A stretch of DNA of 36,867 bases from the NCBI GenBank assembly GCA_029879905.1, contig JAOUPN010000007.1, forward strand, positions 1 through 36,867. The letters run 5' to 3'. Shown piece after piece: positions 1-36,867 of this stretch (positions are counted from its first letter, which is position 1; each line of letters starts with the position of its first letter). The notes beneath the pieces were generated by a model. The model ran no database searches. It saw only the letters and a program-made list of their open reading frames with translations, and was not told where the DNA came from. Origin of the DNA: Nitrospira sp. Lineage in GTDB: Bacteria > Nitrospirota > Nitrospiria > Nitrospirales > Nitrospiraceae. A program made the position numbers and the translations under genes.

Positions 1-885
1 TTTGAGCGGCTCAGGCTGCGGAAGACTGTGGCCCATGGAGGCATACGCGGCTTCCCAGCGACGCTTGAATTCCTCAAACCCCAGCTTCTCGATGACGAAT
101 TTCATCCGGGCTTTATTGCGATTTTTCCTGTTCCCCAATGTATCGAATACTTTGATGACGGCTTCGATGCTGGGGATCAATTCATCCATCGGCGTAAAAT
201 CACGCAGCAATTGCGCCATCCTCGGTAACGACCCCAGCCCCCCACCGGCAATCATCCGAAAGCCGATCTCACCATCGGCACGCTTGACCGCCAGCAAACC
301 GATATCGTGAATGGGAGTCAGCGCACAATCATGAGCGCAGCCCGAAAAGGCGATTTTGAATTTTCGTGGCATGCTCTGATTGAGCGGATTGCGCAAGAGA
401 TGATAGGCCACGGTTTTGGCATAGGGCGTCACATCAAACACTTCTCCACGGCAGACCCCGGCCAAATGGCATGCGGTCACGTTCCTCACGGTATTGGCGC
501 AGGCCTCTCTCGTGGTCAGTCCCACTTCCGCCAATCCACGCATGATCGTCGGCACATCCTTGAGCTCGACGAAGTGCAATTGAATATCTTGGCGAGTCGT
601 GACGTGCCCCACGCCGGTGGCATATCGATCGGCTAACTCGGCGACACGTCGCACTTGATTGGCGGAAAGTCCGCCAAAGGGGACCTTGATCCGCACCATC
701 TGCACGCCTGGCTGCCGCTGTCCATAGATCCCAAACTGGAGACGAAACGGTTTAAACAGATCGGTAGAAACATCCCCTCCCAAACAACGCATGGCCTCGG
801 TTTCAAAGGTATCGATTTCTTCCGCAATGGCCGGCGGAATGGGAGCTGTCTTGACCTCTATCGTTTTGAGCGGTTGGGGAGTCAT
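1..885 (-). CDS. Nitrite/sulfite reductase (siroheme, 4Fe-4S), N-terminal 295 residues, truncated by window edge
   Basis: The ORF is open to the left edge, so it is missing from the ORF track. Reverse translation starts MTPQPLKTIEVKTAPIPP at an ATG preceded by AGGAG at 8 nt spacing. Residues about 45-125 match the ferredoxin-like half domain of nitrite/sulfite reductases (GHVTTRQDIQLHFVEL), and residues 130-270 match the 4Fe-4S/siroheme half domain. The ligand pattern is visible: TACHLAGVC (C139, C145) and FSGCAHDC (C183, C187), i.e. C-x5-C then C-x3-C. The family reduces nitrite to ammonia or sulfite to sulfide with six electrons; which substrate applies cannot be told from this part. Having the four cysteines in the first repeat is unlike classic plant NirA or SiR-HP. 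The Rrf2 regulator lies 71 bp upstream on the same strand, so co-transcription is likely. Confidence 0.88.
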   Translation of the reverse strand, partial: MTPQPLKTIEVKTAPIPPAIAEEIDTFETEAMRCLGGDVSTDLFKPFRLQFGIYGQRQPGVQMVRIKVPFGGLSANQVRRVAELADRYATGVGHVTTRQDIQLHFVELKDVPTIMRGLAEVGLTTREACANTVRNVTACHLAGVCRGEVFDVTPYAKTVAYHLLRNPLNQSMPRKFKIAFSGCAHDCALTPIHDIGLLAVKRADGEIGFRMIAGGGLGSLPRMAQLLRDFTPMDELIPSIEAVIKVFDTLGNRKNRNKARMKFVIEKLGFEEFKRRWEAAYASMGHSLPQPEPLK

Positions 886-956
886 GGGTGCATCTCCTCT
901 TGCGACTATTCGCGTCGGACAGACGTATCTCTGTCATGAAACAACAATGAGACTGC

Positions 957-1403
957 TCAGATGTGATACATGAGATTATGCCGATCGTCGATCTCCCGCT
1001 GACGATCTACCAACTCATCAATCGTGATCTTTTGTAATACGTCGTGTTCGGCTTGCGCGACTTGGTTCCAGACATGCCCGAGCAACTGGTCCTGCTTAGG
1101 TTGATGCCCGGCACTTCGCGAATCATGGATGACTCGGTGGAAGACCGGACCTTCAAGAACCTCAAGCACATCAGCGACAGACAGCGTCGATGGTTCTCTG
1201 AGCAATCTGTACCCGCCCTGTGCGCCTCGAAGGCTATCGATAATTCCTGCTCGTTTCATTGCATGGAGGACTTGCTCGAGGAATTTGATCGGTATCGCTT
1301 GGCGCCGCGCAATGGCGCGTGCTTGAACGGGAGCCTCCTTCGCATTCATCGCGAGGTCAATTACCGCCATAATTCCATAGGTGGAGCGACGAGACACCTT
1401 CAT
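957..1403 (-). CDS. Rrf2-family transcriptional regulator
   Basis: This 148-residue protein has the typical Rrf2 opening (MKVSRRSTYGIMAVIDLA), a winged helix over residues 1-65, and the GAQGGYRL wing motif followed by a LSVADVLEVLEGP dimerisation helix. Members of the family sense Fe-S status, nitric oxide or cysteine metabolites. The three cysteines that ligate a cluster in IscR and NsrR are absent: the loop FHRVIHDSRSAGHQPKQ has none. That points to a CymR-like metabolite or partner-sensing mode rather than Fe-S sensing; this is inference. It sits just upstream of the siroheme reductase on the same strand and probably controls both itself and that gene through the repeats in its promoter. 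Confidence 0.88.
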   Translation of the reverse strand: MKVSRRSTYGIMAVIDLAMNAKEAPVQARAIARRQAIPIKFLEQVLHAMKRAGIIDSLRGAQGGYRLLREPSTLSVADVLEVLEGPVFHRVIHDSRSAGHQPKQDQLLGHVWNQVAQAEHDVLQKITIDELVDRQREIDDRHNLMYHI

Positions 1404-1410
1404 TCTTGAG

Positions 1411-1463
1411 TATTCCCGTAGGAATTATGGAATTATATACCCATTTGCTTCGCTGGCTGTCAA
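1411..1463 (-). promoter_or_regulatory. Promoter and operator-like repeats for the Rrf2/reductase operon
   Basis: Read on the minus strand, a perfect -35 TTGACA (1463-1458) is followed after 18 bp by TATATA (1439-1434), with TATAAT overlapping it at 20 bp. Downstream of the -10 lies the inverted repeat ATTCC-TACG-GGAAT, seen on the plus strand at 1412-1425, and the plus strand also carries GGAATTAT twice in tandem (1421-1436). Repeats overlapping and following the -10 fit a repressor site. Autoregulation by the Rrf2 protein is inferred. Confidence 0.6.
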
Positions 1464-1823
1464 GCTCTCACAGACTGTCCCACGGCATTCTTGAGAAAGA
1501 GGCTCCCAACAATTCGCGGCCCGCCCTCCTGCGCTCAACCGATATATACTCATAACCCTTTACGCAGTCGTCTATTCACCACATATCTCAATCCTGTGGC
1601 ATGAACTTCTCTCCTAGGATATTGCCACTCCCAAGTTACCCACCAGGTCTCCTTACTTAATCCGAACGTGTCGCCTTCCACACACTTCCAACATGAGAAA
1701 CATGATAGACGGAACCCTTTTTAGCCCCCCCTGCTCAACCTATTACATGGGCTGCGATCACCGCCACGCAAGGGCAATTGGCTCAATAGAGAATCGTACG
1801 GCGGCTCAGCGCACAAAAAGGAT
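1464..1823. other. Intergenic stretch with no gene seen
   Basis: About 360 bases between the divergent Rrf2 and Fis-like genes. All six frames are broken by frequent stops, and no convincing tRNA, terminator hairpin or repeat was found by eye. It is noticeably more pyrimidine-rich and less coding-like than its surroundings. Confidence 0.5.
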
Positions 1824-1852
1824 TTGACATCGTCGGATCCCTGGGCAATAAT
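1824..1852 (+). promoter_or_regulatory. Sigma70-type promoter of the Fis-like gene
   Basis: TTGACA at 1824-1829 is followed by a 17-bp spacer and AATAAT at 1847-1852. The predicted transcript start near 1859 leaves a leader of only about 23 nt before the ATG at 1882. Confidence 0.6.
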
Positions 1853-1881
1853 CCGCCCGCTTTTCTTCTTGTGGTACCTTC

Positions 1882-2475
1882 ATGGCAGTACCGTCACCCG
1901 TATTAACAGTTCTCTTACTGACCGCAGACACAGACGTGCAGGCTCAGTTCAAACAGGCGCTAAAGGACGCATCCCTTACCATAGTCCGCGACTCGGCCGC
2001 ATTCCAGAAAGAAACCGCCAAACATCATTTTGATGCCGTGGTCATGGAATCGCGTGGGACAGCAGAGAAATCTTTGTTGCTTCCGGCCCATGTCGATCCG
2101 TCCAACACCTTGATCATTACCGGTTCCCGAGCCGTATTGAAGAAAGCCGCAAAAACCATTCACCTCCTGAATCCCTCTGCAGGACACCCGTCCCACCAAG
2201 GGAAAAACCGTGACACTTCGATTGAAAGTTACCTTGAAACAAAGATGGGGGACTTCGTGCGGGGCATGAGAAACGGATCGGCAAAAAACCTGCATCCGAT
2301 TTTGATTTCTGCCGTTGAGCGCCCCTTAATTGCATCCGTACTCCAAGAAACGAAAGGGAATCAGATTCAGGCAGCCGGTCTTCTTGGGCTTAATCGCAAC
2401 ACATTGCGCAAAAAAATCACCGAATTGCATATTCCCGTCAAACGCAGCAAAAACAAATCGCGGCCGGCGGCGTAA
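1882..2475 (+). CDS. Fis-family DNA-binding protein with degenerate receiver-like N-terminus
   Basis: The last 70-odd residues of this 197-residue protein carry a Fis-type helix-turn-helix: VERPLIASVLQETKGNQIQAAGLLGLNRNTLRKKI closely follows the E. coli Fis pattern (QPLLDMVMQYTRGNQTRAA..GINRGTLRKKL). Residues 8-95 look like a response-regulator fold (VLTVLLLTADTD, FDAVVMES) but have no clear phospho-acceptor aspartate, with MES where LLD would be. It is therefore probably a constitutive or partner-controlled DNA-binding protein rather than a phosphorylated regulator; this is inference. The ATG at 1882 has no clear Shine-Dalgarno sequence. HU follows 83 bp downstream on the same strand, giving two nucleoid-type proteins side by side. 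Confidence 0.8.
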   Translation: MAVPSPVLTVLLLTADTDVQAQFKQALKDASLTIVRDSAAFQKETAKHHFDAVVMESRGTAEKSLLLPAHVDPSNTLIITGSRAVLKKAAKTIHLLNPSAGHPSHQGKNRDTSIESYLETKMGDFVRGMRNGSAKNLHPILISAVERPLIASVLQETKGNQIQAAGLLGLNRNTLRKKITELHIPVKRSKNKSRPAA

Positions 2476-2558
2476 TACACTATTCGCTTGAGAGCCTATT
2501 CACTGCAAATTTCACCACGAAGATCGATCACTTCACGTGCACATAAGGAGGAGACTCG

Positions 2559-2831
2559 ATGACAAAAGAAGAACTCATCGCAAAAATGGCCGCATCCGCC
2601 GGAATCACGAAAGTCGCAGCAGGAACAGCACTTGAGGCTTTCACCGGAGCAGTGACGTCTTCCTTAAAAAAGGGTAAGCGCGTGTCACTCGTCAATTTCG
2701 GGACATTTACGATCTCCAAACGGAAAGCACGAATGGGCAGGAATCCCCGAACCGGAGAAACCCTGCGTATTCCGGCGACGAAAGTGCCGAAGTTTTCCGC
2801 AGGGAAAGAGTTGAAGTCGGCCGTGAAGTAA
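2559..2831 (+). CDS. hup: DNA-binding protein HU
   Basis: This 90-residue protein has the full HU/IHF fold: the opening MTKEELIAKMAASAGI, the central VSLVNFGTFTISKRKARMGRNPRTGE stretch and the terminal PKFSAGKELKSAVK. The GRNPRTGE beta-arm, with the proline that intercalates in DNA, is intact. It binds and bends DNA non-specifically and compacts the chromosome. The start is set by a strong AAGGAGG eight bases before the ATG. A terminator hairpin begins 49 bp after the stop, so it is probably monocistronic or ends a short unit with the Fis-like gene. Confidence 0.95.
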   Translation: MTKEELIAKMAASAGITKVAAGTALEAFTGAVTSSLKKGKRVSLVNFGTFTISKRKARMGRNPRTGETLRIPATKVPKFSAGKELKSAVK

Positions 2832-2880
2832 CCTGCCCGCACTCGGCTACCGGCCAAGAGAAGGAGTCTTCTACTCGCCA

Positions 2881-2912
2881 CAAAGGGGGCTTTCTCCCTC
2901 TTTGCTTTTCTT
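2881..2912 (+). terminator. Rho-independent terminator after HU
   Basis: CAAAGGGGG (2881-2889) pairs with CCCTCTTTG (2896-2904) over nine base pairs including one G-T wobble, with a six-base loop, followed by the T-rich CTTTTCTT. Confidence 0.75.
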
Positions 2913-2940
2913 GACACGCCAGGCAGGCCTATATTAGCAT
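2911..2940 (+). promoter_or_regulatory. Probable tRNA-Val promoter
   Basis: A perfect TTGACA (2911-2916) abuts the HU terminator. Candidate -10 elements are TATTAG (2932-2937, 15 bp spacer) or TAGCAT (2935-2940, 18 bp spacer). The -10 choice is uncertain. Confidence 0.45.
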
Positions 2941-2955
2941 GTCCGGTCGGACGAT

Positions 2956-3030
2956 AGGCGCGTAGCTCAGGGGGAGAGCGCTACCTTGACACGGTAGAGG
3001 TCGACGGTTCAAGACCGTCCGCGCCTACCA
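2956..3030 (+). tRNA. tRNA-Val (anticodon GAC)
   Basis: A full cloverleaf can be drawn. The acceptor AGGCGCG pairs perfectly with CGCGCCT; the D arm is GCTC/GAGC; the anticodon stem CTACC/GGTAG has loop TTGACAC, giving anticodon GAC for valine codons GUC/GUU; the T arm is GACGG-TTCAAGA-CCGTC. The CCA end is encoded at 3028-3030. It lies between HU and thrS on the same strand. Confidence 0.95.
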
Positions 3031-3037
3031 TTTTGCC

Positions 3038-3080
3038 AAGGCATCCCATCGCCTCTCAGAGGCGGGGTGCCTTTATTGTT
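3038..3080 (+). terminator. Terminator hairpin between tRNA-Val and thrS
   Basis: AAGGCATCCC (3038-3047) pairs with GGGGTGCCTT (3064-3073) over ten base pairs with one T-G wobble. An inner GCCTC/GAGGC stem stacks inside, and the T-rich TTATTGTTTG follows. It should end the tRNA transcript and may attenuate read-through into thrS. It also shows that the track's 3033 start for thrS is wrong. Confidence 0.7.
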
Positions 3081-3110
3081 TGTGCTCGTGACCCAATTAC
3101 GACAACCGCA

Positions 3111-5030
3111 ATGAATATTGACGTCAAAAACGGTCCTAGCGGAGAGGTCCAGCCTGGCCAGACGGTAGGAGCCGCGCTGTCTGCCTTGGGCATTCCTCTC
3201 AACCCCGACCTGTTGGCGGCCAGAGTCAACGGCGCCGTTGTCGACCTATCCTACCCTCTGGCGGAAGATGCCACCATCGAGCCGCTCAGGTTCGACAGTC
3301 AAGAGGGTCGTGAAGTGTACCGGCACAGCAGCACACACATCATGGCACAGGCCGTGAAGGAACTGTTCCCGACGGCACAATTGACGATCGGACCGGCACT
3401 GGAAGACAGCTTCTACTATGATTTCGCTTACGACAGACCCTTCACACCGGAAGACCTCGAAAAGATCGAAGAACGAGCCCGTGACATTGCCAAACGTAAG
3501 CTTCCCATCACGAGACAGGAATTTTCCAAACAAGAAGCAATCGAATTCTTCAAAGCACGCGGAGAACAGTACAAAGTCGAATTGATCGAGGGGTTTCCGG
3601 AGAACGAGCCGATTTCTGCCTATACGCAAGGAGACTTCATCGACCTCTGTCGCGGTCCGCATTTGCCTTCGACCGGCCATGTCGGCGCATTCAAGCTCCT
3701 CTCAACCGGAGGGGCCTATTGGCGCGGAGACGAGCGCAACCCCATGTTGCAGCGCATTTACGGCACCTCGTTCCCGACCAAAGCGGAGCTGGACGCGCAT
3801 CTGGCCCGCCTGGAAGAAATCAAGCGGCGTGACCACAGAAAAGTGGGGAAAGATCTGGACTTGATTTCCGTCCAAGATGAGATCGGTCCAGGCTTGGTAC
3901 TCTGGCATCCCAAAGGCGCGGCAATCCGACTCCTCATCGAAAACTTCTGGCGCGACCAACATATCAAGGGCGGCTATGAGTTGGTCTACTCTCCTCATGT
4001 TGCACGTCTGGATCTGTGGAAAACCAGCGGACATGTCGATTACTATCAAGATAATATGTTCGCCGCAATGAAGCTGGAAGGGAGCGAGTATCAGCTCAAG
4101 CCCATGAACTGCCCCTACCACATCATGATCTACAAGTCCCATCTCCGCAGCTATCGGGACCTTCCCATCCGCTACGGCGAACTGGGAACCGTGTATCGCT
4201 ATGAACGGACCGGCGTCCTGCACGGATTATTGCGTGTGCGAGGATTCACTCAAGACGACGCTCACATATTCTGTCGCCCCGATCAGATTGAGTCGGAAGT
4301 CAGCCGGGTCCTGGATTTTACGTTTTTCATCCTGCAGACATTCGGGTTCAGCGAATTTGAGGTATTTCTCTCGACCAGACCGGATGAATCGGTCGGCGCT
4401 GAGGAACACTGGATCCTGGCCACGACCGCGCTGGAAGCCGCGATCAAGAGCAGGAATATCCCCTATCGCCTTGACCCCGGAGGAGGAGCCTTCTACGGCC
4501 CCAAAATCGACATCAAGATCAAGGACGCATTGGGCCGCTCCTGGCAATGCTCTACCGTCCAAGTTGATTTTAATAACCCGGAACGGTTTAAACTCAGCTA
4601 CATCGGCGAGGACGGCAAAGCCCATCAGCCCATCATGATCCATCGAGCCTTGATGGGTTCAATCGAACGGTTTTTCGGAATTTTGATCGAACATTACGGG
4701 GGATCATTCCCCCCATGGCTGGCACCGGTTCAAGCCACGGTGATGAATATCACGGACAGCCAACGGGACTATGCGGACTCAGTGGCCACGACCCTAAAAA
4801 CCGCAGGGTTTCGAGTCGAAACCGACATCCGGAATGAAAAAATCGGATTTAAAATCCGCGAAGCGGAAAAGGCAAAAGTCCCGTTCATGTTGGTGGCAGG
4901 AGGACGCGAGGTGCAAGAGGGCACCGTCTCGGTCAGAGGCCGAAGCGGCGCAAATCTTGGCAGCATGACGGTCGCACGCTTTACCGAACTCTTGCGTACC
5001 GAGACCACGCATATCCGGCAAGAACTGTAA
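3111..5030 (+). CDS. thrS: Threonyl-tRNA synthetase
   Basis: This class II synthetase of 639 residues charges tRNA-Thr. The order is complete: TGS domain (1-62), editing/SAD domain with the HSSTHIMAQA motif (H72, H76), the catalytic core with PMNCPYHIMIY and RYERTGVLHGLLRVRGFTQDDAHIFC, motif 3 around HRALMGSIERFFGILIEH, and the anticodon-binding domain at the C-terminus (APVQATVMNI onward). I start it at the ATG at 3111 because the TGS domain begins there; the track start at 3033 would translate through the terminator hairpin. No strong Shine-Dalgarno precedes this ATG. infC follows after 22 bp, the conserved thrS-infC-rpmI-rplT order. Confidence 0.96.
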   Translation: MNIDVKNGPSGEVQPGQTVGAALSALGIPLNPDLLAARVNGAVVDLSYPLAEDATIEPLRFDSQEGREVYRHSSTHIMAQAVKELFPTAQLTIGPALEDSFYYDFAYDRPFTPEDLEKIEERARDIAKRKLPITRQEFSKQEAIEFFKARGEQYKVELIEGFPENEPISAYTQGDFIDLCRGPHLPSTGHVGAFKLLSTGGAYWRGDERNPMLQRIYGTSFPTKAELDAHLARLEEIKRRDHRKVGKDLDLISVQDEIGPGLVLWHPKGAAIRLLIENFWRDQHIKGGYELVYSPHVARLDLWKTSGHVDYYQDNMFAAMKLEGSEYQLKPMNCPYHIMIYKSHLRSYRDLPIRYGELGTVYRYERTGVLHGLLRVRGFTQDDAHIFCRPDQIESEVSRVLDFTFFILQTFGFSEFEVFLSTRPDESVGAEEHWILATTALEAAIKSRNIPYRLDPGGGAFYGPKIDIKIKDALGRSWQCSTVQVDFNNPERFKLSYIGEDGKAHQPIMIHRALMGSIERFFGILIEHYGGSFPPWLAPVQATVMNITDSQRDYADSVATTLKTAGFRVETDIRNEKIGFKIREAEKAKVPFMLVAGGREVQEGTVSVRGRSGANLGSMTVARFTELLRTETTHIRQEL

Positions 5031-5040
5031 CCTATACACG

Positions 5041-5055
5041 AGGAGGTGGCTTATC
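5041..5055 (+). promoter_or_regulatory. Strong ribosome binding site in front of an ATC start codon (infC)
   Basis: AGGAGG at 5041-5046 is followed by six bases (TGGCTT) and then ATC at 5053, in frame with infC. The GTG used by the ORF track at 5071 has no Shine-Dalgarno at a usable distance. Rare AUU/AUC starts are a known feature of infC and allow IF3 to repress its own translation. Confidence 0.75.
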
Positions 5056-5562
5056 GTTCCGAAACTGCGCGTGAATCGTGAAATCCGGGTCCGAGAAATA
5101 CGGGTGATCGGTCCAGAGGGAGAACAGCTAGGAATTCTCCCGACGCCGGAGGCCTTTCGTCAAGCCCAAGAAAACGGCTATGACTTGGTCGAGGTGGCCC
5201 CGACCTCTGTACCTCCGGTCTGTCGGATTATGGACTACGGCAAATATAAATATGAGCTCAGCAAGAAAGACCATCAGAGTCGGCGCCATCAAAAGTCCAC
5301 GCAGGTAAAGGAAATCAAGCTGCGTCCGCGCACGGATAAGCACGACTTGGAAATCAAGGTTCGGCAAATGAAGACCTTCCTCGAGGAAGGGAACAAGACT
5401 AAGGTGACCCTCACATTCCGAGGTCGTGAAATGGCCAACCAGGAGATGGGTCGCAACGTGATGAACTCGGTGATCGAACAGCTGGCTCAGTGCGGCACAA
5501 TCGAGTATGCTCCTCGCATGGAGGGACGGAATTTGATCATGATCGTGGCACCGAAGAATTGA
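5053..5562 (+). CDS. infC: Translation initiation factor IF-3
   Basis: IF-3 binds the 30S subunit, prevents premature 50S joining and checks the start codon and initiator tRNA. From the ATC at 5053 the protein is 169 residues and reads (M)VPKLRVNREIRVREIRVIGPEGEQLG, the usual IF-3 N-terminus. The GTG in the track would cut off six residues that belong to the family pattern. The N domain, the lysine-rich linker (KYKYELSKKDHQSRRHQK) and the C domain (VKEIKLRPRTDKHDLEIKVRQMKTFLEEGNKTKVTLTFRGREM) are all present. Second in the thrS-infC-rpmI-rplT cluster. The non-canonical start implies autoregulation as in E. coli, which is inference here. Confidence 0.95.
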   Translation: MVPKLRVNREIRVREIRVIGPEGEQLGILPTPEAFRQAQENGYDLVEVAPTSVPPVCRIMDYGKYKYELSKKDHQSRRHQKSTQVKEIKLRPRTDKHDLEIKVRQMKTFLEEGNKTKVTLTFRGREMANQEMGRNVMNSVIEQLAQCGTIEYAPRMEGRNLIMIVAPKN

Positions 5563-5606
5563 CAGACACCTGATACAATTCGACTCATAAAAGGAACCGA
5601 CGCGCT

Positions 5607-5801
5607 ATGAAGATGAAAACGCATAAAGGCACCAGTAAACGATTCGCCAAAACCGGCAGCGGGAAGATCGTCAGGCGAAAGGCCGGCAAACGTCATTTAC
5701 TGTCCCATAAGGCACGCGACCGCAAACGCCGCTTGAGCGGTACCACCGTCGTAGATGCCACTGCTACCACAGCCTTGAATCGGCTGCTTCCGCATTCGTG
5801 A
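5607..5801 (+). CDS. rpmI: 50S ribosomal protein L35
   Basis: This 64-residue basic protein carries the L35 signature [43 protein letters not shown]. The start is supported by AAAAGGA eleven bases upstream of the ATG. It lies 44 bp after infC and 42 bp before rplT, the normal order of the IF3-L35-L20 operon. Confidence 0.96.
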
Positions 5802-5843
5802 TGTAAGACGGAGAGTTTTTCGCACGCAAAAGGAGTATGGATC

Positions 5844-6209
5844 ATGCCTCGAGCAAAAGGTGGGCCGAAAACACGACATCGAAGAAACAAACGGCTGAAG
5901 TTAGCCAAAGGGCAATATGGCGCAAAGAGTCGGCTGTTCCGGTCAGCGACGGAGAGCGTTGATAAGGGATTGACCTATGCCTACGCGGGCCGTAAGGATC
6001 GAAAGGGCGATTTTCGTCGTCTCTGGATCGCACGTATCAGCGCAGCGGTACGGAACCACGGGCTGACGTACGGCCGCTTCATCAATGCCCTCAAGAAAGC
6101 GAACGTGCTGTTGGATCGCAAAGTCCTGTCCGACATGGCGATCAAAGATGCAGCCGGCTTTGAGAAGCTGATCGATCTGGCCAGACAACATCTGCCGGCC
6201 GCGGCCTAG
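5844..6209 (+). CDS. rplT: 50S ribosomal protein L20
   Basis: L20 is an early 23S rRNA assembly protein and, in several bacteria, represses its own operon. The 121 residues follow the family throughout: MPRAKGGPKTRHRRNKRLKLAKGQYGAKSRLFR, then RRLWIARISAAVRNHGLTYGRFINALKKANVLLDRKVLSDMAI. AAAGGAG precedes the ATG. The operon ends here, with no pheS/pheT downstream as in E. coli; a convergent gene and a strong hairpin follow instead. Confidence 0.97.
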   Translation: MPRAKGGPKTRHRRNKRLKLAKGQYGAKSRLFRSATESVDKGLTYAYAGRKDRKGDFRRLWIARISAAVRNHGLTYGRFINALKKANVLLDRKVLSDMAIKDAAGFEKLIDLARQHLPAAA

Positions 6210-6238
6210 CCCACATACTCTGCAGGAGACACTCGACA

Positions 6239-6265
6239 CAGGGAGCGACATGATGTTGCTCCCTG
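6239..6265. terminator. Strong hairpin between convergent rplT and methyltransferase-like gene
   Basis: CAGGGAGC (6239-6246) pairs perfectly with GCTCCCTG (6258-6265), and the stem continues inward through CGACA/TGTTG with one wobble to a three-base loop. No T-tract follows on either strand, so its role as a terminator is inferred from position. Confidence 0.5.
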
Positions 6266-6342
6266 CGCCTGTTCGAACTGGCTGTTGCCTGCATCTTGCC
6301 TATTCGGCATGCAGCTATAGCCCTCAGACGGCCATACCGACA

Positions 6343-7191
6343 TCAGCAGCATCGCCACCACGAGACAACCGGCGGAATCCGGCGTGGGCGCACCGTGCTT
6401 CTCACTTCACAGGAATTCTCGAACTGTAAACCGGCCCTTCGGCACCGATCGAATGCGATCATAGCCTCTTCGCAACCTTGATTGACCATCACAAATAATC
6501 CGCCAGGAGACAGGTTCTCCGCAACTCGCCTAAACAGGGTGTGGGGAGACAGCACACGCAACGGCATACGCCAAGCCAATACCGGTGCGGCACTGACAAA
6601 GGGGAACCAGGCAATGATGGTGTCGGCCGAATCCGTGTACTGCGTATAGTCACAAACCTTGAACGAAGTCCTCGGCAAATCCGCCACATAGCCTTGGGCA
6701 TAATCCCATCGACTGTAGCCGTTCGAGTAGATGCGATACCCCTCGACCTCCACACCGGTTAACGATGCCGGAGAGAAAAAAGCATGGAGGGCACGTGCGT
6801 ACCAAAAGTTCGATGCACCGACATCATGCATCACACCACCGACCGGTCGAGGTTTCCCCAAGAAGGTCCAGGCCTGATCAAGGATGTCGAGATAATCATA
6901 ACTCTTGATCGCGGTCATCACTGCGTATTGTTGCTCGAACCGAACGTCGAAACGGCGTTGCAACACCGCAATTCTGGCTAACCGCTTCCCGCGAAACTGG
7001 GTCAAGTGCCCTACCGGCGTTTCGCGATACAGCCCACGAGACCATTTCAGCCCGTCGCTCAGCCGATACCACAAGGCATGATAGCCCGAGCGAAACCGTT
7101 GGGAGAATGAATACCGTGATTGAGGCAACGGAGCATCGAGAGGCAAGACCTCTTTCACGTCGGTCGTCTCGGATAACAGAACCGTGTCCAT
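6343..7191 (-). CDS. Class I SAM-dependent methyltransferase-like protein
   Basis: The protein shows a weak Rossmann methyltransferase layout. A nucleotide-binding-like stretch VGGVMHDVGASNFWYARALHAFF is followed by an acidic strand end (LTGVEVEGYRIY), a motif II/IV-like TIIAWFPFV and a motif VI-like LFRRVAENLSPGGLFVMVNQG. The glycine-rich loop is atypical (DVGASNF), so activity is not assured and I cannot name a substrate. I use the ATG at 7191 (MDTVLLSETTDV, 282 residues). The track start at 7236 has no Shine-Dalgarno and collides with a plus-strand ribosome binding site at 7223-7234. It stands alone, convergent with rplT. Confidence 0.55.
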   Translation of the reverse strand: MDTVLLSETTDVKEVLPLDAPLPQSRYSFSQRFRSGYHALWYRLSDGLKWSRGLYRETPVGHLTQFRGKRLARIAVLQRRFDVRFEQQYAVMTAIKSYDYLDILDQAWTFLGKPRPVGGVMHDVGASNFWYARALHAFFSPASLTGVEVEGYRIYSNGYSRWDYAQGYVADLPRTSFKVCDYTQYTDSADTIIAWFPFVSAAPVLAWRMPLRVLSPHTLFRRVAENLSPGGLFVMVNQGCEEAMIAFDRCRRAGLQFENSCEVRSTVRPRRIPPVVSWWRCC

Positions 7192-7234
7192 ATCGTCTTT
7201 TCGGTCAAAATCGTGGCGAGCTGAAGGAGGAAAC

Positions 7235-7336
7235 ATGCAGAAAATTCATCATGCGAACGTACCCGGCTTATTCAAATTGTCAGCAGATTTATGGCCAAAG
7301 TTCCGAGCACGGGGATTCACCCAGGCACGGAATTGA
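7235..7336 (+). CDS. Possible small ORF (33 residues) with a strong ribosome binding site
   Basis: GAAGGAGGAAAC directly precedes ATG at 7235 and opens MQKIHHANVPGLFKLSADLWPKFRARGFTQARN before TGA at 7334. It is below the track's length limit. The ribosome binding site is the best in this region, and the amino-acid composition looks natural. It may be a real micro-protein or the 5' end of a gene that has since frameshifted into the next frame (see 7291-7428 and 7425-7751). No family recognised. Confidence 0.3.
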   Translation: MQKIHHANVPGLFKLSADLWPKFRARGFTQARN

Positions 7337-7428
7337 AAATCACGATGACGCCGGTCCTGCTGACTCTTGAAGCGAACCAGGACTCTGTTTTCAGCATACC
7401 GCCCGGCACATTCAATGTCTTTGAATGA
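7291..7428 (+). CDS. Possible small ORF (45 residues), or middle part of a decayed gene
   Basis: In another plus frame, ATG at 7291 reads MAKVPSTGIHPGTELKITMT, continues PVLLTLEANQDSVFSIPPGTFNVFE and stops with TGA at 7426-7428. The stop overlaps the ATG of the next ORF as ATGA, a common sign of translational coupling. It overlaps the end of the 33-residue ORF. No Shine-Dalgarno is visible and no family is recognised. A frameshifted pseudogene is an equally good reading. Confidence 0.3.
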   Translation: MAKVPSTGIHPGTELKITMTPVLLTLEANQDSVFSIPPGTFNVFE

Positions 7429-7751
7429 CATGGGGAAAGATGCAATGTGCCGAAAGACTGCGTACCGCTACAGATTCGGTGTTGGCCCTGCTTCAATCCT
7501 TTCACGACGACGTCTGTGCCGACGGATTATTCTCTCATCTCGAACCGGAAGAATTGCAATCGATAGATTATATCGCGCATGCATATCTGACCTGACACGC
7601 GGAGGACTTTCCGCCCAAGCAGGGAGCCCCACGGCCTTCCAGCCTGGGTTTTCTGCGTAGACGGGTGAAGACAGCCGGCACGGCGCAGTTGCCGAAACCC
7701 CATAATATGGCGGATCGGCTGGTCACGCACCTGTTGGCTCCTCATCGTTGA
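7425..7751 (+). pseudogene. Unrecognised coding-like ORF with in-frame TGA, probably a decayed gene
   Basis: From ATG 7425 (or ATG 7440, preceded by GGGGAAAG) the frame reads AERLRTATDSVLALLQSFHD, then DVCADGLFSHLEPEELQSID and YIAHAYLT, and hits TGA at 7593-7595. In the same frame it continues without a stop as HAEDFPPKQGAPRPSSLGFL and RRRVKTAGTAQLPKPHNMAD to TGA at 7749. Both halves have natural composition and a mostly G/C third position, and the track's competing frames are arginine-rich shadows. A CGA-to-TGA or TGG-to-TGA change would explain the break. A selenocysteine reading is possible but only weakly supported. I do not recognise the family. Confidence 0.4.
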
Positions 7752-7802
7752 TTACTGAGTCGCTCCTGAAGTAGTCTTATCTCCCCTTGTCATTACGTCT
7801 GC

Positions 7803-7849
7803 ATGCCCTCACGTCGACGGTCGCTCGGGCGTCCGTGACGCGAAGGCAT
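7803..7849 (+). promoter_or_regulatory. Structured leader upstream of dapL
   Basis: ATGCC (7803-7807) pairs with GGCAT (7845-7849), and TCACG...ACG (7809-7819) pairs with CGT...CGTGA, forming a long imperfect hairpin about 45 bases before the dapL start. It might be an attenuator or RNA element, or simply an intergenic palindrome. I could not match it to a known lysine riboswitch. Confidence 0.3.
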
Positions 7850-7893
7850 AATGACTCCAAGACGACTGCATTACGAAAGGAGTTTGATCGACC

Positions 7894-9069
7894 ATGGCTG
7901 GTTTTCCTATTGAAGTTGCGACACGCATCAAGACCCTCCCTCCCTATCTCTTTGCCGCCATCGACAAGATGAAACAGGAAGCGATCGCGAAGGGCGTGGA
8001 TATCATCAATCTCGGCGTCGGTGACCCCGATCTGCCCACACCGACACCGGTTATCGACAGTCTGGCCGAAGCCGCCAAGAACTCCAAACATCACCAATAT
8101 CCTTCGTATAACGGCATGCTGACATTCCGTACCGCCGTCGCAGATTGGTACAAACGGCGATTCAACGTCACCTTGAACCCGGCGAACGAAGTATTGACCC
8201 TCATCGGATCAAAGGAAGGGATCGGGCACATTCACCTGGCATTCGTCGACCCTGGTGATATCGTATTGGTTCCAAGCCCCGGCTATCCGGTCTATCCGGT
8301 AGGGACGAGCTTCTGCGGCGGCATCACCCACATCATGCCGTTGACAAAGTCCAACGGCTTTTTGCCTGATCTCGAAGCCATCCCCAAAGATGTCGCAAAA
8401 AAGGCCAAGCTGATGTGGCTGAACTCACCGAACAATCCCACCTCGGTCGTGATGACCAAGGACTACTTCAAACGTGTGGTCGATTTTGCGAATGAGCATC
8501 AAATCATTGTGTGCCATGATGCCGCCTATTCAGAAATTTATTACGACGGGAAACGCCCCGTAAGCTTTATGGAGGTCGATGGGGCGAAGGATGTCGGAGT
8601 CGAGTTTCACTCGCTGTCAAAGACGTACAACATGACGGGTTGGCGTATCGGTTTCGTCGTCGGGCAGAAAGACGTCATAGCCGGCCTCGGCAAAGTAAAG
8701 AGCAATCTGGACTCCGGCGTGTTTGAGGCCGTACAGGCAGCCGGCATCACGGCGTTGGGGCTCGATGAGTCGGTGACCGACGGCATCAGGAAGATTTACC
8801 AGGACCGGCGTGACACGCTGGTTCCCGGCCTGAAACAATTGGGGCTCGAAGTTGATCCCCCTCCTGCTGCCTTTTATGCATGGATTACGGTCCCCAAGGG
8901 CTATACATCCACGTCCTTCACCGCCCACTTACTGGAGAACGCTGGTATTGTCACGACGCCGGGAAACGGCTTCGGCGATCCAGGTGAAGGGTATATTCGT
9001 ATGACCGTGTGCACCTCGAAGGAACGATTGGCCGAAGCAGTAGAACGGATCAAGAAAACTGGATTCTGA
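7894..9069 (+). CDS. dapL: LL-diaminopimelate aminotransferase
   Basis: This PLP enzyme converts tetrahydrodipicolinate directly to LL-diaminopimelate with glutamate as donor, bypassing the DapD/C/E steps of lysine and peptidoglycan precursor synthesis. It has 391 residues, with VDIINLGVGDPDLPTP near the N-terminus, the substrate/PLP region SPNNPTSVV and the PLP lysine K243 in HSLSKTYNMTGWRIGF. A close class I aminotransferase is the alternative, but the opening FPIEVATRIKTLPPYLF and the presence of dapA, dapB and lysA in the window favour DapL. AAAGGAG precedes the ATG at 11 nt. It stands apart from the other lysine genes; folK follows 83 bp downstream. Confidence 0.85.
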   Translation: MAGFPIEVATRIKTLPPYLFAAIDKMKQEAIAKGVDIINLGVGDPDLPTPTPVIDSLAEAAKNSKHHQYPSYNGMLTFRTAVADWYKRRFNVTLNPANEVLTLIGSKEGIGHIHLAFVDPGDIVLVPSPGYPVYPVGTSFCGGITHIMPLTKSNGFLPDLEAIPKDVAKKAKLMWLNSPNNPTSVVMTKDYFKRVVDFANEHQIIVCHDAAYSEIYYDGKRPVSFMEVDGAKDVGVEFHSLSKTYNMTGWRIGFVVGQKDVIAGLGKVKSNLDSGVFEAVQAAGITALGLDESVTDGIRKIYQDRRDTLVPGLKQLGLEVDPPPAAFYAWITVPKGYTSTSFTAHLLENAGIVTTPGNGFGDPGEGYIRMTVCTSKERLAEAVERIKKTGF

Positions 9070-9076
9070 AACGGTA

Positions 9077-9137
9077 AGGGGTAAAGGGTCAGGGGTCAGG
9101 CGACATACTGGGAGTTGCGCTCTCACTCCTTACCCCT
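9077..9137. repeat. Intergenic inverted repeat of AGGGGTAA type
   Basis: Between dapL and folK, AGGGGTAAAGG (9077-9087) is mirrored by CCTTACCCCT (9128-9137), with further partial AGGGGT copies at 9091-9096. Such G-rich AGGGGTNA runs look like a dispersed intergenic repeat. It could form a hairpin terminating dapL; no T-tract is present. Confidence 0.45.
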
Positions 9138-9152
9138 CGCTCCTAACTGGTT

Positions 9153-9704
9153 ATGGAGACGGTCTTCATCGGGTTCGGATCGAACGTCGGCGACCGGGTA
9201 GATCTCTGCAGCCGTGCTGTGACGTTGCTGCGCCTACTGCCGCGCTCACAGGTGACACATGTGTCTCCGCTGTATGAAACAGAGCCCGTGGATGATGGAG
9301 CCCACCCTGGAAGCGGATGGTTCCTGAACGGTGTGCTGCAAATTGCAACTGCGTTACCTCCGAGACACCTCCTGTCGATCTTGCGCGAGATTGAACAGGC
9401 ACTCGGTCGTGATCAGGACAACAGATCCGGGCCCAGAACGATGGACCTGGACATTCTGTTCTATGGTAACCGGAGCATTCATGAGCCGGACTTGATTGTC
9501 CCTCACCCTCGTCTGCACCGGCGCCGCTTTGTCCTGATGCCATTGAGCGAGATTGCTCCTCTCTGGATTCATCCTGTCAACCAATGTTCGATGCGTCAGC
9601 TCTTGGCCGAGGTTGACGACCCCGCTGAAGTCCGGCGGCTCTCCCCCCAGCCGTCGTTCATTTCAGACCCCTATTCCCCGCAACACCATGGATCCAACTC
9701 ATGA
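9153..9704 (+). CDS. folK: 2-amino-4-hydroxy-6-hydroxymethyldihydropteridine diphosphokinase (HPPK)
   Basis: FolK transfers pyrophosphate from ATP to 6-hydroxymethyldihydropterin in folate synthesis. The 183-residue protein has the signature elements: FIGFGSNVGDR at the N-terminus, YETEPVDD, FLNGVLQIAT, the ATP/Mg site GPRTMDLDILFYG, and VPHPRLHRRRFVLMPLSEIAP. Its stop overlaps the panC start as ATGA, so the two vitamin genes are translationally coupled. The C-terminal 25 residues (PAEVRRLSPQPSFISDPYSPQHHG) are a loose tail. Confidence 0.93.
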   Translation: METVFIGFGSNVGDRVDLCSRAVTLLRLLPRSQVTHVSPLYETEPVDDGAHPGSGWFLNGVLQIATALPPRHLLSILREIEQALGRDQDNRSGPRTMDLDILFYGNRSIHEPDLIVPHPRLHRRRFVLMPLSEIAPLWIHPVNQCSMRQLLAEVDDPAEVRRLSPQPSFISDPYSPQHHGSNS

Positions 9705-10564
9705 GAATCATTCGCAGCCCGGCTACCATGACTGCGTGGAGTGAACGTCTCCGCCGCGAAGGCGTGACGATCGGCTTTGTACCCACAATGGGTGCACTGC
9801 ATACGGGCCACCGGTCACTGATTCGAGCCGCTCGCCTGCGATGTGATGCGCTCGTGGTCAGCATTTTTGTGAATCCCACTCAGTTCGGCCCGACAGAAGA
9901 TTTGACTCGATATCCGCGTACGCGATTGAAGGATCATGCCTTATGCCGCGCAGAAGGTGTCGACGTCTGTTTCGAACCTACCTCCACGGCTATGTATCCG
10001 GAAGGTTTTCAGACCACCGTGACCGTGCCATCGATTGCCAGGCGGTGGGAAGGAGACGCTCGTCCTCACCATTTCTCCGGTGTCGCCACTGTCGTAACAA
10101 AACTCTTCGGCATCGTCCGTCCCCATCTCGCCCTGTTCGGGCAGAAGGACTTTCAGCAATCAATGCTGGTACGGCAACTGACACGCGATTTGAACCTGGG
10201 TGTGGAGATTATCGTCCGTCCGACGGTACGAGAGCGTGACGGTCTGGCGATGAGTTCACGAAATGTCTACCTTTCCATGGGAGAGCGAGCCGTTGCCGCG
10301 ACCCTCTACGACAGCCTTCGGGCCGGGGCTGAGGCAATTCGAAACGGGATAGTCGACACCTCAGCTGTTCACGCAATCATGGTAAACACCATCGGGCAAG
10401 AACCGGCAATCAGGGTTGATTACCTGGCCATATGTGACCCTGTCACGCTGGACCCGCTCTCCCTTGTAACTACAAAAGCCGTCCTTCTCGGTGCAGTGCG
10501 ACTCGGCTCTATTCGCCTCATTGATAATCTCATCGTCTCGACACGATCCACTCGCAATCGCTAA
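9701..10564 (+). CDS. panC: Pantothenate synthetase
   Basis: PanC condenses pantoate and beta-alanine with ATP to form pantothenate for coenzyme A. The 287 residues include the nucleotide-binding PTMGALHTGHRSLI (HxGH), VNPTQFGPTEDLTRYPRT, FGQKDFQQ and the KMSKS-like MSSRN loop. It overlaps folK by four bases. The C-terminus is convergent with the pilZ gene, with only 36 bp between them and no obvious terminator. Confidence 0.95.
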   Translation: MRIIRSPATMTAWSERLRREGVTIGFVPTMGALHTGHRSLIRAARLRCDALVVSIFVNPTQFGPTEDLTRYPRTRLKDHALCRAEGVDVCFEPTSTAMYPEGFQTTVTVPSIARRWEGDARPHHFSGVATVVTKLFGIVRPHLALFGQKDFQQSMLVRQLTRDLNLGVEIIVRPTVRERDGLAMSSRNVYLSMGERAVAATLYDSLRAGAEAIRNGIVDTSAVHAIMVNTIGQEPAIRVDYLAICDPVTLDPLSLVTTKAVLLGAVRLGSIRLIDNLIVSTRSTRNR

Positions 10565-10600
10565 GCAGATGAGGATGGCATTCTGTCCGGTGAGATGCGA

Positions 10601-11113
10601 TTACGGCTGTAGGTTGGGGCGTATACTCTGCCCGACAAACAAGTTGAGGACGACCTGACTCAGACGATGCTTGGCAGCCGGATGAAGTTCGAGAAAACGG
10701 ACCCCCATCGACTCCTGTCGAACCGAACAGACGGTCGCTGTTTCGATCGCAATCACCTCTTCGTCTGAAGCCGGTTTGATCATGAGTTCGAGAAGACTTC
10801 CACGAGGGAGCATCGTAGGCGTTTCAAAGGTACACCCGCCCATAGAGATTTCCGTGACTCGGCCGTCTATTCGAACATCTTCACCATTGACGAGACTTGC
10901 CTGAAAGGACGAGGGCAAACGTGCATATTCCCTGCGGTCCGCCGGTTGCGGGCGACCGGATAATCCCGGCCAATACGTATGAAACCGAGCCGTACATAGC
11001 TGGCAGCGAAACGACACAATGTGGAGGCGATGAAGCAGCCTCTCGACAGTCCGTTCCTGATGCGTCATCCTGACGAATGACGTACCACAACCAGGGCAAT
11101 GCAGGTTTTTCAT
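10601..11113 (-). CDS. Zinc-ribbon plus PilZ domain protein (putative c-di-GMP effector)
   Basis: Residues 1-45 hold a zinc-ribbon-like pair (CPGC near residue 6 and CQLC near residue 37). Residues 60-165 are a PilZ domain: RREYARLPSSFQASL contains the RxxxR c-di-GMP motif and VTEISMGGCTFET the second motif. The usual D/N-x-S-x-x-G has glutamate in the first position (EISMGG), so ligand binding is probable but not certain. Last gene of a minus-strand run rmuC-mazG-like-pilZ with gaps of 8-9 bp. What it controls is not indicated. Confidence 0.75.
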   Translation of the reverse strand: MKNLHCPGCGTSFVRMTHQERTVERLLHRLHIVSFRCQLCTARFHTYWPGLSGRPQPADRREYARLPSSFQASLVNGEDVRIDGRVTEISMGGCTFETPTMLPRGSLLELMIKPASDEEVIAIETATVCSVRQESMGVRFLELHPAAKHRLSQVVLNLFVGQSIRPNLQP

Positions 11114-11121
11114 GGACTCGT

Positions 11122-11544
11122 CTAGGGTTCCCGTGAACTGCGGCTACCGGAAGATTCCTCCGGAAGCAGGTCTACTCGTTGTGCGTCCAAAATCGATTCC
11201 AGGCAGGCCGGCGAATAGGTGGCGGGCTTGACCCACTTCCCGTCATCCCGCTTGTACCCTCCTACCTTGCTGAGATTCGACCGATGCACTTCTCGAAACA
11301 CCGGCTCCATATCAATTCCATAGGAGACAGCCGTGCCGTACACCACGTACAGCAAATCCGCCAATTCTTTGGCCACCAAGGCCAAGTTACCGGATGCCAT
11401 CGATTCCTTCAGCTCATCAAACTCTTCTTGTATTAGACGGGCGCGAAGGCGCTTCGTTTCCTCGGTGATATCCCCCGGGTTGGTTTGGACTGCAATATCG
11501 AACTTGCGATGAAACTCCTCGACCATCGATTGTTTGTCGGCCAC
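11122..11544 (-). CDS. MazG-like / phosphoribosyl-ATP pyrophosphohydrolase-type nucleotide pyrophosphatase
   Basis: This 140-residue all-alpha protein carries the family metal-binding pattern: RLIQEEFDELKESM (ExxE-like) followed by VAKELADLLYVVYGTAVSYGID (ExxD). Such enzymes hydrolyse (d)NTPs or related nucleotides to monophosphates and clean up the nucleotide pool. The exact substrate is unknown. A GGYKRDDGKWVKPATYSPA tail, typical of the single-domain forms, follows. It is 9 bp after rmuC and 8 bp before pilZ, so it is co-transcribed with both. Confidence 0.75.
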   Translation of the reverse strand: MADKQSMVEEFHRKFDIAVQTNPGDITEETKRLRARLIQEEFDELKESMASGNLALVAKELADLLYVVYGTAVSYGIDMEPVFREVHRSNLSKVGGYKRDDGKWVKPATYSPACLESILDAQRVDLLPEESSGSRSSREP

Positions 11545-11553
11545 ACAAACCCC

Positions 11554-12912
11554 CTAGTCTGCTTCAAACGGCAACGTCTTGCGAGGAACGAGCTCAGCCG
11601 GTTCCAGCACCGTAATCTCTTTATCCGACGAGACACCCAAATCTCGAAATTTTCGCGCCGACGGAAGCACACGGGTTTCCAACGAACCGACGGCACGGTT
11701 ATACGCGGTCACGCTCTTGCCGAGCGCCTGGCCCACATCATTGATATGCTCTGCCAATACCGCCATACGCTCGTACAGTTCCTTGCCCAACCGCCCGGCG
11801 ACTTCGGCATGTGCGTTGAGCTGCTGTTGTTGCCACCCATAGGCGACCGCCCGCAGCAATGCCACCAATGTAGCCGGTGTGGCCAGTACGACGCCACGCG
11901 CGAACCCCTCCTCGATAAGGCGAGGATCTTGATCCAATGCCGCCCCAAGAAACTGCTCACCGGGAAGAAAGAGCACCACAAATTCAGGCGCCTGGTCGAA
12001 TTGTGACCAGTAGGCTTTCAATGACAACTCATCCATCCGTTTTCGAACCTGGTCGGCATGACGCCGAAGAGCGTCCTCACGTTGCACATCGTCACGCGCC
12101 TCGTGCGCATCAAGATAGGCGGCGAGGACGGTCTTGGCATCCACAATGATTCGTCGCCCTCCTGGAAGCAAGACAACCATATCCGGCCGCAAACGGCCGT
12201 CCTCGCCGGTCACGGAATGTTGTTCCACAAAGTCACAGTGATCGATCATGCCGGCCAATTCAGCGACACGCTTGAGTGTAATTTCACCCCATTGGCCTCG
12301 CACAGCCGGTGCGCGAAGCGCTTTGACCAAATTGCCCGTCTCCTGCTGAAGCCGTTGCTGCGACTCCGCCAATAACTTCAAATGTTGGTCCAGTCCGCCG
12401 TACGCAGACTGGCGTGATTGCTCCAAGAGGCGTATCTGTTCGTCGTATCGCTGCAATGATTCCTGCAGCGGACGCACAAGCCCGTCAATGGCTTGCTGCC
12501 GCTGCTGCATCACCCCATCCGCTTTGGCATGGAGCGTTTCGAACGAAACAGCAGCCAATTTGAGAAAGGCGTCGTTATTCTGCTTCAGCGCTTCTCCTGA
12601 AAGAGCTTGAAAAGCACTCAGCAGCTCCTGCCTTGCTTGATCCAGCAAACCTCTCTGGTCGGCGAATTGCTTCGTGGCATCGTGCATCCTGGTTTCAGCA
12701 GACACGCGTGCCTGCTGGGTTTCCTCCAGTGTGAGGCGGGTTCGTGCCGTTTCCTGCCGCTCAAGGTCTAATTGTTTTCGTAACTCATCAGCCGTCGCCT
12801 CAGCCCGTTCGGATTGAGAACGCGCACGGCCCTTAACCCAAAGACCGGCAATCACAGCTCCAAGAAATACACCGGCGGCAAGGCCGAATGAGAATATGAA
12901 AACATCCCCCAT
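11554..12912 (-). CDS. rmuC: DNA recombination protein RmuC homologue
   Basis: The 452-residue protein has one N-terminal membrane helix (FIFSFGLAAGVFLGAVIAGLWV), a long coiled coil (about residues 35-180) rich in Q, E and R, and the conserved RmuC nuclease-like core: RAPAVRGQWGEITLKRVAELAGM, RLRPDMVVLLPGGRRIIVDAKTVLAAYLDA and VVLFLPGEQFLGAALD. RmuC limits DNA inversions in E. coli; its mechanism is unclear. I moved the start from the track's 12942 to the ATG at 12912, which has AGGAG ten bases upstream and places the membrane helix at the very N-terminus. First gene of the three-gene minus-strand unit. Confidence 0.9.
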   Translation of the reverse strand: MGDVFIFSFGLAAGVFLGAVIAGLWVKGRARSQSERAEATADELRKQLDLERQETARTRLTLEETQQARVSAETRMHDATKQFADQRGLLDQARQELLSAFQALSGEALKQNNDAFLKLAAVSFETLHAKADGVMQQRQQAIDGLVRPLQESLQRYDEQIRLLEQSRQSAYGGLDQHLKLLAESQQRLQQETGNLVKALRAPAVRGQWGEITLKRVAELAGMIDHCDFVEQHSVTGEDGRLRPDMVVLLPGGRRIIVDAKTVLAAYLDAHEARDDVQREDALRRHADQVRKRMDELSLKAYWSQFDQAPEFVVLFLPGEQFLGAALDQDPRLIEEGFARGVVLATPATLVALLRAVAYGWQQQQLNAHAEVAGRLGKELYERMAVLAEHINDVGQALGKSVTAYNRAVGSLETRVLPSARKFRDLGVSSDKEITVLEPAELVPRKTLPFEAD

Positions 12913-13020
12913 GGGCAGGCATCTCCTGCGCACCGCACACAAGACCGCATGATGACGCAGACTACGTAAACAGGGCTAAAAGGTCAAGGAGCCGAAAATC
13001 TCGGGGCAATCGGCCCTAGT

Positions 13021-15663
13021 TTATCTATCAGGGGCACCGAATGACTGCGTTTCCAAACGGATGGTTCCAGCCCCCGCATCCATCTCCACCACTTGTCCTT
13101 CTGTCAGCCGGTTCATGGCACCCTCCACATTCGCAACGGTCGGGAGGCCGAACTCACGGGCAATGATCGCCCCATGGGAAAGTGTCCCGCCCATCTCCGC
13201 GATGAGCCCTCCAGCCATACCGAAGAGCGGTGCCATGCCGGGATCAATCACCGGTGTGACAATGATGTCACCGGGAGCCACCTTGCTCCAGTCCGCAGGG
13301 GATCGCAGTAACCGCACCGGGCCTGAAACCGTTCCAATACTGATCGGGAAGCCGGATAACACGCTCGGTTCGTCGTCACAAGCAGTTGTCATACTACCTG
13401 TCCGTACGGTCTCCCAATCATGGATCATGTCGGGGACACCTATCGTCGCATGACGCTCTCGCTCAAGCCGGCGTGCCCTGATTACGGATCGCCAATCTCG
13501 GGTCTTCCCTGCGACGAGATCGATACGTTCCGTCGGCGTCAAAAAGAAAATATCGTCGCGGATATCACATACCCCTTGTGCGACCAAGAGATCGCCAAGA
13601 TGCAGCAGAAGTTTCCTGGTCGCCGCGGAAAAATACATGACATGATGCCGATTGGCTTCTCGCAAGGCAAAAAAACGGCAGAGCCTCCTGTAACACCACC
13701 GATACGCATACCACCGATGCAGCCGCCATCCCATACGCCGTTTAATTTCCGCAAGAGCGTCCGTGCGTATCTGCTCCTGGCGAGACCGAATCGCCTCTAT
13801 TCCTGGAGACGATGAGCCTAGCTGTGCTCGAATTACGGCCAAAATGGCTTCGGGGTTTTCCTCAAGACGGGGAGACATCACGTCAGACTCACCGATCCCC
13901 CGATGGCCATAATCATTCACATATTCCTGAAAACGACGAAGGAATGCCGTATTCTTGAGCCTCGTCCGAAAGGATGATGGATCCCAGGGTTCGGTTTTGA
14001 AAAAAGTTTTCGTCGCCGGCTCATGCCTGGCAATGTCGGTGATAGCTGCCAGGCGTAGAATCTGCTCTGCACTGATCACCGTACCTTGTCCCTGCAGCGC
14101 GGCATTCGAGAGCTCTCTCCAATCCTCACCCAGCCATCGGGGAAGCACGGTACTTAAGACTTGGAGACATTGAGAAACCCCACCGGCAATACCGAACGTC
14201 AATTCATGGGCCTGGAACCAACGATGCAGCTGATCCAAACGTTGAATCGTATCCTGGAAAGAAAGAGTCGCGACATACTCTGCGTTGCACTGCCCTGCCA
14301 TCTCTTTCATATGGGCGAACCAGGACGCTCCGTAAACGGTGGCACGCCGCATCTCCTTCAGCATGACGAGGCCTGCCCGCACGAACGCCGACCATCCAAG
14401 AGGCTGCACGTTGTGAGCAGCTTTTATCGGCTCTCCCCCCATCTGCTCGGGCAAGAGGGTCGGATCGCCTCGTAACTGTGCGACAAGCACGTGAAAGAGC
14501 GTCACATTCAGGTACGGACGTCCGTAGAGAATGCGCGTGGACGACACACCATCTGGAATATGGCAACCCAGCCGACGGTATGGCTCAACGATGTGATCGC
14601 GCATGAAATCTTCAAGAAAAGACAGACCCAGCGGGCTTGGCAATTCCGGCATTGTCTCTTTAAAGTTTGCACGCGACCACTCACAGTCATCATCCGTCAA
14701 TGCTGAAGAGGGACGGACTGCCGTAATCGGCCGAGCCTGCAAGACCCAGAGCTTCAAAGCATCGATTGCCCACTCCATATCGATCGGATGACCGAACGCC
14801 TGTTCGACCTTCTTGGCCATTCGTCCTAATTCACACAACTGTTCATCGGAAAGCGACGATTGTCGCTGCTGCGCCTCTTGAAGAATCTCCTGTCGCAGTC
14901 CCTCCTCTGCAACGGTCAATCGGCTTGATTTAACGGCAACGGCCTTCCGCCGCACCCAGACGGGATGGTGATGAGAGTCTGTTTCAACAACATAGTGGTC
15001 TGGCGCAACCTGTCCGTCGACCAAGGGTGCCGCCAGGCCAGGAACGGCATTGATCGTCACAGAACACGACCGTCCTGTGACCGGATGGATGGAATAGGCC
15101 ACGCCGGAGACCACTGCATCAAGCATGGGCTGGATGACGACGGCCATTGACGGGGTGATCCCGCTGAGCCCCCGTTCAATCATGTACTGCATCACCCGCT
15201 CTTGCCACAGCGAGGCCCAAAGGTCTTTCAGCGCGCTATCAATCCGATTTATGGCAATTCCCAGCTGCGTTCGATAGAGTCCTGCAAAGCTGGTTTGACC
15301 CGTATCTTCGTTTGTCGCCGATGATCGAACGGCCCACCGCGTTCCGGACATCGCATCAATCGCCCGTATCGCATCCAACCACTGCGTCGCAAAGCGAGAA
15401 CAATCCACCTGCCTGATCCGCATCTGATAGTCGGACAGCGCCGCTGCTCGTGCCGTTACTGACAGAGCGCAGACTTTTCGCCAATCCTCCTTGGGGTCTA
15501 TCCCGGATTGCGTGAGTCCCTCTTTGTAGGCTTCGGTCGTCACACAGATGCCCGGAGGGACAGGAAACCCTGAAGCCAATAGCCTGGCCAATCCGACGGC
15601 CTTTCCACCGACAAGCTGAAGATCCGTACATTGAGGCAAAGGGAGAACGAGAGGTTGGGTCAT
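13021..15663 (-). CDS. PEP-utilising phosphotransferase (ATP-grasp plus phosphohistidine domain, rifampin phosphotransferase-like)
   Basis: About 880 residues. The N-terminal PPDK/ATP-grasp domain shows LVGGKAVGLARLLASGFPVPPG, RWAVRSSATNEDTGQTSFAG and HPIDMEWAID...VLQARPIT (to about residue 315). The large middle domain runs from about 325 to 770. The C-terminal swivelling domain holds the phospho-accepting histidine at about residue 830 in GGTLSHGAIIAREFGLPTV. PEP synthase and PPDK share the end domains, but the helical middle, with RANFKETMPELPSPL and a basic ALREANRHHVMYF region, and the 880-residue length resemble rifampin phosphotransferase. The substrate is unknown. The gene follows a glycerate 2-kinase by only 15 bp. 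GTG (15666) or ATG (15663) could start it; neither has a strong Shine-Dalgarno. Confidence 0.75.
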   Translation of the reverse strand: MTQPLVLPLPQCTDLQLVGGKAVGLARLLASGFPVPPGICVTTEAYKEGLTQSGIDPKEDWRKVCALSVTARAAALSDYQMRIRQVDCSRFATQWLDAIRAIDAMSGTRWAVRSSATNEDTGQTSFAGLYRTQLGIAINRIDSALKDLWASLWQERVMQYMIERGLSGITPSMAVVIQPMLDAVVSGVAYSIHPVTGRSCSVTINAVPGLAAPLVDGQVAPDHYVVETDSHHHPVWVRRKAVAVKSSRLTVAEEGLRQEILQEAQQRQSSLSDEQLCELGRMAKKVEQAFGHPIDMEWAIDALKLWVLQARPITAVRPSSALTDDDCEWSRANFKETMPELPSPLGLSFLEDFMRDHIVEPYRRLGCHIPDGVSSTRILYGRPYLNVTLFHVLVAQLRGDPTLLPEQMGGEPIKAAHNVQPLGWSAFVRAGLVMLKEMRRATVYGASWFAHMKEMAGQCNAEYVATLSFQDTIQRLDQLHRWFQAHELTFGIAGGVSQCLQVLSTVLPRWLGEDWRELSNAALQGQGTVISAEQILRLAAITDIARHEPATKTFFKTEPWDPSSFRTRLKNTAFLRRFQEYVNDYGHRGIGESDVMSPRLEENPEAILAVIRAQLGSSSPGIEAIRSRQEQIRTDALAEIKRRMGWRLHRWYAYRWCYRRLCRFFALREANRHHVMYFSAATRKLLLHLGDLLVAQGVCDIRDDIFFLTPTERIDLVAGKTRDWRSVIRARRLERERHATIGVPDMIHDWETVRTGSMTTACDDEPSVLSGFPISIGTVSGPVRLLRSPADWSKVAPGDIIVTPVIDPGMAPLFGMAGGLIAEMGGTLSHGAIIAREFGLPTVANVEGAMNRLTEGQVVEMDAGAGTIRLETQSFGAPDR

Positions 15664-15678
15664 CACCGTTAATAGTAG

Positions 15679-17022
15679 CTACAGAATGAGGAGCAGGTAA
15701 AGATCATTCACGTTGGTTCCGGTGGGACCGGTATAAATATGAGCGCCCAGGGCCCGTAAGGCACGATAGGTGTCGTGCCGATCCAAGGCTACGCGAAGAT
15801 CGATGCCGATCGTTCCAGCCCGCGCGACGGTTCTCCCACTGACAACCGCACCGGCGACATCGGTAGGCCCATCGGTCCCATCACTTCCGATTGCCGCCAA
15901 CCAGACGTTCGACAGACCGTCAAGGTGAAAAGCCGCGGCCACGGCGAATTCTTGCGCCCGCCCCCCCTTCCCGCGTCCGGTGACCGTTACCGTCGGTTCA
16001 CCTCCGGAAATCAGACAGAGCGGACGCCGTGACTTGCGACGCTGCCGGAGAAACGGTTTCGCAACTCCGACGAATTCTTCCGCCGCCACACGTGCTTCCC
16101 CTGTCACTGCACTATCCAGGAGCACTGGGTAAAGCCCAGCCGATTTGGCTGCCCGAGCAACGGCATCAAGCATCCTGCGATTGTTCCCGACGATGGTGTT
16201 GTGAACCCGGCGAAGCCGACGCGATCGAGGCTTCAACGTCTCAGGAACAGCCCCGTTTCTGCCTTGAAGCAAGTGCCGGCGGACGGTGTCCGGAACGCTC
16301 CGCCAAATTTTGTATCGCTGCAATACGGCGACGGCATCGGCAAAGGTCGTGGGGTCCGGCGCGGTCGGCCCGGACCCGATCGCGGAAATGTCGTCACCGA
16401 TGACATCCGACAGAATAAGGCTCACGATGGTTGCCTGTGTGGAGAGAACCAATCCTCCACCTTTCAGGCTAGAGAGATGCTTTCGAACGGCATTGATTTC
16501 ATCGATTGCAGCCCCGCTTCTGAGCAAGAGACGCGTTGTTCTCTGCTTATCGGCAAGAGTAATCCCGGACACAGGGGCGGGCAAGAGGCTCGAGGCTCCT
16601 CCGGACAGCAAGACAAATACTATGTCTCGAGGCGAAAGGTCCTGCATTAAAGTCCGAATATGTTCGGCCGCCCGGCGCCCCGCGTTGTTCGGGATCGGAT
16701 GGCCCGCTTCGCCGACAACAATTCGCGTGGTGGGGACGCTGTGGCCGGTCTTGACTACAACAAATCCTCCTTCCAGTCTGGTTCTCAGAACCGACTCCAT
16801 CGCCTGAGCCATACGTGCTGACGCTTTGCCGGCGCCGACGACAAGTAGACGGTTGTACCGAGAGAGATCATAGGATCTTTTTCCTACATGCAACGATCGT
16901 CCACGTAGCGAAACGGTTGTGACAATGGCGCGATAGGGATCAGCCGCCTCCAACCCTGCCGTGATCAGCCGGCTGATCACCGGGCTGGCAATGGAGGTTG
17001 GGATGTGAATCCGTGAAGACAT
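15679..17022 (-). CDS. Glycerate 2-kinase (MOFRL family)
   Basis: The enzyme phosphorylates D-glycerate to 2-phosphoglycerate. The N-terminal DUF4147 domain is seen in RLLVVGAGKASARMAQAME, GEAGHPIPNN, VFVLLSGGASSLLPAP and INAVRKHLSSLKGG. The C-terminal MOFRL domain has LCLISGGEPTVTVTGRGKGGRAQEFAVAAA and AIGSDGTDGPTDVAGA. Both catalytic regions are intact. I start at ATG 17022 (MSSRIHIPTSIAS, 447 residues) because the 38 extra residues in the track ORF are not family-like. No Shine-Dalgarno is visible at either start. It directly precedes the PEP-utilising enzyme, suggesting a link between glycerate, 2-phosphoglycerate and PEP metabolism. Confidence 0.88.
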   Translation of the reverse strand: MSSRIHIPTSIASPVISRLITAGLEAADPYRAIVTTVSLRGRSLHVGKRSYDLSRYNRLLVVGAGKASARMAQAMESVLRTRLEGGFVVVKTGHSVPTTRIVVGEAGHPIPNNAGRRAAEHIRTLMQDLSPRDIVFVLLSGGASSLLPAPVSGITLADKQRTTRLLLRSGAAIDEINAVRKHLSSLKGGGLVLSTQATIVSLILSDVIGDDISAIGSGPTAPDPTTFADAVAVLQRYKIWRSVPDTVRRHLLQGRNGAVPETLKPRSRRLRRVHNTIVGNNRRMLDAVARAAKSAGLYPVLLDSAVTGEARVAAEEFVGVAKPFLRQRRKSRRPLCLISGGEPTVTVTGRGKGGRAQEFAVAAAFHLDGLSNVWLAAIGSDGTDGPTDVAGAVVSGRTVARAGTIGIDLRVALDRHDTYRALRALGAHIYTGPTGTNVNDLYLLLIL

Positions 17023-17127
17023 GGCACATATGTGTCCGTATACGTCAACTGAGGCTCGGCAACATCGTGCACGTGCGGCACGAGGATGTAAAGACACAGG
17101 GCGTACGATGAACACCCTGAAGGAATC

Positions 17128-17232
17128 ATGACACATACGCCGACCGACGTTGACCGGGAACCCATCACGACCAGGATTTCCCAGCTGCGCATCAGCGTCG
17201 CCGGAGATATGTGCATGAATACTGCGGACTAG
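17128..17232 (+). CDS. Possible small ORF (34 residues) antiparallel to mltD end
   Basis: In the gap between glycerate kinase and mltD, the plus strand reads MTHTPTDVDREPITTRISQL then RISVAGDMCMNTAD, with GAAGGA just upstream of the ATG at very short spacing. Its TAG stop overlaps the mltD stop on the other strand (CTAG). Composition looks natural, but the ORF is short and unsupported by any family, so chance is quite possible. Confidence 0.2.
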   Translation: MTHTPTDVDREPITTRISQLRISVAGDMCMNTAD

Positions 17233-18260
17233 GGTAACTTGTCCTGTTTAAAACACCGATTCGGACAAGTTTGTCGGGGGACTTTGATCTTATATGTGCC
17301 GCGCGGGATCATGTCCTTCTTGAATTCAGGGTTCAGCAGCTTGAGTTCAAGAAAGTACGTGCCGAACTCTTCGGCGACGGAGGTCAAGGTGCGTTTCGAC
17401 TCCGTCACGGTAACTGTGACGGTTTCCGTTTCCAGGGGCAGGTAAAGATCTTTCTGGCTCAACCCTAAATATTTCTCAGGTTGAGAGTAAATTTCTTTGG
17501 CCGCAATGATGCGGGGGACATAGCGCATGGTTTCTCGAGGTCCGTGCATTTTCCAAAAATCTTCGACCTTCTGTGCTTTCAGCAACTTGCGAACTCTCAC
17601 TTCTCCGGCATTATATGACGCCATAGCCAGAAACCAATCGTCCTGCTGAAGGTCTTTAAGATGTTTCAAGTACTTGACTGCCGCCTCCGTCGACATTTCA
17701 AGATTCCGGCGTTCGTCCCGAACCGCGTCGCTTTTGAGTCGATAACGCCGACCCGTCGATGGAATGAACTGCCACGGGCCTGAGGCTTTGGCTTTCGAGT
17801 AGGCTGCCGCAATACACTTGCTTTCCACTAAGAGCATGAATTTTAAATCGTCGGGCAGGCCTGCTTCAGCCAACTGTCTCTCAACCGGCGGGAAACACCG
17901 GCCGGTACGCTTCGCAAGGATAATGCTTTCCCCTTGATTCGCGAGGAATTGATAGAACTCATATTCGATTCGTTCCCTGACTTGCCAATTATCAAGCGGC
18001 ACTTCCATTCCTGCGAATGTCAGCTTTTCCGGCAGTTTGAATGAGCTGAGAAAAAACCGCTCATCGTCCCGCTGAATCTCCGGCAAGATGACCAACCGAT
18101 CTTCGGATTCTGTCAGTTCATCCGACTGATCAGAAACCGCAATCTCGTTGTCACTTTCGGATTGCTCCGAAGAGGAAGGAGCAGCCCAACTTCCGCCCAC
18201 AACGAAAAACCCACCCAACAGCACGACGAGCCAAACGGCGCCCAGTTGCTTCACAATCAT
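17229..18260 (-). CDS. mltD: Lytic transglycosylase (MltD-like) with LysM-like tail
   Basis: This exported enzyme cleaves peptidoglycan glycan strands. From ATG 18260 (GAGGAG seven bases upstream) the 343 residues begin with a signal peptide ending at GGSWA-AP, then an acidic linker, then a transglycosylase SLT domain. The catalytic glutamate is E146 in FMLLVESKCIAAAYSKAKASGPWQFIPSTGRRY, with the later ASYNAGEVRV motif. The C-terminus (RTLTSVAEEFGTYFLELKLLNPEFKKDMIPRGTYKIKVP) looks like one LysM repeat. The track start at 18371 adds 37 residues without family support. Signal peptidase I processing is likelier than lipidation, since no lipobox cysteine is present. Confidence 0.88.
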   Translation of the reverse strand: MIVKQLGAVWLVVLLGGFFVVGGSWAAPSSSEQSESDNEIAVSDQSDELTESEDRLVILPEIQRDDERFFLSSFKLPEKLTFAGMEVPLDNWQVRERIEYEFYQFLANQGESIILAKRTGRCFPPVERQLAEAGLPDDLKFMLLVESKCIAAAYSKAKASGPWQFIPSTGRRYRLKSDAVRDERRNLEMSTEAAVKYLKHLKDLQQDDWFLAMASYNAGEVRVRKLLKAQKVEDFWKMHGPRETMRYVPRIIAAKEIYSQPEKYLGLSQKDLYLPLETETVTVTVTESKRTLTSVAEEFGTYFLELKLLNPEFKKDMIPRGTYKIKVPRQTCPNRCFKQDKLP

Positions 18261-18385
18261 GCACAGACTCCTCGATAAACAGTCTTGTACGCCTCCTGAC
18301 ATACTACGCAGGCATGCTAGCAGGAGATCTACGGAGCGACAAGCGGAATGATGTTCCCGTTCATGGTACACTGCCGTATATTCTT

Positions 18386-19093
18386 ATGCGGACCCTCACC
18401 CTTCTTGATAATGCCATCACTGAATGCGGGGAATGTGAACGGCTGGTCACCTATCGGCGCATGATCGCCGAAACTAAACGACGTCAGTTCATGAACTGGA
18501 CCTATTGGGGGAAGCCGGTTCCTGGTTTCGGTGATAAAGATGCGCGCCTATACGTACTGGGCCTTGCGCCTGCCGCCCATGGGGCGAACAGAACAGGCCG
18601 GGTGTTCACCGGCGATCGAAGCGGGGACTGGCTCTATGAAGCCTTATATCGCTATGGTTTCGCCAATCAGGCCTCATCAACCCACCTCGATGACGGCCTT
18701 GAGTTAACGGACTGTTATATCGGAGCCGCCGTGCGATGCGCTCCGCCGGGCAATAAACCGACCCCGGATGAATTTATCCGATGTCGCCGGTTTTTGCAGG
18801 ACGAGATCCGGCTTCTGAAACGCACTCGTGTTGTAGTGGCGCTGGGGAAAATCGCCTTCGACCACTATCTCAAAGCCTGTCGAGAAGACGGGATGAAGAT
18901 TCCCTCACCTCTCCCCGCCTTTCGACACGGCGCCTCACACCATTTGCCATGGGGCGTACTGTTGCTCGCCTCATATCACCCAAGCCAACAGAACACGTTT
19001 ACCGGCACGCTCACGCGTCAGATGTTCCACTCGATTTTTCGAAGTGCCAAAAGCGCACTCGAACAAGACCATAGGCAGGCCATGACTTCGTAG
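18386..19093 (+). CDS. Uracil-DNA glycosylase, family 5 (UdgB-type)
   Basis: It removes uracil, and in this family also other deaminated bases, from DNA. Motif 1 is GLAPAAHGANRTGRVFTGD (residues 59-77), which has alanine where families 1 and 4 have a catalytic Asp or Glu, and motif 2 is ASYHPSQQNTFTG near the C-terminus. Cysteines at CGEC (14, 17) and later CAPPGNKP/RCRRF fit the 4Fe-4S cluster of families 4 and 5. I start at ATG 18386 because the CGEC region should lie near the N-terminus; the track's 18314 start adds 24 unrelated residues. No Shine-Dalgarno precedes either ATG, so the start is the weak point. Confidence 0.87.
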   Translation: MRTLTLLDNAITECGECERLVTYRRMIAETKRRQFMNWTYWGKPVPGFGDKDARLYVLGLAPAAHGANRTGRVFTGDRSGDWLYEALYRYGFANQASSTHLDDGLELTDCYIGAAVRCAPPGNKPTPDEFIRCRRFLQDEIRLLKRTRVVVALGKIAFDHYLKACREDGMKIPSPLPAFRHGASHHLPWGVLLLASYHPSQQNTFTGTLTRQMFHSIFRSAKSALEQDHRQAMTS

Positions 19094-19116
19094 ATGAGAC
19101 ATCGCCTGCCCTTCAG

Positions 19117-19764
19117 TTATTGCTGCCCTTTCGCCTTCCAATCTTCGAGAAATCGCTTAAGACCGGCGTCGGTCAGCGGATGCTTAAAGAGTGCTTGAAA
19201 CACACCGTACGGCATCGTGCAGATGTGGCCGCCCGCCAACGCCGATTCCACCACATGTTGCGGGTGTCGAACGCTTGCGACGAGCACCAAGGTCTTGTAA
19301 TCATAATTCTCGTAGATCGTCACGATTTGTCTGATCAATGCCATTCCGTCGGAACTGACATCGTCTAACCGGCCGATGAACGGGGAGACGCACCAAGCCC
19401 CGGCCTTAGCGGCGAGCAGTGCCTGCGTCGGAGAAAAGCAGAGCGTCACATTGACACGGATCCCTTCTGCTGAGAGCCTCTTCGTCGCCTTGATACCCTC
19501 CGGAATAAGAGGACACTTCACCACGATGTTCTTATGAATCTTGGCCAGCTCCCTCCCCTCCTTCACCATGGCATCCGCTTCCACACTGACGACCTCTGCG
19601 CTGATCGGGCCATCGACGATTTTACAGATTTCTTGTAGCATCTCTGTAAAACTGCGGCCCTCCTTAACAACCAACGAAGGGTTGGTCGTGACACCGTCGA
19701 GAATGCCGAAACTGTTCGCCTCGTATATTTCCTTTACATTGGCGGTGTCGAGGAAGAACTGCAT
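19117..19764 (-). CDS. tal: Transaldolase / fructose-6-phosphate aldolase family
   Basis: The 215-residue single-domain TIM barrel belongs to the short transaldolase subfamily. It opens [32 protein letters not shown] and has the Schiff-base lysine K83 in [15 protein letters not shown], with the later [32 protein letters not shown]. It acts in the non-oxidative pentose phosphate pathway (or as an F6P aldolase; the two cannot be separated by eye). The start is set by AAAGGAG six bases before the ATG. It is convergent with the glycosylase gene, 23 bp apart, and divergent from the lipoprotein gene. Confidence 0.92.
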
Positions 19765-19884
19765 AACCTGCTCCTTTCATGGCAGATGAGATGCCGACGT
19801 CATCACATCGGCTGTTGGTCTATAGTACGTTGTCGGCGATTCTAGTGAGAACTGGATAATGGTGCAACACATGACACAGACTGT

Positions 19885-19913
19885 TTGACAGTCTCGCAAG
19901 CGGGGGATAATAT
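19885..19913 (+). promoter_or_regulatory. Sigma70-type promoter of the 19966 lipoprotein
   Basis: TTGACA (19885-19890), a 17-bp spacer and TAATAT (19908-19913) make a near-consensus promoter, predicting a start near 19920 and a leader of about 45 nt. Confidence 0.65.
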
Positions 19914-19965
19914 TCTCTCGCAAACGCCGTGGTGAACATGTGGTGTCGATATCTGCCTTGAGGAA

Positions 19966-20289
19966 ATGTCTCGCGTGATACGCTATTCGACGTTGATGCT
20001 CGTGTGTGCCCTTACATTCACCGCATGCGGAGGAGGCAATCCCTATCTTGAAGCCTCTCTCAAACCGGCTGAACTTCAAGGGAAAGACAAGGCCTGGTTT
20101 GAACACAATTGGGGTACGCCGGACGGCAAGGCCCCAAGGTTTTTCGGCGGTGAGACCTGGACCTACTATCGAATCGCCGGTGGAAAATCAGGTCTGCCGC
20201 TCTTCAATTTTTCTCCCAACCAATGTCAGATTACACTGACATTCGATAAGGAAGACAGACTCGCCGACTACACCTACTCAGGATGCTAG
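19966..20289 (+). CDS. Small lipoprotein, unknown function
   Basis: The 107 residues start with a basic/hydrophobic signal and lipobox LTFTA-C (C21), so it should be lipidated in the envelope. The mature part has EHNWGTPDGKAPRFFGGETWTYYRI and CQITLTFDKEDRLADYTYSGC, which resembles the short beta-strand pattern of BamE/SmpA-like lipoproteins (WGxP, GxxxWxY, xLxFDxxxxLxxxxYxG). That similarity is an impression, not a match I can verify. A strong promoter lies 53 bp upstream, and TTGAGGAA precedes the ATG. Two cysteines in the C-terminal half could form a disulfide. Confidence 0.75.
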   Translation: MSRVIRYSTLMLVCALTFTACGGGNPYLEASLKPAELQGKDKAWFEHNWGTPDGKAPRFFGGETWTYYRIAGGKSGLPLFNFSPNQCQITLTFDKEDRLADYTYSGC

Positions 20290-20427
20290 CCGAGAAGGCC
20301 CCTCCGCTTCAGAAGTGCGCTCGGTTCTCTTGATTTCACCTCCACGGCCTGAAATCCATCACCGCACCACAATCACTTCATCGACATACGGCATCGCCGT
20401 GATCTCGATACCATAATGGCGCTCTCG

Positions 20428-20682
20428 TTAACGTGCCTGGCGATCCTGGAACGCCTTGGCGCATTCCCGGCTACAAAAACAATAGGAATGCCCCTTCACC
20501 TCTTCCACCACTGCAGTCCGGCGGGGAACGAACGTATGGCATTCCGGATCCTCGACCATCTGATCTTGATCCACCGATCCGTCACGATTGCTCAGATTGG
20601 TCGTCTGAAAACCTTGAATGATTCGTCTGACGAGAAAAAATAGAATGATGAGCAGTGCAAAAACAAGAAGAAGTCTATACAT
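20428..20682 (-). CDS. Membrane-anchored YHS-like metal-binding protein (PP0621-like)
   Basis: From ATG 20682 the 84 residues begin with one membrane helix (MYRLLLVFALLIILFFLVRRI). A short linker leads to a YHS/TRASH-like metal-binding domain: MVEDPECHTFVPRRTAVVEEVKGHSYCFCSRECAKAFQ. The pattern CH...YCFCSREC suggests a treble-clef binding zinc or copper. Function is unknown; such proteins may handle metals at the membrane. The same frame continues 22 sense codons past the TAA, to a TGA at 20359. Confidence 0.75.
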   Translation of the reverse strand: MYRLLLVFALLIILFFLVRRIIQGFQTTNLSNRDGSVDQDQMVEDPECHTFVPRRTAVVEEVKGHSYCFCSRECAKAFQDRQAR

Positions 20683-20890
20683 AGTGGTTCGCCCTTCATG
20701 TGGCCACAATACTATGTGAGGGTGTAGAGCCTGTCAAGCATCGCCACCTTTTCGCATAATGGGAAGCATGCCCGTTCCCGCTCCATTCAACGCCATGGAT
20801 AACACGATTCTCAACCCCATTTTGGCATTCGACCCCGTACTTCAGAAGGATATCCGACGCCCAATTGGAAGTGATAGAGTCCCACCCATC

Positions 20891-21043
20891 ATGAAGACAT
20901 GTGATAAGTGCCACGGGGCGATGTTACCGGAGCGGGCGGTGGATTTGGACGCGGGACTTGCAATCACAGTGTTTGCCTGTTTGAACTGTGGTCGCCGGAA
21001 AGCTGCAGACCAAGAACCTCGACCGATTACGGCCCGACATTAA
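20891..21043 (+). CDS. Small zinc-ribbon protein (50 residues)
   Basis: MKTCDKCHGAMLPERAVDLDAGLAITVFACLNCGRRKAADQ has two CxxC knuckles (CDKC, CLNCG) 27 residues apart, a rubredoxin-type zinc ribbon. I use the internal ATG at 20891 because the 44 residues before it in the track ORF (from 20759) look non-coding and sit in the promoter region facing the YHS gene. The Shine-Dalgarno is weak. Role unknown; such ribbons often act as small RNA- or protein-binding modules. Confidence 0.6.
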   Translation: MKTCDKCHGAMLPERAVDLDAGLAITVFACLNCGRRKAADQEPRPITARH

Positions 21044-21190
21044 GCCGCTCGTTGGCGGAACCAACGTCTGAAAATCTGTGACGAGCGGAAGTCTGCGTAA
21101 GCAGCATTCGTCAGGGTTTTGCGCGACAGCCGTTAGCAAGGCCGGAACGGCAATGGGGTATCCAGTTCCCCCGTTGCGTCAGTGAATCTA
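21044..21190. other. Intergenic region with two hairpins, possible structured RNA or terminators
   Basis: Directly after the zinc-ribbon stop, CCGCTCGT (21045-21052) pairs with ACGAGCGG (21081-21088) and an alternative inner CGTTGG/CCAACG hairpin overlaps it. Further on, GCAATGGGG (21150-21158) pairs with CCCCGTTGC (21169-21177) over nine base pairs with one wobble. Neither is followed by a T-tract. From 21190 to 21393 I see nothing more; the track ORF 21192-21413 is not convincing. Confidence 0.3.
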
Positions 21191-21393
21191 CTCACTCAGC
21201 CGATCTTGCCGTTGTCATCTCGTTCCTGTCCTTCTGTTCATAGAGGATAGGAAGGAGCAAGGGACCCGTACGCTCACACCACCCCTCTGACTGACGGCAT
21301 GGCATCACGCCACCACAGCAAGAGAGGCCTGTAGCCATTGAGAAATCGATGGTAGCCGGGATTTTCCTGCGGAGTTCGAATACGAAGGTCTGT

Positions 21394-22197
21394 TCAGCGA
21401 AGTCCGAGCACATCCATCATATCGTACAGACCTGGAGGTTGCGTGACGACCCACTGTGCCGCACGTAATGCCCCACCGGCAAACGTGTCGCGGCTGCTGG
21501 CCCGATGAGTCACTTCGATCCGTTCTCCCATACCGCCGAAGAGGATCGTGTGATCACCCACGATATCGCCGGCGCGGACCGTCTGAATCCCGATCTCGCT
21601 TCTTGATCGCTCTCCGATGATCCCTTTACGGGCATACACCCCGACCTCATTGAGGTCGCGATTCACCGCATGGGCAAGAACCTCCGCCAGCTTCAGAGCC
21701 GTTCCACTGGGCGCATCTTTCTTCAGACGGTGATGAGCCTCGATCACTTCGATGTCATACCCATCTCCCAAGGTCTTAGCCATTTCACCGATGACCTTGT
21801 AGAGCAAGTTCACGCCGACGCTCATATTGGGAGAAAACACACACGGGACTTGCTGTGAAAGAGACCTGAGCTCGTCCAATTCCCGAGCAGAAAACCCGGT
21901 CGTCCCGATGACCATCGCCCGCCCATGCTCCGCGACAATCCGCAGATTGGCCAGCGTCGCCTGTGGAGCAGAGAAATCGACCACCACTTCGCCTCGTGCC
22001 ATGAGCGCAGCCAAATTATCCGTGATGGGAATATCCGCACGGCCGGCACCGGCCGTGATTCCGGCATCATCTCCCAACGAATGATGTCCTGCACCCTCCA
22101 ATGCTCCGACCAGCATTAATGTGGAAGATTCTCTGACGAGTGATACCAACCGGCAACCCATTCGTCCGGCCGCACCGGCGACAATGACCTTAATCAT
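21394..22197 (-). CDS. dapB: 4-hydroxy-tetrahydrodipicolinate reductase
   Basis: DapB reduces the DapA product to tetrahydrodipicolinate with NAD(P)H, feeding DapL. The 267 residues contain the dinucleotide-binding VAGAAGRMG near the N-terminus, VVVDFSAP, IGTTGFS, the catalytic EAHHRLKKDAPSGTA and the substrate region GDHTILFGGMGERIEVTHRASSRDTFAGGALRAA. It is the last gene of the arg-lys operon, 65 bp after dapA, the widest gap in the run. GC-rich sequence and a possible structured region follow downstream. Confidence 0.95.
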   Translation of the reverse strand: MIKVIVAGAAGRMGCRLVSLVRESSTLMLVGALEGAGHHSLGDDAGITAGAGRADIPITDNLAALMARGEVVVDFSAPQATLANLRIVAEHGRAMVIGTTGFSARELDELRSLSQQVPCVFSPNMSVGVNLLYKVIGEMAKTLGDGYDIEVIEAHHRLKKDAPSGTALKLAEVLAHAVNRDLNEVGVYARKGIIGERSRSEIGIQTVRAGDIVGDHTILFGGMGERIEVTHRASSRDTFAGGALRAAQWVVTQPPGLYDMMDVLGLR

Positions 22198-22262
22198 CGC
22201 ATGTCCTGGGGGAAAATAGAGGTGACGTATGAAACATGTGTCATGTTACTTGCCGGAGGATC

Positions 22263-23138
22263 CTACTCGATCAAATCCATAGCCTTCAGCACTTCGGTCA
22301 GTTTCTCCCGCGCATCATTCCCAATAGGACACAGCGGGAGACGCAATTCAGGATCAATCCTCCCCATCATCCCGAGCGCTGTTTTTACAGGAATGGGATT
22401 GGTCTCCAGAAATAACGCGGTGAACAAGGGCGACAACGCAAAGTGAATCCCGCGAGATTCGGCAATCTTCCCGGAGGAAAATGTTTTCACTAACTCCGCC
22501 ATCTCGGACGGCACAATGTTGGCGGTCGTGGAAATCACACCTTTCCCTCCTACCGCCATCATCGGCAATGTCAGTGAATCATCGCCCGACAAAACCGTGA
22601 GACGGTCCCCGCACAACTGCACGACATCCGATGCCTGCTGGATCGAACCGCTTCCCTCCTTCACTCCAACGATCGACTGAACCGCAGAGAGTCTTGCGAT
22701 GGTGGGAGGAAGCATATTGACGCCGGTGCGCCCGGGGATGTTGTACAGGACCAGAGGGAGATCAACCGCTTCCGCCACTGCCTTATAGTGGCGGTAAAGA
22801 CCTTCCTGTGTCGGCTTGTTGTAATACGGAGTAATCAGCAATGCACCGTCCACGCCGGCCTGCTTGGCATGTTTGGTCAGCGCAATAGCCTCCTCCGTGC
22901 TGTTTGAGCCGGTTCCGGCTATCACCGGCACACGCCGGTTCACGACTTCCACGGTCAACTCAATGACCCGGTTGTGCTCCCCATGGGACAGCGTCGCCGA
23001 CTCACCGGTGGTACCGCAGGGCACGATCCCGTTGGTGCCCTTGGCGATATGCCACTCGATCAACTCTGCGAGAGCCCGTTCATCGACCTGCCCGTTTCGA
23101 AACGGAGTAACAATGGCAACAAGTGAACCCGTAAACAT
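22263..23138 (-). CDS. dapA: 4-hydroxy-tetrahydrodipicolinate synthase
   Basis: DapA condenses pyruvate with aspartate semialdehyde, the committed step of lysine/DAP synthesis. The 291-residue TIM barrel shows GIVPCGTTGESATLSHGEH, the LLITPYYNKPTQEGLYRHYKAVA signature, the tyrosine in VLYNIPGRTGVNM and the Schiff-base lysine in IVGVKEGSGSIQQ. It begins 10 bp after lysA. In other bacteria the enzyme is often feedback-inhibited by lysine; I did not test the allosteric residues. Confidence 0.96.
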   Translation of the reverse strand: MFTGSLVAIVTPFRNGQVDERALAELIEWHIAKGTNGIVPCGTTGESATLSHGEHNRVIELTVEVVNRRVPVIAGTGSNSTEEAIALTKHAKQAGVDGALLITPYYNKPTQEGLYRHYKAVAEAVDLPLVLYNIPGRTGVNMLPPTIARLSAVQSIVGVKEGSGSIQQASDVVQLCGDRLTVLSGDDSLTLPMMAVGGKGVISTTANIVPSEMAELVKTFSSGKIAESRGIHFALSPLFTALFLETNPIPVKTALGMMGRIDPELRLPLCPIGNDAREKLTEVLKAMDLIE

Positions 23139-23148
23139 GATGGCCCTC

Positions 23149-24411
23149 TTACTGCAAAAATTCCGGAATAGTTTCGCCCTTGATCAGATCGTCGTATGTT
23201 TCACGAACTCGAATGACATGCATGTCCCGACCGTCGACGAGCACTTCCGGTACACGCGGGCGGGAATTGTAATTCGACGCCATCACAAACCCGTATGCCC
23301 CTGCACTCATCACGGCGAGAAGCTCACCCGGTTCTACCGTTGCCAATAACCGATCTTTAGCCAGAAAGTCTCCCGACTCGCACACCGGACCGACAATATC
23401 CATTTGATGTTTGGCCCGACGACCAGCTTCCTCATTCACCGGACGAATTTCATGATATGCGCTGTACAGGCTGGGACGCAGCAGGTCGTTCATTGCCGCG
23501 TCAACGATGACAAAGCGCTTCGTTTCACCGACCTTCTCGTACAAGGCTTTCGTCACCATAATCCCGGCGTTCCCGGCGATGACGCGCCCAGGCTCCATCA
23601 CCAGCGTGACGCCCAGATCTTTAACGAGCGGTGAGATCGCATCGGCCAAGTCTTGGGGCAACGGCGGTTTTTCATCACCGTACGTAATGCCCAGCCCTCC
23701 GCCGATATTCAGATACCGGATATTAATCCCCTGACCCTTGAGTGTCTCGATCAGTGCGACGATTTTCTTCAACGAATCGACAAACGGCGTCACATCCGTC
23801 AACTGAGATCCGATATGCGCGTGCACACCGACGACATCGATATGCCCCAACGAGGACGCCATCTTGTACTCGTCCAACGCGCGATCCGCCGCGATACCGA
23901 ACTTGCTCTTCTTCATCCCTGTCGAGATGTAGGGATGCGTCTTAGGATCTACGTCGGGATTAATCCGTAAGGCGATCCGAGCCTTTTTCCCGACCGAGGC
24001 CGCCACATCGTTAATGGCACGTATCTCCGCCGACGACTCCACATTGAACATGAGGATATCGGCCTTCAGGGCTTCTCGTATTTCATCTGGTGCTTTCCCG
24101 ACTCCGGCGAAAACAATCTTTGACGCCGGCACACCGGCTTTTAATGCTCGAAACAGCTCTCCGCCAGAGACGATATCCGCACCGCTCCCTTCTCTCGCCA
24201 TCATGCGCAATACGGCAAGATTGGAATTGGCTTTCATGGCGAACGCAATGACGTGCGGGACACTGCTGAAGGCGCTGTCATAGGCTCGAAAATGCCGAAG
24301 AAGCGTCGCATGACTATAGATATAACAGGGCGTACCCACTTCCTTGACGATCCGACTGACGGGCACATCTTCACAGTACAGTTCACCGTGACGATATTCA
24401 AAGTAGTTCAT
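23149..24411 (-). CDS. lysA: Diaminopimelate decarboxylase
   Basis: LysA decarboxylates meso-diaminopimelate to lysine. The 420-residue PLP enzyme of the alanine-racemase fold has its PLP lysine K60 in VIAFAMKANSNLAVL, then HIGSQLTD, YLNIGGGLGITY, the EPGRVIAGNAG phosphate-binding stretch and the active-site cysteine region GPVCESGDFL. I start at ATG 24411 (MNYFEYRHGELYCED), with GAGG nine bases upstream; the longer track ORF would run into the lipoprotein gene just upstream. Meso-DAP needs an epimerase (DapF) that is not in this window. Confidence 0.95.
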   Translation of the reverse strand: MNYFEYRHGELYCEDVPVSRIVKEVGTPCYIYSHATLLRHFRAYDSAFSSVPHVIAFAMKANSNLAVLRMMAREGSGADIVSGGELFRALKAGVPASKIVFAGVGKAPDEIREALKADILMFNVESSAEIRAINDVAASVGKKARIALRINPDVDPKTHPYISTGMKKSKFGIAADRALDEYKMASSLGHIDVVGVHAHIGSQLTDVTPFVDSLKKIVALIETLKGQGINIRYLNIGGGLGITYGDEKPPLPQDLADAISPLVKDLGVTLVMEPGRVIAGNAGIMVTKALYEKVGETKRFVIVDAAMNDLLRPSLYSAYHEIRPVNEEAGRRAKHQMDIVGPVCESGDFLAKDRLLATVEPGELLAVMSAGAYGFVMASNYNSRPRVPEVLVDGRDMHVIRVRETYDDLIKGETIPEFLQ

Positions 24412-24448
24412 CGTATCAATCCTCGGTCGATCGCATGTTCCGCGTGCG

Positions 24449-24691
24449 TCATCTCGTCCCAACCGGCCGCAAGGAGGGTAGATCCTCATCTTGCCCCGCT
24501 AATGCAGGATATGGGTCTTCGACGTCATCGGAATCTGCGCCGTCCTGTTGTTGCGAATTCATAGCCTTGTGCAGTTCTTGTTGTCGCTTGACCGTCGGTT
24601 CCACTCCGATTGTTTCAGGGGGAACCGGCGCGCCCGCGACACCGCACGAGATCAACAACCCTGCCATAAGAATAACCAGCAAGCGCGTCAT
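24449..24691 (-). CDS. Small lipoprotein between argH and lysA (LptM/LppL-like by position)
   Basis: The 80 residues start [16 protein letters not shown] with a lipobox cysteine at C16, followed by CGVAGAPVPPETIGVEPTV. In proteobacteria a tiny lipoprotein with CGxKGPLxxP is encoded just before lysA or dapF (LppL; LptM/YifL, which helps LptD maturation). The CGxxGxPxxP start here and the identical gene position suggest the same family. That is inference from a short motif and synteny. The rest is acidic and low complexity. It overlaps argH by four bases (ATGA), so it is translated from the arg-lys mRNA. Confidence 0.75.
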   Translation of the reverse strand: MTRLLVILMAGLLISCGVAGAPVPPETIGVEPTVKRQQELHKAMNSQQQDGADSDDVEDPYPALAGQDEDLPSLRPVGTR

Positions 24692-26103
24692 CCGAGTAAC
24701 CGGTCGAGCTCCTTGATCCGTTGATCAACCCGTGCTCGAGCCGTCCCTCCGATTTGTCGCTTGTGGTCGATAGCCGACGACACCGTCAACCGTGCAAGCA
24801 CGCCCGTTTCAATTCGATTGGAGAAGGCCCGCAGTTCATCGAGCGTAAAGTCCGTCAATTCCCTGTTCTTTTCCAATGCCGCCCGGACGATCCTTCCGGT
24901 GATGCCATGGGCTTCACGAAACGGCACACCTCGCTCGACCAAATAATCGGCCAATTCCGTCGCCAGAAAACCGCTGTGCTCCAACGCATCACTCAGCGCT
25001 TCTCGATTCACATTCAATCTGCGCATCAATTCCGTCATCACTTGAAGAGAAGACGTCGTCGTATCGAGCGCATCAAAAAGCGCCGGTTTGTCTTCCTGTA
25101 AATCGCGATTATAGGTCAACGGAAGCGCCTTGAGCATGACGAGGAGATTCATCAAATGGCCATAGACACGTCCGGTCTTTCCCCGAACCAACTCCGGAAT
25201 ATCGGGATTTTTCTTCTGCGGCATCATACTGCTGCCGGTACAAAAGGCATCCGGCAAGTCCACGAAGTTGAACTCCTGTGATGCCCAAATAATCAACTCC
25301 TCGCTGAGTCGGGATAAATGCATCATGAGAATGGACAAGGCCGAGACCACTTCAATCATGAAATCGCGATCGGATACCGCATCCATACTGTTGGCGGTCA
25401 CCACCGAAAACCCCAACAACTTCGCCGTATACGCCCGATCCACCGGATAGTTTGTCCCCGCCAATGCCCCTGATCCCAGCGGCATCACATTCAGTCTGGT
25501 CCTGGCATCGCGGACGCGCCCTTTGTCTCGCTCGATCATCTCCAAATAGGCCAGGAGATGATGTGCGAACAGCACCGGCTGAGCCCGTTGCAAATGGGTA
25601 TACCCCGGCATCACGATCGTCGAATTGGCTTTGGCCTTGGCCAGCAACACGCGCTGCAGTTCGGTACATTGCTCCATCAATCGGTCGAGGTGATCGCGGA
25701 GATAGAGCCGGACATCAAGCGCCACCTGATCGTTCCGGCTGCGCCCGGTGTGGAGCTTACCGCCCAACGGCCCGATCAATTCGGTCAATCGCCGCTCAAT
25801 CGCCATATGAATATCTTCATCTTGGGGTGTGAACGTAAACCGTCCACGGTCCAGTTCGGCTTTTACTGATTCCAACCCCCGCACGATGGTCTTGGTTTCT
25901 CTGGACGAGAACACCCGTGCTTTTTCCAGCGTCTTGCAATGCGCGATGCTTCCCTGAATATCGTGGACGTACAATCGTTGATCGATCGCCACCGATACAG
26001 TAAAGGCTTCGACGAGCTGGTCTGTACGTTCCTGAAATCGCCCCGCCCAGGCCTTTGCGGTCGCCGCACGCTTGGGGGCATCCCGTTTCTTCTTCATCAT
26101 CAA
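24688..26103 (-). CDS. argH: Argininosuccinate lyase
   Basis: ArgH splits argininosuccinate into arginine and fumarate, the last arginine step. The 471 residues contain [35 protein letters not shown] and the superfamily signature [12 protein letters not shown], whose serine is the catalytic base. The lysine-rich N-terminal tail ([18 protein letters not shown]) is slightly longer than usual, so the true start might be a few residues downstream. It overlaps argG by four bases and the lipoprotein by four bases. Confidence 0.96.
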
Positions 26104-27317
26104 CGCGATGCCTTTCGCTGACGCTGTGCCCTGATCTTCAACCGCAATCCGCTCAAGCGGATAAACCCTTCGGCATCTTTCTGGTCGTACACATCATCTT
26201 CTTCAAACGTCGCAATGTCGGAACGGTAGAGCGAGTTCTTGGCTTTGCGCCCGACCAGGGTACAACTGCCCTTATACAATTTCACCCGAGCCGTCCCGGT
26301 GACATCCGTCTGTGCGTGATCGATCGCCGCCTGCATCATTTCACGCTCAGGGCTGAACCAATACCCGTTGTAAATGATCTCGGCGAATCGTGGGATCAAA
26401 CTATCCCGGAAGTGCAGCGCCTCACGATCCATCGTCAACGATTCCAGTCCGCGGTGAGCGACATGAAGAATCGTTCCGCCCGGCGTTTCGTAGACCCCTC
26501 TCGACTTCATCCCCACATAGCGGTTTTCCACCAGATCGACGCGCCCGATCCCGTGCGCTCCCCCCAACGCATTGAGATGAGCCAAGAGTTTTGCCGGGCT
26601 CATTTTCTTACCGTCGACCGCCACGGGATTACCCGCGTGATAATCGATCTCCACTTCACACGGCGTGTTCGGAGCTTTCTCCGGCGCAACAGTCATTTGA
26701 AAGATTTCATCAGGCGGGGATTCCCATGGATCTTCGAGAATGCCTCCCTCATAGCTGACATGGAAGAGATTCAAATCCATGCTATAGGGTTTGGCCTTCG
26801 TCGCGGTGACCGGGATGCCATGCTGTTCGGCATACTCGATCAATTCACGCCGCGACCGCAACGTCCACTCCCGCCAAGGCGCAATGATCTTGAGCCCCGG
26901 CGCAAGGGCCGTATACGTCAGTTCGAACCGTACCTGATCGTTCCCCTTTCCCGTCGACCCATGCGATACGGCTTCTGCGCCCTCCTTGAGGGCGATCTCG
27001 GCCTGTCGACGGGCGATCAGCGGACGCGCAATGGACGTGCCCAGCAAATAACACCCTTCATAGAGGGCGTTGCCGCGCAACATCGGAAATACGTAGTCTT
27101 TGACAAATGTCTCACGCAAATCCTCGACGTATACCTTTTTGACCCCAAGCTTCCGAGCTTTGGCTTTAATGGCCTGCAGATCTTCCCCTTGACCGAGATC
27201 CGCACAAAAGGCGATCACTTCGGCGTCATAGGTTTCCTGAAGCCATTTCAAAATAACGGAGGTATCAAGACCGCCTGAGTAGGCCAATACAATTTTTTTG
27301 ATGGGCTTGGGTCTCAT
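26100..27317 (-). CDS. argG: Argininosuccinate synthase
   Basis: ArgG joins citrulline and aspartate with ATP. The 405 residues have the PP-loop [19 protein letters not shown] at the N-terminus, then [26 protein letters not shown] and the substrate-binding [11 protein letters not shown]. It overlaps argH by four bases and follows argF by 12 bp. A 407-codon ORF runs antisense across the whole gene in the track; it is a shadow caused by codon bias. Confidence 0.97.
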
Positions 27318-27329
27318 ATAGGGTTCCGA

Positions 27330-28304
27330 CTATACGCCTTTCTTCCTGGTGAGTAATTGCGTCAAGATCGCCTTCTGCATGTGCAACCGGTTTTCTGCTT
27401 GATCGAACACGACGGACTGGGGCCCATCAAGAACCTCTGCGGTGATCTCTTGTCCACGATGAGCCGGCAAACAATGCATGACTATTGCGTCGGGCTTGGC
27501 CCGTTGCAGGAGCCGTCCGTCGATTTGGTACGGAGCCAGCGCCTTGAGTCTCCTCGCCTGATCTCGCTCTTGCCCCATACTGGTCCAGACATCGGCATAG
27601 ATGATGTCCGCTTCTTTCACCGCCACCTGTGGATTCTCAATCACCTCGATGACCGCACCGGTGGTCTCAGCTTCAACCCTTGCTCGGTCGATCACGTGCT
27701 GATCCGGCTGATACCCTGACGGACATCCTGCCACCACCCGCATACCCATCTTCGCCCCGGCTTCGATCAAAGAGTTCGTGACATTGTTCCCGTCCCCGAT
27801 ATACGCCAACGTGAGCCCCTTGAGTCGGCCCTTGCACTCTTGGATCGTCAACAAATCCGACAGCGCCTGACAGGGATGGCTATGATCCGTCAAACCGTTG
27901 ATCACGGGCATGTCCGCCGCTTCCGCCCATTCCTGAACCACGGCATGGTCATAGGTACGAATCACAATCCCGTCCAAATACCGTGACAGCACGCGCGCAG
28001 TGTCCGAGACGCTCTCTCCCCGGGACAGCTGGCTGTCTCCCATAAAAAGGACCAAGGCATTGCCACCCAGCTGATTCATGCCGGCTTCGAACGACACCCT
28101 GGTGCGTGTGGAGGGCTTTTGAAACAGGAGTCCCAGCGTCTTTTCTCGGAGCAGGCGATGGGGTGTTCCTTTCCGCTGTTTCGCTTTCAGCGACCGGGCC
28201 AACCGCAGCAAATCTTCGATCTGTCGGCGAGGCATGGTCGCCACATCCAGAAGATCCTTCGCATATCCGCTTCTACGGCCTGATTGTTGAGTCTTTCGCG
28301 CCAT
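27330..28304 (-). CDS. argF: Ornithine carbamoyltransferase
   Basis: ArgF makes citrulline from ornithine and carbamoyl phosphate. The 324 residues show the carbamoyl-phosphate motif FQKPSTRTRVSFE, the HPCQALSDLLTI motif, the ornithine-binding DVWTSMGQE and the catalytic VMHCLPAHRGQEI. All key residues are present. Its ATG shares the A of the argD stop codon (TAATG), giving a translationally coupled pair. Confidence 0.96.
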   Translation of the reverse strand: MARKTQQSGRRSGYAKDLLDVATMPRRQIEDLLRLARSLKAKQRKGTPHRLLREKTLGLLFQKPSTRTRVSFEAGMNQLGGNALVLFMGDSQLSRGESVSDTARVLSRYLDGIVIRTYDHAVVQEWAEAADMPVINGLTDHSHPCQALSDLLTIQECKGRLKGLTLAYIGDGNNVTNSLIEAGAKMGMRVVAGCPSGYQPDQHVIDRARVEAETTGAVIEVIENPQVAVKEADIIYADVWTSMGQERDQARRLKALAPYQIDGRLLQRAKPDAIVMHCLPAHRGQEITAEVLDGPQSVVFDQAENRLHMQKAILTQLLTRKKGV

Positions 28305-29521
28305 TAGTGACGGCCAGCCTTCTCTTCCACGACCCGACGATTGAAAATCACGGTCAGCGTGTCGAGCAATTTATCGATATCCCGCTGAGTTACGACCAGC
28401 GGAGGAACGAACCGCAAGACTCGCTCGCCTGCCGCATTGATAAGGACTCCCCGAACCAAACAATCCGCCACGACGGATTTGGCATCCGTATCGATCTCTA
28501 CTCCCTGCAACAAACCGAGGCCGCGAACCTCTCGAACGATTCGCTGCCGGTCCTTACAATCCGCCAAGCTTTTTGCCAAATAGTCACCCATCCGCTTAGC
28601 ATGTTCCAATATGCCCCCGTCAAGAAGCGTCCGGCAGACCGCCAATGCCGCTGCGCAAGCCAAAGGATTCCCCCCGAATGTGGAGGCATGATCACCTGGC
28701 TGGAATGCCGATGCAACTTTTTCCTTCGCCAAACAGGCGCCGATCGGCACTCCACCACCCAGCCCTTTGGCTAAAGTCATAATGTCAGGTTCGACACCCA
28801 ACTGCTGATAGGCGAACAGCGTCCCGGTCCTTCCCATACCGGTCTGCACCTCATCAAAGATAAGCAGGATGTCTCGCTGGGTACACAGCGTACGGAGCTG
28901 TGCAAGATACTCCCGATCCGCCACATGAACACCACCCTCACCCTGGATGGGTTCCAGCATGATCGCCGCGGTCCGTTCACCGACCATGGCCTCAACCGCA
29001 CCAAAGTCATTGAACGGCGCATACGCAAACCCCGGCATCAGCGGCTCAAACCCCTTCTGGACCTTCTCCTGCCCGGTTGCGGTAATCGTTGCCAATGTCC
29101 GGCCATGGAACGAGTTGGTCATCGTGATTACTTCAAACCGTTCCGGACCGTATTTCGCATGAGCATATCGGCGCGCCAGCTTGATAGCCGCTTCATTAGC
29201 CTCGGCACCACTGTTGCAGAAAAACGCGCGATCGGCAAAAGAGTGCTCGACCAACATCTTTGCCAATTGCACTTGCGGTTCCGTATAGTATAGGTTTGAA
29301 ACATGGATCAATTGGGCTGCTTGTCGTTGGATGGCATGGACAAGATCCGGATGTCCATGGCCAAGGACATTCACGGCGATCCCACCGACGAAATCGATAT
29401 ACTCACGGCCCTCCAAGTCGTACACTCTTGTCCCGCGCCCTCGAACAATAGAGATCGGTTGGCGCGTATAGGTCTGCATCAGATATTTGGCGGCCGCGTC
29501 TTTCAGCTCTTCAGTCGGCAT
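28304..29521 (-). CDS. argD: Acetylornithine aminotransferase
   Basis: ArgD converts N-acetylglutamate semialdehyde to acetylornithine; many such enzymes also act as the succinyl-DAP aminotransferase, a step DapL makes unnecessary here. The 405-residue class III aminotransferase shows FVGGIAVNVLGHGHP, FFCNSGAEANEAAIKLAR, FHGRTLATITATGQ, the PLP-aspartate FDEVQTGMGRTG and the PLP-lysine TLAKGLGGGVPIGA. It is the first gene of the arg-lys operon and is preceded by a promoter-like sequence. argJ/argB/argC are not in the window. Confidence 0.95.
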   Translation of the reverse strand: MPTEELKDAAAKYLMQTYTRQPISIVRGRGTRVYDLEGREYIDFVGGIAVNVLGHGHPDLVHAIQRQAAQLIHVSNLYYTEPQVQLAKMLVEHSFADRAFFCNSGAEANEAAIKLARRYAHAKYGPERFEVITMTNSFHGRTLATITATGQEKVQKGFEPLMPGFAYAPFNDFGAVEAMVGERTAAIMLEPIQGEGGVHVADREYLAQLRTLCTQRDILLIFDEVQTGMGRTGTLFAYQQLGVEPDIMTLAKGLGGGVPIGACLAKEKVASAFQPGDHASTFGGNPLACAAALAVCRTLLDGGILEHAKRMGDYLAKSLADCKDRQRIVREVRGLGLLQGVEIDTDAKSVVADCLVRGVLINAAGERVLRFVPPLVVTQRDIDKLLDTLTVIFNRRVVEEKAGRH

Positions 29522-29551
29522 AACGTCATCACCTTAATCAGAAAGGCACGA

Positions 29552-29580
29552 AAACTAGCACAGGGTCGGTGTGAAAGCAA
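29552..29580 (-). promoter_or_regulatory. Promoter of the argDFGH-lipoprotein-lysA-dapAB operon
   Basis: On the minus strand, TTGCTT (29580-29575), a 17-bp spacer and TAGTTT (29557-29552), preceded by an extended -10 TG, lie about 30 bp upstream of argD. No ARG-box-like palindrome was obvious. Confidence 0.5.
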
Positions 29581-29713
29581 CAAGTCGAGGCAGGGGAAAG
29601 AACGAGTAGGCTCGGCGTCCTGCCTGCTCAACACCACGTACCACTGACACGATTGTGTACCGGATACGGATCCACCGGCTGATCTGTCCCTGAGTGTGAT
29701 AAGCTGCATTGCC

Positions 29714-30382
29714 ATGAAACCTTGTACTCACTGTAACCAACAGAGCCCTGACGACGCCAATTTTTGCCATCAGTGCGGCACCCCGCTTGAGGCCTCTCCA
29801 AAGACGGAAGAGCCTACAGACGACCAGCACGCCGGCGAACAGCAGCCCGACGAACAGCCCGCCTCCCCTCCGCCACCGAACGAAGAGGCTGTGTGGCGGC
29901 AGTTCATCGGCCCCAATGCAGACCATTATTTGGAGACCTTCAAGAGGTTTTCCGCCAACGGACAACCCAAATTCGCGCTGTCCTGGAACTGGCCGGCATT
30001 CCTCTATATCTCCTTTCTCTGGTTTCTCTATCGAAAGATGTATCTCCATGCATTTGTCTATGCCGTGGGTCCGATGGTGTCCACATATCTCACCGGCGAC
30101 GTCAGTGCCGGCATTGTGTGGAGCATCATGGCAGGCGCCACGGCGAACTATTTGTATTATTGGCATTGCCTGGAACAGATCAGCCGGATCAAACAAGCCG
30201 GCAGACTGGAGCCGACCGTCCTCCAGGAATCCGGCGGCGTGCAACTCTATGTCATTTGGGTCGGCGTCGCGTTTTACCTCCTGTTTTTCATCACACTCGC
30301 CAAAATGGGGCAGGAAGGTCCTCCCGGTATGGACGGACAACCGACGAAGTCCGACAGGCCGCCGGCGATGACAGGCGTATAG
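29714..30382 (+). CDS. Zinc-ribbon / DUF2628 membrane protein
   Basis: The 222 residues begin with a zinc ribbon (MKPCTHCNQQSPDDANFCHQCGTPL), then an acidic, proline-rich linker (about 30-65), then a DUF2628-like region: FKRFSANGQPKFALSWNWPAFLYISFLWFLYRKMYLHAF, with two or three further membrane segments (VYAVGPMVSTYL, SIMAGATANYLYYW, VIWVGVAFYLLFFITLA). Function is unknown; the family is a common small inner-membrane protein with a cytoplasmic ribbon. I prefer ATG 29714 over the track's GTG 29696 because the ribbon starts right there. It is divergent from the arg operon. Confidence 0.75.
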   Translation: MKPCTHCNQQSPDDANFCHQCGTPLEASPKTEEPTDDQHAGEQQPDEQPASPPPPNEEAVWRQFIGPNADHYLETFKRFSANGQPKFALSWNWPAFLYISFLWFLYRKMYLHAFVYAVGPMVSTYLTGDVSAGIVWSIMAGATANYLYYWHCLEQISRIKQAGRLEPTVLQESGGVQLYVIWVGVAFYLLFFITLAKMGQEGPPGMDGQPTKSDRPPAMTGV

Positions 30383-30441
30383 GTGATTCCGAGGCATACC
30401 GCATGCGGCCCATGCCTCTCCGTACCGCCCGAAGGCACGGC

Positions 30442-30469
30442 TTGACTTAAAAAAACAATGACGTATTCT
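30442..30469 (+). promoter_or_regulatory. Promoter-like sequence before gpmA
   Basis: TTGACT (30442-30447), a 16-bp A-rich spacer and TATTCT (30464-30469) lie 48 bp before the gpmA start. Confidence 0.5.
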
Positions 30470-30516
30470 TGGGCCCCACGAAGCATTTCTCATGCGACAA
30501 TGAACGGGAGCGTACG

Positions 30517-31122
30517 ATGTCTCGGCTAATTCTCCTCCGTCATGGCGAGTCTCAATGGAACCTGGAAAACCGCTTTACCGGTTGGGTCGATGTCCCCCTG
30601 TCACCGCGCGGCATTCAGGAAGCAAAAGACGCCGGAGACAAACTCAAGGAATTTGTCTTCGACCGTGCATTCACATCCGTACTCAGCCGCGCAAATGAAA
30701 CATTACGACTTGCCCTGGAAACCATCGGACAAACACATATTCCCATCGAAAAAGACAAGGCATTAAACGAGCGGATGTATGGAGAATTGCAGGGGCTGAA
30801 CAAAGCCGAAACCGCCGAGAAGTACGGCGACGCACAGGTGAAAATTTGGCGAAGGAGTTACGATGTGCCGCCCCCGGGCGGAGAGAGCCTCAAGGATACC
30901 GCGAATCGGGTCTTGCCGTATTACGAGAACACGATCAAGCCGTATTTGTCCAAAGGGGAAACCATTCTGATCGCCGCCCACGGCAACAGCCTTCGCGCCT
31001 TAGTCATGGAGCTTGAGCAACTGTCGAGAGAAGAGGTCCTGGAATTAAATATCCCTACCGGCGCCCCGCTGCTCTACGAGTTGGACGACAACGGAAAGGT
31101 GATCGCACACCGATACTTGTAG
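30517..31122 (+). CDS. gpmA: 2,3-bisphosphoglycerate-dependent phosphoglycerate mutase
   Basis: GpmA interconverts 3- and 2-phosphoglycerate. The phospho-histidine is H9 in [29 protein letters not shown], and the later motifs are [44 protein letters not shown] and the second histidine in [16 protein letters not shown]. At 201 residues it is shorter than the E. coli enzyme (about 250) and lacks the long insert, as in other short GpmA forms. The start at ATG 30517 follows GGGAG; the track's 30469 start lies inside the promoter. Its product is that of the glycerate 2-kinase seen at 15.7-17.0 kb. Confidence 0.94.
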
Positions 31123-31152
31123 CACAGATTCGGTTTTTAGTTATGAGTGTTA

Positions 31153-31195
31153 CGTTTTGAACGCACCTACAATTACGAACGACACACTCAAAACG
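31153..31195. repeat. Inverted repeat downstream of gpmA
   Basis: CGTTTTGA (31153-31160) is matched by TCAAAACG (31188-31195), eight of eight bases with a 27-base loop. It lies between convergent gpmA and the 31235 gene and could act as a weak two-way terminator. Confidence 0.25.
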
Positions 31196-31234
31196 AAGAA
31201 ACAGTCCTACATCTATTTCAGCTCAGACTGACCC

Positions 31235-31720
31235 TCAGGCCGCCCCCTCCAAAAGTTTGCCGTACTCCGCCGCCGGCGCATGGTCGATCAATAACACCAG
31301 CAACTTCGACCGGTCCTCGGACGAGATTCCCCCATGATCCTCGATACGCGAAGCGGCTTCTGCGCTGACAGCCATATGGTTCATACCTTCATAATCCACC
31401 AAGTGGCCATACTCGGCCCGCCGTTCATCCAATTCCTGTCGGTAGGCTTCCCATGTGCCCGAACCAAGCCCCCCTGTTTCCCACCACGTCCTTTTGACCG
31501 ATTCCACCAGAGGGTCGATTATCGCAGCTCGATACTTGAGCGGAATGTGCGCGTCGATCGCAGCGAGAATCCAATAGACATTCAACGACACGATCTCACG
31601 GGAAATCACCTGAATATCGGATTCAGACACCGTGATCCCATATTCTTCAAGCAACTCGACGGATAGGGGCTTCGGCATTATCCGAAGCAATGCGGCCACA
31701 GCCTCTGCAGGAGTCATCAT
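31235..31720 (-). CDS. Hypothetical protein, helical, 161 residues
   Basis: Starting at ATG 31720 (AAGAGG eight bases upstream; the track's GTG is three codons earlier), it reads MMTPAEAVAALLRIMPKPLSVELLEEYGITVSESDIQVIS and continues with alternating charged and hydrophobic helices. Notable are a tryptophan-rich middle, VKRTWWETGGLGSGTWEAY, and a C-terminal SKLLVLLIDHAPAAEYGKLL. There is no signal peptide, membrane helix or cysteine. I do not recognise the family. It is convergent with gpmA and divergent from the outer-membrane protein gene. Confidence 0.6.
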   Translation of the reverse strand: MMTPAEAVAALLRIMPKPLSVELLEEYGITVSESDIQVISREIVSLNVYWILAAIDAHIPLKYRAAIIDPLVESVKRTWWETGGLGSGTWEAYRQELDERRAEYGHLVDYEGMNHMAVSAEAASRIEDHGGISSEDRSKLLVLLIDHAPAAEYGKLLEGAA

Positions 31721-31786
31721 ACGGTCCACCTCTTGAGTTATCGTGCTGCATGAGAATACTGCACGGCTCGGTCAGGCTCAAGCCGC

Positions 31787-31815
31787 TTGTCCGAATGCGG
31801 GGGCTGTGCTAGATT
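31787..31815 (+). promoter_or_regulatory. Promoter of the outer-membrane protein gene
   Basis: TTGTCC (31787-31792), a 17-bp spacer and an extended -10 TGC-TAGATT (31810-31815), with the predicted start about 20 bp before the ATG at 31841. Confidence 0.5.
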
Positions 31816-31840
31816 TCAAGTCCTATCTTGAGGAGTCTTC

Positions 31841-32392
31841 ATGTACCGATCCGCCTGCCGCAGCCTTCTTGTTATCGTACTGACCGTCGCATGCTGGGCT
31901 GCGACACCTCCCCGATCGACTCAGGCCGATGACAACCGCTGGGGATTCGGCTCGGACGTCGGATTCACCGCAGGCACAGTCGACGACACCGTGTTCAATC
32001 TCGGATTCAACCTCGACTATTATCCGGATGAGAACTTTTCATTCGGACCGATGATGCAAATCGCCCCGATCGGGAATCTGTTTCAATTCTCTCTCGCCGG
32101 CGTCGGGAAATATCATATCCGCCTAGACAATGGCATCAATATTGTTCCCTTCGCGGGCATTGGGTTTATTCACAATAGTTTGGACCGCAGAATCGGCTGG
32201 AGGCAGATCGATGAGAGCGACACGAGTTGGTATATCCCGGTCGGTGTCTCGCTGGAATATCAAGTCGCCCGCAACATCGCCATGGCTTCAACCGTCATTG
32301 TGAACCTTCATGATGTGGATATGACCCCGGCTCTCCGTCGGGAGGACAAAACCAGTGTGGCATTGATGTTCGGTTTCCGGTGGGGGCCGTAA
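31841..32392 (+). CDS. Small outer-membrane beta-barrel protein
   Basis: The 183 residues carry a signal peptide (MYRSACRSLLVIVLTVACWA) with likely cleavage after STQA-DD. The remainder alternates polar and hydrophobic residues in about eight strands (FGSDVGFTAGTV, VFNLGFNLDYYP, FSFGPMMQIAP, FQFSLAGVGKYHI, INIVPFAGIGFIHN, YIPVGVSLEYQV, ASTVIVNLHDV) and ends in ...ALMFGFRWGP. This resembles OmpW/OmpA-type barrels in 'outer membrane beta-barrel protein' families. The terminal phenylalanine expected by BAM is at position -4 rather than last. TTGAGGAG precedes the ATG. Confidence 0.75.
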   Translation: MYRSACRSLLVIVLTVACWAATPPRSTQADDNRWGFGSDVGFTAGTVDDTVFNLGFNLDYYPDENFSFGPMMQIAPIGNLFQFSLAGVGKYHIRLDNGINIVPFAGIGFIHNSLDRRIGWRQIDESDTSWYIPVGVSLEYQVARNIAMASTVIVNLHDVDMTPALRREDKTSVALMFGFRWGP

Positions 32393-32491
32393 ATACAGAG
32401 GCTACGATCGAGGTTATAGCCGAGTGGAGATTCGCGTAACCTAAACCTCGGCCTTGACCTTCACCAAGCTGACGGGCTTTTTCAGATCCTG

Positions 32492-33514
32492 CTACGCGGC
32501 TTTTGCGGGTCGCCATCGAAGGCCGACGTTCAAAAGCTCCTGCAGGAGTTCTTGATACTGATACCCGGCATGTTCCGCTGAATCGGCAAAATCCTCCCGG
32601 TACGCGATTTGCGGGTTCGGATTGGCTTCCAACACGTACAATTGCCCTCCGCTGTCCATACGCATGTCGATCCTGGCATAACCGTTAAGCCCGAGCACCC
32701 GGTAGACCCGTTTGGCCAAATGCTGGATCTCTTCGCGTTTCCTCGCCGGGAGTTGCGTGGCTTCTTGTGAAACAATGCCGTACTTGAGCTGATACGTCCT
32801 GCTCCATTTCACCCGTTCTGTCGCAATCCGTCGGGCATCATCCGGGAGCTTGTCGAGGATCAACTCCCAGACAGGGAGCGCCTGCAGATGTCCGTTACCG
32901 ATGACTCCGACATAGAATTCCCGCCCCTCAATATACTGTTCGATCAGCGCCCCGCTTCCGACATGATGGTGAATGAACGCGACCCGTTCACGTAATTTCT
33001 CGTCCTCCTCCACGATCGAGGCCTGCGAGATCCCCAACGACGCCTCCTCCGTGGTTGATTTGACGATCAAGGGGAACGCCAGTCCTTTCGGCCGTCTGAC
33101 GACACGCCCATGAGGGACTTCAATGAACTTCGGATGGGGGATGCGATGGAACGACAACATTTTCTTGGTCAAGGCCTTATCACGTGCCAGCATAAGACCG
33201 CGGGGGTTACAACCGGTATAGGGCAGATGCAGAAGTTCGAGGTAGGACACCACATGCTGATCGTATACGGCGATGCCGTCGAATTCTTCCAATAAATTGA
33301 ACGCAATGTCCGGCTTGTACTCATCGATGGCCTGGCGGATCACTTCAAGATCGCTCTTGACTCCGAGCGGCCTGACGTCATGGCCGATTTTTCTCAGCGT
33401 CGTGACGACGTCGTATTCGGTTCTCCACTCTGCCGCGGTAGGATCTTGGCCGCCCGTCTCTTCGGGTGGAACGAGATCTCCATGCATGAGGACGAGAACG
33501 CGCAAACGCTTCAT
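32492..33514 (-). CDS. ATP-grasp ligase of the D-Ala-D-Ala ligase family
   Basis: The 340 residues have a D-Ala ligase layout. The N-domain starts MKRLRVLVLMHGDLVPPEE; then FDGIAVYDQHVVSYLELLHLPYTGCNPRGLMLARDKALTKKML, the ATP-lysine strand FPLIVKSTTEEASLGIS, the ALIEQYIEGREFYVGVIG strand and the metal site RIDMRMDSGGQLYVLEANPNPQIA. The metal-site variant EANPNP differs from the EVNTNPG of true Ddl, and there is no mur/fts context, so a carboxylate-amine ligase with another substrate is more likely. It overlaps the metallopeptidase gene by four bases (ATGA). The frame continues 16 codons beyond the stop. Confidence 0.85.
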   Translation of the reverse strand: MKRLRVLVLMHGDLVPPEETGGQDPTAAEWRTEYDVVTTLRKIGHDVRPLGVKSDLEVIRQAIDEYKPDIAFNLLEEFDGIAVYDQHVVSYLELLHLPYTGCNPRGLMLARDKALTKKMLSFHRIPHPKFIEVPHGRVVRRPKGLAFPLIVKSTTEEASLGISQASIVEEDEKLRERVAFIHHHVGSGALIEQYIEGREFYVGVIGNGHLQALPVWELILDKLPDDARRIATERVKWSRTYQLKYGIVSQEATQLPARKREEIQHLAKRVYRVLGLNGYARIDMRMDSGGQLYVLEANPNPQIAYREDFADSAEHAGYQYQELLQELLNVGLRWRPAKAA

Positions 33515-34572
33515 ACGGCCACTCGATGCCTCCCGCTTCTCAAAAAATTCATCGTATGAACCGTCAGCAGAATCGTGAAGTCGAGTTTGGCTTGCTCCTC
33601 CGCCACCGGAACATGCAGATCCAGTTCACGGCAGCGAGCGATCATGGCCTCCAACACCTGATCGATCGTATATTGATATTCGCCGGTCCAACTCGCGACC
33701 TTCCGCCGGACTTCCCGTCGAAACCGATTAAGAAAAGTCGCGGCCTTCGGCTTGTCTCGATGGGCGGGGGGACTCGCAAACAGACGTTTGAGATCAGGGT
33801 CGTAGAGCGACTGCCGGTCGACTCCATAATGTCTGCGTTTCCACTCATAGTGTTCCCGAAGCGTTTTCTTCAGGGAGGGCAAGGGATCCACTTCCTCATC
33901 GGTCGTCACGGCAGGAGAGACTCCCGAAAGTTCTTTCATCAATCCGTCGACATAGCGAAGTTTCTTCAAGACGGGCCATCCTCGGTACCGTTCTTCCCAT
34001 GCCGAATTCGGCGTCAACCAGACGGCAAATGTTTCGGCAAAATCTTCGTCCGGATGGCTTTGCGCATACCAAACGTCCAAATGGTGCACGAAGCTTCTGC
34101 TGTACGGGCGCGGCGAATAATACAGCGGATAACGTTGTGACGATTTTCCGAAAATCTTCTGGCGAATCTTGCGGCGCCGGATCTTGAAGGCGTTTTCGAT
34201 GGCGTGGCCGGCTTCGTGGCGCAAAATGCGCAAGCACCAATCCGCGGTGCCTCCCTCCACTTCCAACATCTGCGTCAGTTCAAGCCTCGCCAGACGAGGA
34301 TGGGCAAGATAAAAGGGGACGGCAATACCGGGAATCCCATCGGGCGTAAACCATTCGTTCGAGATCCAAAAATGCGGGTGAAACAGCAACTGCCGCGCTT
34401 CGAGTTCACGAGACAATTCGGCAATCGGCTGCTCAAGGAACCCGCCTGTGACCTTCAACTGCAACTCACACATCGGAAGATCGAGTAGATCCTCATCAGA
34501 CCATGAGGCCCATGGAGGATCCTCCTGATCGACTACCGGTGTCTTTAGGGCATCGGTCCCTGCGCGCGACAT
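33511..34572 (-). CDS. Putative zinc metallopeptidase (HExxH)
   Basis: The 353-residue protein has no signal peptide and is probably cytoplasmic. The zincin motif is RILRHEAGHAIENAF (H119, E120, H123), followed about 55 residues later by SHPDEDFAETFAVWL, likely giving the third ligand as in 'putative zinc-binding metallopeptidase' families. The N-terminal region (LCDLP-like motif ELQLKVTGGFLEQPIAELSRELEARQLLFHPHFWISNEWFTPDGIPGIAVPFYL) is well ordered, and the C-terminal 130 residues are helical and basic. It is translationally coupled to the ATP-grasp gene downstream, suggesting the two act on one peptide-like substrate. The ATG has no Shine-Dalgarno. Confidence 0.75.
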   Translation of the reverse strand: MSRAGTDALKTPVVDQEDPPWASWSDEDLLDLPMCELQLKVTGGFLEQPIAELSRELEARQLLFHPHFWISNEWFTPDGIPGIAVPFYLAHPRLARLELTQMLEVEGGTADWCLRILRHEAGHAIENAFKIRRRKIRQKIFGKSSQRYPLYYSPRPYSRSFVHHLDVWYAQSHPDEDFAETFAVWLTPNSAWEERYRGWPVLKKLRYVDGLMKELSGVSPAVTTDEEVDPLPSLKKTLREHYEWKRRHYGVDRQSLYDPDLKRLFASPPAHRDKPKAATFLNRFRREVRRKVASWTGEYQYTIDQVLEAMIARCRELDLHVPVAEEQAKLDFTILLTVHTMNFLRSGRHRVAV

Positions 34573-34764
34573 AGAACGTCTGGATTCCGTGGAGCCCCAG
34601 GCTTTCGCCTACTTCGCCAAATCCGTTCGGCTTCGAAGGCCAAGCAGCCGTGGCTTCCTGCGAAGGCAGATGAATGTGTTCGACGATTGTCCTGAAAGAA
34701 CTATAGCACGCAATACCCAACATGCCACGGACGGTCCTCTTCCAACTCTCGGGGAAACAGCCGC
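34573..34764 (-). promoter_or_regulatory. Upstream region of the metallopeptidase gene with a promoter and possible gene remnant
   Basis: On the minus strand an extended -10 TGC-TATAGT (34705-34700) has a weak -35 GTGGCA 17 bp upstream, giving a leader of about 120 nt. The region also contains short coding-like frames (RRLFPRELEEDRPWHVGYCV, then stop at the -10; and IVEHIHLPSQEATAAWPS in another frame), which could be scraps of an older gene. None is long enough to call. Confidence 0.35.
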
Positions 34765-35000
34765 CTAGCCCGCATTATTCATGACAGTTCGTCGCCCGTT
34801 CGACAGGCTCAGGGTCCCGAGCATCGTCGAGGGACGAAATCGCCAAGCCGCGTCGCGAGAGCGGCGCGCGGAGGCCTGAGGTTCTGAGGCGTACTCGTGC
34901 AGTACGTCGAGGGACCGAGGGGCGAGCCCGCCGCCTACAGGCTTGTCGCAGCAGCGGATCGGCGATTGCAGCAGAAGTGCTCATGAATAATGCGGGCTAG
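34765..35000. mobile_element. 236-bp palindromic-ended element (MITE- or REP-like)
   Basis: CTAGCCCGCATTATTCATGA (34765-34784) is repeated exactly in inverted orientation at 34981-35000. The interior is GC-rich and full of smaller inverted repeats, e.g. CGTACT-CGTGC-AGTACG, GTCCC...GGGAC and CCGCG...CGCGG. It has no transposase; a 69-codon ORF on the minus strand starts and ends in the terminal repeats but is arginine-rich and not protein-like. Non-autonomous transposable element or multi-hairpin RNA element are both possible. No clear target-site duplication is seen. Confidence 0.65.
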
Positions 35001-35070
35001 AGCAGCCCCTTTCTCACCCGCCTCCTCAAGATGCCATGGAGGGGAAGCCGTGGAGTTCCATAACCGTCCG

Positions 35071-35100
35071 TCGACAGGGAAGCCGCAAGCCAGGTACAAT
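35071..35100 (+). promoter_or_regulatory. Promoter of ttcA placed directly at the start codon
   Basis: TCGACA (35071-35076), an 18-bp spacer and TACAAT (35095-35100). The expected transcript start is about base 35107, the A of the ttcA ATG, suggesting a leaderless mRNA. Confidence 0.5.
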
Positions 35101-35106
35101 CTCCCC

Positions 35107-36045
35107 ATGCATGCGTCCGCAACCACATCGTCCTCTCCCCAAAAATTGGATGAACAAACGGAGAAGTTACAAACACGCCTCTGCCGTTTGGTGGGACAAG
35201 CCATCGCCGACTATCGCCTCATTGAAGACGGCGACAAGATCATGGTGTGTCTATCGGGCGGAAAGGACAGCTATGGCTTGCTCGATATCCTGCTCGTGTT
35301 GCAACGGCGAGCTCCGATTCGGTTCGATATCGTTGCCGTCAACCTCGATCAAAAACAGCCGGGATTCCCGGCCCACGTCCTACCCGACTATCTGACCGGC
35401 CGGGGTATCCCCTTTCATATTGAAACCCGCGATACCTACTCGATCGTCAAACGCCTGATCCCGGAAGGACAAACCACCTGTTCGTTGTGTTCTCGATTGC
35501 GACGCGGGCACCTGTACCGTCTGGCCACGGAACTCGGCGCCACCAAGATTGCGCTGGGCCATCACCGTGACGATATTGCGGAAACCCTGTTTCTGAATCT
35601 GTTCTACACAGGAAAATTGAAGGCGATCCCACCGAAGTTACGCTCAAAGGACGGGCGGCATCTCGTCATTCGCCCGCTGGCTTTCGTGAAGGAATCCGAC
35701 CTGGCACGATACGCCGAATTGCGGGGGTTCCCCATCATTCCCTGCGATCTCTGTGGATCTCAGGAAGATCTGAAACGGAAAAAGGTGAAGGCGTGGCTTC
35801 GTGAGGTGGAGCGGGACTCGCCCGGTGCGTCCGACAGCATCGCTGCCGCCCTCAGCAATGTCGCACCGGCCCTCTTAATGGACCCTCGCCTCTTTGACTT
35901 CACTTCGCTCAATACAAGCGGTGAACACATATCCGAGGGTGATGCCTGGCTGGATCAAGAACCGGCCTCGGATCACAACCTCACTGATCCTCATTCTTCA
36001 ACAGAAGCCGCTCAGGTTTCTCTGTCTTCGCCCCTTAAACCTTAG
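35107..36045 (+). CDS. ttcA: tRNA 2-thiocytidine biosynthesis protein TtcA
   Basis: TtcA thiolates cytidine 32 of certain tRNAs using a 4Fe-4S cluster and ATP. The 312 residues have the PP-loop [19 protein letters not shown] (SGGKDS, 50-55), the cluster cysteines C125 and C128 in [33 protein letters not shown], and the third cysteine region [14 protein letters not shown]. The last 60 residues are a serine-rich tail longer than in E. coli. I start at ATG 35107; the track start (34990) lies inside the terminal repeat of the 236-bp element. No Shine-Dalgarno is present, in keeping with a leaderless start. Confidence 0.92.
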
Positions 36046-36251
36046 TCCTCCCGCATCCAGATCTTGCCACGATCCAGCATGTGGACGACCTACGACGGAC
36101 TCGCTGACTCCAGGCATGCGGTTCTCATTTTTACAGATTACTGAAGTCAGCGGAAATTCGTGAGAAACAGCCTCCCTGTAGGTGATACCGAAAACAACCG
36201 GATCGGCAAACGTCTTTTTACTCAAAACTCTGTCCCTGTAGACGAACACAA
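36046..36251. other. Gap after ttcA with no gene seen
   Basis: The stretch holds an inverted repeat GCTGACT (36113-36119) / AGTCAGC (36145-36151) and two CTCCCTGTAG/GTCCCTGTAG copies, but no convincing coding frame. The minus-strand ORF at 35998-36270 overlaps the ttcA end and starts inside the operator-like repeat, so I do not call it. Confidence 0.4.
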
Positions 36252-36309
36252 CGCATGAAGAAATCTTCATGCGCCTCTAACGCCTTCTTCATGCGCTGGG
36301 AACTATACT
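36252..36309 (+). promoter_or_regulatory. Operator-like triple repeat and -10 before the exported protein gene
   Basis: CGCATGAAG (36252-36260), four bases, CTTCATGCG (36265-36273) form a perfect 9-bp inverted repeat. A third exact copy CTTCATGCG lies at 36287-36295, 22 bp further on (about two helical turns). TATACT (36304-36309) is a good -10, but there is no -35 at 16-18 bp, which fits a promoter that needs a regulator bound to these repeats. Confidence 0.55.
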
Positions 36310-36336
36310 TTCTCGTATGAAAGGAGGTGAAGACCG

Positions 36337-36867
36337 ATGAGCTCTTTGTTCTTGGCAGCAGTTGCGCTCAGTCTTCTTGCGGAAGTGATACGACCGGCCC
36401 GTATGGTCACACGAATACGAATGTCCACCTGCTATCGAATCATCGGCGCGCTCGTGTTTTCAACGATCCTCCTTCCCGGTTTCGCGACGGCACATGGAAA
36501 TGTCGAATTGGAACAAGACACCTGTGTGCGGCGAGTCGGAGGAAGCATGGTCCATTTCAACGCCTATCAACCGCAAAACGCGGCAAAGGCTCACTATTGC
36601 ACGGAAATCCCCGGTGAGGGTGATACCTTCCTCGTGGTTGATCTGGTCGATCCGGGATTGCGCACGGTGCCGATGGAAGTTCGCGTCGTCAAGGGAATCG
36701 ATGACTCGTCCGACGATCAAACCGTCGCGTACTGGCCTCCCACAACCCATCCGGACGGCGTACTCCGAGGCGAAGCCACCCTGACCAAAGGACTGTATAG
36801 GGTAATTATTACGCCCGAGGGGCTGAGCCCTTCGTCGTATCTGCTGCGGGTCCAGCAAGTCGACTAT
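36337..36867 (+). CDS. Exported protein of unknown function, truncated by window edge
   Basis: An AAAGGAGGTGAAGACCG ribosome binding site sets ATG 36337; the frame is open to the last base (177 codons), so the track does not show it. Residues 3-18 (SLFLAAVALSLLAEVI) are hydrophobic, and residues 29-52 form a classic signal peptide (MSTCYRIIGALVFSTILLPGFATA-HG). The second ATG at 36421 is thus an alternative start, but it lacks a ribosome binding site. The mature part, HGNVELEQDTCVRRVGGSMVHFNAYQPQNAAKAHYCTEIPGEGDTFLVVDLVD, has two cysteines (63, 88) that may pair and a beta-rich, sandwich-like look. I have the impression of similar proteins in nitrifiers and methanotrophs but cannot name a family. 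Confidence 0.7.
   Translation, partial: MSSLFLAAVALSLLAEVIRPARMVTRIRMSTCYRIIGALVFSTILLPGFATAHGNVELEQDTCVRRVGGSMVHFNAYQPQNAAKAHYCTEIPGEGDTFLVVDLVDPGLRTVPMEVRVVKGIDDSSDDQTVAYWPPTTHPDGVLRGEATLTKGLYRVIITPEGLSPSSYLLRVQQVDY

Follow-up and report, generated by a model that had tools for sequence, protein, structure and literature searches.

Does a zinc metallopeptidase gene that overlaps a gene for a ligase resembling D-alanine-D-alanine ligase (Ddl) form a functional unit with it, and which reactions could the two proteins carry out? The question is raised by a stretch of 36,867 nucleotides from Nitrospira sp. (assembly GCA_029879905.1, contig JAOUPN010000007.1), here called the window, which comes from a fragmented genome, Nitrospira-like and 4.1 Mb in size. 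Both open reading frames and the four-base overlap, described in a first-pass annotation of the window, are present on the minus strand:

33511..34572, minus strand: zinc metallopeptidase gene, first of the pair (open reading frame, 353 aa)
32492..33514, minus strand: Ddl-like ATP-grasp ligase gene, second of the pair (open reading frame, 340 aa)
33511..33514, minus strand: ATGA overlap of four bases between the peptidase stop and the ligase start (sequence)

Gene layout and conservation of the pair

The pair is flanked upstream by a repeat element of 236 bases and a ttcA-like gene in divergent orientation, and downstream by an outer-membrane-barrel-like gene on the opposite strand. The repeat, a MITE-like element at window positions 34765-35000 between the peptidase gene and ttcA, exhibits perfect 20-base terminal inverted repeats, CTAGCCCGCATTATTCATGA, and its arm pattern gave 38 matches in the genome at up to two mismatches and 0 for the reversed control pattern. 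The neighbours identified in the window, a subset of its genes, are an aminotransferase, PPDK, diaminopimelate decarboxylase, arg genes, a phosphoglycerate mutase-like gene and a TtcA-like PP-loop protein, in agreement with the earlier remark that no mur genes are nearby.

The gene neighbourhoods of both families were surveyed, as the first-pass annotation had proposed, and the pairing was found to be conserved. In 111 of the 112 pairs obtained from fetched loci of Nitrospirota, Acidobacteriota, Planctomycetota and others, the two genes were adjacent and on the same strand with the peptidase first, and the four-base overlap recurred in 73 of the 112. When peptidase relatives were fetched by sequence alone, 74 out of 80 had a ligase on the same fetched locus, directly downstream and on the same strand in 73 cases and separated in one (L080); the remaining 6 had no ligase on the fetched locus. 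Among 148 Nitrospirota genomes, 43 had the peptidase, 42 of these and no others had the ligase, and every strong ligase match of the Nitrospirota sample (46/46) adjoined a peptidase match. The sole Nitrospirota genome with a peptidase and no ligase, G070, contains a peptidase fragment with a stop, which we take as a joint loss of both genes. The peptidase was also detected in 35 of 148 Planctomycetota genomes, where all fetched peptidase matches above about 300 bits have a ligase alongside. Pairwise distances of the two proteins were correlated, with a Mantel r of 0.91 against a best value of 0.28 in 999 permutations; this value is supporting only, as species relatedness and shared descent also give a high r. 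Since the pair has been kept together across several bacterial phyla, the peptidase and the ligase very probably do one job together, and the view of the locus as a functional pair holds.

Two unrelated genes left side by side by chance would give a similar picture within Nitrospira, where the wider region (ttcA, phosphoglycerate mutase) is also syntenic. However, the pair persists while all other neighbours change between phyla, its adjacency persists outside Nitrospirota, and the pairing is seen with other ligase clades and in other orientations, so that shared synteny as the sole explanation deserves hardly any credence.

Of 149 Acidobacteriota genomes searched at E 1e-60, 36 had the peptidase and 32 the ligase. 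Peptidase and ligase are 5-19 kb apart or unlinked in some Acidobacteriota, two genomes (G397 and G439) have a strong ligase and no peptidase at this E 1e-60 threshold, and there are also solo peptidases with no ligase partner. Diverged Acidobacteriota peptidases (240-290 bits) adjoin Ddl-like ligases of two other clades: the two genes are on the same strand in L174-L177 and L186, and convergent, tail to tail, in L181, L183, L184 and L187, the ligases of this convergent group forming a separate clade in the tree. Adjacency thus outlives operon structure and, because it survives changes in both orientation and ligase clade, argues for a coupled function.

Sister Ddl-like ligases were observed in other gene groups. 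In the planctomycete locus L162, such a ligase adjoins a C39-like peptidase, with a Pfam match slightly below cut-off, and in the acidobacterial locus L192 a ligase of the same sister clade adjoins a similar protein without Pfam match; two phyla thus show a further pairing of ligase and peptidase, here with a peptidase of another class. In four Planctomycetota loci (L151, L152, L153 and L155), two tandem Ddl-like ATP-grasp genes are followed by a GNAT-acetyltransferase-like gene and then, in L151, by a lysine 2,3-aminomutase gene and, in L153, by a gene for a DUF3109 protein. This gene group is a possible amino-acid amide pathway.

No third gene was conserved across phyla, neighbour clustering giving only clade-level synteny. 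The ttcA, phosphoglycerate mutase and low-molecular-weight phosphatase-like genes and a small unknown gene are syntenic in Nitrospira only. Recurrent genes for an ABC exporter, an AAA ATPase and a GatA-like amidase are confined to groups of Acidobacteriota. In one of these groups (L061, L062, L065, L068, L069 and L083), to which the arrangement is limited, the pair stands directly after an Amidase-family GatA-like gene that overlaps it in some loci. In L050, L059, L078, L080 and L082, an ABC exporter-type gene is found near the peptidase in several arrangements, and in L059 it adjoins the AAA ATPase. A defence system was rejected, as there was no PADLOC family match, and so was plasmid or phage spread, as tblastn gave no match in the plasmid or phage collection.

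Predicted active sites of the two enzymes

The peptidase sequence exhibits an HEAGH motif at residues 119-123 followed by HPDEDFAE at residues 173-180, and a helical region, some 110 residues long, at the C-terminus. The HExxH motif and the downstream H-P-x-E-D-F-A-E are fully or almost fully invariant across 103 paired sequences of up to 63% divergence, and one of the invariant acidic residues in the downstream E-D-F-A-E is presumably the third zinc ligand. The Pfam family PF15887 (Peptidase_Mx) matched the window peptidase with 28.2 bits for a cut-off of 27, over 76 of the 236 profile positions and in the zinc-site region only; the assignment of this predicted peptidase is therefore barely above the cut-off. 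In the same way, PF15887 matched all 42 scanned peptidase relatives at E<0.01. The AF2 model (pLDDT 81, pTM 0.67) gave only weak matches in the PDB, the best being 4l7a, a Bacteroides zinc-binding metallopeptidase, at E 0.23 and the others mainly catalytic domains of clan-MA metallopeptidases, and no fine family was therefore assigned. Inspected by eye, the N-terminus has neither a hydrophobic signal nor a lipobox, which bears out the earlier description of a peptidase without signal peptide, and the protein is presumably cytosolic.

The best Pfam match of the ligase was PF07478, the ATP-grasp C-terminal domain of Ddl, with 96.8 bits for a cut-off of 24; PF08443 (RimK) was absent among its Pfam matches. 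With the D-Ala-D-Ala ligase model TIGR01205 it scored 111.5 bits, below the cut-off of 245.65, and its scores are far under the cut-offs of the Ddl and Van models. Its AF2 model (pLDDT 89) has Ddl structures as closest PDB entries, with 19-26% identity. The positions aligned with the ATP and Mg residues K97, K144, E180, E187, R255, D257, E270 and N272 (DdlB numbering) are invariant in 113 sequences. The first-pass annotation had seen in the sequence EANPNP a metal site departing from that of D-Ala ligases. This does not stand: E296-A297-N298 corresponds letter for letter to E270-A271-N272 of E. coli DdlB, the difference being in the stretch after EAN, and metal-site divergence is thereby ruled out as a sign of new function.

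As judged from the alignment, the real departure from Ddl is in the predicted substrate-contacting motifs, namely the Glu15 loop and Ser281-Leu282, and not in the metal site. The Glu15 loop of Ddl could not be aligned, and a longer family-specific segment, VPP...W(K/R)TE, is found instead; E33 was considered as the Glu15 equivalent and rejected because, in the alignment, it falls where the next helix begins. At the positions of DdlB Ser281-Leu282, which contact the carboxylate of the second D-Ala, the family has E307 in 112 of 113 sequences and D308 in 103 of 113. Because this invariant acidic Glu-Asp pair replaces residues contacting that carboxylate, it weakly suggests that the amine partner is basic or has no free alpha-carboxylate. 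When six true Ddl sequences were included in a tree, the paired ligases fell into one fully supported clade on a long branch from Ddl.

A canonical ddl is present in the same genome, flanked by murB and an ftsQ-like gene (neighbours named from sequence). Of the two cases that the first-pass annotation had named as contrary to its proposal, neither therefore applies: the paired ligase is not the organism's sole source of Ddl, and the pair is conserved. This ddl (G000:C426, L001) contains a single in-frame TGA at about position 1342. The gene scored above the model cut-off in 21 of 24 genomes, the source genome included, and most relatives, among them the pair carriers G068 and G089, have an intact full-length ddl. 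Since the ddl of the relatives is intact and the genome is fragmented, the TGA is probably an assembly or consensus error.

A replacement Ddl is excluded by the cell's own ddl, the TIGR01205 score and the position in the tree. The ligase could also be a second enzyme making D-Ala-D-Ala or D-Ala-D-Xaa, in which case the peptidase would serve resistance or the recycling of cell-wall dipeptides by a VanX-like logic; the Ddl fold, the PF07478 membership and the TGA in the genome's own ddl would fit this. The sub-cut-off scores for the Ddl and Van models, the fully supported long branch, the replaced Glu15 loop and Ser281-Leu282 and the intact ddl of most relatives make it very improbable. The earlier view of the ligase as something other than a D-Ala-D-Ala ligase is thus borne out by its score, its substrate motifs and its separate clade.

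Proposed function

We favour, with modest confidence, a self-contained cytosolic module of two enzymes, a ligase and an amidohydrolase, that would form and cleave one amide. This reading is based on the conserved pairing, the layout suited to translational coupling, the intact ATP, metal and zinc motifs and the substrate site unlike that of Ddl. The ATP-grasp ligase would activate a carboxylate with ATP to an acyl phosphate, as in Ddl, and join it to an amine to give an amide; the zinc peptidase would hydrolyse the same or a related amide bond, and both enzymes together would set the level of one amide-linked product. Such a product might be an amino acid or short tail that is attached to a protein or peptide and removed again, or else a small amide metabolite that the cell makes and turns over. 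We infer that both enzymes work on one and the same bond, in opposite directions; instead of reversing the ligase reaction, the peptidase may have a different substrate or a regulatory effect on the ligase. The unlinked pairs, the two ligase-only genomes, the solo peptidases and the marginal, local match to Peptidase_Mx are counted against the two-enzyme module.

A protein target and a small-molecule target were given about equal weight. In the first form of the module, a doubtful one when taken singly, amino acids would be written on and erased from a protein end or side chain by a RimK-like ligase and a RimB-like peptidase. Its logic is that seen with RpsF, to which the ATP-grasp ligase RimK adds glutamates and from which the protease RimB removes them (PMC11957791). 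Two genes would suffice for it, with no biosynthetic partners conserved, and the position of the pair after a GatA-like amidase in one Acidobacteriota group is a weak hint of a translation context. Against it, the ligase is Ddl-like and not RimK-like, the known Ddl-type ligases act, to our knowledge, on small molecules, and no gene for a target protein shows linkage to the pair across phyla.

In the second form, likewise tentative, the cell would use common metabolites to make, and would later turn over, a small dipeptide or other amide such as a storage compound or a compatible solute. The Ddl fold of the ligase is in line with this, as are the Planctomycetota sister ligases grouped with a GNAT acetyltransferase and once with a lysine 2,3-aminomutase, and the other sister ligase clade adjoining a C39-like peptidase. 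Against it, no linked pathway, exporter or carrier gene is conserved beyond single clades.

A further reading is a maturation of the graspetide type, in which the ligase would cross-link a precursor peptide and the peptidase would cut its leader. Graspetide loci use ATP-grasp ligases and some of them include zincin peptidases (PMC8939145). In the 700-base flanks on either side of the pair, no short ORF or precursor peptide was found across phyla, the conserved flanks corresponding to Nitrospira synteny, and the strongest family match of the ligase is Ddl and not a graspetide ligase; we consider this maturation highly unlikely.

Returning to the two-enzyme module, a broader and clearly more speculative proposal is that it represents a reversible non-ribosomal system of amide tagging or amide metabolism in at least Nitrospirota, Acidobacteriota and Planctomycetota, with single cases in other phyla, in which one peptidase lineage, partnered by two or more lineages of Ddl-like ligases, would erase the amide that the ligases write. 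Most of the Nitrospira family members that were sampled carry the module, as do many Acidobacteriota and Planctomycetota, and with both predicted active sites intact it must be useful to its hosts. Its product could turn out to be a new small molecule or a new modification of proteins in bacteria of environmental importance. The ligase is likely annotated simply as a D-Ala-D-Ala ligase, and the identity of the product would correct such annotations. The compact two-gene format is directly testable in a laboratory host.

Comparison with known systems

Among the openly licensed papers searched, none described this pair, none contained PF15887 and none contained both annotations together, which is weak evidence of absence. 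The pairing of ATP-grasp enzymes with peptidases is, as a general idea, already known: Iyer et al. reportedly predicted in 2009 neighbourhoods in which amidoligases are linked to peptidases of unrelated folds, and the present pair shares with these the general linkage of amidoligase and peptidase.

With DdlA and DdlB (PF07478, TIGR01205), the ligase shares the fold, the ATP-site lysines and glutamates, the metal ligands D257, E270 and N272 and the equivalent of R255. Unlike them, it scores less than half of the Ddl cut-off, has VPP...W(K/R)TE for the Glu15 loop and Glu-Asp for Ser281-Leu282, and is partnered with a peptidase in a genome that has a separate ddl. The peptidase resembles Peptidase_Mx (PF15887) in the HExxH zinc-site region and the downstream acidic motif, the match being marginal and local, and differs from it by additional N- and C-terminal regions and by its ligase partner. 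Graspetide loci differ from the pair, which has no precursor peptide gene beside it in the 700-base flanks. In RimB-RimK, as in the system inferred here from the genes, a peptidase and an ATP-grasp ligase work in one system; there, a RimK-type ligase is combined with a retropepsin-like aspartic protease, whereas here a Ddl-type ligase would be combined with an HEAGH/PF15887 zinc peptidase.
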